Source: Selenomonas sp. (GTDB lineage Bacteria > Bacillota_C > Negativicutes > Selenomonadales > Selenomonadaceae). From it: a stretch of DNA of 53,479 nucleotides. How positions within the stretch are numbered: position 1 is the stretch's first letter; every line of letters starts with the position of its first letter. A model generated the notes under the pieces. The model searched no databases, had not been told where the DNA came from, and saw nothing but the letters and a program-made list of their open reading frames with translations. Positions 1-53,479 of the stretch are shown here, piece after piece. Where the stretch lies: contig NZ_JAILKR010000015.1 in NCBI RefSeq assembly GCF_024693525.1, forward strand, positions 1 to 53,479, in the 5' to 3' direction. The position numbers were made by a program, and so were the translations under genes.

Positions 1-193
1 CCGCTAGGGACAGTGCCATAAACGAAGCGTTTGATGTTTTTCGTGAAGAACGAAATTTTTATCCTCACCGTTCGTCGAAAAATTGCTACCGTTCAAGCGA
101 AGCGCGTTTTGCAACTTTTTCGATGCTTAATTAAGGATAAAAATTTCGTTTAGAAAAACATCTCCCGCGTAGTGTTGGCACTGCCCCTAGCGG
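1..193. repeat. Nested long inverted repeat (possible MITE or structured intergenic element)
   Basis: Three pairs of arms are nested in 193 bases. 1-18 pairs with 176-193 with one mismatch (CCGCTAGGGACAGTGCCA against TGGCACTGCCCCTAGCGG). 33-65 pairs with 134-162 with a small internal loop. 76-86 pairs with 111-122 with a one-base bulge. No open reading frame of note lies inside. The organisation resembles a non-autonomous palindromic element or a large structured RNA; which one cannot be told from a single copy. The left flank is cut by the window start, so a target-site duplication cannot be tested. Confidence 0.6.
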
Positions 194-373
194 CGGCGAA
201 GAGCTGCTTCGAATAAGGCTACACTAACCGATAAACTGTAATTTATGAAATCTTATGAGGAGACTTTTTGTGGGTAGGAATTTGACGAAATAGCGTAGAA
301 CGTGTATTATGAGAACTTAGAAAAGGATTAGAAAAAATGGAAGGAATCGTGATATCTTACAAGAGGAGTTACT
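194..373. other. Intergenic region upstream of the two-TM protein gene
   Basis: This AT-rich stretch joins the inverted repeat to the first gene. The only clear element is the GAGGAG ribosome-binding sequence just before the ATG at 374. An ATG at 337 opens a 67-codon frame that overlaps the following gene in another frame and has no convincing Shine-Dalgarno, so I treat it as non-coding. No confident promoter was picked out. Confidence 0.4.
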
Positions 374-793
374 ATGAGAAAGGAAAAGAATCGGCAACGC
401 TGTACGAGGAAAGAGAGTTTCTTTATCCTATCGGTAGCCTTCCTGTTCCTGGTGGCAGTAGCGGCTGTGGGTGTATCACAGTTTCCTGTGGGAAGAGAAC
501 TGATGGTATCGCAGCATGTAACGGCGGCGGCCTCGTATGATGGCCCTCGGATTGTGGGAGGCGTTGTGCCGGGGGAAACAGTGCGAGCTGAGGAAAAGTC
601 CGGGGAGGATAAAGGAAACGACCCGATATTCTTGAGCTGGGAATTTATCAATGGACTATTTGCCATTATCATCGTGCTGGAGTTTGTCATTTTTCCCATT
701 CTGTTTTGGATGTGGTTCAGTCCGGGCAGCTGTGAATTGGATGAAAACGAAGAGGAGGATTCCGAAGGGGAATCTTTACCGGATAAAAAATAG
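374..793 (+). CDS. Hypothetical membrane protein with two transmembrane segments
   Basis: The 139-residue protein is not recognised. The N-terminus is very basic (KEKNRQRCTRKES), followed by a hydrophobic segment at about residues 16-35. A polar middle of about 55 residues leads to a second hydrophobic segment at about 92-113 (FAIIIVLEFVIFPILFWMWF). The tail is strongly acidic (DENEEEDSEGE). This suggests a small bitopic or hairpin inner-membrane protein. The start was chosen for the GAGGAG sequence about seven bases upstream. It stands alone, ending in a terminator shared with the convergent gene. Confidence 0.6.
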   Translation: MRKEKNRQRCTRKESFFILSVAFLFLVAVAAVGVSQFPVGRELMVSQHVTAAASYDGPRIVGGVVPGETVRAEEKSGEDKGNDPIFLSWEFINGLFAIIIVLEFVIFPILFWMWFSPGSCELDENEEEDSEGESLPDKK

Positions 794-828
794 ACCTTGT
801 GGATTTTCGTATCCACAAGGTCTATTTT
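789..828. terminator. Bidirectional rho-independent terminator
   Basis: A perfect hairpin (AATAGACCTTGTGGAT with ATCCACAAGGTCTATT) is flanked by A-run and T-run, so it can end transcription from both the upstream plus-strand gene and the convergent minus-strand transferase gene. Confidence 0.85.
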
Positions 829-837
829 TGTCTGGCA

Positions 838-2673
838 TTATTTTTCTTCGGTGCCGGCAGGGTCTTCCAGCAAGGGATGCTGTCCGAGCATTGTCGTCAG
901 ATTGTTGCGGTGGAAACCGTAGGAGAAGCTGGCGAAATCCTGCTCTGGGTTGTAGCGGGCCGATGGTGCATTTAGCAGACCGCAAATCATATCGTAGAGC
1001 ATGTCATTGGTGAAGTAACGGCTCTGATGCATGCGAAGGGCGTTGGTATGGCTTGGCATGATCTGTTGATAAGATGGCGAGAGGTACGTCCACATGGGGA
1101 TGCGTACCATGTCGAAACTGAATACATCCGGGTTGTGGGAAATCTCAATGTTTTCGCCATGGTCGGAGAAGTATACCATCGCCTGCAGGTTCAAGTTCTT
1201 CTGAGCATAGTCGAAAATCTGTGAAAGAATATAGTCGGTATAGAGAATGCTGTTTGCGTAGGACTGAACGGAAGAAACCGTAGAATCGCCTTCGGCAGTT
1301 TCAAACTTATTGAACTCACTGGGGTAGCGGTTGTTGTAGTAAATATGGCTGCCCATGATATGGAGGACAATGAAGTTGTTCTTTGACGGGTCAACCTGGG
1401 TCAGATACTGCAGCAGGGCTTCGTCGTATTTGTCCGAGAAGTTATAGGAGTCATCGGTCCATTCTGCGTGGTCGGCTGTCTTAGCCACCAGGGTGATGGC
1501 GCTGTCGTACTGGCCATAGCGTCCCTGGTTGCTGAACCACCAGGTTTCATACCCGGCTTTCTTAGCCACATCGACGATGGAGGCGGAGTCGAAGAACTCC
1601 TTGCCGTTGTACTGGCTCTGTTCCGTCAGGGCCCGCTGCAGTACCGGAACCGTCTGGGACCAAGAGGAGTAGACGTTGTCGAATTTCAGGAAGTTCGACG
1701 AATCGTTAGCGAATTTATCGCTGAGCCATGGCGTATCCTCATAGGGGAACGATGGTGTATAGGCCTTCATATAGTTGCGGGAGGCCGATTCGCCAATGAC
1801 TACGATGACAGTACCCGGCAGTTTCGTGGGCAGGGTCATATTCCGGTCAATCATCAGACTGTTTAACCGTTCATCATGGCCGACGCTGTATTCCTGGGTT
1901 TGGTCTACATAGGAAATGACATCGTTCCAAAGGTCGGCAACGGAAGTCTGCGGCAGATACCAGCCTTCAGCGGCAATCATGGCGATAGTAAGGAAAGACA
2001 AGGCTCCCATGCGGCCCGCCGTGGTATCCTCGGCCAGCGTGCGGCGGCCAAATTCTCGATGGCAGTGATAGCAGCCATAAAGGAACAGGGCAAAGCCGGC
2101 AAAAATGAGGAGCGTCGGCAGCAGGCCAAGATTTGACTGGATGAAGTCAATGCTTTCCCGATAGTTAGTCAAATACAGCGCCATAAGAGACGCTGGGGAG
2201 AGACAATGCCAAAAGAGGCAGTAATAGGTAATCTGGATAAAAGGAATGACAAGGCAGAGAAAATTCAGCACGGACATAAAAGCCGCAGTGATTTTTTCAT
2301 ATCCCAGCCGGAACAATGCCCCCTCCAAAGCCATGAGGAGAACAAAGCCAGCGGTACCGACCACAAAGTCAAAACAGATTTTTGACTGGTACCAAACGGA
2401 ATGGTAGGTCCACTGGTACAGCAAGGGAAAGGTGATACACCAGATCACACCGGTCAGCAGGTTTGGCAGGGCAGCTTTGCTGAAGATACTGACTCTAGTG
2501 CCGTATTGTACGAGGACTAGGGCGGCAAGTACCGGAATTAGGATGGGCATAAAGTATTTGGCACCCATATCCTGGCCGAAGTCAATATAGGCTGCAATCA
2601 AGCAGACAAAATAGGCGGCAGCAGCCGCCAACCAGCGGATAAATCTGTCCTGGTTCATCGAAATATGTTTCAT
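838..2673 (-). CDS. Phosphoethanolamine transferase (EptA/CptA-like, sulfatase superfamily)
   Basis: This 611-residue inner-membrane enzyme is predicted to move phosphoethanolamine from phosphatidylethanolamine to lipid A, LPS core or another envelope glycan. Residues 1-245 hold several hydrophobic segments. The periplasmic alkaline-phosphatase-like domain follows: VIGES at 292-296 (nucleophile region), HIMGSH...RYP at 438-451 and FSDHGE at 502-507 (metal and substrate motifs of the family). The nucleophile position directly after GE is Ser296, where EptA-type enzymes have Thr. Length and order fit the family. An AGAAGGAAGA sequence precedes the start. It is a monocistron divergent from ohrR. 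Acceptor specificity cannot be read from sequence; such enzymes can alter sensitivity to cationic peptides. Confidence 0.85.
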   Translation of the reverse strand: MKHISMNQDRFIRWLAAAAAYFVCLIAAYIDFGQDMGAKYFMPILIPVLAALVLVQYGTRVSIFSKAALPNLLTGVIWCITFPLLYQWTYHSVWYQSKICFDFVVGTAGFVLLMALEGALFRLGYEKITAAFMSVLNFLCLVIPFIQITYYCLFWHCLSPASLMALYLTNYRESIDFIQSNLGLLPTLLIFAGFALFLYGCYHCHREFGRRTLAEDTTAGRMGALSFLTIAMIAAEGWYLPQTSVADLWNDVISYVDQTQEYSVGHDERLNSLMIDRNMTLPTKLPGTVIVVIGESASRNYMKAYTPSFPYEDTPWLSDKFANDSSNFLKFDNVYSSWSQTVPVLQRALTEQSQYNGKEFFDSASIVDVAKKAGYETWWFSNQGRYGQYDSAITLVAKTADHAEWTDDSYNFSDKYDEALLQYLTQVDPSKNNFIVLHIMGSHIYYNNRYPSEFNKFETAEGDSTVSSVQSYANSILYTDYILSQIFDYAQKNLNLQAMVYFSDHGENIEISHNPDVFSFDMVRIPMWTYLSPSYQQIMPSHTNALRMHQSRYFTNDMLYDMICGLLNAPSARYNPEQDFASFSYGFHRNNLTTMLGQHPLLEDPAGTEEK

Positions 2674-2827
2674 AGCGTGGTTATCTTCCTTCTACTATAT
2701 TAATAAAAAGTAAAAACTAATGATAATTCTACATGAAATAGAGTATTTCGTCAATTTGGCCTTTTCTTGACTTTTGAATGGGGAGTAAGTAAAATTGACG
2801 ATAGAAAGAGCAAAGTGAGGATTTGTC

Positions 2828-3289
2828 ATGGAAAAGCTAGATTCGTTACGCTTGGAAGATCAGCTATGCTTCCCGCTCTATGCCTGCTCTCGCGAGATTA
2901 TTAAGATATACCGTCCCCATATGGACAAACTGGGGCTCACGTATACGCAATACATTACGATGGTCGTTTTGTGGGAAGATGGCAGAATAAGTGTTAAAGA
3001 GTTGGGAAAGAAACTCCATCTTGATTCTGGCACACTTACGCCACTGCTGAAGAAACTGGAAAACAAGGGGTATTTGAAGCGGGAGCGTTCCCGGCAGGAT
3101 GAACGTGTCGTTATCGCCTGCCTCACGGATGAGGGCCGGAAGCTGCGGCAGATAGCTGCAGATGTTCCTCGGGCAATGCACGAACAAACGGCAGCGTTTG
3201 GGCAAAGTGATGCCAAGGAACTTTATGGATTGCTATATAAGCTGATGGCTTTTTTGGAAAATCTCAACAGCGAGGAAAATAAAAAATAA
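2828..3289 (+). CDS. ohrR: OhrR-type MarR family peroxide-sensing repressor
   Basis: The 153-residue winged-helix regulator closely matches the OhrR subgroup: DQLCFPLYACSREI near the N-terminus, LGLTYTQYITMVVLWE, and the DNA-binding helix region LHLDSGTLTPLLKKLE followed by the DERVV wing. Cys14 in LCF sits where the peroxide-sensing cysteine of OhrR lies. In the family, oxidation of this cysteine releases DNA and derepresses an organic hydroperoxide reductase gene. No ohr peroxidase gene is adjacent, so its targets are elsewhere or are the divergent transferase gene. A terminator follows directly. MarR subgroup assignment is strong; the target is unknown. Confidence 0.85.
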   Translation: MEKLDSLRLEDQLCFPLYACSREIIKIYRPHMDKLGLTYTQYITMVVLWEDGRISVKELGKKLHLDSGTLTPLLKKLENKGYLKRERSRQDERVVIACLTDEGRKLRQIAADVPRAMHEQTAAFGQSDAKELYGLLYKLMAFLENLNSEENKK

Positions 3290-3306
3290 AAAATACCGAT
3301 TGGAGT

Positions 3307-3337
3307 AGGAGCAGCAGGGGCTCCTGCTCTTTTTGGT
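3307..3337 (+). terminator. Rho-independent terminator after ohrR
   Basis: A GC-rich hairpin (AGGAGCAG with CTGCTCCT-type pairing around a short loop) is followed by TTTTT. It separates ohrR from the nrdD promoter region. Confidence 0.75.
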
Positions 3338-3392
3338 ATCATTTATGACCGGATTTGGGAGATTTGGTCATTGCCATCTGAGAGGTTCTTTG

Positions 3393-3439
3393 GTACAATA
3401 TATACCGTTACGACAATATTAAACCACAATATATAGGGG
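3393..3439 (+). promoter_or_regulatory. Tandem NrdR boxes upstream of nrdD
   Basis: Two near-palindromic 16-base sites lie at 3393-3408 (GTACAATATATACCGT) and 3424-3439 (CCACAATATATAGGGG). Both carry the core CAATATATA of the NrdR box consensus acaCwAtATaTwGwgt, and their starts are exactly 31 bases apart, three helical turns, as is typical for the ribonucleotide reductase repressor NrdR. They place this gene in the NrdR regulon. Confidence 0.85.
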
Positions 3440-3463
3440 GAGGCGTCAAGGAATACCGCATAT

Positions 3464-3484
3464 ATGGGAGCGGTATCCGAGTAG
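3464..3484 (+). other. Possible six-codon leader cistron before nrdD
   Basis: An ATG at 3464 opens a six-codon frame (MGAVSE) ending in TAG three bases before the nrdD ATG. The nrdD start itself has no good Shine-Dalgarno, and the strong GGGGGAGG lies about 45 bases upstream across a small hairpin (ATACCGC with GCGGTAT, 3453-3475). Coupled translation is possible but unproven. Confidence 0.25.
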
Positions 3485-3487
3485 TCT

Positions 3488-5746
3488 ATGAACTTAAAAA
3501 CAGTTACGAAACGTTCTGGCCATACCGTGGCCTATAATCGTGAAAAGATTTTCAATGCCATTGCCGGTGCCAACGTGGATGGTGGCAATAAAATGACCGA
3601 CAAGGATATCGATGAGGTAACCAGTCAGGTCGAATGGGATATCCAGGACCGCGAAAATGTCAGCGTGGAGGAAATCCAGGACATCGTTGAGCAGGAGCTC
3701 ATGAAATACGATTTCTATGATGTGGCGAAAAAGTATATCACCTATCGCCAGAAGCATGCGGAGCGCCGTGCCGCGCAGAAACATTTGATGAATTCCTATC
3801 GGGATATTTTCTTTGCCGATTCGGTGGACGTTGACCTCAAGCGCGATAACGCGAATATCAACACCGATGCCTCCATGGGTATCATGCTGAAACTCGGTGC
3901 GGAAGGTTCGAAGCACTTTGTGGACAACTATGTGCTGACGGATGAATTCCGTGAGGCAGACAAAGAGAACTGGATTCACATCCATGATAAGGATTTCTCC
4001 CTTATTACCTTTAACTGCTGTCAGATTGATCTGTTGAAGCTGTTCCATGGCGGTTTTTCCACGGGCCATGGTTTCCTGCGTGAGCCAAACTCCATCCGTG
4101 CTTATGCCAGCCTGGCCTGCATCGCGATTCAGAGCAACCAGAATGACATGTTCGGCGGCCAGTCCATCAATGCCTTTGACTATGCTATGGCCGAAGGCGT
4201 CCGCAAGTCCTTCCGCAAAGCAGTGATTGACGAGGCTTACAAAGCTCTGCGCTATCAGCTGGCCCAGGATATCGGCAGTGAAAGCGAGTTCAAACAGGAA
4301 TTCAAAAAGGTGATGGCCTTTGATTCCTGCCGCTATACGGAAACCATGGAGAATGAGGGAGCACAGCGTTCCATTGCCGCTATCAAGACGGCAGTGACAA
4401 CTCTGCTGGCAGAAGTCTATCACAAAGAACTGGCAGACCTTGACCGAATCGTTTCGGTCATTTATCAGCTGGCCTGCGAAGATGTGGTGGAAGAGACGCA
4501 TCAGGCCATGGAGGCACTCATCCACAACTTCAATACCCTGCACAGCCGTGCCGGTGCCCAGGTTCCCTTCAGCTCCATTAACTACGGTATGGATACGTCG
4601 CCGGAAGGCCGTCTGGCTGTCCGGGAAGTGTTAAATGCCATCTGGTCGGGACTGGGCAATGGCGAAACGCCGATATTCCCTATTTCGGTATTCCAGCTCA
4701 AGGCTGGTGTCAACTACAATCCGGAAGACCCGAACTATGACCTGTTCCTGCAGGCCTGCAAGACCAGTGCTAAGCGCCTATTCCCGAACTTCGTCAACAT
4801 CGATGCGCCGTACAATCTGCAGTATTACAAACCGGGGGATTACAACAGCGTGGTGGCAACGATGGGCTGCCGCACCCGCGTTATGAGCAACATCAATGGC
4901 CCGGAGGAATCCGGCAGCCGTGGCAACTTTGCCTTCACGACCATCAACCTGCCGAAGCTGGCCTTGGAGTCGAAGGGCGACATGGATAAATTCTGGCAGC
5001 TGTTTGACAAATATATCCAGATAAGCCATGATTATCTGCTGGAGCGCCTGCATGTCATCGAACAGAAACACGTCTATAACTACCCGTTCCTCATGGGCCA
5101 GGGGGTTTGGATGGACAGCGACAAATTGTCCAATGATGACAGCATCAAGGATGTTCTTAAGCATGCGTCCTATTCCATTGGTTTCTGCGGCCTGGCCGAG
5201 TGCCTTAAAGCGCTTACGGGCAAGCATCACGGCGAAAGCGCTGAGGCGCAGGAACTGGGCCTTAAGATTGTCGGGCACCTGCGGGCGGCAACGGATAAAT
5301 ATACGGAAGATGAGCATATGAACTGGTCGACGTTTGGCACGCCGGCAGAATCAACGGCAGGCCAGTTCCAGCGCAGCAACCGCAAGAAATACGGCGTCAT
5401 TGAGGGCGTTACGGACCGCGACTACATGACGAACTCCAGTCATGTCCCGGTATACTATCCGATAAAAGCCATCGATAAAATCCGTATTGAGGCACCGTAC
5501 CACGCCCTTGAAAATGCTGGACATATTGCCTACATCGAGATGGATGGCGATCCGACCAAAAACGTCAAAGCATTTGAGAATGTAGTCCGTGCTATGCACG
5601 ACGCCGATATGGGTTACTTTTCCATCAACCATCCGGTTGACCGTGACCCAGTATGCGGCTACACCGGCATCATCGAAAACGAATGCCCCCATTGCCATCG
5701 TAAAGAAGTTGGCACCGGCCGCTTCACGATAAAACGCATGAAGTAA
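3488..5746 (+). CDS. nrdD: Anaerobic (class III) ribonucleoside-triphosphate reductase homologue lacking the glycyl-radical loop
   Basis: The 752-residue protein has an N-terminal ATP-cone (about 3-95). The NrdD barrel carries FNCC at 175-178, MGCRTR with the predicted thiyl cysteine Cys461, and GNFAFTTINLP at 479-489. The C-terminus reads DPVCGY...ECPHCHRKE and ends at KRMK. Class III enzymes normally continue with an RxxGYL glycyl-radical segment of some 30 residues; none is present here in any frame before the terminator. The first cysteine of the zinc ribbon is also Asp720. No nrdG activase gene is adjacent. The frame is otherwise intact and sits behind NrdR boxes. It may be an inactive or regulatory paralogue, or need a radical domain supplied in trans. 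The family call is firm; activity is uncertain. Confidence 0.9.
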   Translation: MNLKTVTKRSGHTVAYNREKIFNAIAGANVDGGNKMTDKDIDEVTSQVEWDIQDRENVSVEEIQDIVEQELMKYDFYDVAKKYITYRQKHAERRAAQKHLMNSYRDIFFADSVDVDLKRDNANINTDASMGIMLKLGAEGSKHFVDNYVLTDEFREADKENWIHIHDKDFSLITFNCCQIDLLKLFHGGFSTGHGFLREPNSIRAYASLACIAIQSNQNDMFGGQSINAFDYAMAEGVRKSFRKAVIDEAYKALRYQLAQDIGSESEFKQEFKKVMAFDSCRYTETMENEGAQRSIAAIKTAVTTLLAEVYHKELADLDRIVSVIYQLACEDVVEETHQAMEALIHNFNTLHSRAGAQVPFSSINYGMDTSPEGRLAVREVLNAIWSGLGNGETPIFPISVFQLKAGVNYNPEDPNYDLFLQACKTSAKRLFPNFVNIDAPYNLQYYKPGDYNSVVATMGCRTRVMSNINGPEESGSRGNFAFTTINLPKLALESKGDMDKFWQLFDKYIQISHDYLLERLHVIEQKHVYNYPFLMGQGVWMDSDKLSNDDSIKDVLKHASYSIGFCGLAECLKALTGKHHGESAEAQELGLKIVGHLRAATDKYTEDEHMNWSTFGTPAESTAGQFQRSNRKKYGVIEGVTDRDYMTNSSHVPVYYPIKAIDKIRIEAPYHALENAGHIAYIEMDGDPTKNVKAFENVVRAMHDADMGYFSINHPVDRDPVCGYTGIIENECPHCHRKEVGTGRFTIKRMK

Positions 5747-5770
5747 ATAAAAAAGCTCCTTATGAGAATA

Positions 5771-5823
5771 AAACCTCCCCCTATGAGTGACAGTAAAAAT
5801 GTCATCATAGGGGGAGGTTTTTA
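5771..5823 (+). terminator. Strong rho-independent terminator after nrdD
   Basis: A 16-base perfect stem (AAACCTCCCCCTATGA with TCATAGGGGGAGGTTT) extends inward by TGAC/GTCA and is followed by TTTTT. It closely follows the early nrdD stop, so nothing is co-transcribed with nrdD. Confidence 0.9.
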
Positions 5824-5958
5824 CGTCCGCTTGATCACCTGGGAGTAGTGGCTATTTTATCAAAACTTTGTTCGCATTTTTTGAGGAATTTACAATGTTT
5901 TTGTCGAATTATGAAAATATAACATAAATTTTGCGAATGTAGGGAAGGTAGCGTCAAT

Positions 5959-8900
5959 ATGAAGGAACGGAGATTAAAGACAGCAGTGGCAACATGGTTG
6001 ACAGCGGGAGTGTTTATCGTGCAACCACCGATAGGATTAGCCGCAGCTATAGAGGCAGATCAAAAAGCACCGATGGCAAATCGTCCAATGGTTATGGAGA
6101 CGTCTAATCATTTGCCCTTAGTAAATATAACGACGCCAACGCCTGGTGGGGTGTCGCGAAATTTATATAGTATGTTTGATATCCCCAAAAGTGGTGTCGT
6201 CTTAAATAATGCAACAACTATGACGAATACTAAACTAGCAGGCTGGATTAACAAAAATCCATTTCTGTTAGGTGGAGCGGCAAAGATTATTGTCAATGAG
6301 GTAACAAGTCTCCGGCCGACAAATATCAAGGGCTTTTTAGAAGTAGCAGGGAACAAGGCCAGTGTAGTTATAGCTAATCCAAATGGCATTACCGTAAATG
6401 GAGGGGGATTCATTAATACAGGAAGTGCGTTGTTGACAACAGGAAAGTCACAGTATGATGGTATTGGTAATTTGCAGGACATTCGCGTATCGCAGGGGAA
6501 TGTGGTAGTGGATGGGAATGGACTCAACGGTCGTGAGGCCGATAGTGTGAGTATTTATGCGCGGGCGGCTGAGATAAATGCAGGTTTGTGGGCTGATTAT
6601 CTGAAAGTAGTGACTGGCAGTAATTCTATAAACATGAATACAGGTGAGATTGTACCTATAGCTGCTGAGGGGAAGAAACCGGAAGTTTCCTTGGATATTG
6701 CATCTATAGGTGGAATGTATGCCGGCGTTATCTCATTAGTGGGGACGGAAAAGGGATTAGGCGTTAATTTGAAGGGGACAATTGCAGCTTCGCAAGTATT
6801 GTCCATAGATACCGATGGAACGTTGCATGTTGCAGGCACGGGATGTAGTGAAGGCAATACAGAAATAAAGGCTGATGTAGTAGATAATCAAGGTGTGATA
6901 ACGGCTAATAAAGGGCTGTTGGTGCAAGGAAGAAAAATTGAAAATCATGAAGGCGGTAAGCTTGCTGGTGATGTCATCACATTGAAAAGCCAGTCTCTAA
7001 ATAATCTTCGGAATGAGGAAAAAGAGCATCATTTGCAAGAAGAACAACGAAAGTTGGAAGAAAAACAAAAAGAATTAGAGGATGCGTATGCACAGGATGT
7101 AACGGTATATACGAATGATGCGCAAATCACAGCGTATGAAAAGGATATTAAAGCCGCAACGGTAAATTATGATGAACAGTTGGCAAAAGTTAAAGAAGCA
7201 CGAAGAGAACTAGAGGAGCATTCTGCGGGAATTATTCAGGCTGAAAAGTCCTTAAATATTGAGGCAGATGCGGTACGTAATTCGGCAGGAGCATCAATGA
7301 CCAGTAATAACGAGATTAATATACAGGGAAAGTCTGTGCTCAATCGTGGTGCGTTGATACTAGCTGAGGAAAGTGTCAAGATTCATGCTGATGAGATTCA
7401 AAATAAAAATGAAACATTTTCTATGAGAAGAGAGGCATCAGAATTACAGAAAAATCCACGGCGTATCCGTATTGACCAAGGGGGACATAGAGAGCAGGGA
7501 AAGGTTTTTGATGCGGAAGAATTCCAAAACTTGGATAGCGGCTATGGCGCAAGCCACAAAAATGTTTCAGGAGCGATTCATGATTATACAATAATCGATA
7601 GCAGTTCACAGACTTCAGAGGATAAAGTAACGCTAAATCAGCCTGCAAAGCTCGCAGCAGGGAAGGACATGACATTGCAGGGGAATGTTCAGAATGATAA
7701 TAGCTGGCTGACAGCAACGGATACAATTACGATAAAAGGAAATTTCAAACAAGAGGGAGCACAAAAGCAAGTGCGTACCGTAACTTTTGGGACAACACAG
7801 GGGAGTTATACGTATAAGCGAAAATTCCCGCATAAATCCAGGCGGAGAGGGTATGGTGCTGTGACTTTTATGACGCCGCAGATAGAATTGTCTGAACCGT
7901 CAGGGATTACAATGCCCGATGTAGAAAAAGCACATGAAGAAATTGAAAAAGCCATTGATCCGTTTCAGTTGAAACGGGTTACAGCAGAATATGTGCCGGA
8001 AAAACGACAACGTTATACGGATAAAAAAGAAGTTCTGTCATCTGAGTATATGAAAAAAGAGCGCCTTTATGACCCGCAGCGCATTGCCGGAGAAATAGCA
8101 AGTGTTTCAGACGCGCGTCACTTAGATGGTGTTACGGGAATGGTGCAGGCAAAGAATATTTACATCGTAGGAGATGAAATTGAAAATAATGGTGCTATTG
8201 TCGCGGAAAATGCAACGATGCAGGGCGTAAATATACAGCATCATGGTGTCATGACAGGAAATACTTTGCAGTTGGATGCGAAAGGAAATTTAACCATTAC
8301 GGGCAAAATTGATGGAGACAAGCGCGTTAGCCTGTCTGGTCGTGATGTGACAATCAAGAGTATGGTATCACAATACAAAAATCAAGATACACTCAATCAG
8401 ATTGCGGCAATAGGTGTTGAGGAGGAGAATGGAGAACTTTCGATAAAAGCGGAAAAGGATATAAAAATCCAAGGGGCAGCTTTAAATTCGATGGGAACTA
8501 CTCAGCTTGAAGCAGGGAAGGACATTACCCTTGTTACGCAGAACCTTCATAGTCAGAAAGATATGACCGTTGATTCAGATAATTATTTGCGCACTAGTCG
8601 GGATAAGGTGTTATCCACCCAGATACAGGCGCAGGGGGATATCGTGATTGATGCAGGTCAGGATATGACGGCTGATGCTTCATATTTGGGAAGTCAAAAT
8701 GGGAATATTACTATCAGGGCTGGTAAGGGAATAAATTTACAGGCTGGTAAAGATAAAAGTCATGACCAGTATAGTTTGCAACATAAGGAAAATGGTTTGC
8801 TATCTAGAACGAAAACGTTAACGAGAAGTGATAGTGAACAGGAAAATGTCGTAGGGACAAGTCTAAGTGGAAAAAATGTGATGCTGGATTCTACGGGCTC

Positions 8901-11727
8901 GATTCAGACAGAGGCAACACAAATCGCTGCGGATCAGAATATTAGATTTGAGGCAAAAGAAATAAAAATAGATGCAGCAGCTCAAAAGAACCGCGAACAA
9001 TATGAAAAACAAGTCACCAACGCAGGGCTGATGACAAATGGTCTGGGTATCATGGTTGGCAAGCAGAAGAGAAAAGATGAAGATGACGATAGGTATATAA
9101 CTCAGCAAGGAACGGCAATTGCTACAAACGGGAAAGTAACAATTAAGGCCTCTAAACAGGCAACAATCACCAGTAGTGATATTGTAGCTGCCGAGGGGAT
9201 TGATATCAGTGCTCCAGAAGTGACAATAAATGGTCGGGAAAATATTGAAGAGCATATGCGGAGACACGAAGAAAGCAAGACTGGTATCACCGTAGGCTTA
9301 GGTGGCAATAGCTATCGAGCGATAGAATCTGTAAATCGACCGATACAACGTGCAAACAATGTAAAAGATGATCGGCTCAAGGGACTATATGCATGGCGTG
9401 CAGCACGAGAACTCAAAAAGCATGGAGAGACATTAAAAAATGTTGCTAAGGGTAAGTTGGACATAGGCGTTACTATCGGTGTGGGAAGCAGTCATAGTGA
9501 AAGTAAAACTACTACCAAAAGCCAGGAATATGTCGGTAGTAATATCGAAAGCCAAGAAAATGTAAATCTCAAAGCTACAGAAAGAGATTTATCAATTATC
9601 GGAAGCTTGGTAACAGGCAAGGATATAAATCTGGATGCGAAAGAAAATCTAAAATTACAAGCGGGTGAGAATCGTACTCATACAGAAGTAGTTGAAAAAA
9701 GTCAAAGTGGCGGCTTGAGTATAGATTATTCGTTATCGGGAAAAACATGGGGGAATGGTCTAAATGTCAACTATGGGGAATCGGAGTTACGAGGAAATGG
9801 ATACCAAATCACCTATACAGGCACGGAGATAAGCGCAGAAGGCGCCCTAAATACCAAATCTGGCAGGGATACAACGATAATTGGTTCAACTGCCAGTGGA
9901 AATAAAGTAGAAATGGTTGTTGGTGGAAATCTGGCTCTCGAAACGTTGCAGGATATTGATAATTATCAAGAGCAAAGTCATACAAAGGGCTTTAGCAGTG
10001 ATATTGTAAACGGATTTCGTCCAGATATTGGAATCAATGGGAGTCGTGGGAAAATAGAATCGGAATATCAAAGCACTACTGAGCAAACAGGGATTTATGC
10101 AGGAAAAGAAGGATTCCAAATCAATACCGTAGGGAATACAGATTTAAAGGGATCAGTTATCGCAAGTGAGTCCGCTGCTGACAAGAACAAGTTAAGTACG
10201 GGAACGCTTAGTTGGGAAAATGTAGAAAATAAAGAAGAATATAAGGCAAAAGGAATTGGTTTTTCGTATCATAAGTATGGTGACTTTGATAAGAAAACAC
10301 GCGCAGAAAAAGATGAACTCTATAAAACAATAGGACTTACGCCAAATTTGTCGATGCCAGCACAAGGGAAAGCTAAGAATATCAGCAAATCTGCAATTGC
10401 AAAAGGTGAAATTGCAACTCGAGACAAAAACCAAGATATTAATAGCTTGAGTCGTGATACACAAAATGCGTTATCAAAGTTGGATAAAATATTCGATAAG
10501 AGTACTATACAGGAAAGACAAGAGCTGGCTAGAATATTTGGAGAAGAAGCGTACCGGTTGTCGCATAACATGAAAGACGATGGAAGCGGGAGGAAAATTG
10601 CGGTTCATGCGGCTATAGGCGGAATAATGAGTCAAATAACAGGGGGAGGATTCACTTCAGGTGCAACTGGTGCAGGTGTTAATGAGGCTGTAATAAAAGA
10701 ATTGGGGAAAATAAAAGATCCGGGAACAATACAGGTTTTGAGTGGTATAATAGGTGCTGTAACAGCTAAGATAGTAAAAGCTCAAAGTGAAGCTGGCGCT
10801 GTAACAGCTATAAGCGGAACAAAAAATAATTTTGAAGCAGTTCTTCCAGAATTGAAAAGTATATTATCTTTAGTTGGATGTTATTTAATATTAGAGAATG
10901 GCAAAAATATAATAACAGACAAAGTGGGAAATATGATAGCTGAAATACAGGATGATGGAGAAATTGTATTCGAAAAGGGCAGTGAATGGTTAGAAGACTA
11001 TCTTTTTGAAAAAAATAAAGATGGTCTAAATAATACGACAGAATTTTCGAATAGTTCGATATCTGAGAGTGGGAGCAAAGATACAGAGAAGAGTATATCT
11101 TTCCAAGACTCGTTGGGACATAAGTGGTTTATAGAACCAAACTATGAGCGTGCTGTTCCTAGAGATACCAGTTATTTAGATTTTATAAACAGGCAGAATG
11201 CTACAATTATACAGGATGTGGAAGATTATAAACAAAAGATAGTAAAATATTATGAAGAACAGAATAAATATTTGGAAGCAGATAAGGCAAAACGAGATAA
11301 GTGGTTAGAAGCTTACAATAGAGAAAATAGTGAAAAATGGCGCCGTAGAGAAGATTGTGGGAATAATATAATACCGAAATTGCCGCCGATATCGCTAAAA
11401 ATTAATGAAGATGGAATTATCGTATTCAAAATAACTTTAGGACAAGCATTAGATTTATTAAATAAAGATTCGGTTGATAATACTAAAAGTAAATGGAGAA
11501 CCATAAATAAGGAAAAAACAGGAGGGATTGAACAGGCAAATAAAGATTTTGATAAGCTTAAATTAAAGGATGTAAAAGATATTTATACTCAAGACTATGG
11601 GAAAGGAAAAGTTGGGAAATTGGATGAAGGACATAATGTAACGGTTAGAGAAGGTAGCAAGACAGGAGGTCCTACAATTGAAATACAAAAGGGAAAGAAA
11701 AGATATAAATATAGATATAAAAAATGA
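5959..11727 (+). CDS. TpsA/CdiA-like filamentous haemagglutinin exoprotein with C-terminal toxin-like domain
   Basis: This 1922-residue secreted protein has a basic N-terminus with signal sequence ending near residue 29 (GLAAA). A TPS secretion domain follows at about 45-260 (NPNGITVNGGGFINTGSALLTTG). Next are a charged coiled-coil insert at about 350-422 and long beta-helical haemagglutinin repeats to about 1500. A glycine-rich pretoxin-like region (GGIMSQITGGGFTSGATGAG) precedes a lysine-rich C-terminus. The last 98 residues contain W, ANKDFDKL, VTVREGS and GGPTIEIQKG, a pattern I associate with nuclease-type polymorphic toxin domains. No VENN motif is visible. It is probably exported by the TpsB at 12519 and delivers a toxin by contact; an adhesin role is the alternative. 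The gene is AT-rich compared with the flanks, suggesting transfer. Confidence 0.88.
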   Translation: MKERRLKTAVATWLTAGVFIVQPPIGLAAAIEADQKAPMANRPMVMETSNHLPLVNITTPTPGGVSRNLYSMFDIPKSGVVLNNATTMTNTKLAGWINKNPFLLGGAAKIIVNEVTSLRPTNIKGFLEVAGNKASVVIANPNGITVNGGGFINTGSALLTTGKSQYDGIGNLQDIRVSQGNVVVDGNGLNGREADSVSIYARAAEINAGLWADYLKVVTGSNSINMNTGEIVPIAAEGKKPEVSLDIASIGGMYAGVISLVGTEKGLGVNLKGTIAASQVLSIDTDGTLHVAGTGCSEGNTEIKADVVDNQGVITANKGLLVQGRKIENHEGGKLAGDVITLKSQSLNNLRNEEKEHHLQEEQRKLEEKQKELEDAYAQDVTVYTNDAQITAYEKDIKAATVNYDEQLAKVKEARRELEEHSAGIIQAEKSLNIEADAVRNSAGASMTSNNEINIQGKSVLNRGALILAEESVKIHADEIQNKNETFSMRREASELQKNPRRIRIDQGGHREQGKVFDAEEFQNLDSGYGASHKNVSGAIHDYTIIDSSSQTSEDKVTLNQPAKLAAGKDMTLQGNVQNDNSWLTATDTITIKGNFKQEGAQKQVRTVTFGTTQGSYTYKRKFPHKSRRRGYGAVTFMTPQIELSEPSGITMPDVEKAHEEIEKAIDPFQLKRVTAEYVPEKRQRYTDKKEVLSSEYMKKERLYDPQRIAGEIASVSDARHLDGVTGMVQAKNIYIVGDEIENNGAIVAENATMQGVNIQHHGVMTGNTLQLDAKGNLTITGKIDGDKRVSLSGRDVTIKSMVSQYKNQDTLNQIAAIGVEEENGELSIKAEKDIKIQGAALNSMGTTQLEAGKDITLVTQNLHSQKDMTVDSDNYLRTSRDKVLSTQIQAQGDIVIDAGQDMTADASYLGSQNGNITIRAGKGINLQAGKDKSHDQYSLQHKENGLLSRTKTLTRSDSEQENVVGTSLSGKNVMLDSTGSIQTEATQIAADQNIRFEAKEIKIDAAAQKNREQYEKQVTNAGLMTNGLGIMVGKQKRKDEDDDRYITQQGTAIATNGKVTIKASKQATITSSDIVAAEGIDISAPEVTINGRENIEEHMRRHEESKTGITVGLGGNSYRAIESVNRPIQRANNVKDDRLKGLYAWRAARELKKHGETLKNVAKGKLDIGVTIGVGSSHSESKTTTKSQEYVGSNIESQENVNLKATERDLSIIGSLVTGKDINLDAKENLKLQAGENRTHTEVVEKSQSGGLSIDYSLSGKTWGNGLNVNYGESELRGNGYQITYTGTEISAEGALNTKSGRDTTIIGSTASGNKVEMVVGGNLALETLQDIDNYQEQSHTKGFSSDIVNGFRPDIGINGSRGKIESEYQSTTEQTGIYAGKEGFQINTVGNTDLKGSVIASESAADKNKLSTGTLSWENVENKEEYKAKGIGFSYHKYGDFDKKTRAEKDELYKTIGLTPNLSMPAQGKAKNISKSAIAKGEIATRDKNQDINSLSRDTQNALSKLDKIFDKSTIQERQELARIFGEEAYRLSHNMKDDGSGRKIAVHAAIGGIMSQITGGGFTSGATGAGVNEAVIKELGKIKDPGTIQVLSGIIGAVTAKIVKAQSEAGAVTAISGTKNNFEAVLPELKSILSLVGCYLILENGKNIITDKVGNMIAEIQDDGEIVFEKGSEWLEDYLFEKNKDGLNNTTEFSNSSISESGSKDTEKSISFQDSLGHKWFIEPNYERAVPRDTSYLDFINRQNATIIQDVEDYKQKIVKYYEEQNKYLEADKAKRDKWLEAYNRENSEKWRRREDCGNNIIPKLPPISLKINEDGIIVFKITLGQALDLLNKDSVDNTKSKWRTINKEKTGGIEQANKDFDKLKLKDVKDIYTQDYGKGKVGKLDEGHNVTVREGSKTGGPTIEIQKGKKRYKYRYKK

Positions 11728-12073
11728 AGTGTTAAGAGGTGAAATAAAAGCAATACTTTCTCCGATGATTGGGTTAGAACAAAATGTTGTTGAATTGATG
11801 ACTAAAGAGAACGGATTGAAAGTGATGGTAGAAGGTGAAGAAAAAGCTGTATATTTTTACTTTGAGAATGTTAGTGAATATATTGTTGTTGATAGATTTG
11901 GGGTTTTTTATACTACATACAATGAGTCGTTTAGATATTATTACCAAGAAGAATTTAACAATATATTATATAGTGTAAAAAAAAATAATGGGGAAAGTGC
12001 ATTTTTAGTTGTTACAGAAAATTATTTTATTGAAATTACAGCAGATAATTGGGAGTTGTGTGAACGTATGTGA
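11678..12073 (+). CDS. Probable immunity protein for the TpsA C-terminal toxin
   Basis: This 131-residue, very AT-rich gene is not recognised by family. It starts with TTG at 11678, seven bases after GGAGGT that lies inside the tpsA coding sequence, so its first 50 bases overlap the end of tpsA in another frame. Such overlap is common for toxin-immunity pairs because it couples production. The protein is soluble, without signal or TM segments, acidic overall, and rich in beta-forming aromatic residues (VYFYFENVSEYIVV). Cytoplasmic neutralisation of the adjacent toxin domain is inferred from position and gene structure alone. A later internal start is possible. Confidence 0.65.
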   Translation: MKYKRERKDINIDIKNEVLRGEIKAILSPMIGLEQNVVELMTKENGLKVMVEGEEKAVYFYFENVSEYIVVDRFGVFYTTYNESFRYYYQEEFNNILYSVKKNNGESAFLVVTENYFIEITADNWELCERM

Positions 12074-12155
12074 TGGTGGAGTGATTTTTGTGCGTATACA
12101 TTTTGTCTTATGATGATGCCTTTATAGAAAAAATTAATAATAAAATGGTGTTAGT

Positions 12156-12515
12156 ATGAAAAAACTTGTTAGTGTAATAAAAGGAAAGTATAAGTTACAA
12201 ATTCAATTGAATGAATTTGATCGAGATGATACTGGGCTGAATGTAAAAATGATAGGTGATGAAATAATCTATGATATAAGTTTTGGATATATATCAGGTT
12301 TCTTTGAAAAGAAAATAAAGCTAAATATAGAACCTGGCATATATTTATACAATAAGAATAATCTTTTTTTAGAAACTATGAAAGAATGGAAAAAAGCAAT
12401 TTATGATGAAAATCAAAAACAATATATTATAGTCGGTGAAAATTCGTTTTTGCTTGTGTTATCAGAATGGAAAGTTGAAATAAATAAAGTTATTAATAGA
12501 AGGAAAATGGAGTAA
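12156..12515 (+). CDS. Small orphan protein between immunity gene and tpsB
   Basis: The 119-residue cytoplasmic protein is not recognised. It is very AT-rich, lacks signal and TM segments, and its beta-rich pattern (DIIYDISFGYISGFFEKKIKLNIEPGIY-type alternation) and size resemble the preceding gene. The Shine-Dalgarno is poor (TGGTG before ATG). Its position between toxin-immunity and the transporter matches the small O gene of the Burkholderia-type bcpAIOB layout, or it may be an orphan immunity gene left from an earlier toxin. It ends three bases before the tpsB start. Confidence 0.55.
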   Translation: MKKLVSVIKGKYKLQIQLNEFDRDDTGLNVKMIGDEIIYDISFGYISGFFEKKIKLNIEPGIYLYNKNNLFLETMKEWKKAIYDENQKQYIIVGENSFLLVLSEWKVEINKVINRRKME

Positions 12516-12518
12516 AAA

Positions 12519-14195
12519 GTGAGAGCCTTAAAACAATTAATAGGAATTATATGTAGTATAGGATATATCGTAAATGTTCAGTTTGTTGATGCAGCGCCAA
12601 ATGACAACCTGCAAGATTCACGATTGCAGGCGCAGGATAGGCAGAATCGTTTAGAGCAGTCTAGAGTACAGCTGGACGCGGATGCGTCTGGAACTTTGAA
12701 CAATGGAGTTTCTACTGCAGGAGATGCTGTTTGTTTCCCTATACGGACAGTAAAGATTATAAATCAGATGGATAAGTTCGTTTGGTTGGAACAGTACTTG
12801 CGCAAATATGTCGGTAAAGATTATTCATTGTCGGGAATCAACCAATTGGTAAATGATATAAACAGAGTTCTGGTTCGGCGCGGATTTGCCACTACGCGTG
12901 TGGTGGTACCGGAGCAGAACATTGCTCAGGGAACCTTACTGTTGGTATTAGAGGAAGGTCGTATTGGCAAAGTGACAGCTCGTGCAGGAGCAAAGAATGT
13001 ATATTGGAAGTCAGCATTTCCATTCAGAGAAGGGGATATTCTAAACATTCGCAATATTGAGCAAGGCATAGAGCAGATGAAAAGGCTTCCAAATCAAGAG
13101 GTAAAAGTTAAGTTGATTCCATCAGAGCAACAGGGCTATACCGATATTTCTTTAGAGGTGAAACGGGGAAGAAATATCTATGGTTCTATTGCTTTTGATG
13201 ATTCTGGACTTGAGAGTACCGGAAAATATCAATGGTTTGGCAATCTAGCTTGGGATAATCTTTTGAATCAGCAGGATACTTTGCGGATAGGGATAAATTT
13301 AGATGGCACGCATTCGGGTTATGAAAAGGGAACGCGTGAGCAGGATGTGTTCTATTCGATTCCCTATGGGAGAAGTACGTTCTTAGTTGCTTATCAGCAA
13401 TCGAAATACCATCAACAGATGCAAATGGAGCCAGTTGCGTTTCAGAATGCGGGAAAGTCGGATTTGACAAAGTTTACCTGGGATTATGTACTTCATCGGA
13501 CAGGAAGTATGAAAAATAGTATGGATGTCAGCATACGTAAGCGTAATTCGCATAGCTATATTAATGATATGGAAATTCCTGTTCAAGCACTCCATGCTAC
13601 TGCTATGGAAGTCGGTTATGCGGAACGCTTGTATCTGGGGCAGGCTATGGCATATTTTCGATTAGGACATCGATTTGGGGTAGATTGGTTAGGGGCACAA
13701 CAGGATTATTCTTATGATGGAGCTCCTAGTACGAAATATAATATGTGGTTATTGGATGCTGATTTTCGTCAACCGTTTGAACTAGGGCATCGGTCAGCGG
13801 TATTTACAACTTCTTTTCATGGACAGTGGACAATGGATGATAGACCCCTTTATGGTGTAGATAGGATAAGCATGGGAAATCGTTACACAGTAAGGGGATT
13901 TAGTGGCAAATACACTCTTATGGCGGGGAATGGTTGGTTTTTACGTAATGAAGTGGCGAACCAATTGCCACGTTGTAATAGCCAATTATATCTAGGGGCT
14001 GATGTCGGTAGTGTTTATGGAGATGGGAGTGAGGAATATCAGGGACATGCATTAGTGGGATGTGTTTTAGGCTTGCGTGGTAATTGGGGAAAAGATATTC
14101 GTTATGATACATTCGTATCAAAACCTTTGCGAAAACCGGTTGGTTTTGATACGTCGAAAGTAACCGGAGGAATAAGTCTGGTCTGTAGCATATAG
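12519..14195 (+). CDS. TpsB/ShlB-type outer-membrane transporter (two-partner secretion)
   Basis: The 558-residue Omp85-superfamily protein is predicted to export the TpsA upstream. It has a signal sequence (about 1-26) and a Gln/Arg-rich N-terminal linker. POTRA-type domains span about 70-215 (RGFATTRVVVPEQNIAQGTLLLVLEEGRIG is typical of the ShlB POTRA_2 region). A C-terminal 16-strand barrel includes the VRGF motif of family motif 6 (GNRYTVRGFSG). It ends in a hydrophobic strand (ISLVCSI). The start is GTG at 12519 with TGGAG five bases upstream. Gene order A-I-orphan-B places it last in one transcription unit. Confidence in family is high. Confidence 0.9.
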   Translation: MRALKQLIGIICSIGYIVNVQFVDAAPNDNLQDSRLQAQDRQNRLEQSRVQLDADASGTLNNGVSTAGDAVCFPIRTVKIINQMDKFVWLEQYLRKYVGKDYSLSGINQLVNDINRVLVRRGFATTRVVVPEQNIAQGTLLLVLEEGRIGKVTARAGAKNVYWKSAFPFREGDILNIRNIEQGIEQMKRLPNQEVKVKLIPSEQQGYTDISLEVKRGRNIYGSIAFDDSGLESTGKYQWFGNLAWDNLLNQQDTLRIGINLDGTHSGYEKGTREQDVFYSIPYGRSTFLVAYQQSKYHQQMQMEPVAFQNAGKSDLTKFTWDYVLHRTGSMKNSMDVSIRKRNSHSYINDMEIPVQALHATAMEVGYAERLYLGQAMAYFRLGHRFGVDWLGAQQDYSYDGAPSTKYNMWLLDADFRQPFELGHRSAVFTTSFHGQWTMDDRPLYGVDRISMGNRYTVRGFSGKYTLMAGNGWFLRNEVANQLPRCNSQLYLGADVGSVYGDGSEEYQGHALVGCVLGLRGNWGKDIRYDTFVSKPLRKPVGFDTSKVTGGISLVCSI

Positions 14196-14197
14196 AA

Positions 14198-14878
14198 TTA
14201 TTTTATGGGGAGACGCAGTCCTTTTTGCAGGTAATTCCGCTGCAGTTCGAAGATGCATTGGATGAGTTTGTCCTGCTGGCGCAGGTCTAGGCTGTCTTCG
14301 AAGGAGGCGCCGATGTGGAAGACCGTTCCCGAAAATACTTCAACCTTGGTGCAGCGTTCTATCCGGGCTTCGGTGTGCAGGGTTCCGTATAGTGGGAGAT
14401 TGGGAATGGTGACGACGATTTTTTCGTGCAGGAGCACTTCTTCGGTATGGGCAAAGCAGATGCCGCCGCCGCTGATATCAACGAGGGTTGCATCAATTGT
14501 ATCCTGCATGCTGCCATGGGCCCCGGGCAGTTTTATCTGAATGGGAAGAGCCATGGGCACGCGGACGAAACGGCGCATTTGGACACGGTCCACGGTAGCA
14601 GGCTTTTCGATGAACCAGTTTTTCTCGGCCAGGGTAGAACTGCTGCGGAAATTGGCAACAAAGCGATAGACGCAGCCATTGCCTGTAACCGAACATTGGA
14701 GTTCGGCATTGGCAAGGGGTGTGGACAAGAAGGTTTGGGGCGAAACATCAAGGGTGATGGATAGGAAGCGATGGGCGATTTCGTTTATCGTTCCTCGGAT
14801 ATCGATAGATGCGTCGGTGATATGTATGGTCTGGCCTTCACGCAGGACTGCTTCGGAAGATTTGCTCTCCGTCGTCAT
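14198..14878 (-). CDS. PilZ-domain cyclic-di-GMP receptor (YcgR-like)
   Basis: The 226-residue cytoplasmic protein has an N-terminal YcgR-like domain (about 1-100) and a C-terminal PilZ domain. The c-di-GMP binding signatures are visible: RRFVR in the hinge between domains and DISGGG about 35 residues later. YcgR-type proteins slow flagella or alter secretion when c-di-GMP is high. The ATG at 14878 is preferred over that at 14887 because AAAGGA sits at the right distance only from the former. It converges on tpsB with almost no gap and lies next to a flagellar-cap-like gene, in keeping with a motility role. Confidence 0.85.
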   Translation of the reverse strand: MTTESKSSEAVLREGQTIHITDASIDIRGTINEIAHRFLSITLDVSPQTFLSTPLANAELQCSVTGNGCVYRFVANFRSSSTLAEKNWFIEKPATVDRVQMRRFVRVPMALPIQIKLPGAHGSMQDTIDATLVDISGGGICFAHTEEVLLHEKIVVTIPNLPLYGTLHTEARIERCTKVEVFSGTVFHIGASFEDSLDLRQQDKLIQCIFELQRNYLQKGLRLPIK

Positions 14879-14952
14879 AGGCGGCATCCTTTCTGTTTTG
14901 TCGTTATTGCAATTGGTTTTATGGTAGCAAAGTCCTATTGCAGTGTCAAGAA

Positions 14953-14985
14953 AAAAGCCTGTCTCCGAATCGGAGACAGGCTTTT
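14953..14985. terminator. Bidirectional-looking rho-independent terminator
   Basis: A 15-base perfect stem (AAAAGCCTGTCTCCG with CGGAGACAGGCTTTT) has A and T runs on both sides. It ends the minus-strand FliD-like gene and separates it from the PilZ gene. Confidence 0.85.
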
Positions 14986-15001
14986 CGTTGATGGGCAGTT
15001 T

Positions 15002-15874
15002 TTACCACGCCATATTCAGCAGATTCCCAATCATGTTGTACTGCACGTTGGCAGTCAGGACTTTCGGGTTGGTGTAGGCTGATGCAAGGTTCAGCTCACT
15101 TCCGAGCATGGTCTTCATCGAAGGGAAGGCCTTGTCCTGCTGGGCAAGGGCAAAATCGGCATGATGGCTTGCTTTGCCAGCAAGGCCGTTTTTACCCAAG
15201 GCGTTTTCGACGCGGCTGCCATTTTCGGTAAGAGCTTTGGCAAGTTTGTCTTCATCGACAGATAGTTCGCCAGTCTTGCTGTCCACGTTAATTCCAACCT
15301 GTTTGTAGATGTCGGAACGGTAGGTGGTATCCGCAAAGGTGTTGGCGATGGATTTCATGCGTTTGCTCACACTGCTGTAATCGTTCGTAGTTCCCAGGGC
15401 ATCGTTGTAGTCGGATACAAGCTGCTTGATGTCTTTGATGGCACCTTTGAGCGCGTCGCTGTACGTTTTCGTACCATCTTCGGCAGTTTTGATGTCATCC
15501 TGGCTGAACTTCGAAGTGTCCAGTTTTGCAACATTATCAGCGGAGCTTTTCAGGTCACTCATGGTGGCCGAAAATTCCGTCTGGTAGACCTTCCGCGCTT
15601 CGTTGTACGAGTTGACCAGCTCCGTGGCACTGGAGCTGATGCCGTAAATCGTACTGAGACCCGAAAGACTTGACGAAGAGCTGGCAGAAGCCGTGTAGCT
15701 TGACCAAAGATTCGTCAGGGAATCCTGTGCGGCATTGGTTTTCTTCTGCGGACTGTAGGCAGAGGAAAATGTGGACACAAGATTGCTGTTGGCCGATGTG
15801 GTGCTGGCAGTGTTACCTGAAGCCATTTTATACATGGTGTAGGTGTTGTTAGCCAGCGAAGAAATCGTGGTCAT
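15002..15874 (-). CDS. Short protein resembling the C-terminal region of flagellar cap protein FliD
   Basis: The 290-residue protein is Ser/Ala/Thr-rich at the N-terminus (about 1-90) and then helical. The segment IKQLVSDYNDALG...YKQVGINVDSKTGELSVDEDKLAKALTENGSRVENALG matches the pattern of FliD C-terminal domains (YN near the start, G-GKLSVDE-KL-AL). It is much shorter than the usual 400 or more residues and ends in MAW. The start is set by AAAGGAGG seven bases before the ATG at 15874; the frame extends further up only through that ribosome-binding site. It could be a cap-related protein or a secreted surface protein. No other flagellar structural gene is adjacent. Confidence 0.6.
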   Translation of the reverse strand: MTTISSLANNTYTMYKMASGNTASTTSANSNLVSTFSSAYSPQKKTNAAQDSLTNLWSSYTASASSSSSLSGLSTIYGISSSATELVNSYNEARKVYQTEFSATMSDLKSSADNVAKLDTSKFSQDDIKTAEDGTKTYSDALKGAIKDIKQLVSDYNDALGTTNDYSSVSKRMKSIANTFADTTYRSDIYKQVGINVDSKTGELSVDEDKLAKALTENGSRVENALGKNGLAGKASHHADFALAQQDKAFPSMKTMLGSELNLASAYTNPKVLTANVQYNMIGNLLNMAW

Positions 15875-16111
15875 GGTAAAACCTCCTTTCATCAAGAATG
15901 TGGGGAGAAAATATTATCCCTAATGGTATATCGATGGTTTGTGATGAAAAGATAAGAGGATTTTTTTAATGATGAAATTTTCTGTCTTTACGGTTCCCTC
16001 GTGAATTATACGGATAAGCTATGTTTATAAAGGGGAATAAAACCAATAAATTTTAAACAAGGATTGTGTTTTCAGAAAATATTTACTTTGGAAAAATCTG
16101 GTGGAAATTGT
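15875..16111. other. Intergenic region between divergent FliD-like gene and pyk
   Basis: This AT-rich, non-coding stretch must contain the promoter of the minus-strand FliD-like gene on its left. I see no ORF or strong hairpin here. The pyk promoter and structured leader begin just to the right. Confidence 0.4.
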
Positions 16112-16140
16112 TTTACTTATAGGGACAAAACGTGTAGAAT
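16112..16140 (+). promoter_or_regulatory. Predicted pyk promoter
   Basis: TTTACT at 16112-16117 and TAGAAT at 16135-16140 are separated by 17 bases. Transcription would start near 16147, immediately before three hairpins. The pfkA promoter in this window has the same TTTACT -35 with the same spacing. Confidence 0.55.
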
Positions 16141-16148
16141 AAGAACTG

Positions 16149-16230
16149 TCAGAGGGATTGTTCCCTCAATTAGTTCAGGCCGTGAACAGGGTGCCACAGC
16201 GACACCGGGAAACCGGTGGCAGCCTGTTTG
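16149..16230 (+). promoter_or_regulatory. Structured 5' leader of pyk (unassigned)
   Basis: Three consecutive hairpins fill the leader: GAGGGA/TCCCTC at 16152-16167, GTTCA/TGAAC at 16173-16187, and a long one at 16185-16228. The long one pairs AACAGG with CCTGTT and TGCCAC with GTGGCA and is capped by CGG-GAAA-CCG. The second and third hairpins share bases, so they may be alternatives. No T-run follows, so it is not a plain terminator. I could not match it to a riboswitch class. Confidence 0.5.
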
Positions 16231-16271
16231 ATAGTAATATGGAGTAAAAAGAATAGGTGGGGATTTACAAC

Positions 16272-17699
16272 ATGTTAAAGAAGACGAAAATCATCTGCAC
16301 GCAGGGACCATCCACGGAGAAACCGGGCGTTATCGATGCGCTGATTGAGAATGGTATGAACCTGGCTCGTTTCAACTTCTCTCATGGTGATCATGAGGAA
16401 CATCTGAACCGTATCAACATGGTACGCGAGGCTGCTAAGAAGGCTGGCAAGGTTATCTCCCTCGTTCTGGATACGAAAGGTCCGGAGATGCGTCTGGGCG
16501 AGTTCAAAGACGGTAAAGTCATGCTCGAGAAGGGCAACAAATTCACGCTGACCTATGAAGATATTCCGGGCGATGAGACTCACGTTTCTGTCAACCACAA
16601 GGGTCTCTATACGGAAGTAAAACCGGGCGACACGCTGCTGCTGTCCGATGGTCTCGTAGCACTCAAAGTCGATGAGATCAAAGGCAAAGATATCGTTACG
16701 ACGATTCAGAACAGCGGTAAAATGAGCACGCGTAAGCGCGTTGCTGCACCGGGCGTATCCCTGGGCCTGCCGCCGATTTCCGAGCAGGATGAGAAGGATA
16801 TTATCTTCGGCTGCGAGCAGGATATGGATTTCGTTGCCGCTTCCTTCATTCAGCGTCCGGCTGACGTTCTGGCTATTCGCAAGCTCATCGAAGAGCATAA
16901 CGGCCACATGGAAATCATCCCGAAAATCGAGAACCTTGAAGGTGTCAAGAACTTCGACGAGATTCTGGAAGTTTCCGATGGTATCATGGTTGCCCGCGGT
17001 GACCTGGGCGTTGAGGTTCCGGCTGAGGATGTTCCGCTGATTCAGAAAGAAATCATCCGCAAGTGCAACAAGGCTGGCAAACCGGTTATCGTTGCTACGC
17101 AGATGCTCGATTCCATGGAGCGTAACCCGCGTCCGACCCGTGCAGAGGTTTCCGATGTTGGTAACGCTATCCTCGATGGTACGGATGCCATCATGCTGTC
17201 CGGTGAGACGGCTTCCGGTGACTACCCGGTTGAGGCAGTTGCTACGATGAACCGCATCGCTTGCCGTATCGAGTCCGCTCTGGAGTACAAAGACCTCTTC
17301 ATCGAGCGCGGCTTCGAGCATCTCCAGTCCCGTACGCGTGCAGTCGCTCATGCTACGGTACAGATGGCTTATGAGCTCGATGCTCCGGCAATCATCACGC
17401 CGACCGAGAGCGGTTACACGACGAAAGTCGTATCCAAGTATCGCCCGAAAGCAGCTATCGTTGCTTACACGCCGAGCGAGAAAGTTGTCCGTCAGCTGAA
17501 CCTGCGTTGGGGTGTATATCCAATCCTGGGCGCAGAGTGGAACGATGTTGACGAGATGCTCAGCAACGCTACCTCCGCCGCTGTTAAGAATGAGTACGTA
17601 AAACGCGGCGACACGACGATTGTTACCTCTGGTATCAAAGTTGACAGCAGCGCTGCTGTTGGCAAGAACACGAACTCCATCCGTGTTTACGCTATCTGA
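16272..17699 (+). CDS. pyk: Pyruvate kinase
   Basis: The 475-residue glycolytic enzyme converts phosphoenolpyruvate and ADP to pyruvate and ATP in the cytoplasm. Sequence landmarks are KTKIICTQGPST at the N-terminus, the ARFNFSHG loop, VLDTKGPEMR, the active-site region MVARGDLGVE, the substrate-binding ATQMLDSM and the GTDAIMLSGETASGDYP segment. The allosteric C-domain follows without the extra PEP-utiliser domain found in Bacillus. The start is the ATG at 16272 after AGGTGGGG; the upstream in-frame GTG overlaps that ribosome-binding site. Codon use is strongly biased (CGT, GGT, CTG), as expected for a highly expressed gene. Confidence 0.97.
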   Translation: MLKKTKIICTQGPSTEKPGVIDALIENGMNLARFNFSHGDHEEHLNRINMVREAAKKAGKVISLVLDTKGPEMRLGEFKDGKVMLEKGNKFTLTYEDIPGDETHVSVNHKGLYTEVKPGDTLLLSDGLVALKVDEIKGKDIVTTIQNSGKMSTRKRVAAPGVSLGLPPISEQDEKDIIFGCEQDMDFVAASFIQRPADVLAIRKLIEEHNGHMEIIPKIENLEGVKNFDEILEVSDGIMVARGDLGVEVPAEDVPLIQKEIIRKCNKAGKPVIVATQMLDSMERNPRPTRAEVSDVGNAILDGTDAIMLSGETASGDYPVEAVATMNRIACRIESALEYKDLFIERGFEHLQSRTRAVAHATVQMAYELDAPAIITPTESGYTTKVVSKYRPKAAIVAYTPSEKVVRQLNLRWGVYPILGAEWNDVDEMLSNATSAAVKNEYVKRGDTTIVTSGIKVDSSAAVGKNTNSIRVYAI

Positions 17700-17718
17700 T
17701 AAGTTCATCAGGCTTTTC

Positions 17719-17751
17719 AAGAGCTTCCCTGAGGGGAAGCTCTTTTGTTTT
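17719..17751 (+). terminator. Terminator after pyk
   Basis: An 11-base stem (AAGAGCTTCCC with GGGAAGCTCTT) with a TGAG-type loop is followed by a T-rich tail. Confidence 0.85.
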
Positions 17752-17830
17752 TGTCGGCTTTTTCTTGCGGAGGGGAGCTACTCTATGGTAGAATAATAGG
17801 GAAACTGTAATTAAAGGGAGGCTTACATAC

Positions 17831-18061
17831 ATGTTGCTTACCGTTTTGATGATATTAGATGCATTGGTAGCAATTATCCTCATCGCGTCGGTGCTTGGGC
17901 AAGAGGCAAAATCCTCGGGCATGGGCGGCATGGGCGGCGGTGCGGATACCGTATTTTCGAGCAAGGCTCGTGGTATGGATGCATTGCTGGCACGCGTGAC
18001 CGTGGTCTTTGCGATTCTGTTCGCGGTTATCACGATTGTGATTGCCCGCATGACCAACTAA
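17831..18061 (+). CDS. secG: SecG, preprotein translocase subunit
   Basis: The 76-residue inner-membrane protein has the two-helix SecG layout. A first TM segment spans about 2-22. A glycine-rich cytoplasmic loop (GMGGMGGGADTVFSSKARGMD) carries the family's G-G-AD-VF motif. A second TM segment spans about 52-73. SecG assists SecYE/SecA protein export. AAAGGGAGG precedes the start. The neighbouring order secG, esterase, rnr, smpB is conserved in Firmicutes and supports the call. Confidence 0.93.
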   Translation: MLLTVLMILDALVAIILIASVLGQEAKSSGMGGMGGGADTVFSSKARGMDALLARVTVVFAILFAVITIVIARMTN

Positions 18062-18075
18062 TACGAGAAAGCGTT

Positions 18076-18108
18076 CCCTGTTCTGCAGTATCAGAGCGGG
18101 GTTTTTTC
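18076..18108 (+). terminator. Terminator after secG
   Basis: A ten-pair stem with two G-T wobbles (CCCTGTTCTG with CAGAGCGGGG) and a six-base loop is followed by TTTTTT. The esterase start is only about 25 bases on, so read-through may still supply part of its mRNA. Confidence 0.75.
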
Positions 18109-18133
18109 TTTATGGATTCGAGGGGGCGAGAGG

Positions 18134-18880
18134 ATGATTTTGCCAGGGGCGGAACCTTTTTTCCTGCCGGGAGGGCCAAAGGGGGTTCTGCTGATTCATG
18201 GCTTTACGGGACTTCCAGCAGAGCTTTTGCTCATGGGGCAGTATCTTCATAAACTTGGGTTTACGGTGCTTGGGGTTCGGTTGGCTGGGCACGGAACCAC
18301 GGTGGAGGACATGAGCCACATGACCTGGGAAGATTGGATGGATTCGGTACGGGATGGCTATGCTGTGCTGTCTGGGTTCTGTGAATCCATCGATGTTATC
18401 GGTCATTCCATGGGAGGACTGTTTTCTTTGCTGCTGTCAACGGAGGAGAAAGTCCGCAAAGTGGTGACGATGGCAGCTCCCATCCAGATTGCCCAAGAGC
18501 GTGGCATCAAGTTTTTGCCCCCGCGGGAAGTTTGTAACAATCAGTTCATTCCCAAGGCCCGGCGACGGCTCAAAGGGGTTCCCGAAGCGGTCAATAAGAC
18601 CTATCGCAAGATGCCCCTCATTGGGGTCCATGAGCTGGTGGATGTGATTGAGGCCACAAAGGGCTGCATTGATAAGGTTTCCGCACCTGTGCTTATCATG
18701 CATAGCCACGACGACCATACGGCGGCTCCGTCCAGTGCGGGATATATATACGAACACGTCAAAAGTGAAGACCGCCGTGTTTTTTGGCTGGAAAAGTCCG
18801 GCCATCTTCTGCCGGTGGCGGCAGAGCGCGAAAAAGTTTTTGCCGAGGCAGCGGCTTTCCTGCAGTCATCTGACGCGTAA
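18134..18880 (+). CDS. Carboxylesterase (Est30/YvaK-like alpha/beta hydrolase)
   Basis: The 248-residue cytoplasmic serine hydrolase has HGFTG near residues 22-26 as the oxyanion-hole region and GHSMGG with nucleophile Ser92. The acid appears in MHSHDDHTAAP and the catalytic His in SGHLLPV near the C-terminus. Size and motifs match the Geobacillus/Bacillus short-chain carboxylesterase found in the same secG-est-rnr-smpB context. The physiological substrate is unknown. A strong GGGGGCGAGAGG ribosome-binding region lies directly before the ATG. Confidence 0.88.
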   Translation: MILPGAEPFFLPGGPKGVLLIHGFTGLPAELLLMGQYLHKLGFTVLGVRLAGHGTTVEDMSHMTWEDWMDSVRDGYAVLSGFCESIDVIGHSMGGLFSLLLSTEEKVRKVVTMAAPIQIAQERGIKFLPPREVCNNQFIPKARRRLKGVPEAVNKTYRKMPLIGVHELVDVIEATKGCIDKVSAPVLIMHSHDDHTAAPSSAGYIYEHVKSEDRRVFWLEKSGHLLPVAAEREKVFAEAAAFLQSSDA

Positions 18881-18948
18881 GGGATGACGGGGAAGTGAGA
18901 GTGAAGTGCCGCGCGGGCGCTTTAGGAAAAGGGAGAAAAAGAAAGTAT

Positions 18949-21675
18949 ATGGATTTAAAAGAACGAATTATTGCGTATATGCGTGAAGATGCCTATAAAC
19001 CATTGCTGGCCGAGGATTTGGCTGAGGAAATGAACCTCACTTCGGAGGAACTGGTGCAGTTCGATCAGGCCCTGGAAGAACTGGAGCGGGAAGGTGCCAT
19101 TATCAAGAACCGCAGCGATCTCTACGGTGTGCCGAGCCGCATGCATCTGGTGGTGGGGCGTATCTCGATGACGGCCAAGGGCTTTGGTTTCATCATCCCG
19201 GATGTACGCGAATCGGAAGAGGAAACGGACGTATTCGTGCCGGGGCCGGGGATTGGTTCTGCGATGCACGGCGACCGGGTGGTGGCACGGGTCACGCCGT
19301 CGGAACAGCCGGGCCGTTCGCGGGAGGGTGAGATTGTCCGCATCCTCGAGCGGGCCAATGAGAAAATCGTTGGTACCTTTGAGAGCAGCAAGACGTTTGG
19401 TTTTGTGACACCGGATAATACGAAGCTCACCCAGGATATTTTTGTGCCAAAGAAGTTTTTCCATGGCGCGAAAACTGGCAGCAAGGTTGTCGTCAAGATT
19501 ACGAAGTGGCCAGATGGACGGCGCAGTGCTGAGGGCGATGTAATCGAGGTGTTAGGTAAAGTCGGCGAGCCTGGGGTCGATGTTCTGTCGGTTATGCGCC
19601 AGTATGAGCTGTCGGAGACTTTCCCTGAGGATGTTCAGGCGGCAGCCAATGCGGTGGAGCAGGAGCCGTCGCCAGAGGAATATCGTGGCCGGGCTGATCG
19701 TCGTGATCTTCCCATTGTGACGGTGGATGGCGAGGATTCCAAGGATTTGGACGATGGTGTTTATGCCCGCAAGAATGAGGATGGTTCCTTTTTCCTTGGC
19801 GTATACATTGCCGATGTCAGCTGGTATGTCCGGGAGAATCAGCCGCTTGACCGTGAGGCCTATGCGCGTGGTACGAGTGTTTATCTGGTTGACCGTGTTA
19901 TCCCGATGCTCCCGAAAGAGCTTTCCAATGGTATTTGCAGCCTCAATGCTGGCGTTGACCGTTTGTCGATGGCCTGTGAGATGCAGATTTCTCCGGAGGG
20001 CGAAATCACGAGCTATGAAATTCTGCCGACGGTTATCCATGTATACCGCCGTTTGACTTATAACATCGTCAATAAAGTATTGGTCAACAAGGAAGAACCC
20101 TTCCTGTCGGATAATCACGACATCCATTCGATGCTCACGACGTTGGCGGAACTGCGCAACGTCTTGAAGGCAAAGCGCCATCGCCGTGGTTCCATTGACT
20201 TTGACCTGCCCGAGGTAAAAGTCAAGCTCGATGAAAAGGGCCATCCGGTGGCTTTGATTAAACGCGAAGGTTCCCTGGCTGAGTCGATTATCGAGGAATG
20301 CATGCTGGCAGCTAATGAGACGGTGGCCCGTCACATGGACACGAAAAATCTGCCCTTTATGTACCGCGTGCATGAGCAGCCGACCACGGAAAAAATCGAG
20401 CGGCTCAATAATCTGCTGGGTGCCTTCGGCTTGTTCGTCCGTCAGGACGAGGCGGGGCAGATTAAGCCCATGGATGTACAGAAGGTCCTCGAAAAGGTCG
20501 AAGGCCGTCCCGAGGAGCGCATCATCAGCACGGTAGCCCTGCGTTCCATGCAGCAGGCACGATACTCAGAGCTAAGCCTGGGACATTTCGGTTTGGCAGC
20601 CCGCTATTACACGCATTTCACATCGCCAATCCGCCGCTACCCGGATCTCATCGTTCACCGGCTGCTGCGGGAGACTTTTGCTACGGGCACGCTTCCTGCA
20701 GCCCGTCAGGCAAAACTCAAGTCGGTCCTGCCAGAGACGGCAGATCATGCTTCTCAGCGTGAGCGCGTTGCCATCGAGGCCGAACGCGAGACTACCGATA
20801 TGAAAAAGATTGAGTATATGGCGCAGTTCGTCGGGGAAGAATTCTCCGGCGTCATCAGTGGCGTGACGGCCTTTGGCATCTTCGTGGAGCTTGATAATGG
20901 TGTCGAGGGGCTGGTTCATGTTTCTACGATGGTCAACGACTATTACGAATATGTTGAGGAACAGTTTGCTATGGTGGGGGAACGCAGCCAGGCGAAATAC
21001 CGCCTCGGCGATGAGGTTGAAGTGGTGCTGGTGCGTGCCAGCGTCGAGGAACGCAACCTTGATTTTGTGCTGAAAGACAATGGTGCCTATGACCCAGAGG
21101 CCATGAAAAATGCCATCCGGGGTGGCCGCAATGCTGGCAAGGGCAAGGAAAAAGGCAGCAAGAACGGCAAGAAGAACAAAAAAGATAAGAATAACGGCAA
21201 AAAAGAGACCAAAAACACCGATAAACGCGGTGGCCGCAAGGATAAGAAAAAAGTAGTGGCTGAGGATATCATTGCTGAGGCTATGGTAACGGATCTGGAG
21301 GCCGAAAAGCCCAAGAAAAAATCTCGCGGCTCTCGGGGCAAGAAACGCGGTGCATCCGGCGAAAAGCTGCCGAAGCAGGAAAATCAGCAGCCGAAGAAAA
21401 AGGAGCGCAAGCGTCCTGAAAAGGCTGCCCGTCCCCAGGAACAGAGCGGTGACCGCAGCCGCAACCGCGACGAGCGGCGTGGCGGCAAAGAGGGGGACTA
21501 CCATCGCGTCTATGTGACGGGACTCAACAGTGCCGTTTGGCCGGACCCGCCGGGGTATCATGAGCGCAAAATGCGGGAAGAAGCCCGTCAGGAGAAAGAG
21601 AAGGCAAAAAAGGCACCGAAACGCCGTCCGCGTCCCCATCGCAAGACCGAAGGCGGTACGGCCAACAGCAAATAA
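18949..21675 (+). CDS. rnr: Ribonuclease R with long basic C-terminal extension
   Basis: The 908-residue 3'-5' exoribonuclease degrades structured RNA and works with trans-translation. In order it has an N-terminal winged helix (about 1-70), cold-shock OB folds (about 70-225), the RNB catalytic domain (about 240-570, with DGEDSKDLDDGVYA carrying the metal-binding aspartates) and an S1 domain (about 625-710). A 180-residue Lys/Arg/Glu-rich tail ends with a W/P-containing patch (YVTGLNSAVWPDPPGYHERK) and RRPRPHRK. The tail is far longer than in E. coli. I prefer the ATG at 18949; a GTG at 18901 or 18895 would add up to 18 residues. smpB follows closely, consistent with an operon. Confidence 0.95.
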   Translation: MDLKERIIAYMREDAYKPLLAEDLAEEMNLTSEELVQFDQALEELEREGAIIKNRSDLYGVPSRMHLVVGRISMTAKGFGFIIPDVRESEEETDVFVPGPGIGSAMHGDRVVARVTPSEQPGRSREGEIVRILERANEKIVGTFESSKTFGFVTPDNTKLTQDIFVPKKFFHGAKTGSKVVVKITKWPDGRRSAEGDVIEVLGKVGEPGVDVLSVMRQYELSETFPEDVQAAANAVEQEPSPEEYRGRADRRDLPIVTVDGEDSKDLDDGVYARKNEDGSFFLGVYIADVSWYVRENQPLDREAYARGTSVYLVDRVIPMLPKELSNGICSLNAGVDRLSMACEMQISPEGEITSYEILPTVIHVYRRLTYNIVNKVLVNKEEPFLSDNHDIHSMLTTLAELRNVLKAKRHRRGSIDFDLPEVKVKLDEKGHPVALIKREGSLAESIIEECMLAANETVARHMDTKNLPFMYRVHEQPTTEKIERLNNLLGAFGLFVRQDEAGQIKPMDVQKVLEKVEGRPEERIISTVALRSMQQARYSELSLGHFGLAARYYTHFTSPIRRYPDLIVHRLLRETFATGTLPAARQAKLKSVLPETADHASQRERVAIEAERETTDMKKIEYMAQFVGEEFSGVISGVTAFGIFVELDNGVEGLVHVSTMVNDYYEYVEEQFAMVGERSQAKYRLGDEVEVVLVRASVEERNLDFVLKDNGAYDPEAMKNAIRGGRNAGKGKEKGSKNGKKNKKDKNNGKKETKNTDKRGGRKDKKKVVAEDIIAEAMVTDLEAEKPKKKSRGSRGKKRGASGEKLPKQENQQPKKKERKRPEKAARPQEQSGDRSRNRDERRGGKEGDYHRVYVTGLNSAVWPDPPGYHERKMREEARQEKEKAKKAPKRRPRPHRKTEGGTANSK

Positions 21676-21709
21676 TCAGTATTCCCATAGGGAAGTAAGG
21701 TGATAATCA

Positions 21710-22183
21710 TTGGGTAAGCAGAACATCCCTATCAAGATTGCCTGTGAGAACCGCAAGGCCCGTCATGACTATTTCATTCATGAGACTTTTGAGACGGGGC
21801 TGGCACTGCAAGGGACTGAGGTCAAGTCCCTGCGGGATGGCAAGGCAAATCTCAAGGACAGTTATGCCGTTATCAAGAATAATGAGATATTCGTTGAACA
21901 TATGCATATCAGCCCGTATGAGCAGGGAAATATCTTCAATCATGACCCGCTTCGCACCAGAAAACTGTTGATGCACAAGGCGGAAATCATCAAACTCTTC
22001 AGCAAGACCCGGGAAAAGGGCTATACGCTGGTGCCGCTTAAAGTGTATTTCAAGCATGGCAAGGCCAAATTGGAATTGGCCTTGGCAAGCGGCAAACACA
22101 ATTACGATAAGCGTCAGGACCTGCAGGCTAAGGCGGCAAAACGCGATGTAGAACGTGCACTGAAAGAACGTCAGCGGTTTTGA
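21710..22183 (+). CDS. smpB: SmpB, tmRNA-binding protein
   Basis: The 157-residue protein binds the tRNA-like part of tmRNA and brings it to stalled ribosomes. Diagnostic segments are [49 protein letters not shown], the lysine-rich [12 protein letters not shown], and the C-terminal tail [18 protein letters not shown]. It starts with TTG at 21710 after AAGGTGAT. It follows rnr as in most Firmicutes. I found no ssrA gene in the downstream gap. Confidence 0.96.
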
Positions 22184-22189
22184 CGAGAA

Positions 22190-22218
22190 GACGAGGAGCA
22201 TGGCTCCTCGTCTTTTTA
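22190..22218 (+). terminator. Terminator after smpB
   Basis: A ten-base perfect stem (GACGAGGAGC with GCTCCTCGTC) with a short loop is followed by TTTTT and closes the esterase-rnr-smpB unit. Confidence 0.9.
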
Positions 22219-22292
22219 TTTCTGTAATGTTGTAAAGGGATAAGGGAAAATGCTATAATGGGAAGGTATTCTTTTTATTTGGAGATGAATGT

Positions 22293-23645
22293 ATGAGTGA
22301 ACCGACGAAAATGAAACGTGGCCTCAAAAATCGTCACCTGCAGATGATAGCGCTGGGCGGCGCTATTGGCACGGGGCTTTTTTATGGGTCGACGTCGACG
22401 ATTGCCCTGGCGGGACCGGCGGTTATGCTGGCTTATTTGCTGGGGGGGATCGTTATCTTTTTTATCATGCGCATGTTGGGTGAGATGGCCGTTGATGAAC
22501 CGGTCTCGGGCTCCTTTAGCCATTATGCCACGAAATATTGGGGCAAGTTCCCAGGGTTTCTGTCCGGTTGGAATTACTGGTTCAACTACGTGCTGGTTTC
22601 GATGGCGGAACTTACGGCTGTGGGCATCTATATGCAGTTCTGGTATCCGGATTTGCCGCAGTGGATTGCGGCGCTTATCTGCCTGGTGGTCATCACGGCG
22701 GTAAACCTCATAAACGTCAAACTCTATGGCGAGTTTGAGTTTTGGATGGCGCTTATCAAGATTGCCGCGATTGTGCTGATGATTGTGCTGGGACTTTATC
22801 TTTTGTTCAGTGGCCCGCTCAGTTTTCCGGATAATTTCCGCAACATCTGGGCAAATGGCGGCTTCCTGCCCCATGGCTGGTGGGGCCTCGCAATGGCTAC
22901 GGCAGTAGTCATGTTCTCCTTTGGCGGTATCGAGCTTATCGGCATTACGGCCGGTGAAGCAGAAAATCCCGATAAGACGATTCCACGGGCTATCAATCAG
23001 GTTATTTGGCGCATCTTGCTCTTTTATGTTGGCACGATGGCGGTTCTTATGGCCCTCTGGCCCTGGAACCAAGTCGGTGTTGATGCCAGCCCCTTTGTGC
23101 AGATTTTCTCCAATGTGGGGGTGGTAGCGGCAGCGCATATCTTAAACTTTGTCGTTTTGACGGCTGCGGTATCGGTCTACAATTCGGCCATCTACAGCAA
23201 CAGCCGCATGCTTTACGGTTTAGCCTCCAAAGATGAAGCCCCGGAGTTTTTGGGACAGCTTTCCGGGCGCGGGGTGCCGGTAAAGGGAATCTTCGTATCT
23301 TCGGGAATTACCCTTATCTGTGTGGCCCTTAATTACTTTTTTCCTGGAAAGATTTTCATGTATCTGATGTCCATTGCGACTATTGCGGCGACGATCAGCT
23401 GGATGACCATTACGATCACCCATCTCAAGTTTCGGAAATATTGCCAGAAACAGGGGAAGAAGACGAAGTTCCAATCCCCGCTGTATCCGTTCATCAACTA
23501 TGTTTGCATCTTGTTTCTCGTAGGGGTCTGGTACTTTATGTTGCAGATTCCTGATATGGAATTGGCGGTATATCTGTTGCCTGTCTGGCTGCTGGTTTTG
23601 TGGCTGGGCTATTGTTATCGCGAACGAAATCACCAAAAGGGATAA
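22293..23645 (+). CDS. Amino-acid permease (AAT family, APC superfamily)
   Basis: The 450-residue inner-membrane transporter has about 12 hydrophobic segments. The N-terminus RGLKNRHLQMIALGGAIGTGLFYGS is the signature of AAT-type permeases (LysP, ProY, GabP, AroP group). FSFGGIELIGITAGEAENPDKTIPRAINQV is the conserved TM6-7 loop. It probably takes up an amino acid with protons. The substrate cannot be assigned, although proline- or threonine-type (ProY/YifK) permeases are closest in look. It is monocistronic between two terminators. Confidence 0.9.
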   Translation: MSEPTKMKRGLKNRHLQMIALGGAIGTGLFYGSTSTIALAGPAVMLAYLLGGIVIFFIMRMLGEMAVDEPVSGSFSHYATKYWGKFPGFLSGWNYWFNYVLVSMAELTAVGIYMQFWYPDLPQWIAALICLVVITAVNLINVKLYGEFEFWMALIKIAAIVLMIVLGLYLLFSGPLSFPDNFRNIWANGGFLPHGWWGLAMATAVVMFSFGGIELIGITAGEAENPDKTIPRAINQVIWRILLFYVGTMAVLMALWPWNQVGVDASPFVQIFSNVGVVAAAHILNFVVLTAAVSVYNSAIYSNSRMLYGLASKDEAPEFLGQLSGRGVPVKGIFVSSGITLICVALNYFFPGKIFMYLMSIATIAATISWMTITITHLKFRKYCQKQGKKTKFQSPLYPFINYVCILFLVGVWYFMLQIPDMELAVYLLPVWLLVLWLGYCYRERNHQKG

Positions 23646-23646
23646 A

Positions 23647-23676
23647 AAATGCCAGCTTGCAGCTGGCATTTTTTAT
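23647..23676. terminator. Terminator between permease and cheB (converging)
   Basis: A ten-base stem (AATGCCAGCT with AGCTGGCATT) with loop TGC and A/T runs on both sides can serve the permease and the convergent cheB. Confidence 0.88.
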
Positions 23677-23688
23677 TGATCGATTTAA

Positions 23689-24897
23689 TTAGCGGGCGGT
23701 TTGGGTGATGGCCCGTGGCATATCGCGCAATGATACCTGATGTTCAACGGCACCGGAGTCAAAGGCGGCTTTTGGCATGCCGTAGACGACACAGCTTTGC
23801 TGGTCCTGCCCCAAGGTGGGCGATCCCTTTTGCCGCATGTGAAGCAGTCCTTCCGCACCGTCCTTTCCCATGCCGGTGAGAATCACGCCGAGGGCTCCAG
23901 CACCTATTTCCTGGGCGACAGAGTCAAACAGGACATCTACCGATGGGCAGCAGCTATGGACTGGTTCTCCGGGAGAGCAGTCCAGCATAATCTGTCCACC
24001 GCAGCGGTGGACGGTCATATGCTTGTTGCCCGGGGCGATATAGACGTGGTCCGGCCGGACAATATCCCCGGTAGCGCCCTCCTTGATTGTGAGGACGCAT
24101 TCATCGTTGAGGCGTTGTGCTAAAAGCCGCGAAAACATAGGCGGAATGTGCTGGACGATGACAATGCCGGGGAGCGGCGGGCGAAGGTGTGTCAAAATGG
24201 AAGACAGGGCTTCGGTTCCACCGGTGGAAGAGCCGATGGCTATCAGTTGAATCGCTTGTTTGTTGGCCGCGGGGATAAATATCGGTTTTGGTTCCTCGGG
24301 CGTTGGGGCGGATGGCGGTATGGTCTTTATGGGGGGAGCTGGCTGCGTTATTGGCGCAGCAGCTGCCGGCTCCGATTGCACCGCTGGTGCAGCCGGCGTC
24401 GGTGGTGCCAGCGGGAGCCAGCCCTTTTTGGGCATAGCTGCCGTCCATAGCTCTTTGGTGACCATTGCTCCTGGCCCTACATTGGTGGACGGTGCGCTGG
24501 TGGAAGCTGCGGCAGCATCGGCGGTTAGCCGGACAAGTTCTTCATAAAATCCCTCTAGGGATTGTTCCGGTCCCGGTTTTTTCAGATAAGCAAAGGCACC
24601 AAAACTCAGTGCTGTTTTTTTGCTGGTATCCATCAGCCCATAGGTAATGATGGGAATATGAGGATATTGGCTGGCGAAGCTTGGCAGTAGTTGGTTGCCA
24701 TCCATGGTGATGACGGACATGGCAAAATTCATGATGATGACCATGGGCCGGAAAAGTTGAATTTTTGCCTTGACGTCAACCGGGTCGGCGTTTTTTTCCA
24801 CCAGACTGCCAGCAGGCAGCCGCTTGAGCAGTTCCTGGGCACAGGTGTCCAGGAAATATATGGAGTTTTCGATAAGCAATATACGAAGCCCCTGCAT
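23689..24897 (-). CDS. cheB: CheB-type protein-glutamate methylesterase with degenerate receiver
   Basis: The 402-residue protein has an N-terminal receiver fold (about 1-120), a long Ala/Pro-rich linker (about 125-212) and a CheB methylesterase domain. The catalytic triad is visible: IGSSTGG with Ser224, QHIPP with His250, and GMGKDG with Asp346. CheB removes methyl groups from, or deamidates, chemoreceptors. The receiver looks unable to accept phosphate: the acceptor position is Asn57 (VIIMNFAM), the acidic pair at the N-terminus is replaced by EN, while Lys (YLKKP) is kept. No cheA, cheR or receptor gene is near. A GAGAGGT sequence precedes the start. Confidence 0.9.
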   Translation of the reverse strand: MQGLRILLIENSIYFLDTCAQELLKRLPAGSLVEKNADPVDVKAKIQLFRPMVIIMNFAMSVITMDGNQLLPSFASQYPHIPIITYGLMDTSKKTALSFGAFAYLKKPGPEQSLEGFYEELVRLTADAAAASTSAPSTNVGPGAMVTKELWTAAMPKKGWLPLAPPTPAAPAVQSEPAAAAPITQPAPPIKTIPPSAPTPEEPKPIFIPAANKQAIQLIAIGSSTGGTEALSSILTHLRPPLPGIVIVQHIPPMFSRLLAQRLNDECVLTIKEGATGDIVRPDHVYIAPGNKHMTVHRCGGQIMLDCSPGEPVHSCCPSVDVLFDSVAQEIGAGALGVILTGMGKDGAEGLLHMRQKGSPTLGQDQQSCVVYGMPKAAFDSGAVEHQVSLRDMPRAITQTAR

Positions 24898-25065
24898 ATC
24901 GTACCTCTCAGTGCTATTCTTGGTTGTTTATTCGAATTCATTGTAGCATAAGAATGTTATCACTGAAAAGAAGGAATATGAGGACCGATGTTGAATTATG
25001 TATTGTGGATGATAAAATAGATTCCAGAATATCCGACAGGGAATCATGATAGGAGTGTTAGCATT

Positions 25066-25638
25066 ATGAATCGGATCAGTAAATTATTGGCGGCAGCCGG
25101 CATTGCTGCTACGATGGTGTTTTCTCAGGGACAGGCAGATGCAATGGTAGTAACCGGCATCAGCCAGAGCATGACCATTGCGGATAAAACCGTAACGGCG
25201 ACGGATCAGGATGGACAGAAGATAAAATTCGTTTCGGATGGCCGTGTTATGCGTCTGATGAGTGCTGATGGCGAGAAAGACTATCTGTCCTTCAATAGTT
25301 TTGATGGCCGGTACACGGGAGTGGATTTCAATGTCCGTGCAATCGAGACGACTGATCCGGGGATGCGCTTGTTTGAAATCACGGCAACGCATGGTGCCAA
25401 TGATAAGAATTGCGGTTACTGGCTCGTGGGCAAACATAATGGGCTCTGGACGACGTATATTTCCTGGAACAGCCTGGCAAATATTGGTTTCCGCGTAGAC
25501 CGTTGGCACAAGCTTTCCTCCCGCATCGTTGACCAGCAGCTGGTAATCACCAGCACCAACAGCTATGGCCGTACGGATTTCCAGACCCAGGCCTTCTGGG
25601 ATGACAGCTGTGATTGGTTTGGCGTTCGCCGTCTCTAA
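25066..25638 (+). CDS. Secreted protein of unknown function
   Basis: The 190-residue protein has a clear signal peptide (about 1-26, cleavage after GQADA). The mature part is beta-rich and polar, with two cysteines (NCGYW and DSCDW) that could form a disulphide, and several tryptophans near the C-terminus. I do not recognise the family. It has its own AGGAG ribosome-binding site and is followed by the promoter of the tRNA pair, so it appears to be monocistronic. A periplasmic or surface location is inferred from the signal. Confidence 0.7.
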   Translation: MNRISKLLAAAGIAATMVFSQGQADAMVVTGISQSMTIADKTVTATDQDGQKIKFVSDGRVMRLMSADGEKDYLSFNSFDGRYTGVDFNVRAIETTDPGMRLFEITATHGANDKNCGYWLVGKHNGLWTTYISWNSLANIGFRVDRWHKLSSRIVDQQLVITSTNSYGRTDFQTQAFWDDSCDWFGVRRL

Positions 25639-25657
25639 GAAAAATATGATTTAAGTA

Positions 25658-25686
25658 TTGACAGGATGATTCGCATCCCTTATAAT
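25658..25686 (+). promoter_or_regulatory. Consensus promoter of the tRNA-Thr pair
   Basis: TTGACA at 25658-25663 and TATAAT at 25681-25686 are exactly 17 bases apart: both hexamers are perfect sigma-70/sigma-A consensus. The first tRNA starts 33 bases after the -10. Confidence 0.9.
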
Positions 25687-25719
25687 AAGTTCTGTCAGTT
25701 ATGGAGTACCTGACAAATT

Positions 25720-25795
25720 GCTGATTTAGCTCAGTTGGTAGAGCAGCTCATTCGTAATGAGCAGGTCGTAGGTTCGAGTCCTATAATCAGCTCCA
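25720..25795 (+). tRNA. tRNA-Thr (anticodon CGU)
   Basis: A full 76-base cloverleaf is visible: acceptor arms GCTGATT/AATCAGC, D-arm TAGCTCAGTTGGTAGAGC, anticodon arm GCTCA-TTCGTAA-TGAGC with anticodon CGT, T-arm with TTCGAGT, and an encoded CCA end. It reads ACG codons. Confidence 0.95.
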
Positions 25796-25802
25796 TATCT
25801 TT

Positions 25803-25878
25803 GCTGATTTAGCTCAGTTGGTAGAGCAGCTCATTCGTAATGAGCAGGTCGTAGGTTCAAGTCCTATAATCAGCTCCA
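25803..25878 (+). tRNA. tRNA-Thr (anticodon CGU), second copy
   Basis: Identical to the copy seven bases upstream except for one base in the T-loop (TTCAAGT instead of TTCGAGT). It encodes CCA and shares the promoter and terminator, so both are processed from one transcript. Confidence 0.95.
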
Positions 25879-25888
25879 TTGAAAGCGT

Positions 25889-25917
25889 AGGCTTCCGAGT
25901 AATCGGAGGCCTTTTTT
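25889..25917 (+). terminator. Terminator after tRNA pair
   Basis: A ten-base perfect stem (AGGCTTCCGA with TCGGAGGCCT) and GTAA loop is followed by TTTTTG. Confidence 0.9.
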
Positions 25918-26068
25918 GTATGTCAGGCTTTGGTGGGGCAGGATTTCGGTGCGGAACGGAGAAAATCTAATAGAAATATAAAATGAGATTAATGACTTTG
26001 TCAACTAGTTTTCATAAGATAAAGAGGAAGATAGGTTTATTGTAAGGTGCACGGAGAAGGTGTTTGCA

Positions 26069-27052
26069 ATGGGAAAGTATATAATGGGATTTTTCATGTT
26101 CTGCCTGCTCCTGATGGGAGCTGTTGCCGGGGAGGCGGCGCCCCAAATCATCACGGCAAACGGTGTTTATATCATGGGAGAAAATGATTCGCCGAAGATT
26201 GCCAAAGATGCTGCCAGGCAGGAAGCAATGCGGACAGCGGTGGAGAAGGCCGGCGTCTATGTGGAAAGTTATTCGAAGACCCAGAATATGCAGCTGACGG
26301 AAGACGATGTGAAAGTGATTTCCGGCGCGGTGCTCAAGGTGACTGATGAAAAGGCCAGGCCGGAGCTCGATGGTGATGTATGGCGGTATACTGTGACGAT
26401 TACCGCGGAGATTGATACGGAACATCTCGATTTGAAAGCCATGATGGAAAAGCGCAGTGAACTGGAAAAATTGCAAAAGGAACGGGATGAGCTCAAACGG
26501 CAAAATGAAGAATTGCTGGAAAAATACCGGCGGGCCAGTGGCAAGGAAAAGGATACGCTAGGAACAAAGCTGGAAAATCAGTATGGGCTCGGGGCGATTT
26601 TTGACCGCTGTGTTGCCATGATTCAGCGCGGGGAGCAGCATCGGGCAATTGACACCTTAGGGGGTGTGATTCGCGATGCGTCGGTAACGGATAGCCCCTT
26701 GGCTTACGCCTATTATCTGCGCGGTCGGGCCTATTATGAGTTAAATTACGATTCCCGGGCCTTGGAGGATTTTGGCTTGGCACAGAGCACGCCCCATGAT
26801 GATAGTATTTATCCGGTATGGAGGGCGCATTACTATCGCGGGCTCATTTATTATGACCGTCGGCAGTGGAAGGATGCCTATGCAGAAATAAAAACTGCCT
26901 GGGATGCGTCGGATAAGACCGATGGGGAGATGGAGGCGGCCCTTGCCCGAGCGAAGGAAAAGGCTTATCCATCCCGGCGGCAAAGTTCGCTGGAACAGAT
27001 TCTTCGGGATGTGTTAATTGGGGCCATCAGGGGAGATTATGAAAGACCATGA
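26069..27052 (+). CDS. Exported protein with FlgT-N-like domain, coiled coil and TPR-like repeats
   Basis: The 327-residue protein has a signal sequence (about 1-24, ending GEAA). A domain at about 25-120 looks like the FlgT N-terminal / LPP20-type fold (ANGVYIMGENDSPKIAKDAARQEAMRTAVEKAGVYVES). A charged coiled coil at about 128-170 leads into TPR-like helices (about 190-300: AYAYYLRGRAYYELNYDSRALEDFGLA and YYRGLIYYDRRQWKDAYAEI). It is probably periplasmic or envelope-associated. The ATG at 26069 is chosen because the upstream GTG lies within the GAGAAGG ribosome-binding site. It overlaps the moxR-like gene by four bases, so the two are co-translated. Function is unknown. Confidence 0.7.
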   Translation: MGKYIMGFFMFCLLLMGAVAGEAAPQIITANGVYIMGENDSPKIAKDAARQEAMRTAVEKAGVYVESYSKTQNMQLTEDDVKVISGAVLKVTDEKARPELDGDVWRYTVTITAEIDTEHLDLKAMMEKRSELEKLQKERDELKRQNEELLEKYRRASGKEKDTLGTKLENQYGLGAIFDRCVAMIQRGEQHRAIDTLGGVIRDASVTDSPLAYAYYLRGRAYYELNYDSRALEDFGLAQSTPHDDSIYPVWRAHYYRGLIYYDRRQWKDAYAEIKTAWDASDKTDGEMEAALARAKEKAYPSRRQSSLEQILRDVLIGAIRGDYERP

Positions 27053-27954
27053 GAGAATTTTGGCAAGAACAGGGATTGCGTGAATCGCTGCTGGCGGAGG
27101 TAGACCGCTATCGGCAGCAGTATCCGTGGCAGGGAAAGCGGCTGGTGGTAAAACCGCGATACCGCTATTACGGGCGGGAGGTTTTGGAACAGGCGGTTAC
27201 GGCTATCGTGGCCGGCGAAAACCTGCTGCTGGTGGGGCCGAAAGCAACGGGAAAAAACGTGCTGGCTGAGAATCTGGCGGCAGCTTTTGGCCGCCCCGAT
27301 TGGAATATTTCTTTCCATATTAATATGGATTCGGCCTATCTCTTGGGAACGGATACCTTCCGCAATGGGGCCGTGGAGTTTCGTCCGGGACCTGTTTACG
27401 AATGTGCCGAAGCTGGTGGCTTTGGGGTGTTGGATGAAATCAATATGGCCCGGAATGAAGCGCTGGCAGTGCTTCACTCGCTGCTAGATTTTCGCCGGAT
27501 TCTGGATGTTCCGGGCTATGGGCGTTTGCAGCTCCACCCGGCGACACGGTTTATCGCCACGATGAATTATGGCTATGCGGGGACGCGGGAGCTCAACGAG
27601 GCGTTGACTTCACGCTTTGTCGTGCTTCAGCTTCCGCCGATTGGCGCTGATGATTTGGAGCGGCTGATGGGGGCGGAATTTCCACGACTAACGGCCAAAG
27701 GCAGGCGGCTCTTGGTGGAGCTCTTTGCGGATTTGCAACAGAAGTGCGAGAATGGGGAAATCAGCAGCAAGTCAGTGGATATCCGCGGGCTCCTCGATGC
27801 AATTCGGCTGATGGAATTTGGCCTAGGGGTGTATCCCGCCCTTTCAATGGGACTCATTCATAAGTGTTTTGACGAAGGGGAACGCGAATTGGTGCGGGAT
27901 GCCGTAGCGCTGCGGATTCCGGAAAAAATGGAGCCGGCAGCGTTATTCGCTTGA
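27049..27954 (+). CDS. MoxR-type AAA+ ATPase
   Basis: The 301-residue cytoplasmic ATPase has Walker A GPKATGKN (about 64-71), Walker B GVLDEINMA (about 125-133) and sensor-1 ATMNYGYAGTRELNEAL followed by an arginine-finger region (SRFVV). These place it in the AAA_5 / MoxR-CbbQ-NorQ group, whose members act with a VWA partner to remodel or activate a target protein complex, often by metal insertion. The overlap with the exported TPR gene and the VWA gene 13 bases downstream makes a three-gene operon. The client is not evident from the neighbourhood. Confidence 0.87.
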   Translation: MREFWQEQGLRESLLAEVDRYRQQYPWQGKRLVVKPRYRYYGREVLEQAVTAIVAGENLLLVGPKATGKNVLAENLAAAFGRPDWNISFHINMDSAYLLGTDTFRNGAVEFRPGPVYECAEAGGFGVLDEINMARNEALAVLHSLLDFRRILDVPGYGRLQLHPATRFIATMNYGYAGTRELNEALTSRFVVLQLPPIGADDLERLMGAEFPRLTAKGRRLLVELFADLQQKCENGEISSKSVDIRGLLDAIRLMEFGLGVYPALSMGLIHKCFDEGERELVRDAVALRIPEKMEPAALFA

Positions 27955-27967
27955 TGGGAGCGATAAG

Positions 27968-29665
27968 ATGAAGACGTTAAAACGAGAGGGAAATCGTGAG
28001 TTCCGGCAGCGCCGGGCTATGAACATCGTTTGGACGGCGGCGGGAGAATATGGTTTTTCTCCCGCTTTTTTGGCATTTCATGAAGATGGTACGCCGGACC
28101 TTTATTTGAATTCGATTATCGGTTTTGCGCATCGCTTCTATGATGCGGAGAAGTTGGCGGCGTATGTTTGCCAGCTTGACCAGTCAATCCTGTCAAGTGT
28201 GTTTGAAGATATTTTATGGCTGGGGTTAGAGCAGGCAATTTATAAAAGGGAATTGCCGAATCGCCCGGTCCTTGAAGAACTGCGCCGGGAGCATGCCCGG
28301 CGCTTTTTGCTGGATTCGGTTGATGTATCCATGCAGCAGCTCATGATGCGCAGTGAAATCATCCATACCTTGAAGGCTGGGCGCTGTCGGGAAATTTTAG
28401 GAGAGCCGCCTAGCATACGCAATCCTTGGGATAGGAAGCTCTACGAGGCTTTGGATTATCCAGCAGAATTAACCACCGAGGAAATCATTGCCCGGACGGA
28501 CCGGATATTGCGGCGGTTTTTTATTTTCCGCTTTACGGCGGGCCGGCGGCGGAGCTGGCATATCATTTTGAGCAATCGCTGGCAGCAGTGGCTGCGGCGG
28601 TTGTTTTCGCTGGAGGGGCAGCGGGAATTTTCGATTCGCCCTTGGCGGCAGGCTGATGCAGCTGGGGGACTGGGAAATGACGAGGGCAGTATTTCGGGCT
28701 GGAGCCGTGATCCGCTGGCGGCAAAGCTGGCAGAGCTTACGGCAATTTATGGCAACCCCCTTTTTGCCGAATCGGTGCGGCTGGAGTTGGAGGTTTCCTT
28801 GTGCCGGGGAAATCATCAACGGGCTCATTTGTATTTTGCCATTGGCAGCGAGAACGATGCCAGCCGAGAAAATCGCGCCTTTTGGCGGGGGCACCAGCGG
28901 CAGTATGAACTGTGCCGGCGGCATCTTCGCGCTTCGCTGCAAAATTGCCTGTTGGTTCATCATCAACCGCAACAAATATCCGGGCGGCAAGGTGTCTTTG
29001 CGCCGGCTAGGGCTTGGCGGGGTGTTTTTCTGCATGACCCTAGCGTTTTTTGGCAGTATCAGGAGGAGCCTAAAGGGGATTTTGCCGTTACGCTGCTGCT
29101 GGATGCTTCGGAGTCGCGCCGGGAACAACAGGGGATGATTGCCGCGCAGACTTATGCGATTGCCGGAGCTTTGGTAGACTGCCGGATTCCCGTTCAGGTC
29201 TATTCCTTTTGCAGCGTAAAGGGGGTAACGGTATTTTGCCAGTTGAAATCGTTGGCGGAACGGGATGGGCAGAGAATCTTTGCTTATCGCACCGGTGGCT
29301 GGAATCGGGATGGGCTGGCCCTCTTGACGGCTGAAAAATTACTTCCTCAGGAGAAAAACCGTCGTCAGTTGCTGATGGTGCTGACGGATGCCCATCCTAG
29401 TGATGTGCTGGACGTTCCGGCAGGGGCGGGAAGAAGTCATCGCTATATGGATAAGACGGCCATGGAGGATACAGCAGCGGCGGTGAAATCTTTGCGGCGT
29501 CATGGGGTAAAGCTGGTGGCTTTGGTCAATAGTGTGTTGATGGGCCAGGGGGCAGAAATAGCGGCCCGGGAAATATACGGCAAACAAGCCGTTGCAATTT
29601 CCTCGATTGAATGCTTGGCAGAAACCGTGGCCGGATTGGTGGAGCAGCAGATAAGCATGGACTGA
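27968..29665 (+). CDS. VWA-domain protein (CoxE/NorD-like partner of MoxR ATPase)
   Basis: The 565-residue protein has a helical, Arg/Trp-rich N-terminal part (about 1-370) that I do not recognise and a C-terminal von Willebrand A domain. Its metal-ion-dependent adhesion site reads LLLDASESRREQ (DxSxS), with a conserved threonine region YRTGGWNRDG and Asp in VLTDAHPSD. Such proteins pair with MoxR/NorQ ATPases to act on a client complex. The gene follows the ATPase by 13 bases. The Arg/Lys content of the first two thirds suggests nucleic-acid or acidic-surface contact, but this is only a guess. Confidence 0.8.
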   Translation: MKTLKREGNREFRQRRAMNIVWTAAGEYGFSPAFLAFHEDGTPDLYLNSIIGFAHRFYDAEKLAAYVCQLDQSILSSVFEDILWLGLEQAIYKRELPNRPVLEELRREHARRFLLDSVDVSMQQLMMRSEIIHTLKAGRCREILGEPPSIRNPWDRKLYEALDYPAELTTEEIIARTDRILRRFFIFRFTAGRRRSWHIILSNRWQQWLRRLFSLEGQREFSIRPWRQADAAGGLGNDEGSISGWSRDPLAAKLAELTAIYGNPLFAESVRLELEVSLCRGNHQRAHLYFAIGSENDASRENRAFWRGHQRQYELCRRHLRASLQNCLLVHHQPQQISGRQGVFAPARAWRGVFLHDPSVFWQYQEEPKGDFAVTLLLDASESRREQQGMIAAQTYAIAGALVDCRIPVQVYSFCSVKGVTVFCQLKSLAERDGQRIFAYRTGGWNRDGLALLTAEKLLPQEKNRRQLLMVLTDAHPSDVLDVPAGAGRSHRYMDKTAMEDTAAAVKSLRRHGVKLVALVNSVLMGQGAEIAAREIYGKQAVAISSIECLAETVAGLVEQQISMD

Positions 29666-29783
29666 GGACAAATGCGGATGCTTCGGATACGAAACTTGCT
29701 TTTTTGTGGGAAAAAGGGCAAAATAGAGAGGTGATTTATCGTTATTTACATGTGTAAGGATTTTTAACGGGTGAAATGGATAT

Positions 29784-30824
29784 ATGCAAATGGAGCAGAT
29801 GCGGCAGTCTCTGGTGCTGGCAGTGGATGGCAGAGAAGAGGACCGCACAAAGTTAAGGAATGTGTTAGCCTCCCGTGTTAATTTCTTTGGTGTGGCGGCT
29901 GGCAGTGCTGGATTGGCGTATGTGGAGCAGAAGCGGCCGGACTTGGTGCTTTTAGCCGATGAGTTGCCGGATATGGATGGGTTTGAGGTGCTAAGGCGCA
30001 TCCGCGAGGATGAACGGTTCAAGGACATTCCGGTTATCATGATGACGATGGACCAGAGTCAGAAGGCCGAGGCAGCCAGCATTATGGCTGGGGCCTTTGA
30101 GATTGTGCGCAAGCCCTTTGTGCCCATCATTGTGGTGAAAAAGGTGGAGCAGGTCCTGGAGCTGGAATACCTGCACCGTCATTTGCGCAGTGAAGTCAGA
30201 CGCCAGACCCATCTGGCGGAAGAGCGGTTGGCGTCGAGCCGAAGGCTGTTTGAGGAAACGGTTATGGCCCTGGCGAAAACCATTGATGCCAAGGATGCCT
30301 ATACCCGTGGTCATTCCCAACGGGTGGGGCGCTATTCCCGCCACATTGCCTATAAGTTGGGATGGACGGAAGAAGAGCAGCAGAAGCTTTATTTTATGGG
30401 ACTGCTTCATGACATCGGCAAGATTGGTGTGCCGGAGGCAATCATCAACAAGCCAGACCGGCTTACCGATGAAGAGTATGACCGGATAAAGGAACATACG
30501 GTTATCGGGTCAGAAATTCTGGAGCTGGTGGCGGAGTTCCCAGAACTTACCATTGGGGCGCGGTCTCATCATGAACGATTTGACGGAACGGGGTATCCGG
30601 ACGGCAAGAAGGGGAAGGAGATTCCCATTTATGCCCGCATCATTGCGGTGGCCGATGCCTATGATGCTATGACGTCTAAACGCAGTTACCGCGACATCTT
30701 GCCGCAGAATGTGGTTCGGGCAGAAATCGCCAAAGGGCGCAATTCCCAGTTTGACCCGGAATTTGCCGATGTGATGCTGCAGATTATCGATGAAGATGAA
30801 GACTATATGCTGCATGAGCGCTAA
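29784..30824 (+). CDS. REC/HD-GYP protein, predicted c-di-GMP phosphodiesterase with degenerate receiver
   Basis: The 346-residue protein has an N-terminal receiver (about 8-130), a short helical linker and an HD-GYP domain (about 160-340). The HD-GYP hallmarks are present: ARTK-type AKTIDAKDAYTRGHS, LLHDIGKIGVPEAIINKP, HHERFDGTGYPDG and ADAYDAMTSKRSYR. It should hydrolyse c-di-GMP to pGpG or GMP. In the receiver, the phospho-acceptor position is Ala58 (LVLLADELPDMDG; normally LLDxxMP). One of the acidic pair is Gly16, while Thr and Lys (RKPF) are kept. Ordinary phosphorylation is therefore doubtful. It is a monocistron. Confidence 0.9.
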   Translation: MQMEQMRQSLVLAVDGREEDRTKLRNVLASRVNFFGVAAGSAGLAYVEQKRPDLVLLADELPDMDGFEVLRRIREDERFKDIPVIMMTMDQSQKAEAASIMAGAFEIVRKPFVPIIVVKKVEQVLELEYLHRHLRSEVRRQTHLAEERLASSRRLFEETVMALAKTIDAKDAYTRGHSQRVGRYSRHIAYKLGWTEEEQQKLYFMGLLHDIGKIGVPEAIINKPDRLTDEEYDRIKEHTVIGSEILELVAEFPELTIGARSHHERFDGTGYPDGKKGKEIPIYARIIAVADAYDAMTSKRSYRDILPQNVVRAEIAKGRNSQFDPEFADVMLQIIDEDEDYMLHER

Positions 30825-30845
30825 TTGCTAAAAATGTATGGGATA

Positions 30846-30879
30846 AAACCCGCTGATTTGCAAGATCGGCGGGTTTTTC
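30846..30879 (+). terminator. Terminator after HD-GYP gene
   Basis: An eight-base stem (AAACCCGC with GCGGGTTT) with an inner TGAT/ATCG extension is followed by a T-rich tail. Confidence 0.8.
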
Positions 30880-30901
30880 TTGCGTTATGGAACGGAATGA
30901 G

Positions 30902-30928
30902 TTAATATACCTATAGGGGGTATATTAA
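30902..30928 (+). promoter_or_regulatory. Predicted CsoR operator overlapping the csoR promoter
   Basis: A ten-base perfect inverted repeat TTAATATACC / GGTATATTAA is separated by seven bases (TATAGGG). The centre ATACC-TATAGGG-GGTAT matches the ATACC..GGGTAT type of CsoR copper operator. It lies 23 bases before the csoR ATG, so CsoR probably represses its own operon with copA. Confidence 0.8.
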
Positions 30929-30950
30929 TAGAGTGATTAGGAGAGAGAAA

Positions 30951-31277
30951 ATGAGCGAAGCGAAAACTATGCCCTGCGGCTGCTGTGGCGGCATAAAGCA
31001 TAAATTTCGGGATAAAGATGGTGAGGAGTACAAGTGTCTGGTGCGCCGGCTGAACCGGATTGAAGGGCAGATACGCGGTATCCACAAAATGGTGGATGAG
31101 GATCGCTACTGTGTCGATATCCTGACCCAGGTCAGCGCGGTGCAGTCGGCACTGAATGCGTTTACCAAGGAGCTTTTAAGTCAGCATATCCATAGCTGTG
31201 TGGTGGAGGATATCCGCGCAGGCAATGACGAAGTGGTGGAGGAACTTTGCGGTCTCTTGCAAAAAGTCATGAAATAA
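30951..31277 (+). CDS. csoR: CsoR-type copper-sensing repressor
   Basis: The 108-residue all-helical repressor has the family core RRLNRIEGQIRGIHKMVDEDRYCVDILTQVSAVQSALNAF. The copper ligands Cys (in YCVDIL) and His-Cys (in SQHIHSC) are all present. An extra Cys-rich start (MPCGCCGG) precedes the core. Cu(I) binding releases DNA in this family. The ATG at 30951 follows AGGAGAG; an upstream GTG frame contains that site. It is followed 34 bases on by copA, and the operator before it supports autoregulation. Confidence 0.93.
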   Translation: MSEAKTMPCGCCGGIKHKFRDKDGEEYKCLVRRLNRIEGQIRGIHKMVDEDRYCVDILTQVSAVQSALNAFTKELLSQHIHSCVVEDIRAGNDEVVEELCGLLQKVMK

Positions 31278-31311
31278 TGGATGGCCGGCTCCGATAAGGA
31301 AGGAGAACGAT

Positions 31312-33846
31312 GTGAGGAAAGAAAAATTCAATGTAACGGGTATGACCTGTTCAGCCTGCTCGGCTCGGGTGCAAAAAGCCGTGGAAGGTTTGGCAGGGAC
31401 ACAGGACGTATCGGTTAATCTGTTGACCAATAGCATGCAGCTTCAATATGATGAACAGGTGGTCGATGCGGCAGCAGTGATTGCGGCGGTGGAAAAGGCC
31501 GGCTATGGAGCGTCGGTCAAAGGTGCCCCGGCAAGAGCGGCGGCGGAAACGGAGCCGGAACGAATCGGCGATCGGCAGATACGAGAGCTGCGCCAGCGGC
31601 TTTCGTGGTCGCTGCTATTCCTGCTGCCCCTTATGTATGTGGTGATGCAGAACCATTTAGGGGCTTTGGTGCCTGCAGGGCTTCGGGAGGTGCTGGCTGG
31701 ACCGGAAAATGCTGTGGTATTTGCCTTTGTCCAGTTTTTGCTGGTACTGCCGATTATGCTGCTGAACCGTAAATTTTATATCGGCGGCTTCCGGGCACTT
31801 ATTCAGGGGGCGCCCAATATGGATACCCTGGTGGGAATGGGCTCTATGGCATCAGCCCTGTTCGGCGTGGTGGGGATTTTCCGCATCGGCTGGGGAATGG
31901 GCCATGGCGATTGGGCGTTGGTGTCATCGTATAGCCAGAATCTGTATTTTGAATCGGCGGGCATGATTGTCACGTTGATTACGGTGGGGAAATACCTGGA
32001 GAGCCGGGCAAAGGGCAAGACGGGCAGAGCCTTAGAACAGCTGATGGAACTTGCGCCGAAACAGGCAACTGTGCTGCGGGAGGGCAAAGAGGTGGTTATC
32101 GCCGCCGATTCTCTGCAGGTGGGGGATACCGTGGTGGTTCGCCCTGGCGAACGCATTCCTGCCGATGGGGTCATCACCTGGGGCACGACCAGCGTCGACG
32201 AAGCGGCTATTTCCGGGGAAAGTATCCCGGTGGAAAAGGGAATCGGCGATGGTGTGACTTCTGCCACCATCAACAAGAATGGCTTTATCCGTTTTAAGGC
32301 AGAACGGGTGGGGGAGGATTCTACCATCAGCCGGATTATCCGCTTGGTGGATGAGGCCAGCGCCAGCAAGGCCCCCATTGCCCGTTTGGCCGATAAGATT
32401 GCCGGTGTTTTCGTCCCCGTGGTCATGGCGATTGCTGTCAGTGCTGGGGCGATCTGGCTCATGGCTGGAGCGGATGTGGAATTCGCATTTTCCATTGCGA
32501 TTTCGATTCTCGTCATTTCCTGTCCCTGTGCACTGGGGCTGGCAACCCCGGTGGCGGTCATGGTAGGCATTGGCAAGGGGGCAGAAAATGGAATCCTGAT
32601 TAAATCCGGGGAAGCATTGGAAACTGCCCATCGCATCGATACGGTAGTGGTGGACAAGACGGGAACCATCACCGAGGGGCGGCCTGAGGTGGTGTCGGTG
32701 CAGGCCTTCGGCGTGTCAGAAACAGAACTCATCGCGGCGGCGGCTGGGCTGGAAGCAGGCAGTGAACATCCGCTGGCAGAAGCGATTATGGCCTATGCCA
32801 GAAAGCGGCAAATCGAGCCACTTCTCATGATGGATTTTGCGGCGGTTTTCGGCCGTGGTGTACGCGGACAGGCAGCTGGCAGCAAATGGCTGGCGGGAAA
32901 TCAACGTTTCCTGCAAGAACAGCAGTTGGAAACCGCCGCGTATCAAGAACGGTTGGATGCTTTGGCCGATGAAGGCGTTACTCCGTTGCTGGTAGCTTGT
33001 GAAAAGCAGGTGGTGGGCATTTTGGGTGTGGCCGATAGGGAAAAGGCCACCAGCGGGCAAGCCGTTCGCGAGTTTTCTGCTATGGGCCTGGATGTGGTTA
33101 TGCTCACGGGGGATAATGAACGAACGGCCGAGGCGATACGCCGCCGGCTAAATATTCCCCATGTTATCGCCGGGGTCCTGCCGGAAGATAAGGCAATGCA
33201 TATCGAGGCGCTGCAAAAAGCCGGCCATCGGGTGGCCATGATTGGCGATGGCATCAACGATGCGCCGGCGCTTTCTCGGGCGGACTTGGGAATCGCGATT
33301 GGTGCGGGAACCGATATTGCCCTGGAAAGTGCCGATGCAGTACTGGTGAAAAATGATCTGCTAGATGCCGTACAGGCAATACGGCTGTCGAAGGCGGTTA
33401 TGCGCAATATCAAGGAGAATCTGTTCTGGGCATTTTTCTACAATGTGCTCTGTATTCCGCTGGCTGCCGGTGTATTGTTCCCTTCGTTGGGAATCAAGCT
33501 GTCGCCGATGGTGGGGGCTGCCGCTATGAGTATGTCGAGCATTTGTGTCTGTCTCAATGCCCTGCGGCTTCGGTTGGTTTCAATGGATAAGGCCCCACAG
33601 TTATCTGGTGGCGGCGTTGTTAGGAATAAGGAGGTTTTAACTATGGAAAAGACGTTGAAAATTGAAGGTATGATGTGCAAGCATTGCCAGAAACATGTGA
33701 CGGATGCACTTTCTAACATGGATGGTGTAACCGAGGTGGAGGTCAATCTGGAAAAGGGAACGGCGGCCGTCAAGATGAGCCGTGAGATTCCGGACGGGGA
33801 ATTTCAGCAGGTTATCGAGGAAGCAGGCTACGAATTGATTTCTTGA
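31312..33846 (+). CDS. copA: CopA copper-exporting P1B ATPase fused to a C-terminal CopZ-like domain
   Basis: The 844-residue inner-membrane ATPase pumps Cu(I) out of the cytoplasm. An N-terminal HMA domain (about 4-70) carries GMTCSAC with Cys13 and Cys16. It is followed by TM helices, the actuator SGES (about 301-304), the CPC motif at 404-406, DKTGT at 448-452, and the ATP-binding domain with GDGINDAPAL. A last TM pair follows (MSMSS, LNALRL). The frame then runs through a short linker (about 762-777) into a second HMA domain with MCKHC. A perfect AAGGAGGT and ATG at 33643 lie in frame at that junction, so a free CopZ may also be made. The start is GTG at 31312. Confidence 0.95.
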   Translation: MRKEKFNVTGMTCSACSARVQKAVEGLAGTQDVSVNLLTNSMQLQYDEQVVDAAAVIAAVEKAGYGASVKGAPARAAAETEPERIGDRQIRELRQRLSWSLLFLLPLMYVVMQNHLGALVPAGLREVLAGPENAVVFAFVQFLLVLPIMLLNRKFYIGGFRALIQGAPNMDTLVGMGSMASALFGVVGIFRIGWGMGHGDWALVSSYSQNLYFESAGMIVTLITVGKYLESRAKGKTGRALEQLMELAPKQATVLREGKEVVIAADSLQVGDTVVVRPGERIPADGVITWGTTSVDEAAISGESIPVEKGIGDGVTSATINKNGFIRFKAERVGEDSTISRIIRLVDEASASKAPIARLADKIAGVFVPVVMAIAVSAGAIWLMAGADVEFAFSIAISILVISCPCALGLATPVAVMVGIGKGAENGILIKSGEALETAHRIDTVVVDKTGTITEGRPEVVSVQAFGVSETELIAAAAGLEAGSEHPLAEAIMAYARKRQIEPLLMMDFAAVFGRGVRGQAAGSKWLAGNQRFLQEQQLETAAYQERLDALADEGVTPLLVACEKQVVGILGVADREKATSGQAVREFSAMGLDVVMLTGDNERTAEAIRRRLNIPHVIAGVLPEDKAMHIEALQKAGHRVAMIGDGINDAPALSRADLGIAIGAGTDIALESADAVLVKNDLLDAVQAIRLSKAVMRNIKENLFWAFFYNVLCIPLAAGVLFPSLGIKLSPMVGAAAMSMSSICVCLNALRLRLVSMDKAPQLSGGGVVRNKEVLTMEKTLKIEGMMCKHCQKHVTDALSNMDGVTEVEVNLEKGTAAVKMSREIPDGEFQQVIEEAGYELIS
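33643..33846 (+). CDS. copZ: Nested, in-frame CopZ-like copper chaperone (internal translation start)
   Basis: An AAGGAGGT sequence at 33628-33635 is followed after seven bases by ATG at 33643, in the same frame as copA. Starting here gives a 67-residue HMA protein (MEKTLKIEGMMCKHCQKH at its N-terminus) that is complete and of usual CopZ length. It ends at the same stop as copA. CopZ carries Cu(I) to CopA in the cytoplasm. The site looks like an ancestral separate copZ gene whose upstream stop was lost. Production of the free form is inferred from the ribosome-binding site. Confidence 0.6.
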   Translation: MEKTLKIEGMMCKHCQKHVTDALSNMDGVTEVEVNLEKGTAAVKMSREIPDGEFQQVIEEAGYELIS

Positions 33847-33855
33847 TGCAGGGGG

Positions 33856-33890
33856 AAAGAAGCAGTTTTTGACAGCTGCTTCTTTTTTTA
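33856..33890 (+). terminator. Terminator after copA/copZ
   Basis: A ten-base perfect stem (AAAGAAGCAG with CTGCTTCTTT) with a nine-base loop is followed by TTTT. Confidence 0.85.
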
Positions 33891-33965
33891 TGAATTTTTC
33901 GGATAGATATGATACAATAGACAGAAATGAGTGAATCTTATATTTTCGGAAGGTGGTTGCCCATT

Positions 33966-34421
33966 ATGAAAAAATATATCTTAGCATTTTGCCTTGCCTG
34001 CCTGGTAGCAATGTCTGCCAATGTGTTTGCTGCTACGCCAGAAGCGGAGACCCTGTCGGTGGAGCAGCAGGGGGCTCAGAAGTGGATGGAAACGATGCTG
34101 GTTAAGGCAGACTATAAGACGGCTTTGTCCCAGCTGGGAGAAGAAGGTCAAAAGGCTTTGACCGAGAAGCAGATGAAGGAAAAGCAGCAGGAAATTCTCA
34201 AGAATCTGGGTAAAATGCAGAAATACCAGTTTAATGCCTGGATTCGTTTGGGGAAATATGACCGCATAGTCTATGCGGCCCAGTTTGAGAAGTATCCGCT
34301 GGTTCAGTGCGATATTATCACCAACCAGAAGGGGCAGGTTATTGATTTCGGTCTGTCGCCGATTCAGCAGCAGAAGCAGGATGCTGGCGCAGACAAAGAC
34401 AAAAAGAAAAACAAGAAATAA
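33966..34421 (+). CDS. Exported small protein, DUF3887-like
   Basis: The 151-residue protein has a signal peptide (about 1-22, ending FAA). A helical region of about 90 residues follows, then a beta-rich part (YQFNAWIRLGKYDRIVYAAQFEKYPLVQCDIITNQKGQVIDFG) that resembles the DUF3887/cystatin-like fold. The very basic tail reads DKDKKKNKK. It is probably periplasmic or membrane-associated. The start is the ATG at 33966 after GGAAGGTGG; the frame upstream has no ribosome-binding site. It is a monocistron bounded by terminators. The DUF match is tentative. Confidence 0.65.
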   Translation: MKKYILAFCLACLVAMSANVFAATPEAETLSVEQQGAQKWMETMLVKADYKTALSQLGEEGQKALTEKQMKEKQQEILKNLGKMQKYQFNAWIRLGKYDRIVYAAQFEKYPLVQCDIITNQKGQVIDFGLSPIQQQKQDAGADKDKKKNKK

Positions 34422-34434
34422 TCCGCAGGATAGG

Positions 34435-34463
34435 AGCCGGCAGCATAGCTGCTGGCTTTTCTA
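34435..34463 (+). terminator. Terminator before levR-type gene
   Basis: A nine-pair stem (AGCCGGCAG with CTGCTGGCT, one wobble) and five-base loop is followed by TTTTCTAATTTTT. Confidence 0.75.
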
Positions 34464-34517
34464 ATTTTTGATACACTGTTATAATAGAAATTAGAGTATC
34501 AGAATGGAGGAATATGG

Positions 34518-37316
34518 ATGAAACGCAGTGAGCGTATCTATCAATATATCCGGGAGAAATCGGCATTATATACGAAAGAGCAGTTAAAGGGCCAGGTGGG
34601 GCTGGACGCTCAGGAGATTGCCGGTGCCCTGGATATTTTGCGCAACAATGTGTCAAAAGAATTAAACGAGCTGCATCGCCAGGGGAAAATCGTCAAATTT
34701 TCCGGCCGTCCTGTCCGTTATTTCGATCGGGAGACCTTGGAGGGATTGCTGGATACGGACTTAGGGGCTGGCAACTGTCAGTTTCAGGATATTGAGGAGT
34801 GCCGAAAGCTCAGTGGGGTGGAAGATGAGGAAATCAATCCCTTTGAACACCTGATTGGTGCGGAACGCAGTCTTAAACGGCAGGTGGAGCAGGCCAAGGC
34901 GGCAATCCTTTACCCGCCAGATGGCTTGCATACGCTGATTGTCGGTCAGACTGGTGTCGGCAAGACGCTGTTTGCCCATATGATGTTCGCCTATGGCAAG
35001 ACGATGCATCGCTTTGCGGAGGATGCACCCTTTGTGACGTTCAACTGCGCTGATTATTACAACAACCCGCAATTGTTGATATCCCATGTGTTTGGCCATA
35101 TCAAAGGAGCCTTCACCGGAGCGGATACCGCCAAAGCTGGTCTTGTGGAAGAGGCTGATGGTGGCGTATTGTTCCTGGACGAGATTCATCGCCTGCCGCC
35201 GGAAGGACAGGAAATGATCTTTTATTTCATGGATACGGGAACCTTCAATCGTCTGGGGGAGACGACCCGCAGCCGCCGGGCCAAGGTGCTCATCATCGGC
35301 GCTACGACGGAGGACCCGAATTCGGCCCTCACCCGCACCTTTGTGCGTCGTATCCCCAATATCATCACCATTCGGCCCTTGGCGGAGCGGACCTTGGAGG
35401 AAAAGCTGGACATCTTAAAGCTGTTGTTCATGGATGAAGCCCGGCGCGTCAAAAAACCGGTCCGCATTAGTGTCGAGTCGGTGAAGGCCTTGATTGGAAG
35501 TATTGGCAGTGGAAACGTGGGCCAGCTGAAGTCGAATATCAAACTGCTCTGTGCCCAGGCCTTTTTGAATGGCATCGATAATCCCAACTATATTGAAGTG
35601 GATTTTAAGATGCTGCCCTCAAATGTCAAAGATGGTTTGCTTACCTTGTCGGCTAATCGGCAGGCCCTTACTGAGCTGACGAAATACGTCAGTGAGCCAC
35701 TGGTGGTATCGCCGCCAGGTGGGAATTTTCAGCTGGAAGGAGCCGGCGGCAACGAAGGTGGCTTCAATCTGTATCAGGTGGTAGAGGATAAAGTCGCCCT
35801 GCTAAAGGGTGAGGGCATCAGCGATGAGCTCATTAAGCAGATTGTCGCTACGGATGTCAACGTATACGTCAAAGACCTTTATAACAAGAAGCATTCCGTC
35901 AATATGACCACCCGGGAACGTTTGCTGAAAATCGTGGATGAGGCTCTGGTGGATTTTTCGGAACAGGTATCGCTCTACGTGCAGAAACGCATGAACCGCA
36001 GCTATCGGGATCGCTTCCTTTATGCCTTTAGCTTGCATCTTTCGGCGTTCCTCAAGCGGGTGAAGTCCAAAGAGTCGATACCCTATACGGAAATCGAAGG
36101 GGCTGTTCCCCAGGATTCCCAGTGTGTGCAGGTGGCCGGGGAAATCGGCGAAATGATTGAAAAGCACTACCACCTAAAAGTTCCCCGCAACGAAATCGAG
36201 TATATCGCTCTGCTGCTGGAATCCTCCGATGATGACGATTTGGATGAGAAGGTAACGATATTGGTGGCAACCCATGGCAAGAGTACGGCCAGTTCCATGG
36301 TGGATGTGGCCCAGAAGCTGTTCAGTTCCACCGATATCAATATCATTGCAGTGGACATGCCGCTGGAAATCAAACCCCAGGAGATATTCGACAAGACAGC
36401 GGCGATGCTCCGGACTATGAATTGCGCAAACGGCGTGCTGATTTTGGCCGATATGGGTTCCCTTTGCAACATCGGTGCGATGCTGTCGGAAAAGCTGAAA
36501 ATTCCCGTCCGTACGCTGGACATGGTATCTACGCCGCTGATTTTGGAAGCCATGCGCAAGGTGGATATTGCCGGCATGGATTTGGACAGCATCTATGATT
36601 CGCTGCGGAACTTCAAAGGTTACGAAGCAGTGGATTCTGCTGATGGGGCCCAGCCAAACGAAAACAGTCAGGAAGCCATTGTGACGATTTGTTCCACTGG
36701 GCAGGGAGCAGCCTTAAAGCTCAAAGCATTGGTGGAAGACATCCTGCGCCATGCTGGACGGGCCGTGGAGGTCATCCCCATTGGGCTGGTACACATGGAA
36801 GAGCGCATTGAAGAAATCAGTCAGGCTTACCATATTGTAGCTGCGGTGGGCATGAAGAAGCCAAAGGCGAAGATTCCCTTCATCCCCTTAGAACAGCTTA
36901 TTGACGGAACCGGGGAACAGCTGCTTTCCGAGTTGGTTCTAGATCGCAAGATCGATATGGTTCCCAAACGGAGAGGGAGTATGGTAGTACAGAAGCTCTG
37001 TGAGGAATCCCTGCAGAAGTTTTTGACCTATCTGAATCCCGCTAAGGTCATGGGAGGTTTGCTGGAGTTTGACCGTTTGCTGGAAAAAGAGCTGGGAATA
37101 AAACTGTCGAATCCGGTACGCATCCGCCTGTTGGTTCATTGTGGTTGTGCGCTGGAGCGTATCGTTACCCGCAGTTCCCTGGTTTATAAAGGGGATAAAC
37201 GTGAAGTCGATACACAAAAGTTGGAGGCGCTAAAAAAAGCAGCCAGAGTATTCGATGAGACACTAAAACTCCGATTTGATGAAGATGAGTTTTATTTTAT
37301 GGCAAATATGATATAA
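34518..37316 (+). CDS. levR: LevR-type sigma-54 activator with PTS regulation domains
   Basis: The 932-residue transcription activator has a winged-helix N-terminus (about 1-80). Its sigma-54 AAA+ domain has Walker A GQTGVGKT at 143-150, the sigma-54-contacting GAFTGA at 197-202 and Walker [10 protein letters not shown] near 216-224. The regulatory half has PRD1 (about 440-570), an EIIA-Man-like domain with VATHGKS (about 575-690) and a C-terminal PRD2 (about 830-932). In the family, phosphorylation by HPr activates and by the cognate EIIB inhibits. The PTS genes downstream have a -24/-12 promoter and are its obvious target. TGATACACT just upstream of this gene resembles the repeats near that promoter. 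Confidence 0.93.
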
Positions 37317-37340
37317 GTCAATAAAAAATAAGATAATATG

Positions 37341-37380
37341 ATACACTATGATGACGTTTGTCATCATAGTGTATTTTATT
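37341..37380 (+). terminator. Terminator after levR-type gene
   Basis: A 15-base perfect stem (ATACACTATGATGAC with GTCATCATAGTGTAT) and loop GTTT is followed by a T-rich tail. Its arms contain the same GATACACT/AGTGTAT motif as the candidate activator sites, so it may also be bound. Confidence 0.8.
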
Positions 37381-37403
37381 TGTGGATATTTTATTTTCTG
37401 ACA

Positions 37404-37465
37404 GTATCAAAGTGTATTGAAAAATGGGAAACAGTGTATCAAAAGTGTATTAAAAGTATCAAAGA
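37404..37465 (+). promoter_or_regulatory. Phased repeats, candidate upstream activator sites of the PTS operon
   Basis: GTATCAAAGTGTATT at 37404, GTATCAAAAGTGTATT at 37436 and GTATCAAAG at 37457 start 32 and 21 bases apart, close to three and two helical turns. They lie about 70-130 bases before the -24 element, the usual place for an enhancer-binding sigma-54 activator. LevR binding is inferred. Confidence 0.6.
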
Positions 37466-37534
37466 GAAAAAAGTTTTATGAAAAACCCCTGTAAGACAGG
37501 GCGTAAAAAGATTTTTTTGGATTAATACACAAAG

Positions 37535-37551
37535 TTGGCACGCTCCTTGCA
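37535..37551 (+). promoter_or_regulatory. Sigma-54 (-24/-12) promoter of the mannose-family PTS operon
   Basis: TTGGCAC-GCTCC-TTGCA is a perfect match to the sigma-54 consensus TGGCAC-N5-TTGCW. It stands about 90 bases before the IIA start and downstream of the gene for a GAFTGA-containing activator. Confidence 0.92.
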
Positions 37552-37642
37552 GTATATATGGGCGTAAGGCAAAATAAGCCAAAAACATTCATAGACAGTC
37601 GGATGGTTATAAGAGAATGCGTACTATAAGGAGGAAGTTTCC

Positions 37643-38074
37643 ATGTTTGGTATTATTGTTGGAACACACGGTATTTTCGCCCAGGAACTTTTGAAGTCCT
37701 GCGAAATGATTTGCGGCGAGCAGAAAAATGTTCGTGCGGTAACGTTGATTCCAGGTGAGGGTCCGGACGATGTGGTCAAGAAATACGAGGCGGCTATTGC
37801 CGAGCTCGATTGCGACGGCGGAGTCCTGTTCCTGAACGACCTGTTCGGCGGCAGCCCGTACAACGCAGCCTGCCGTCTGGTCATCGGCAATGAGAATTAC
37901 GGCATCGTAACTGGCGTAAATCTGCCGATGCTCATCGAGATGTGCAGCGCTCAGATGATGGATGATGGTTCGGATATCAAGGCTTTGATGGAGAAAGCAG
38001 TTGAGGCCGGCAAGAACGGCACGCAGACTTTCCATGCCAGCCAGATTTCCGATGATGAAGAGGAGGATTTATAA
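37643..38074 (+). CDS. PTS mannose/fructose/sorbose-family EIIA component
   Basis: The 143-residue cytoplasmic phosphocarrier takes phosphate from HPr on His9 (VGTHGIFA) and passes it to EIIB. LNDLFGGSPYNAA is the second hallmark of the mannose-family IIA fold. The C-terminus is acidic (SDDEEEDL). IIA and IIB are separate proteins here, as in LevD/LevE, rather than fused as in E. coli ManX. The stop overlaps the IIB start region by one base. AAGGAGG precedes the ATG. First gene after the sigma-54 promoter. Confidence 0.95.
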   Translation: MFGIIVGTHGIFAQELLKSCEMICGEQKNVRAVTLIPGEGPDDVVKKYEAAIAELDCDGGVLFLNDLFGGSPYNAACRLVIGNENYGIVTGVNLPMLIEMCSAQMMDDGSDIKALMEKAVEAGKNGTQTFHASQISDDEEEDL

Positions 38075-38550
38075 TGAATATCGTATTAGCAAGAATTGAT
38101 GACCGTCTGATTCATGGCCAGGTTGCCACGGTTTGGTCGAAGGTAACGGGCTGCCAGCGCATCATCGTCTGCGATGATGAGGTCGCTAAAGACACGATTC
38201 GCGCAACGCTTCTGAAACAGGTTGCTCCGGCTGGTATCAAATCCCATGTCGTTGATCTGGATAAAGCTATCCGTGTTTATGAAAATCCGAAATATGAGAA
38301 CGAGAAATGTCTGCTGCTGTTCACGAACCCGACCAGCGTTCTGTATCTGGTTGAGCATGGTGTTGACATCAAGAGCGTCAACATCGGCGGCATGAGCTTC
38401 AAGGAAGGCAAACACCAGATCACGGGTGCTGTTTCCGTTGATGACAAGGACATCGAGTCCTTCAAGAAACTCAACGAGAAAGGCATCGAGCTGGAAATCC
38501 GTAAAGTCGATACGGATAAGAAAGTTATGCTGATGGATGTCCTGAAATAA
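38074..38550 (+). CDS. PTS mannose/fructose/sorbose-family EIIB component
   Basis: The 158-residue cytoplasmic protein has the phosphorylated His14 in ARIDDRLIHGQV and the downstream VNIGGMSF motif typical of EIIB-Man/Sor. It transfers phosphate from EIIA to the incoming sugar through IIC/IID. In LevR systems the EIIB also phosphorylates and inhibits the activator when sugar is absent. It is translationally coupled to IIA. The substrate (mannose, fructose or sorbose) cannot be read from sequence. Confidence 0.95.
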   Translation: MNIVLARIDDRLIHGQVATVWSKVTGCQRIIVCDDEVAKDTIRATLLKQVAPAGIKSHVVDLDKAIRVYENPKYENEKCLLLFTNPTSVLYLVEHGVDIKSVNIGGMSFKEGKHQITGAVSVDDKDIESFKKLNEKGIELEIRKVDTDKKVMLMDVLK

Positions 38551-38567
38551 GGATATTCTTCATAGAA

Positions 38568-38600
38568 AGGGAAGAAGCTGTATGGGGCGGCTTCTTTCCT
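38568..38600 (+). promoter_or_regulatory. Intercistronic hairpin between EIIB and EIIC genes
   Basis: An 11-pair stem with one G-T wobble (AGGGAAGAAGC with GCTTCTTTCCT) and an 11-base loop stands in the 86-base gap. No T-run follows, so it is more likely an mRNA-stabilising or partial-stop element than a terminator. Confidence 0.5.
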
Positions 38601-38636
38601 GGGGAATTTCATATTACATAATGGAGGGAATAAACA

Positions 38637-39440
38637 ATGAGCTCTATTCAAATCCTGCTTATCTTTATCTTTGCGACAATCGCAGGCATGGGGTCCTGCT
38701 TGGACGAGATGCAGACCCATCGTCCGCTGATTGCCTGCACAGTCACTGGCCTTATTCTTGGTGATATGACGACTGGTATTATCATCGGTGGTACCCTTGA
38801 AATGATGGCACTGGGCTGGATGAACATCGGTGCTGCAATTGCACCGGATGCAGCTTTGGCTTCGGTTATTTCGACGATTCTCGTTATTGCCAGCCATCAG
38901 GATGTGGCAACTGGTATTGCAATTGCCATGCCGTTGGCTGCTGCTGGCCAGGTTCTGGCTATCATTTGTAAGACGGTTTCCGTTGTGTTCCAGCACAAAG
39001 CAGACGATTACGCAGAAGAGGGGAATCTTTTTGGTATCGATCTGTGCAACTATGGTGCTTTGATCCTTCAGGGTCTCCGCGTTGGTATTCCGGCTCTGCT
39101 CGTCGCTATGACGGTTGGCACGGGTGCTGTTGAGAATATGCTCAGTGCTATTCCGCCGGTTATCTCCGGTGGTCTTCAGGTCGCTGGCGGCTTCATCGTT
39201 GTCGTAGGTTATGCAATGGTCATCAACATGATGGGCGCTCAGTACCTCATGCCGTTCTTCTTCCTCGGTTTCGTTGTGGCAGCGTTCACGAACTTCAACC
39301 TCGTTGCTCTCGGTGTTATCGGCTTGGTAGCCGCTGTTGTCTACATCCAGCTGAACCCGAAATATCAGGCAGTAGCCGCAGCTCCGGCAGCCGCAGCAGC
39401 TTCCAGCTCTGACGACGATCTTGACGACGAACTTGATTAA
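38637..39440 (+). CDS. PTS mannose-family EIIC membrane component
   Basis: The 267-residue inner-membrane protein has the EIIC-Man/Sor pattern: GSCLDEMQTHRPLIACTVTG near the N-terminus, TGIIIGGTLEMMALGWMNIGAAIAPDA, and several hydrophobic segments. The tail is unusual for its Ala-rich then acidic end (AAAAASSSDDDLDDELD). With IID it forms the sugar channel. AATGGAGGG precedes the ATG. Next gene follows after 25 bases. Confidence 0.95.
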   Translation: MSSIQILLIFIFATIAGMGSCLDEMQTHRPLIACTVTGLILGDMTTGIIIGGTLEMMALGWMNIGAAIAPDAALASVISTILVIASHQDVATGIAIAMPLAAAGQVLAIICKTVSVVFQHKADDYAEEGNLFGIDLCNYGALILQGLRVGIPALLVAMTVGTGAVENMLSAIPPVISGGLQVAGGFIVVVGYAMVINMMGAQYLMPFFFLGFVVAAFTNFNLVALGVIGLVAAVVYIQLNPKYQAVAAAPAAAAASSSDDDLDDELD

Positions 39441-39465
39441 GCGCGAGTAGAGGAGGATATACATA

Positions 39466-40290
39466 ATGGAAAAGAAAATTACTTCCAGCGATTTTTTCTG
39501 GACATTCGTCCGTTCTAACTTCCTGCAGGCATCTTGGAACATGGAGCGTATGCAGGGCCTGGGCTACTGCTTCGGCATGGTACCAATCCTTCGCCGTCTC
39601 TATGAGGGCGAGGAGCTCAAAAAGGCAATCAAACGTCACCTCGAGTTCTATAACACGCAGCCATTCGTAACGGCACCGATTATCGGTATCACGGCGGCTC
39701 TTGAGGAGAAGAAAGCCAATGGCGCACCGATTGAAGATGGTGTTATCAACGGTATCAAAGTCGGTATGATGGGTCCGCTGGCTGGTGTCGGTGACCCGAT
39801 TTTCTGGGGCACGCTCCGCCCGATTACGGCAGCTCTTGGTGCTTCGTTTGCGCTGACGGGCAGCATCGTTGGCCCGATTCTGTTCTTCGTACTGTTCAAT
39901 GCCATCCGTCTGGCAGTACGCTGGTACGGCATCAAATACGGCTATGCCAAAGGTACGGACATCGTCAAAGATATCGCGGGCAACAAGCTCCAGAAGATTA
40001 CGGAAGGTGCTTCCATCCTCGGTCTGTTTGTCATGGGTGCGCTCGTTAATAAATGGACGTCGGTCAACATTCCGGTTGTCGTTTCGGAAATCACGAACGC
40101 CAAAGGCGAGCATGTCGTTACGACGGTTCAGGGTATTCTCGACCAGCTCATGCCGGGGCTTGTTCCGCTGCTCATGACGTTTGCCTGCATGGCACTCCTC
40201 AAGCGCAAAGTCAGCGCTATCACGATTATTTTCGGTCTGTTCGCAGTCGGTATCATCTGCTATGCCCTCGGCATCATGAACGTAAAATAA
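39466..40290 (+). CDS. PTS mannose-family EIID membrane component
   Basis: The 274-residue protein has the EIID signature NFLQASWNMERMQGLGYCFGMVPILRRLY and HLEFYNTQPFVTAPIIGI, then GPLAGVGDPIFWGTLRPI. It ends with membrane segments and GIICYALGIMNVK. It completes the IIA-IIB-IIC-IID set and closes the operon before a terminator. AGGAGG precedes the ATG. Confidence 0.95.
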   Translation: MEKKITSSDFFWTFVRSNFLQASWNMERMQGLGYCFGMVPILRRLYEGEELKKAIKRHLEFYNTQPFVTAPIIGITAALEEKKANGAPIEDGVINGIKVGMMGPLAGVGDPIFWGTLRPITAALGASFALTGSIVGPILFFVLFNAIRLAVRWYGIKYGYAKGTDIVKDIAGNKLQKITEGASILGLFVMGALVNKWTSVNIPVVVSEITNAKGEHVVTTVQGILDQLMPGLVPLLMTFACMALLKRKVSAITIIFGLFAVGIICYALGIMNVK

Positions 40291-40310
40291 AACATCGTTA
40301 CAAAATTGGG

Positions 40311-40340
40311 AAAGGAGCTGATTTTCGGCTCCTTTTTCTT
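40311..40340 (+). terminator. Terminator after PTS operon
   Basis: An eight-base stem (AAAGGAGC with GCTCCTTT) is followed by a T-rich tail. Confidence 0.8.
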
Positions 40341-40349
40341 ATGAAATAC

Positions 40350-40378
40350 TTTACTTTTATGGCTGAGTTTCGTAAAAT
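40350..40378 (+). promoter_or_regulatory. Predicted pfkA promoter
   Basis: TTTACT at 40350-40355 and TAAAAT at 40373-40378 are 17 bases apart. The -35 and the T-rich bases after it are the same as in the predicted pyk promoter. Confidence 0.5.
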
Positions 40379-40443
40379 AAAGTAGTATGGTTTGATAACA
40401 AATATTTATTAGTTTTTCATAGTTTTATAGGAGAGATGTTTCC

Positions 40444-41409
40444 ATGATTAAAAAAGCAATTGCGGTAATGACGTCCGGCGGCGACAGCCCGGGAATGAAC
40501 GCAGCTGCCCGTGCAGTTGTCCGTACGGCACTGTACGAAGGGATTGAGGTCTATGGTATCAACAACGGTTATCAGGGTATGGTCGATGACGACATCGTTC
40601 AGCTCACGAGCCGCAGTGTCAGTGACCTTATCCAGCGTGGCGGCACGTTCCTGGGAACGGCTCGCTGCATGGAGTTCAAGACGCCGGAAGGCCGTAAGAA
40701 GGGCTTTGATAATTTGGTAAAACGCGGCATCGAGGGTCTTGTAATCATCGGTGGCGACGGCAGCCTTACGGGCGGCAGCCTGCTCTCCAAGGAAACGGGC
40801 CTGCCCATTGTCGGCCTGCCGGGTACCATCGATAACGATGTCTGGGGCATGGATTACACGATTGGCTGTGATACGGCTGCCAATACGATTGTCGATGCCA
40901 TCAACAAGCTGCGCGATACGGCTTCGGCTCATCGCCGCATCATGCTCGTTGAGGTAATGGGCCGTAACTCCGGCTGGCTGGCTATGATGGCTGGTATCGC
41001 TGGCGGTGCTGAGTATGTCCTGGTACCGGAGGTTAAATACGACCTGGATGAGATGTGCCATGAGCTCAAAGCTATGTATGATGCAGGTAAGCGCTACAGC
41101 ATCATTGTCGTGGCAGAAGGTGCTGGTTCGGCTGTTGGCCTTGGCAAAGTCGTCGAAGAGAAGACGGGCATTGATACTCGCGTGTCGGTTCTTGGACACA
41201 TTCAGCGTGGGGGATCCCCGACGGTGGAAGATCGCATGAAGGCTTCGATGCTGGGTGAGAAGGCAGCCTTGGCTATCATCTCTGGTGCAACCAATATTGT
41301 CTTTGGCTTCAACGAAGGTAAAGTCGTTGGCGTAAACCTGTTTGACGCAGTAAACAACAAAAAGACGCTGGATCCGGAGCTGGTTCGTCTGGCCCGCGTT
41401 TTGGCATAA
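40444..41409 (+). CDS. pfkA: ATP-dependent 6-phosphofructokinase
   Basis: The 321-residue glycolytic enzyme phosphorylates fructose 6-phosphate. GGDSPGMNAA near the N-terminus and GGDGS at 103-107 (glycine form, typical of ATP rather than pyrophosphate use) bind the nucleotide. PGTIDND holds the catalytic Asp130, MGRNSGWLA contacts substrate, and LGHIQRGGSP is conserved near the C-terminus. Length matches bacterial PfkA. Codon use is biased as in pyk. It stands alone between a terminator and a hairpin, directly after the PTS operon that would feed it. Confidence 0.97.
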   Translation: MIKKAIAVMTSGGDSPGMNAAARAVVRTALYEGIEVYGINNGYQGMVDDDIVQLTSRSVSDLIQRGGTFLGTARCMEFKTPEGRKKGFDNLVKRGIEGLVIIGGDGSLTGGSLLSKETGLPIVGLPGTIDNDVWGMDYTIGCDTAANTIVDAINKLRDTASAHRRIMLVEVMGRNSGWLAMMAGIAGGAEYVLVPEVKYDLDEMCHELKAMYDAGKRYSIIVVAEGAGSAVGLGKVVEEKTGIDTRVSVLGHIQRGGSPTVEDRMKASMLGEKAALAIISGATNIVFGFNEGKVVGVNLFDAVNNKKTLDPELVRLARVLA

Positions 41410-41420
41410 TCAGAATGATT

Positions 41421-41455
41421 AAAAAGTCCCACTGGAAACAGTGGGACTTTTTTAG
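41421..41455 (+). terminator. Terminator after pfkA
   Basis: A 14-base perfect stem (AAAAAGTCCCACTG with CAGTGGGACTTTTT) capped by GAAA is followed by TTAG. The open frame of the next gene runs back through it, which argues for that gene's later start. Confidence 0.9.
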
Positions 41456-41474
41456 AGAAGGGAATCAAAAATTT

Positions 41475-43172
41475 ATGGCGGAGATATGTGGGAAAAAACG
41501 ATGGCGAAAAAGGCTGGGGAAGGCGGGCTTCATGTGGGTGTTGCTGCTTTGCCTATTGGTCATGACGCCCTGTTGTCAGGCGATGAAATTAGCCGGGCAG
41601 TGGTATTGGCAGGATGACCCGGACTGTGCAGGGGTGTGGAGGCCCTTCCAGACACCGGGGCAGCCGCCCTTTGCGAAGGGGACGCAATATTTGTGGCTGC
41701 AGACGACGCTGCCGGAGGAGCCGGTTCATGATGCTACATTATTGCTTAATGTCACCGGTCAAAATTTTGAGATTTGGCTGGACGACCAAAAAATCTACAG
41801 TTATGGGGATATGGAGCAAGGGCCCATGTCCTATGGGCAGCGATGGCATTTGGTGAACTTGCCACCGGATTACGAGGGTAGGACGCTGCGGATTCATACC
41901 CGCTCGGGCAATCCTTTTTGTTTGGGGAATTTTGGGACAATCCAGCTCGATTCTAGTGTGACGCAGATGGCCACCATCCTGCGGCGGGATATTCCGTATA
42001 TCGCCAATATCCCGCTGGGAATCTTTATGATTTTCATTATGATGATGTATTATATGAGTCCCACGGCACCCAAATCCCTTTATACGCAGATTATCCTGTT
42101 TATGATTTCCTTTGTTCTCTGGATGATGTGTGTGCTCAATACCAAGCAGTTGTTTTTGGATATGCCGGTGTTTTGGTGGTTTCTATTGCGAATCAATGCT
42201 TATCTGCTGCCAATCCTGGCAAATTTGATTATTTACCGGGTCATTGACCGGAAATACCGGCGCGGGACCTGGCAGGTAGTCATGGCCTTTTCGGCTTTAT
42301 TCTTGCTGGCGCTGTTCGGTGAGCTGCTTGACTTCAATGGCCTGGATGCCTGTGCGGGCAGTTTTTATATCATGCTGCCGGTGCTGGAAGGACTGGTGGC
42401 ATATTGGACCATTCGCTCGGCGGTGCGGGGGAATTACTATTGCCGGGCTATGCTGCTGCCGTTGACTGGGATGCTCATTGCGGGCACGCTGGATGGCATG
42501 TTTGGTCATTTTTACTGGCTGCCGGAAAGCGGATCCCTGCTTCCCTATGGCACCTTTACCATTGGTATTTTTGTCCTTTATATCGTGCGGCAGCAGGTTA
42601 GCCGGGAACGGTCGCTGGCAGTGCGGGCGGCTGGTTTGGCTGATGCCATGGCCGAGGCGGTGGCCCGTTCTGAGACGGACCGGCTGACCCATTGCTATAA
42701 CCGGAATCGCATGGATTCGGTGTTGGCAGCAGAAATCAGCCGTCATCGTAGGGAAAAAGATGCCTTTTCTCTCATCATGCTGGATATTGATTTCTTTAAA
42801 CGAATCAATGACAACTATGGGCACGATGCGGGGGATGAGGTTTTGGCATCTTTTGCCGGATTGATTCGCGACAACATCAAGAAGTCGGATGTGTTTGTGC
42901 GCTGGGGTGGTGAAGAGTTCATTCTGGTTTGCCGTGGCTGCTCTAGAGACGAGGCCCAATTGGTGGCGGAACGTTTGCGGCGGCAGGTGGCTTATTCCGA
43001 TATTTTCCCACGGCAGCGGATTACCTGCAGCATTGGGGTGGCCTCCTGGCAGGGAACAGGGGACAGTGCTGCTGACTTGCTGAAACGTGTGGATACAGCT
43101 CTTTACACGGCCAAACGCAATGGCCGCAATATGGTTTGTTGTGCACCTGAAAATGTAGGACTTTCGTCTTGA
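41475..43172 (+). CDS. Membrane diguanylate cyclase, DISM-type sensor plus GGDEF
   Basis: The 565-residue protein has an N-terminal signal/TM segment (about 16-36). A periplasmic jelly-roll domain follows (about 40-175, with NVTGQNFEIWLDDQKIYSYG), then about seven TM helices (about 185-385), a short coiled coil and a GGDEF domain (about 400-560). The active site reads RWGGEEF, and TDRLTHCYNRNR and MLDIDFFKRINDNYGHDAGD are intact, so c-di-GMP synthesis is expected. The inhibitory I-site RxxD is KKSD. This is the 7TMR-DISM architecture, thought to sense extracellular ligands. The frame extends up to 41415 only through the pfkA terminator, so I start at 41475. Confidence 0.9.
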   Translation: MAEICGKKRWRKRLGKAGFMWVLLLCLLVMTPCCQAMKLAGQWYWQDDPDCAGVWRPFQTPGQPPFAKGTQYLWLQTTLPEEPVHDATLLLNVTGQNFEIWLDDQKIYSYGDMEQGPMSYGQRWHLVNLPPDYEGRTLRIHTRSGNPFCLGNFGTIQLDSSVTQMATILRRDIPYIANIPLGIFMIFIMMMYYMSPTAPKSLYTQIILFMISFVLWMMCVLNTKQLFLDMPVFWWFLLRINAYLLPILANLIIYRVIDRKYRRGTWQVVMAFSALFLLALFGELLDFNGLDACAGSFYIMLPVLEGLVAYWTIRSAVRGNYYCRAMLLPLTGMLIAGTLDGMFGHFYWLPESGSLLPYGTFTIGIFVLYIVRQQVSRERSLAVRAAGLADAMAEAVARSETDRLTHCYNRNRMDSVLAAEISRHRREKDAFSLIMLDIDFFKRINDNYGHDAGDEVLASFAGLIRDNIKKSDVFVRWGGEEFILVCRGCSRDEAQLVAERLRRQVAYSDIFPRQRITCSIGVASWQGTGDSAADLLKRVDTALYTAKRNGRNMVCCAPENVGLSS

Positions 43173-43188
43173 TAATAAAGAAAATTCC

Positions 43189-43217
43189 TTGACAAAATGA
43201 AACTTATCCGCTAATGT
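43189..43217 (+). promoter_or_regulatory. Predicted promoter of the second GGDEF gene
   Basis: TTGACA at 43189-43194 and TAATGT at 43212-43217 are 17 bases apart, so the second cyclase gene can be expressed independently of the first. Confidence 0.6.
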
Positions 43218-43270
43218 AGGGAAAGTGATTTTTGTACATTCAGTGGATGAGGAACAGGAGGGCTTTTGAT

Positions 43271-44899
43271 ATGAAGCGTTTATTTACGCGGATAATGGCC
43301 CTGCTGTTCCTCTTTTTGTCTGCCGTTGGCCAACCGGCTGGCAGCGAGGCGGCAACCATACAGGACGATTGGTCCTATAGCGGGGCGCAGGATGGCAGCT
43401 GGCGTTCTTGCCCGCCTGTGGAGCAAAACGGTTTTAAGACGTGTTATGAGGAGGTCTGGCTGGCCGTTACCTTATTGCCAGCGGATTCCCTTAAGGATAC
43501 GCTGTTTTTTCAAACCAGTGGCCAGAGTGTACGCGTCATGGTGGGAAATCAGACTGTCTATGAGCAGGAAGCTTCTGGGGATGCGCTTTTTACTTCCTAC
43601 GGACGACGGTGGCATATGGTGAAGTTGCCGGAACTTACCCAGCAGGAGCAGCTGGTGGTGGAACTTCATGGGAATCGGCGTTTAAGTCTCGTGAATCTGT
43701 CGGAATTCAGCCTGGATACCGCCAGAGTTCAGGCGGGCAAGGTGTTCCTGTATGATTTGCCCTATGTGTTGTCCCTGCCGGTGGCTTTACTGCTGGCTTT
43801 GATTATCTTGATGTATTATTTCCATCAGACAGCCTGGAAGCAGCTGGACTTCAGTTTATTGCTGCTTTTGCTGGTGATGAGTGTTCTCAGCGTCAGCCTT
43901 TCCCATACGGTGCAGTTGTTTTGGGATTGGCCGGCTTTTTGGTGGAATTTATCCCATGGAGCGATTTATTTGCTGCCCCTGGCAGGAAATTTTGTCATCT
44001 ATCAGATTGTGGAACCGGAGTTCAAAGGGAAAATTCTCTATGTAATTGGGGCCTATGGCATGCTGGCTGCGACAGTAATGGCGGCGGAATTATGCCGTCT
44101 TCCGGGATTTCACGGCGGCCTGTATCTTTATTATTTGATGCTTATCCCGTGTCAGGTGTTTGCGCTTTACTGGCTGATGTTGTCGGTGCGCAAGTACCAG
44201 AATGTCTACTCAAGGTTTGCCATAGTGCCGATGCTTAGCTTTGGGGCAGCGGGGGTGTTGGATGGCCTGAATCAGCTGCTAGATATTATGCCCTGGAAGA
44301 CTTATCTGGTGCCTTGTTGTGTTTATATGCTGACGGCCTTTATCATCTGCATGTTGCGGGAACAATTGCTGCGGGAACGCCGGATGCAGGAACAGGTGAA
44401 TAATCTCGAATATGAGATTGCTCTGGCTATGGAAAAATCGGAGGTCGACGGGTTGACGGGCTGCCGGAATCGGACGGCCTTTAACCGTTTTATGCAGCAT
44501 CGGGAGACGGAATCCTTTTCCATGATGATGTTGGATATCGACCACTTCAAAGAGGTTAACGATACCCTAGGGCATGATGCGGGGGATAAGGTGCTAAGGA
44601 AGTTTGCTGCAGTGGTACGGGAACAGTTGGATAAAAGTCATGAGTTTTTCCGCTGGGGCGGTGAAGAATTTGTCGTATATGTTCCCAGCGCGAATGCAAC
44701 CGTTGCCTTTCGGCTGGCGGAAAAAATCCGGCAATTGGTGGAGAAAGCGGATATTCTGCAGGAGCAACGGATTACCGTCAGCATTGGCCTGGCTTATTGG
44801 CACGGTAAGGATGATTGCAATATTGACTTGTTCCGCCGCATGGATAAAGCCCTTTATCGGGCTAAAAACAAAGGCAGAAACTGCGTAATGCAGGAATAA
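43271..44899 (+). CDS. Membrane diguanylate cyclase, paralogue of the preceding gene
   Basis: The 542-residue protein has the same plan as its upstream neighbour: signal segment (about 1-26), jelly-roll periplasmic domain, seven TM helices and a GGDEF domain with RWGGEEF. EVDGLTGCRNRTAFNRF and MLDIDHFKEVNDTLGHDAGD are intact. The I-site position reads DKSH, so product inhibition by that route is unlikely. The ATG at 43271 follows CAGGAGGG at good distance. The tandem pair looks like an old duplication with diverged sensor domains, so the two may respond to different ligands. Confidence 0.9.
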   Translation: MKRLFTRIMALLFLFLSAVGQPAGSEAATIQDDWSYSGAQDGSWRSCPPVEQNGFKTCYEEVWLAVTLLPADSLKDTLFFQTSGQSVRVMVGNQTVYEQEASGDALFTSYGRRWHMVKLPELTQQEQLVVELHGNRRLSLVNLSEFSLDTARVQAGKVFLYDLPYVLSLPVALLLALIILMYYFHQTAWKQLDFSLLLLLLVMSVLSVSLSHTVQLFWDWPAFWWNLSHGAIYLLPLAGNFVIYQIVEPEFKGKILYVIGAYGMLAATVMAAELCRLPGFHGGLYLYYLMLIPCQVFALYWLMLSVRKYQNVYSRFAIVPMLSFGAAGVLDGLNQLLDIMPWKTYLVPCCVYMLTAFIICMLREQLLRERRMQEQVNNLEYEIALAMEKSEVDGLTGCRNRTAFNRFMQHRETESFSMMMLDIDHFKEVNDTLGHDAGDKVLRKFAAVVREQLDKSHEFFRWGGEEFVVYVPSANATVAFRLAEKIRQLVEKADILQEQRITVSIGLAYWHGKDDCNIDLFRRMDKALYRAKNKGRNCVMQE

Positions 44900-44927
44900 T
44901 AAAGGGAAAGTTTACAACGAAAGACGA

Positions 44928-44968
44928 AAAAACGGCTATTGCCTGGTGGGGGCAATAGCCGTTTTATT
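44928..44968. terminator. Bidirectional terminator between GGDEF gene and DeoR-type regulator
   Basis: A 16-base stem (AAAAACGGCTATTGCC with GGCAATAGCCGTTTTA) with a seven-base loop lies between convergent genes. Confidence 0.88.
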
Positions 44969-45728
44969 ATGGCAGTATCAGTCGGACGTTATGTTTTTCG
45001 AAGTATTCGCCATATTCGCGAGGAGGTTCTTTTTCGGTGATGACGGCGTCCAGGTCGGAGAGCCGGCAGTAGGTCATAAGGGAGGCTTTGTCGAATTTGC
45101 TGCTGTCCACCAGCAGGAAAGATTCAGCATTTTTTTGTGCCAGGCTGCGTTTGATTTCACATTCCAGCGGCGAGGCGTTGGTGGCACCGTGGGCAATGGA
45201 TATGCCGGTGCTGGCCAAAAAAATCTTCGACAGATTGTAGTTTTGCAGAGCGGCAAGGACGCTGGGCCCTACAAAGGCATTGGAAGGCATGTAAAGGGTG
45301 CCGCCGGTGGCGATGATGTTGAGACCCGGGTAGCTGCCCGCCGCGTTGATGACATGGACGCTGGCGGTGACAATGGTAAGATATCTTCGCTTTATCAAAT
45401 AGGGAATCATGTGCATGGTGGTGGTGCCGGAATCGATGTAGATGACATCGCCGTCCTGTACCTGGGCGGCAGCGGTTTGGGCCACCAGCTTTTTGGCATC
45501 TACGTTTCGCCCTTCGCGGTAGGCGAAGGGTTCCGGGGCGCCGGTTTCTTCATCGGCTAGTACGATACCGCCGTAAACTTTTTTGACGATACCGCTGGCT
45601 TCCAGTTCGGCAACGTCCCGGCGAATGGTGTTTTTGGATACTCCGAAGCTGTCGCAGAGGTCATTGAGAGAGACGCTGTGGTTGCGCTTCAAGAGTTCAT
45701 GGATTTGTTGTATGCGGTCTATTTTCAT
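44967..45728 (-). CDS. DeoR-family repressor, probable regulator of the iol locus
   Basis: The 253-residue protein has an N-terminal DeoR winged helix (RIQQIHELLKRNHSVSLNDLCDSFGVSKNTIRRDVAELEASGIVKKVYGG). The C-terminal phosphosugar-binding DeoRC domain reads DGDVIYIDSGTTT, TASVHV, GG and SSKFDK. The ATG at 45728 follows AGAGGTGG; a GTG nine bases up lies within that site. It is divergent from the inositol genes and is the natural candidate for their IolR. In Bacillus, IolR is a DeoR-family repressor released by a phosphorylated inositol intermediate. Confidence 0.85.
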   Translation of the reverse strand: MKIDRIQQIHELLKRNHSVSLNDLCDSFGVSKNTIRRDVAELEASGIVKKVYGGIVLADEETGAPEPFAYREGRNVDAKKLVAQTAAAQVQDGDVIYIDSGTTTMHMIPYLIKRRYLTIVTASVHVINAAGSYPGLNIIATGGTLYMPSNAFVGPSVLAALQNYNLSKIFLASTGISIAHGATNASPLECEIKRSLAQKNAESFLLVDSSKFDKASLMTYCRLSDLDAVITEKEPPREYGEYFEKHNVRLILP

Positions 45729-45910
45729 GATAGCCACCTCTTGTGCTTATGTTAATATGTTTGTGAAGTTTTGGGTATGTTTTATGGATATATTATACTT
45801 CTAATCGAATTGCATTACAAGGGGATTTTAATATTTATCTTGTTTTGACGTTATTTTTATAGAAACAGACTAAATAATGACAAAAAGTGATGATTTTCGC
45901 CGAAATAATA

Positions 45911-45939
45911 TTGACAAAGTGATTAAGCAGGTGTAGATT
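45911..45939 (+). promoter_or_regulatory. Predicted promoter of the inositol operon
   Basis: TTGACA at 45911-45916 and TAGATT at 45934-45939 are 17 bases apart. The start would fall near 45946, just before the TTACCAA repeats. Confidence 0.65.
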
Positions 45940-45951
45940 ATAACCATAAAG

Positions 45952-45969
45952 TTACCAAGAAATTACCAA
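45952..45969 (+). promoter_or_regulatory. Candidate operator: TTACCAA direct repeats
   Basis: TTACCAA occurs at 45952-45958 and 45963-45969, 11 bases (one helical turn) apart, directly after the predicted transcription start. The first with its flank (TTACCAAGAAA) differs at one position from the Bacillus IolR consensus WRAYCAADARD. Repressor binding here would block transcription. Confidence 0.45.
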
Positions 45970-46006
45970 ATGTTTACAAAATAGTAAATAAAGGAGATGC
46001 GTTACC

Positions 46007-47164
46007 ATGGGTTACACGTTTATGGTTCCGGCCAAGATTATTTCTGGTGAAAATGTTATTGCTGAATTGGGAAAACACATTGAAGGGAAAGGTAAGAAAG
46101 CCCTGATTGTGACGGACCAATTTATGGTAAAGTTTGGCAATGTGGCTAAAGTGGAGGCTGCCCTGAAGAATGCAGGCCTTTCTTATGTAATCTTTGATGG
46201 AGCCAACAGTGAGCCCACGGATAAGATTGTGGAGGCTGGTCTTGGTGTATATCAGCAGGAAGACTGCGATTTCATTATTGCCCTGGGCGGTGGCAGTCCC
46301 ATGGATACGGCCAAGGCCATTGGCTTTATGTCCACGGTACCTGTGGGAACGAAAATCAGTGCCTTCATGCATAAAAATATCGATATGGAAGTTCCCTACT
46401 TGGTGGCTATTCCGACTACGGCGGGGACAGGCAGTGAAGTGACGAAAAATACCATTATTTCCGATACCGAGAATAATGTAAAAATGCTGCTGGGCGGCCC
46501 GTCCATTATCCCGGCGCTGGCGGTGGTGGACCCCACCTTTACCATGACAGCTCCGCCGAAGGTCACGGCGGCTACGGGTATCGATGCCCTGTGTCATGCT
46601 ATTGAGGCCTACACTTCCCGCAAGGCCCAGCCGCTGACCGATACCTTTGCCCTTTCGGCTATTGCCAAGATTCATCAAAATTTGCCGCTTTGCTATGCGG
46701 ATGGCAAGAATGTAAAGGCCCGCTTTGCTATGAGTTTGGCGGCCCTGGAAGCTGGTATTGCCTTCAATAATGCTTCCGTTACCATTGTCCATGGCATGAG
46801 CCGCCCGATTGGGGCGCTGTTCCATATCGCCCATGGTGTATCCAACGCGATTTTATTGCCGGCCTGCATGGAATTTGCTATTGAGGAAAATACGGAGCGC
46901 TTTGCCGATATTGCCCGGATCATGGGGGTGGCTCAGGAGAATACTCCGGCCAAGGATGCGGCCAAAGCTTTCGTTCAGGAAGTCTGCCGCTTCTGTCAGG
47001 CTGTTGGCATTCCGACGCTGGCGGAGCTGGGGGTAAAGAAGGAGGATTTCTTTGCTCAGCTCGACAAGATGGCAGCCGATGCGCTGGAAAGCGGCAGTCC
47101 CCAGAATACGATGCGGATTCCTAGCAAAGAAGAGCTGATTGAAATCTACAAGAAATTGTTCTGA
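46007..47164 (+). CDS. Iron-containing alcohol dehydrogenase in the inositol operon
   Basis: The 385-residue cytoplasmic dehydrogenase belongs to the Fe-ADH (group III) family. ALGGGSPMDTAKAIG binds NAD(P)H, and the metal ligands come from ATGIDALCHAIEAYTS and HGMSRPIGALFHIAHG. The position as first gene before iolJ suggests that it acts on an inositol breakdown product, most simply malonate semialdehyde reduced to 3-hydroxypropionate, or an aldehyde from DHAP. This is inference from context; Fe-ADH substrates are not predictable from motifs. AAGGAGATG precedes the ATG. Confidence 0.9.
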   Translation: MGYTFMVPAKIISGENVIAELGKHIEGKGKKALIVTDQFMVKFGNVAKVEAALKNAGLSYVIFDGANSEPTDKIVEAGLGVYQQEDCDFIIALGGGSPMDTAKAIGFMSTVPVGTKISAFMHKNIDMEVPYLVAIPTTAGTGSEVTKNTIISDTENNVKMLLGGPSIIPALAVVDPTFTMTAPPKVTAATGIDALCHAIEAYTSRKAQPLTDTFALSAIAKIHQNLPLCYADGKNVKARFAMSLAALEAGIAFNNASVTIVHGMSRPIGALFHIAHGVSNAILLPACMEFAIEENTERFADIARIMGVAQENTPAKDAAKAFVQEVCRFCQAVGIPTLAELGVKKEDFFAQLDKMAADALESGSPQNTMRIPSKEELIEIYKKLF

Positions 47165-47215
47165 TGGAAAGCGGGGAGCCTAAGCGGTGGTTTCCCATGA
47201 GAGGAGGCAGGTATT

Positions 47216-48070
47216 ATGCCGCTGGTAAATATGAAGGAATTGCTGGCAAAATCGGATGCTGGCTTTGCGGTAGGAGCCTTTAATGTTTCGGACATGGAGA
47301 TGGCCATGGGGGCCATCAAGGCCGCGGAGGAGCTGAAGGCGCCCCTTATTTTGCAGATTGCCGAGGGCCGTTTGCGCTATTCCCCTTTAGAGCTTTTGGG
47401 GCCGGTGATGATAGCTGCGGCCAGGAAATGCACCATGCCGACAGCAGTTCATCTGGATCATGGCCGGACATTGGAAACGGTGCGGCTGGCGCTGAGCCTC
47501 GGTTTTACCTCTGTTATGTTTGATGGTTCGCATTATCCGTTGGCGGAAAATATTGAAAAGACCCGGGAAATTGTGACGATGGCGGAAAAATTCGGCGCGT
47601 CGGTGGAAGGGGAAATCGGCAGTATTGGCGGTGCTGAGGGGGATATGGCTTCGGCAGATATTCAGGTGACTTCGGTGGCAGAAGCCAAGCGTTTCGCGGA
47701 GGAAACGAAGGTGGATGCCCTGGCGGTAGCCATCGGCACAGCCCATGGAAATTATAAGGAAACGCCGCAGCTGCGGATTGACCGATTGAAGGAGATCCAT
47801 GCGGCACTGGATACACCGCTGGTGCTTCACGGTGGAACGGGACTTACCCCAGAAGATTTCCAAAACTGCCTGGAAAATGGCATTACCAAGATAAATATTG
47901 CGACGGCCTCTTATGATAATTCGGCGGCAAAGATTAAAGCCGTGCACAAGGCCAAGCCCAATGCTAACTATTTTGACTTCAGTGATGCGATTTGTGTGGG
48001 GACTTACGAAAATGTTAAGAAGCACATGGAAATTTTTGGACTTAAGGGCAAGGCTGGGTTATATAATTAA
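47216..48070 (+). CDS. iolJ: Class II aldolase, probable 5-keto-2-deoxygluconate-6-phosphate aldolase IolJ
   Basis: The 284-residue zinc aldolase of the FbaA/GatY/IolJ group has FAVGAFNVSD, AVHLDHG, SVMFDGSHYPLAENI, EGEIGSIGGAEG, AVAIGTAHGNY and VLHGGTGL. The histidines in these motifs bind zinc. By motif alone it could be a fructose-bisphosphate or tagatose-bisphosphate aldolase. With iolC, iolB and iolD directly after, it should cleave 2-deoxy-5-keto-gluconate 6-phosphate to DHAP and malonate semialdehyde. GAGGAGG precedes the ATG. Confidence 0.88.
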   Translation: MPLVNMKELLAKSDAGFAVGAFNVSDMEMAMGAIKAAEELKAPLILQIAEGRLRYSPLELLGPVMIAAARKCTMPTAVHLDHGRTLETVRLALSLGFTSVMFDGSHYPLAENIEKTREIVTMAEKFGASVEGEIGSIGGAEGDMASADIQVTSVAEAKRFAEETKVDALAVAIGTAHGNYKETPQLRIDRLKEIHAALDTPLVLHGGTGLTPEDFQNCLENGITKINIATASYDNSAAKIKAVHKAKPNANYFDFSDAICVGTYENVKKHMEIFGLKGKAGLYN

Positions 48071-48083
48071 AGAGGCAGCCTGT

Positions 48084-48158
48084 TTGCTGGTTGGTATTGG
48101 TGGTTTGCTTTTGGCGGTACTTTTTGGCCTGCTGATTAAAGCAACCGGAAAAGATTGA
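48084..48158 (+). CDS. Possible 24-residue single-TM small protein
   Basis: In the 113-base gap between iolJ and iolC a TTG at 48084, eight bases after AGAGG, opens a 24-codon frame ending in TGA at 48158. The peptide is one strongly hydrophobic helix (LVGIGGLLLAVLFGLLI) ending in KATGKD, the positive-inside pattern of a small membrane protein. Such size and chance GTT/CTG richness make it uncertain. Confidence 0.3.
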   Translation: MLVGIGGLLLAVLFGLLIKATGKD

Positions 48159-48183
48159 AAAAATCCTTGGAGGGTGTATTGAT

Positions 48184-49218
48184 ATGGCACTGATTGAATT
48201 TGACCAGAAGAAGGAACGGGATATTGTGTTGATTGGGCGGGTGACGTTGGATTTTAATCCCAATGAAATCAACCGCACCTTAGATAAGGTGGAGACCTTT
48301 TCCATGTATTTGGGCGGGTCCCCGGGCAACATTGCCGTCGGCGTGAATCGCCTGGGCAAGAAAGTTGGCTTCATCGGCTGTGTATCCGATGACCAATTTG
48401 GGAATTTCGTGCTGAATTATTTTGAGAGCCGGGGCATTGATACATCCCAGATGGTGCGGGCTAAGAATGGGGAGCGCATCGGCCTTACTTTTACGGAAAT
48501 CAAGAGCCCTACGGAAAGCAGTATTCTCATGTACCGTGACCGGGTGGCCGATTTGGAGATTGCCCCGGAGGATATTCACGAAGATTATATTGCCGGCTCC
48601 AAGATTCTGCTGATTTCCGGTGTGGCGCTTTCCAAGAGCCCTTCCCGGGAAGCTTGCCTGCTGGCTTTGCAGTACGCGAAAAAACACGGCACCAAGGTCA
48701 TATTTGATGCCGATTATCGTCCTTACAGCTGGCGTTCCGACAAAGATATCTGCGTTTACTACTCACTGGTAGCCCGTTTTGCCGATGTCATCATCGGTTC
48801 CCGGGACGAGATTGACCTCATTGAGGGGCTGCCGGTGTTGGCCAATGATGTGCCGGATCATGAGATTGCTGAAAAGTACATCGCAAACGGCGCGAAGATT
48901 GTCATCATCAAACACGGCAAGAAGGGGTCGATTGGCTATACGGCAGACAAGCATGCCTACAAAGTCGAGTCCTATCACATCAAACTGCTGAAATCTTTTG
49001 GCGGTGGCGATGCCTATGCGAGCGCCTTTATCTATGGCCTGCTGGAAGGCTGGAGCGTGCCGGATTCCCTGCAGCATGCCACGGCTCATGCCGCCATGGT
49101 GGTGGCTAGCCACAGCTGCTCCAACGCCATGCAGACGGCGGAACAGATTGAAGCCTTTATGCAGGAACATAAGGATGAAAAGGTAATTACGGAACTTGAC
49201 TGGGAGGCTAAATTATGA
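48184..49218 (+). CDS. iolC: 5-dehydro-2-deoxygluconokinase IolC
   Basis: The 344-residue PfkB-family sugar kinase phosphorylates 2-deoxy-5-keto-gluconate, the step before IolJ. LIGRVTLDFNPNE and LGGSPGNIAVGVNRLG are substrate-side motifs of IolC. DADYRPYSWRS and GSRDEIDLI are shared by inositol kinases, and KSFGGGDAYASAF holds the catalytic Asp and anion hole. GGAGGG precedes the ATG, and the stop overlaps iolB by four bases. Confidence 0.93.
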   Translation: MALIEFDQKKERDIVLIGRVTLDFNPNEINRTLDKVETFSMYLGGSPGNIAVGVNRLGKKVGFIGCVSDDQFGNFVLNYFESRGIDTSQMVRAKNGERIGLTFTEIKSPTESSILMYRDRVADLEIAPEDIHEDYIAGSKILLISGVALSKSPSREACLLALQYAKKHGTKVIFDADYRPYSWRSDKDICVYYSLVARFADVIIGSRDEIDLIEGLPVLANDVPDHEIAEKYIANGAKIVIIKHGKKGSIGYTADKHAYKVESYHIKLLKSFGGGDAYASAFIYGLLEGWSVPDSLQHATAHAAMVVASHSCSNAMQTAEQIEAFMQEHKDEKVITELDWEAKL

Positions 49219-50006
49219 GATTCGGCAGATTGGGAACGGAATTGAAGCATGGATATAATGCTATGACCACCCGCGGCAGTGATATGCTGATGGATATCGG
49301 CTATCAGGTTATGAAGGAAGGCGAGGCCGTGGATTTCCAGGACAAGGTGCAGGAAACGGCTTTCGTCATTTTGACGGGCAAGGTGGAAGTCGCTTGGGAT
49401 GGAAAGAAAGAGGTTATGGAGCGTCATTCCCTCTTTGATGAGAATCCCTACTGTCTCCATGTTCCTCGTGGGGTGGAAGTGACAATCAAGGCTTTGATTC
49501 CTTCGGAGGTACTGGTGCAGCAGACTGTAAACGACAGGGAGTTTGCGCCGGTGTTTTACCGGCCGGAAGATGTACAGGCGGATGTCTTCGGCAAGGGCCT
49601 TTGGAAGGGCACAGCGGAGCGCACGGTACGCACCATTTTTGACTATGACAATGCGCCCTATTCCAATATGGTAAATGGTGAGGTCATCAATAGTCCGGGA
49701 CGCTGGTCTGGTTATATCCCCCACAATCATCCCCAGCCGGAGGTCTATACCTACAAATTCGATAAGCCGCAGGGCTTTGGCGCTTGCTTTATCGGGGACG
49801 ATGCCTTCAAGATTACCCATAACAGCTGGTCGGAACTTTCCGGTGGACTTATGCATCCCCAGGTTACGGCTCCGGGCTATGCCATGTGGTACAGCTGGAT
49901 GATTCGCCATCTGCCGGATAATCCTTGGAAGAAGACGCGGACGGATTTGCCGGAACATACCTGGCTGCTGGACCCTGAGGCCCAGATTTGGGAACCCAAA
50001 AGATAA
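49215..50006 (+). CDS. iolB: 5-deoxy-glucuronate isomerase IolB
   Basis: The 263-residue cupin of the IolB/KduI group isomerises 5-deoxy-glucuronate to 2-deoxy-5-keto-gluconate. It has two beta-barrel halves. The metal-binding histidine cluster is visible in [18 protein letters not shown], and [19 protein letters not shown] in the first half is typical. It overlaps iolC by ATGA and is followed 28 bases on by iolD, so it sits inside the operon. Confidence 0.93.
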
Positions 50007-50034
50007 ACGATATCCTGCGGAGGAGGGCTTAAAT

Positions 50035-51987
50035 ATGGCTAAGACAATCAGACTCACTGTGGCACAGGCTTTGGTGAAGTTCCTTAATAATCAGTATATT
50101 GAATTTGATGGAAAAGAAAATCCCATGTTTGCCGGCATCTTTGGCATCTTTGGACATGGAAATGTGGTTGGCTTGGGGCAGGCTTTGGAGCAGGCCCCGG
50201 GGCACCTGATCATGCACATGGGGCGCAATGAGCAGGGCATGGCCCATGCAGCTATGGGCTATGCCAAACAGAAGCGCCGGAAACAGATTTATGCCTGCAC
50301 TTCTTCCGTGGGGCCGGGTGCTGCCAATATGGTGACGGCGGCCGCTACGGCTACCGCAAACTGTATTCCCGTTTTGTTCCTGCCCGGCGATACCTATGCG
50401 GACCGCCAGCCGGACCCGGTGCTGCAGCAGATGGAGCAGCCCAATAGCCTAAGCGTCACCACCAACGATGCCTTCAAGGCTGTTTGCAAATACTGGGACC
50501 GGGTGACCAGGCCAGAAATCCTCATGACGGCCTGCATCAATGCCATGCGCGTCTTGACTGACCCAGCAGACACTGGCGCGGTATGCATCGCCCTGCCTCA
50601 GGATGTCGAGGGGGAGGCTTGGGATTATCCCGAGTATTTTTTTCAAAAACGGGTGCATCATATCGACCGGGTGAAACCCTCTGAGCGGGCTATCCGCGAG
50701 GCAGTAGAACTAATTCGCCGCAAGAAGAAACCAATCATGATTTTTGGCGGTGGCGTGAAGTATTCGGAAGCGGAGGATACTTTCCGCAAATTTGCTGAGA
50801 AATACGGTATTGCTTTTGGTGAGACCCAGGCGGGCAAGGGAACCATTACCTGGGAACATCCTTTGAACCTTGGTGGCCTGGGGGAGACGGGTGGACTGGG
50901 GGCTAACACCATCGCCGCTGATGCCGATCTGGTTATCGGCGTTGGCACTCGTTATACGGATTTCACGACTTCATCCAAGTGGATTTATCAGAATCCGGTA
51001 GTGGAGTATCTGAACATTAACGTGAGCAAATTCCATGCCTATAAGATGGATGGTTTGCAGGTGGTGGGGGATGCCGGCGCAGCCCTGGAAATGCTCGATG
51101 AAGCACTGGACGCTGCCGGATATCATGTGTCCCAGGAGTATGAGGCTGAGGTAAAGGCGGCCAAGGAAGCCTATGACAAAGAAGTGGATCGTCTCTATCA
51201 TATTGAGTATACCGGTGAGGATTTCGTGCCGGAGGTCAACGATGATTTTGACTTCAAGAAAGCCGCTAAAGAATTTATTGAATTGACGGGTTGCAGCCTG
51301 CCCCAGACCACGGTGCTGGGCACGGTCAATGAGTGCATCGACAAAGATGCCATCGTCGTTGGTGCTTCTGGCAGCCTGCCCGGCGATTTACAGCGGGCAT
51401 GGCGGGCTAAATCCGTGGGAAGCTATCATGTGGAATACGGTTTTTCCTGCATGGGCTATGAGGTAAATGCGGCTTTAGGCGTCAAGATGGCCGAACCAGA
51501 CCGGGAGGTCTATGCGCTGGTAGGCGATTATGCTTATATGATGCTCCATTCGGAACTTCCCGCCTCCATTGCCGAAGGCAAGAAGATCAATGTCATTCTC
51601 TTTGATAACATGAGTGGCGGCTGCATCAATAACTTGGAAGTGGGCCATGGCCAGGGCAGCTATGGTACGGAATTCCGCCGCCGCAATGATAAGACGGGGC
51701 AGCTGGATGGTCGTTTAGTGCCTGTGGACTTTGCCATGAATGCCCGTTCCTATGGCTGCGTGGCGTACACGGTTCACACCATCGAAGAATTGAAGGCAGC
51801 TATTGAGGATGCCAAAAAGCAGACGGTTTCCACCCTTATCGATGTGAAAGTTTTGCCTAAGACCATGGTCCATGGCTATGGGGACTGGTGGCGTGTAGGC
51901 GTGGCCCAGGTATCGGAAAACCAGAAGGTCAATGAGTGCTACGAAAAGGTTATGAAACCCCATTACGATGCGGCAAGGAAATATTGA
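50035..51987 (+). CDS. iolD: 3D-(3,5/4)-trihydroxycyclohexane-1,2-dione acylhydrolase IolD
   Basis: The 650-residue thiamine-diphosphate enzyme opens the inositol ring by hydrolysing 3D-trihydroxycyclohexane-1,2-dione to 5-deoxy-glucuronate. The N-terminal PYR domain has [17 protein letters not shown] with the cofactor-activating Glu, the middle domain [10 protein letters not shown], and the C-terminal PP domain [13 protein letters not shown]...[15 protein letters not shown] for Mg-ThDP binding. Size matches IolD. GGAGGAGG precedes the ATG; a terminator follows, so the downstream transporter has its own promoter. Confidence 0.95.
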
Positions 51988-51998
51988 TTAGCTGAGAG

Positions 51999-52032
51999 CA
52001 GGCAGCACTTCCAGGTGCTGCCTGTTTTTTTC
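51999..52032 (+). terminator. Terminator after iolD
   Basis: A ten-base perfect stem (CAGGCAGCAC with GTGCTGCCTG) and six-base loop is followed by TTTTTTT. Confidence 0.9.
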
Positions 52033-52170
52033 TGGATTTTTCTATTACCAGCAGGCGCAAGATTTTATAGTATCGTGGAGAGAATGCGTGGCTTTGCCTG
52101 GGATGTTTCGGTTTTTCTCGCGTTTTCCAAGAGTATTTTATACGGTTTATTATCAATAAAAACAATTTTC

Positions 52171-52207
52171 TATAGAAACAATAGGAAGAAAATAGATATA
52201 ATATAAT
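52171..52207 (+). promoter_or_regulatory. Promoter region of the iol transporter with shared TATAGAAACA motif
   Basis: Overlapping TATAAT hexamers at 52197-52202 and 52202-52207 make a likely -10; no good -35 is seen, which suggests an activated or regulated promoter. TATAGAAACA at 52171-52180 also occurs at 45858-45867 upstream of the Fe-ADH gene, so a common regulator is possible. Confidence 0.4.
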
Positions 52208-52270
52208 CAAAAGATGTACAAAAGGCGCCAAAACATCACAGAAATTATCAATTTAATAGGAGGACTGGTA

Positions 52271-53479
52271 ATGATGAGTACAGAAAACGCACAGCTTTCC
52301 TGGAAAACCAGGATTGCTTACGGATTAGGCGATACAGCCCAGAATGTGGTCTGGGGTGCCATGGGTATCTTAACCTTCTTCTACACGGATTATGCTGGTA
52401 TCGATCCGGCTATTGTCGGTCTGGTTATGCTTCTTTCACGCTGTTTTGATGGTTTCTCCGATGTTGTCATGGGGTTCTTAGTGGAAAAGACCCATTCCAA
52501 ATGGGGGAAATCCCGTCCCTGGATTCTTTGGATGAGCATCCCCTTTGCCGTATCGATTATTCTTATCTACACGGTACCGCAAACCACATCGGCTTTGCAG
52601 TTTGCCTATATTTTTGTAACGTATAATTTCTGCACGACATTCTGCTACACTGCTTTGAATCTTCCTTATGGGAGTCTTTCGGCGATGATGACCAGACTTT
52701 CCAAGGAACGGGACATGCTTTCCATTACGCGTATGTGCCTGTCTCCTTGGGGCCGTATCCTTTCGGTTTCGGCTACGCTGCCGCTGGTGAAAGTATTTGG
52801 TGACAGTCAGATGGCCTGGGTTGAGGTCATGAGCCTCTGGGCGGTAGTCGGTTTGGCACTGCTTATTTTCTGCTTCCGCAACTGTGAGGAAACCGTTGTG
52901 ATTGAAGCACGTGAAAAAGCTGACGACAAGGTGCCGGTAAAACGTGCTTTAAAGGGTCTGGCCGTGAACAAATATTTCTGGGCAGGCATGACCATCTGGA
53001 TGATGCAGAATGTCATCTTCACCGTCACGGGTACCATTCTTCCCTATTACTGCAAGTATATCTTCAATAATGATTCTCTCTACAGCGGTCTTTATCTTTT
53101 GGAAACGCTCGTCACCATTGGCGTAATGGCAATCTTTAGTCCAAAACTGCTCCAGCGCTTTGGCAAGAGAAATATGAGTCTGGGCGGTGTGATCATCTGT
53201 CTGGTTGGTCACCTGATTTTCCTGCTGAATCCTGAAGATTTCAACATGCTGGTATTCAGCTGCGTCATTCGCGGCATCGGCTTTGCGCCCATTCAGTCGG
53301 TTATCTTTGGCTTCCTGGGGGACGCAGTGGAATATGGTCAGTGGAAGAGTCATCTCCGGCAGGAAGGGTTGGTGTTCTCCGGCGGTTCTGTGGGTACCAA
53401 GGTCGGTACAGGTCTTACCAGTGCCATTTTAACAGGGCTTCTGTCCTATGCAGGTTATGTGGCCACTGCAACCGGCTCC
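52271..53479 (+). CDS. GPH-family (MFS) sugar:cation symporter, partial at window end
   Basis: 403 residues are visible and no stop is reached. The glycoside-pentoside-hexuronide symporter signature is clear: RIAYGLGDTAQNVVWGAMG, GFSDVVMGFLVEKTHSKWGKSRPWILW (charged loop 2-3), NLPYGSLSAMMT and GDAVEYGQWKS. About ten TM segments are present. Adjacent to the inositol genes it is the likely importer of myo-inositol or a related polyol, driven by protons or sodium. AGGAGG seven bases upstream sets the start at 52271; a second ATG follows directly. Confidence 0.9.
   Translation, partial: MMSTENAQLSWKTRIAYGLGDTAQNVVWGAMGILTFFYTDYAGIDPAIVGLVMLLSRCFDGFSDVVMGFLVEKTHSKWGKSRPWILWMSIPFAVSIILIYTVPQTTSALQFAYIFVTYNFCTTFCYTALNLPYGSLSAMMTRLSKERDMLSITRMCLSPWGRILSVSATLPLVKVFGDSQMAWVEVMSLWAVVGLALLIFCFRNCEETVVIEAREKADDKVPVKRALKGLAVNKYFWAGMTIWMMQNVIFTVTGTILPYYCKYIFNNDSLYSGLYLLETLVTIGVMAIFSPKLLQRFGKRNMSLGGVIICLVGHLIFLLNPEDFNMLVFSCVIRGIGFAPIQSVIFGFLGDAVEYGQWKSHLRQEGLVFSGGSVGTKVGTGLTSAILTGLLSYAGYVATATGS

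What the first reader, a model, noticed from the sequence alone, without database searches (positions are those of the whole stretch)
3488..5746. NrdD homologue that stops before the glycyl-radical loop
The ATP-cone, the FNCC and MGCRTR cysteines and the full barrel are intact, but the protein ends at KRMK. Class III reductases go on there to the RxxGYL segment that holds the essential glycyl radical. The zinc-ribbon's first Cys is Asp720, and no nrdG is adjacent. Yet the frame is clean for 752 codons, sits behind two NrdR boxes and ends in its own strong terminator, which argues for selection. Either this is a repurposed or regulatory paralogue, or it uses a radical domain supplied in trans (as YfiD does for pyruvate formate-lyase).
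Basis: partly seen in the sequence, partly recalled or inferred. Interest (0 to 1): 0.75.

Follow-up and report, generated by a model that had tools for sequence, protein, structure and literature searches.

The report
Anaerobic DNA-precursor enzyme in two pieces
In Selenomonas and its relatives the oxygen-sensitive enzyme that makes DNA building blocks appears to be split, with the small part that carries its essential radical made by a separate gene beside its activator, a split not found described for this enzyme class in bacteria and one that many phages also carry a piece of.

Summary
In detail: window 3488-5746 is a clean 752-aa NrdD that stops 16 residues after its zinc ribbon, before the RxxGYL glycyl-radical segment. 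It is no error or decayed paralogue: 69 of 80 related loci also end without the segment and dN/dS is low. The missing segment is a separate gene. All 22 genus genomes searched hold a short NrdD-type radical-domain ORF; 21 of their NrdDs end without it, one is cut at a contig end. The small protein matches positions 709-744 of the NrdD model of which the window protein matches 3-712. It precedes an NrdG-like gene in 6 of 7 genus loci read and mostly has its own NrdR-box pair. No class I/II reductase was found in 20 of 22 genus genomes. Family members hold an nrdD-grd-nrdG cluster; 78 of the 80 best viral loci carry a small radical-domain ORF. Best reading: an obligate split class III ribonucleotide reductase with a trans glycyl-radical subunit. 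Binding and activity are inferred; the window's own assembly was not held.

The parts
3393..3408 (+). NrdR-like box 1 (GTACAATATATACCGT)
   Evidence: 12 of 16 matches to a recalled consensus; same place in 14 of 16 relatives
3424..3439 (+). NrdR-like box 2 (CCACAATATATAGGGG), 15-bp spacer
   Evidence: 13 of 16 matches; such pairs hit 6 of 829 control tiles, all over nrdD or grd promoters
3488..5746 (+). nrdD, class III ribonucleotide reductase catalytic subunit lacking the glycyl-radical segment
3500..3760 (+). ATP-cone (residues 5-91)
   Evidence: PF03477 5e-22
3848..3856 (+). NAN (residues 121-123), taken as the NxN flap that in P. copri NrdD contacts the radical domain
   Evidence: invariant; role from passages of PMC11226230
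4010..4021 (+). FNCC motif (F175-C178)
4862..4873 (+). MGCR finger loop with the expected thiyl-radical Cys461
   Evidence: invariant M459 G460 C461 R462
5645..5695 (+). zinc ribbon with Asp720/Cys723/Cys733/Cys736
   Evidence: all four invariant in 25 rows, split and full
5770..5821 (+). transcription terminator hairpin
   Evidence: -37.3 kcal/mol, 0 of 200 shuffles as stable

Best explanation
The gene encodes the catalytic subunit of an obligately split class III (anaerobic) ribonucleotide reductase. The catalytic chain keeps the ATP-cone, barrel, thiyl cysteine and zinc ribbon but not the glycine loop. The loop is a separate protein of about 94 aa (call it the trans GRD subunit): a predicted beta-beta-alpha-beta-beta N-domain, then the NrdD-type tail FERIRRITGYLVGTIDRWNDAKRAEEHDRVKH, encoded just upstream of nrdG in most loci read. 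Proposed working: NrdG puts the radical on the small subunit's glycine; the tail docks into the NrdD barrel and passes the radical to Cys461; NrdR represses both loci so that the parts are made in step. Shown: gene content, complementarity to one NrdD model, conservation in all genus genomes searched, purifying selection, like box pairs, no other RNR found in most genomes. Inferred: binding, site of the radical, activity, NrdR action, and presence of the small gene in the window's own unheld assembly.
For: Complementary halves: window NrdD covers PRK07111 3-712/746, the small protein 709-744. 22 of 22 genus genomes carry a small GRD ORF; 21 of 22 show an NrdD ending at model position 531-534, and G013's match stops at a contig end. 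In the family, 105 of 107 genomes of at least 90% completeness match the GRD profile: three (G155, G161, G162) only inside a full-length NrdD, 102 in frames of their own, some of these interrupted; 106 of 107 have an NrdD match. No PF02867 in 20 of 22 genus genomes and 87 of 107 family genomes; no monomeric class II RNR over cut-off in 107, and the 13 weak matches all lie in PF02867-positive genomes. The ORF after the small gene in G001 is NrdG over cut-off (TIGR02491 158 vs 126.1 bits); 6 of 7 first-copy genus loci show an NrdG-like start within 90 nt, L112 does not. nrdD-grd-nrdG lies in one cluster in 4 of 4 form-A loci read, nrdG told there by eye. Box pairs: 14 of 16 relatives' nrdD at spacer 15; 13 of 20 grd loci at spacer 13-16. 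dN/dS medians 0.095 (GRD) and 0.056 (NrdD), 12 sequences each, dS near saturation. RIRRITGYLVGT invariant in 38 rows.
Against: No biochemical proof. The window's own assembly is not held, so its small gene was not read; the nearest genome shares 48% of sampled words. The complex was not modelled; alone, the small protein's radical tail is predicted at low confidence (pLDDT about 50), and so is the NrdD model from residue 716 on. G177 has a short NrdD match and no GRD match, but its contig ends there. G150 has neither. Three family genomes keep a fused NrdD as their only hit, and at least seven (G122, G126, G134, G136, G137, G139, G172) hold a full-length or nearly full-length NrdD besides (list cut).
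Confidence: 0.9

Rival explanations
1. The truncated NrdD is a repurposed, non-catalytic paralogue (for example a nucleotide sensor using the ATP-cone), and the small radical protein serves something else.
For: It lacks the radical segment on its own chain. Some family genomes hold two truncated NrdDs (G094, G095, G097, G098).
Against: No other RNR found in 20 of 22 genus genomes; catalytic residues invariant; small protein is NrdD-type and NrdG-linked.
Confidence: 0.04
2. The small protein is a spare part that repairs oxygen-cut NrdD or pyruvate formate-lyase, as YfiD does, rather than an obligatory subunit.
For: Small NrdD-type radical proteins occur beside full-length NrdD in other families of the phylum, and the tails resemble the genome's own NrdD, most closely in G610 and G440 (GYLSTVDRFNDAK), less in G463, G417 and G304.
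Against: In the 21 genus genomes where the NrdD end is seen, it never has its own radical segment, so the part cannot be merely spare. Of glycyl-radical models its tail matches only those of NrdD.
Confidence: 0.04
3. Sequencing error, frameshift or recent gene damage removed the C-terminus.
For: None found.
Against: 69 of 80 loci end 16-30 residues after the ribbon; no continuation in other frames; dN/dS 0.056.
Confidence: 0.01
4. The truncated NrdD works without any glycyl radical, with NrdG or another source making the thiyl radical directly.
For: No complex has been shown.
Against: A conserved glycyl-radical protein exists in all 22 genus genomes searched, mostly behind a like box pair; the NxN flap, which contacts the GRD in P. 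copri NrdD, is invariant.
Confidence: 0.01

Closest known systems
Class III ribonucleotide reductase NrdD/NrdG (P. copri 8p23, T4 1h78, S. thermophilus 9d3x)
   Different: Radical glycine on a second polypeptide that has an extra N-domain
YfiD/GrcA and T4 Y06I autonomous glycyl radical cofactors of pyruvate formate-lyase
   Same: Small stand-alone glycyl-radical protein used by a large partner
   Different: NrdD-type tail; partner has no radical segment of its own; linked to nrdG. PMC8683613 (passages) says only these two spare parts for PFL were validated and speculates about others
Split class II RNR NrdJa/NrdJb of Pseudomonas aeruginosa
   Same: An RNR in two polypeptides in a free-living bacterium
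   Different: Class II, B12-dependent; NrdJb mediates thiol exchange, not a radical. PMC4520616 (passages) calls the proteobacterial split NrdJ the only split RNR found in a non-viral organism
Split nrdD genes of phages (introns, inteins, fragments)
   Same: nrdD in pieces
   Different: PMC3653736 (passages) describes interrupted or fragmented genes; no dedicated radical subunit in the passages seen

Membership tests
Class III RNR catalytic subunit NrdD | NRDD core above curated cut-off | tested here: met
   PF13597 581.6 bits, cut-off 26.2; PRK07111 955.1 vs 764
Class III RNR catalytic subunit NrdD | Finger-loop thiyl cysteine | tested here: met
   C461 in MGCR, invariant in 25 rows
Class III RNR catalytic subunit NrdD | C-terminal glycyl-radical segment on the same chain | tested here: not met
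   Ends at model position 531 of 562; no RRITG in the window
Class III RNR catalytic subunit NrdD | Four-cysteine zinc ribbon | tested here: not met
   Asp720/C723/C733/C736, the same in six full-length relatives
Class III RNR (two-gene system) | NrdG activase in the genome | tested here: met
   TIGR02491 over cut-off beside the small gene in nearest genome G001; the window's own genome is not held
Class III RNR | Ribonucleotide reduction with a glycyl radical | not testable with these tools
   Needs protein
Autonomous glycyl radical cofactor (YfiD/GrcA) | Stand-alone protein with RxxGY radical loop | tested here: met
   94-98 aa ORFs
Autonomous glycyl radical cofactor (YfiD/GrcA) | PFL-type tail | tested here: not met
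   Of glycyl-radical models only those of NrdD match
Autonomous glycyl radical cofactor (YfiD/GrcA) | Partner keeps its own radical domain (repair only) | tested here: not met
   In 21 of 22 genus genomes NrdD ends without it; one is cut at a contig end
Split RNR of the NrdJab kind | Both parts needed for activity | not testable with these tools
   Needs genetics or protein

The most novel reading that the evidence does not exclude
The NrdD radical domain is an exchangeable cartridge shared between bacteria and their phages. Oxygen destroys only a ~10-kDa part that can be replaced cheaply. One small subunit may serve two catalytic subunits (G094, G095, G097 and G098 hold two truncated NrdDs and one GRD match). 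Phages carry the cartridge alone to run or re-arm the host enzyme. Elsewhere in the phylum the same kind of protein is a spare part for intact NrdD, a possible step towards the obligate split.
Probability: 0.5. Interest if true: 0.88.

Novelty: new variant of a known kind. Interest (0 to 1): 0.8.

Why it matters
Class III reductases are drawn as one catalytic chain holding its own radical plus an activase. A natural split in which the radical sits on a small separate protein would let radical installation, docking and transfer be assayed one by one, and would give candidate spare-part proteins for a glycyl radical enzyme other than PFL, which PMC8683613 left as speculation (passages). In most of the genomes searched it would be the only source of deoxynucleotides by reduction that was found. 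Trees and annotation that filter by length or take one chain as complete would miss the radical half. The phage copies suggest that viruses supply the radical part of a host enzyme.

Tried and rejected
Frameshift or read-through: no RRITG in six frames of the window and none in three frames after the stop. Fold of the small protein's N-domain: Foldseek against PDB and BFVD gave no match at E<=0.001; the model is modest (mean pLDDT 72). Homology of the N-domain of the spare-part type (eight ORFs, from L232-L241) to the Selenomonas type: hhalign probability 0.4%, not supported. The Selenomonas-type N-domain HMM, built without the radical tail, finds 128 of 185 small GRD ORFs at E<=0.01 (its own training rows and near-copies among them) and 3 of 14,000 decoys, one of these an interrupted GRD. 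Rfam on the insertion in L265: no match. Named phage records gave 14 matches and plasmids 28, none counted as covering 80% of the query. Paper searches that bear on novelty: no class III RNR with a separate radical subunit seen in the listings or in the passages read; only open-licence PMC papers are held. One search was a failed count (pattern error), repeated. A first label of 'split' for nine RRTCGY-type full-length NrdDs was corrected before the tree. A 20-base region of G526 fetched was of no use, so that genome's full NrdD was not compared.

Full report

The missing piece. In the nearest held genome, G001, the same Pfam model gives a second match, positions 532-562, in a separate short frame. 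The protein there (98 aa from a GTG, 95 from the likelier ATG) ends FERIRRITGYLVGTIDRWNDAKRAEEHDRVKHGMRH and is followed, after 63 bp, by an NrdG of 167 aa. It matches PRK07111 709-744, taking up where the window protein leaves off. G001's contig C30 has the length of the Selenomonas ruminantium WCT3 contig FNCM01000015.1 (67,289). The window's own assembly is not held, so its copy is inferred.

How general. All 22 genus genomes searched have the small ORF; 21 show an NrdD that ends at model position 531-534, and in G013 the match stops at a contig end. In 107 family genomes of at least 90% completeness, 105 match the small-protein profile: three of them (G155, G161, G162) only inside a full-length NrdD, and some, such as G131 and G139, in pieces because of an insertion. 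An NrdD match is found in 106; at least seven of these genomes hold a full-length or nearly full-length NrdD besides (G122, G126, G134, G136, G137, G139, G172; the list was cut). PF02867, the class I/II large subunit, is in 20 of 107 and 2 of 22 genus genomes; the same search rang in 11 of 14 control genomes. No monomeric class II enzyme passed cut-off in 107; the 13 weak matches lie in PF02867-positive genomes. So in 20 of 22 genus genomes the split enzyme is the only reductase found. G150 had no NrdD, GRD or PF02867 match; G177's NrdD stops at a contig end.

Regulation and selection. Pairs of NrdR-like boxes lie upstream of nrdD in the window and in 14 of 16 relatives, always 15 bp apart; L024 and L030 gave none. 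Upstream of the small gene, 13 of 20 loci have a pair 13-16 bp apart. The other seven are two second copies (L105, L106, none), three where the gene directly follows nrdD (L154, L158, L160: a weak pair 25 apart or none), and L111 and L186 whose best pair is 28 and 26 apart. In 829 overlapping control tiles six scored, all over the nrdD or small-gene promoters. The box consensus is recalled; passages of PMC12051234 give 16-bp palindromes and binding at 14-17-bp spacers. dN/dS medians are 0.095 (small protein; 0.037 for its tail) and 0.056 (NrdD), 12 sequences each, with dS near saturation. A hairpin lies between the small gene and nrdG in L002 (z -3.2, 2 of 200 shuffles as stable).

Evolution. 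Two NrdD forms exist in the family. Form A sits in an nrdD-grd-nrdG cluster (4 of 4 read, nrdG told by eye); form B, the window's, stands apart from the small gene. G094, G095, G097 and G098 hold both truncated forms but one GRD match each. A 90-row quick tree needs at least seven changes between split and full; full-length L063, L066 and L067 are sister to form B, the split side having SH-aLRT 88 (LG+G4, long branches flagged). Other families of the phylum have a shorter radical ORF between a truncated nrdD and an nrdG-like frame: L247 and L251 wholly, L246 with the nrdD end; L075 and L076 show the radical ORF after a truncated nrdD. Yet others have a small NrdD-type radical protein beside a full-length NrdD (G610, G440, G463, G417, G304); the tails agree best in G610 and G440. 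These are candidate NrdD spare parts.

Phages. 341 viral stretches encode a relative. Of the 80 best, 78 carry a small radical ORF: 70 with no nrdD or nrdG found in the fetched stretch (often short), 8 with a separate nrdD lacking it, 5 of these also with nrdG; 2 have the segment inside a long NrdD. L267 has portal and major head genes, and the second copy in G003 lies near a terminase. Three of 76 viral ORFs scanned have a box pair upstream.

Judgement. The parts, their linkage and their joint conservation make a split class III reductase by far the simplest reading. What is not shown is that the proteins bind and that the radical sits on the small one. In print, PMC4520616 called the split NrdJ of Proteobacteria the only split RNR of a non-viral organism (passages), and PMC3653736 describes interrupted nrdD genes in phages (passages); the searches made turned up no class III enzyme with a separate radical subunit.

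Noticed in passing
L265 807-1816 (-), genome G131: The small radical gene is cut right after RITG by an insertion with an HNH-like reading frame; the tail YLVGT... resumes at its end. Possibly a group I intron, but Rfam gave no match.
   Followed up: partly
L266 592-3912 (-), genome G139: An in-frame intein-like insert of several hundred residues sits in NrdD at MG|C, directly before the thiyl cysteine.
   Followed up: no
L146 8073-8399 (G003) and L106 (G011): A second, diverged radical-subunit gene; in G003 it lies near ParA/ParB-like genes and a terminase, so probably a prophage copy.
   Followed up: partly
L063 and L064, contig JAFXTD010000019.1 (63,547 bp): The two end pieces of this contig share 5,027 identical bases, so it is probably circular; it carries a full-length NrdD sister to the split form.
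   Followed up: partly
L130, L132, L133, L134, L136, L139, L140, L141, L142: NrdDs of other families of the class have RRTCGY in place of RRITGYL at the radical loop.
   Followed up: no
L002 1627-1655: Terminator-like hairpin between the small radical gene and nrdG, perhaps setting more radical subunit than activase.
   Followed up: partly
window 5959-14195 (+): Two-partner secretion system: 1922-aa TPS/haemagglutinin protein, two small ORFs without Pfam match, then a ShlB-type transporter.
   Followed up: partly
window 25718-25879: Tandem 83-bp repeat, two copies 98% alike, that reads like a duplicated tRNA gene; ARAGORN was not run.
   Followed up: no
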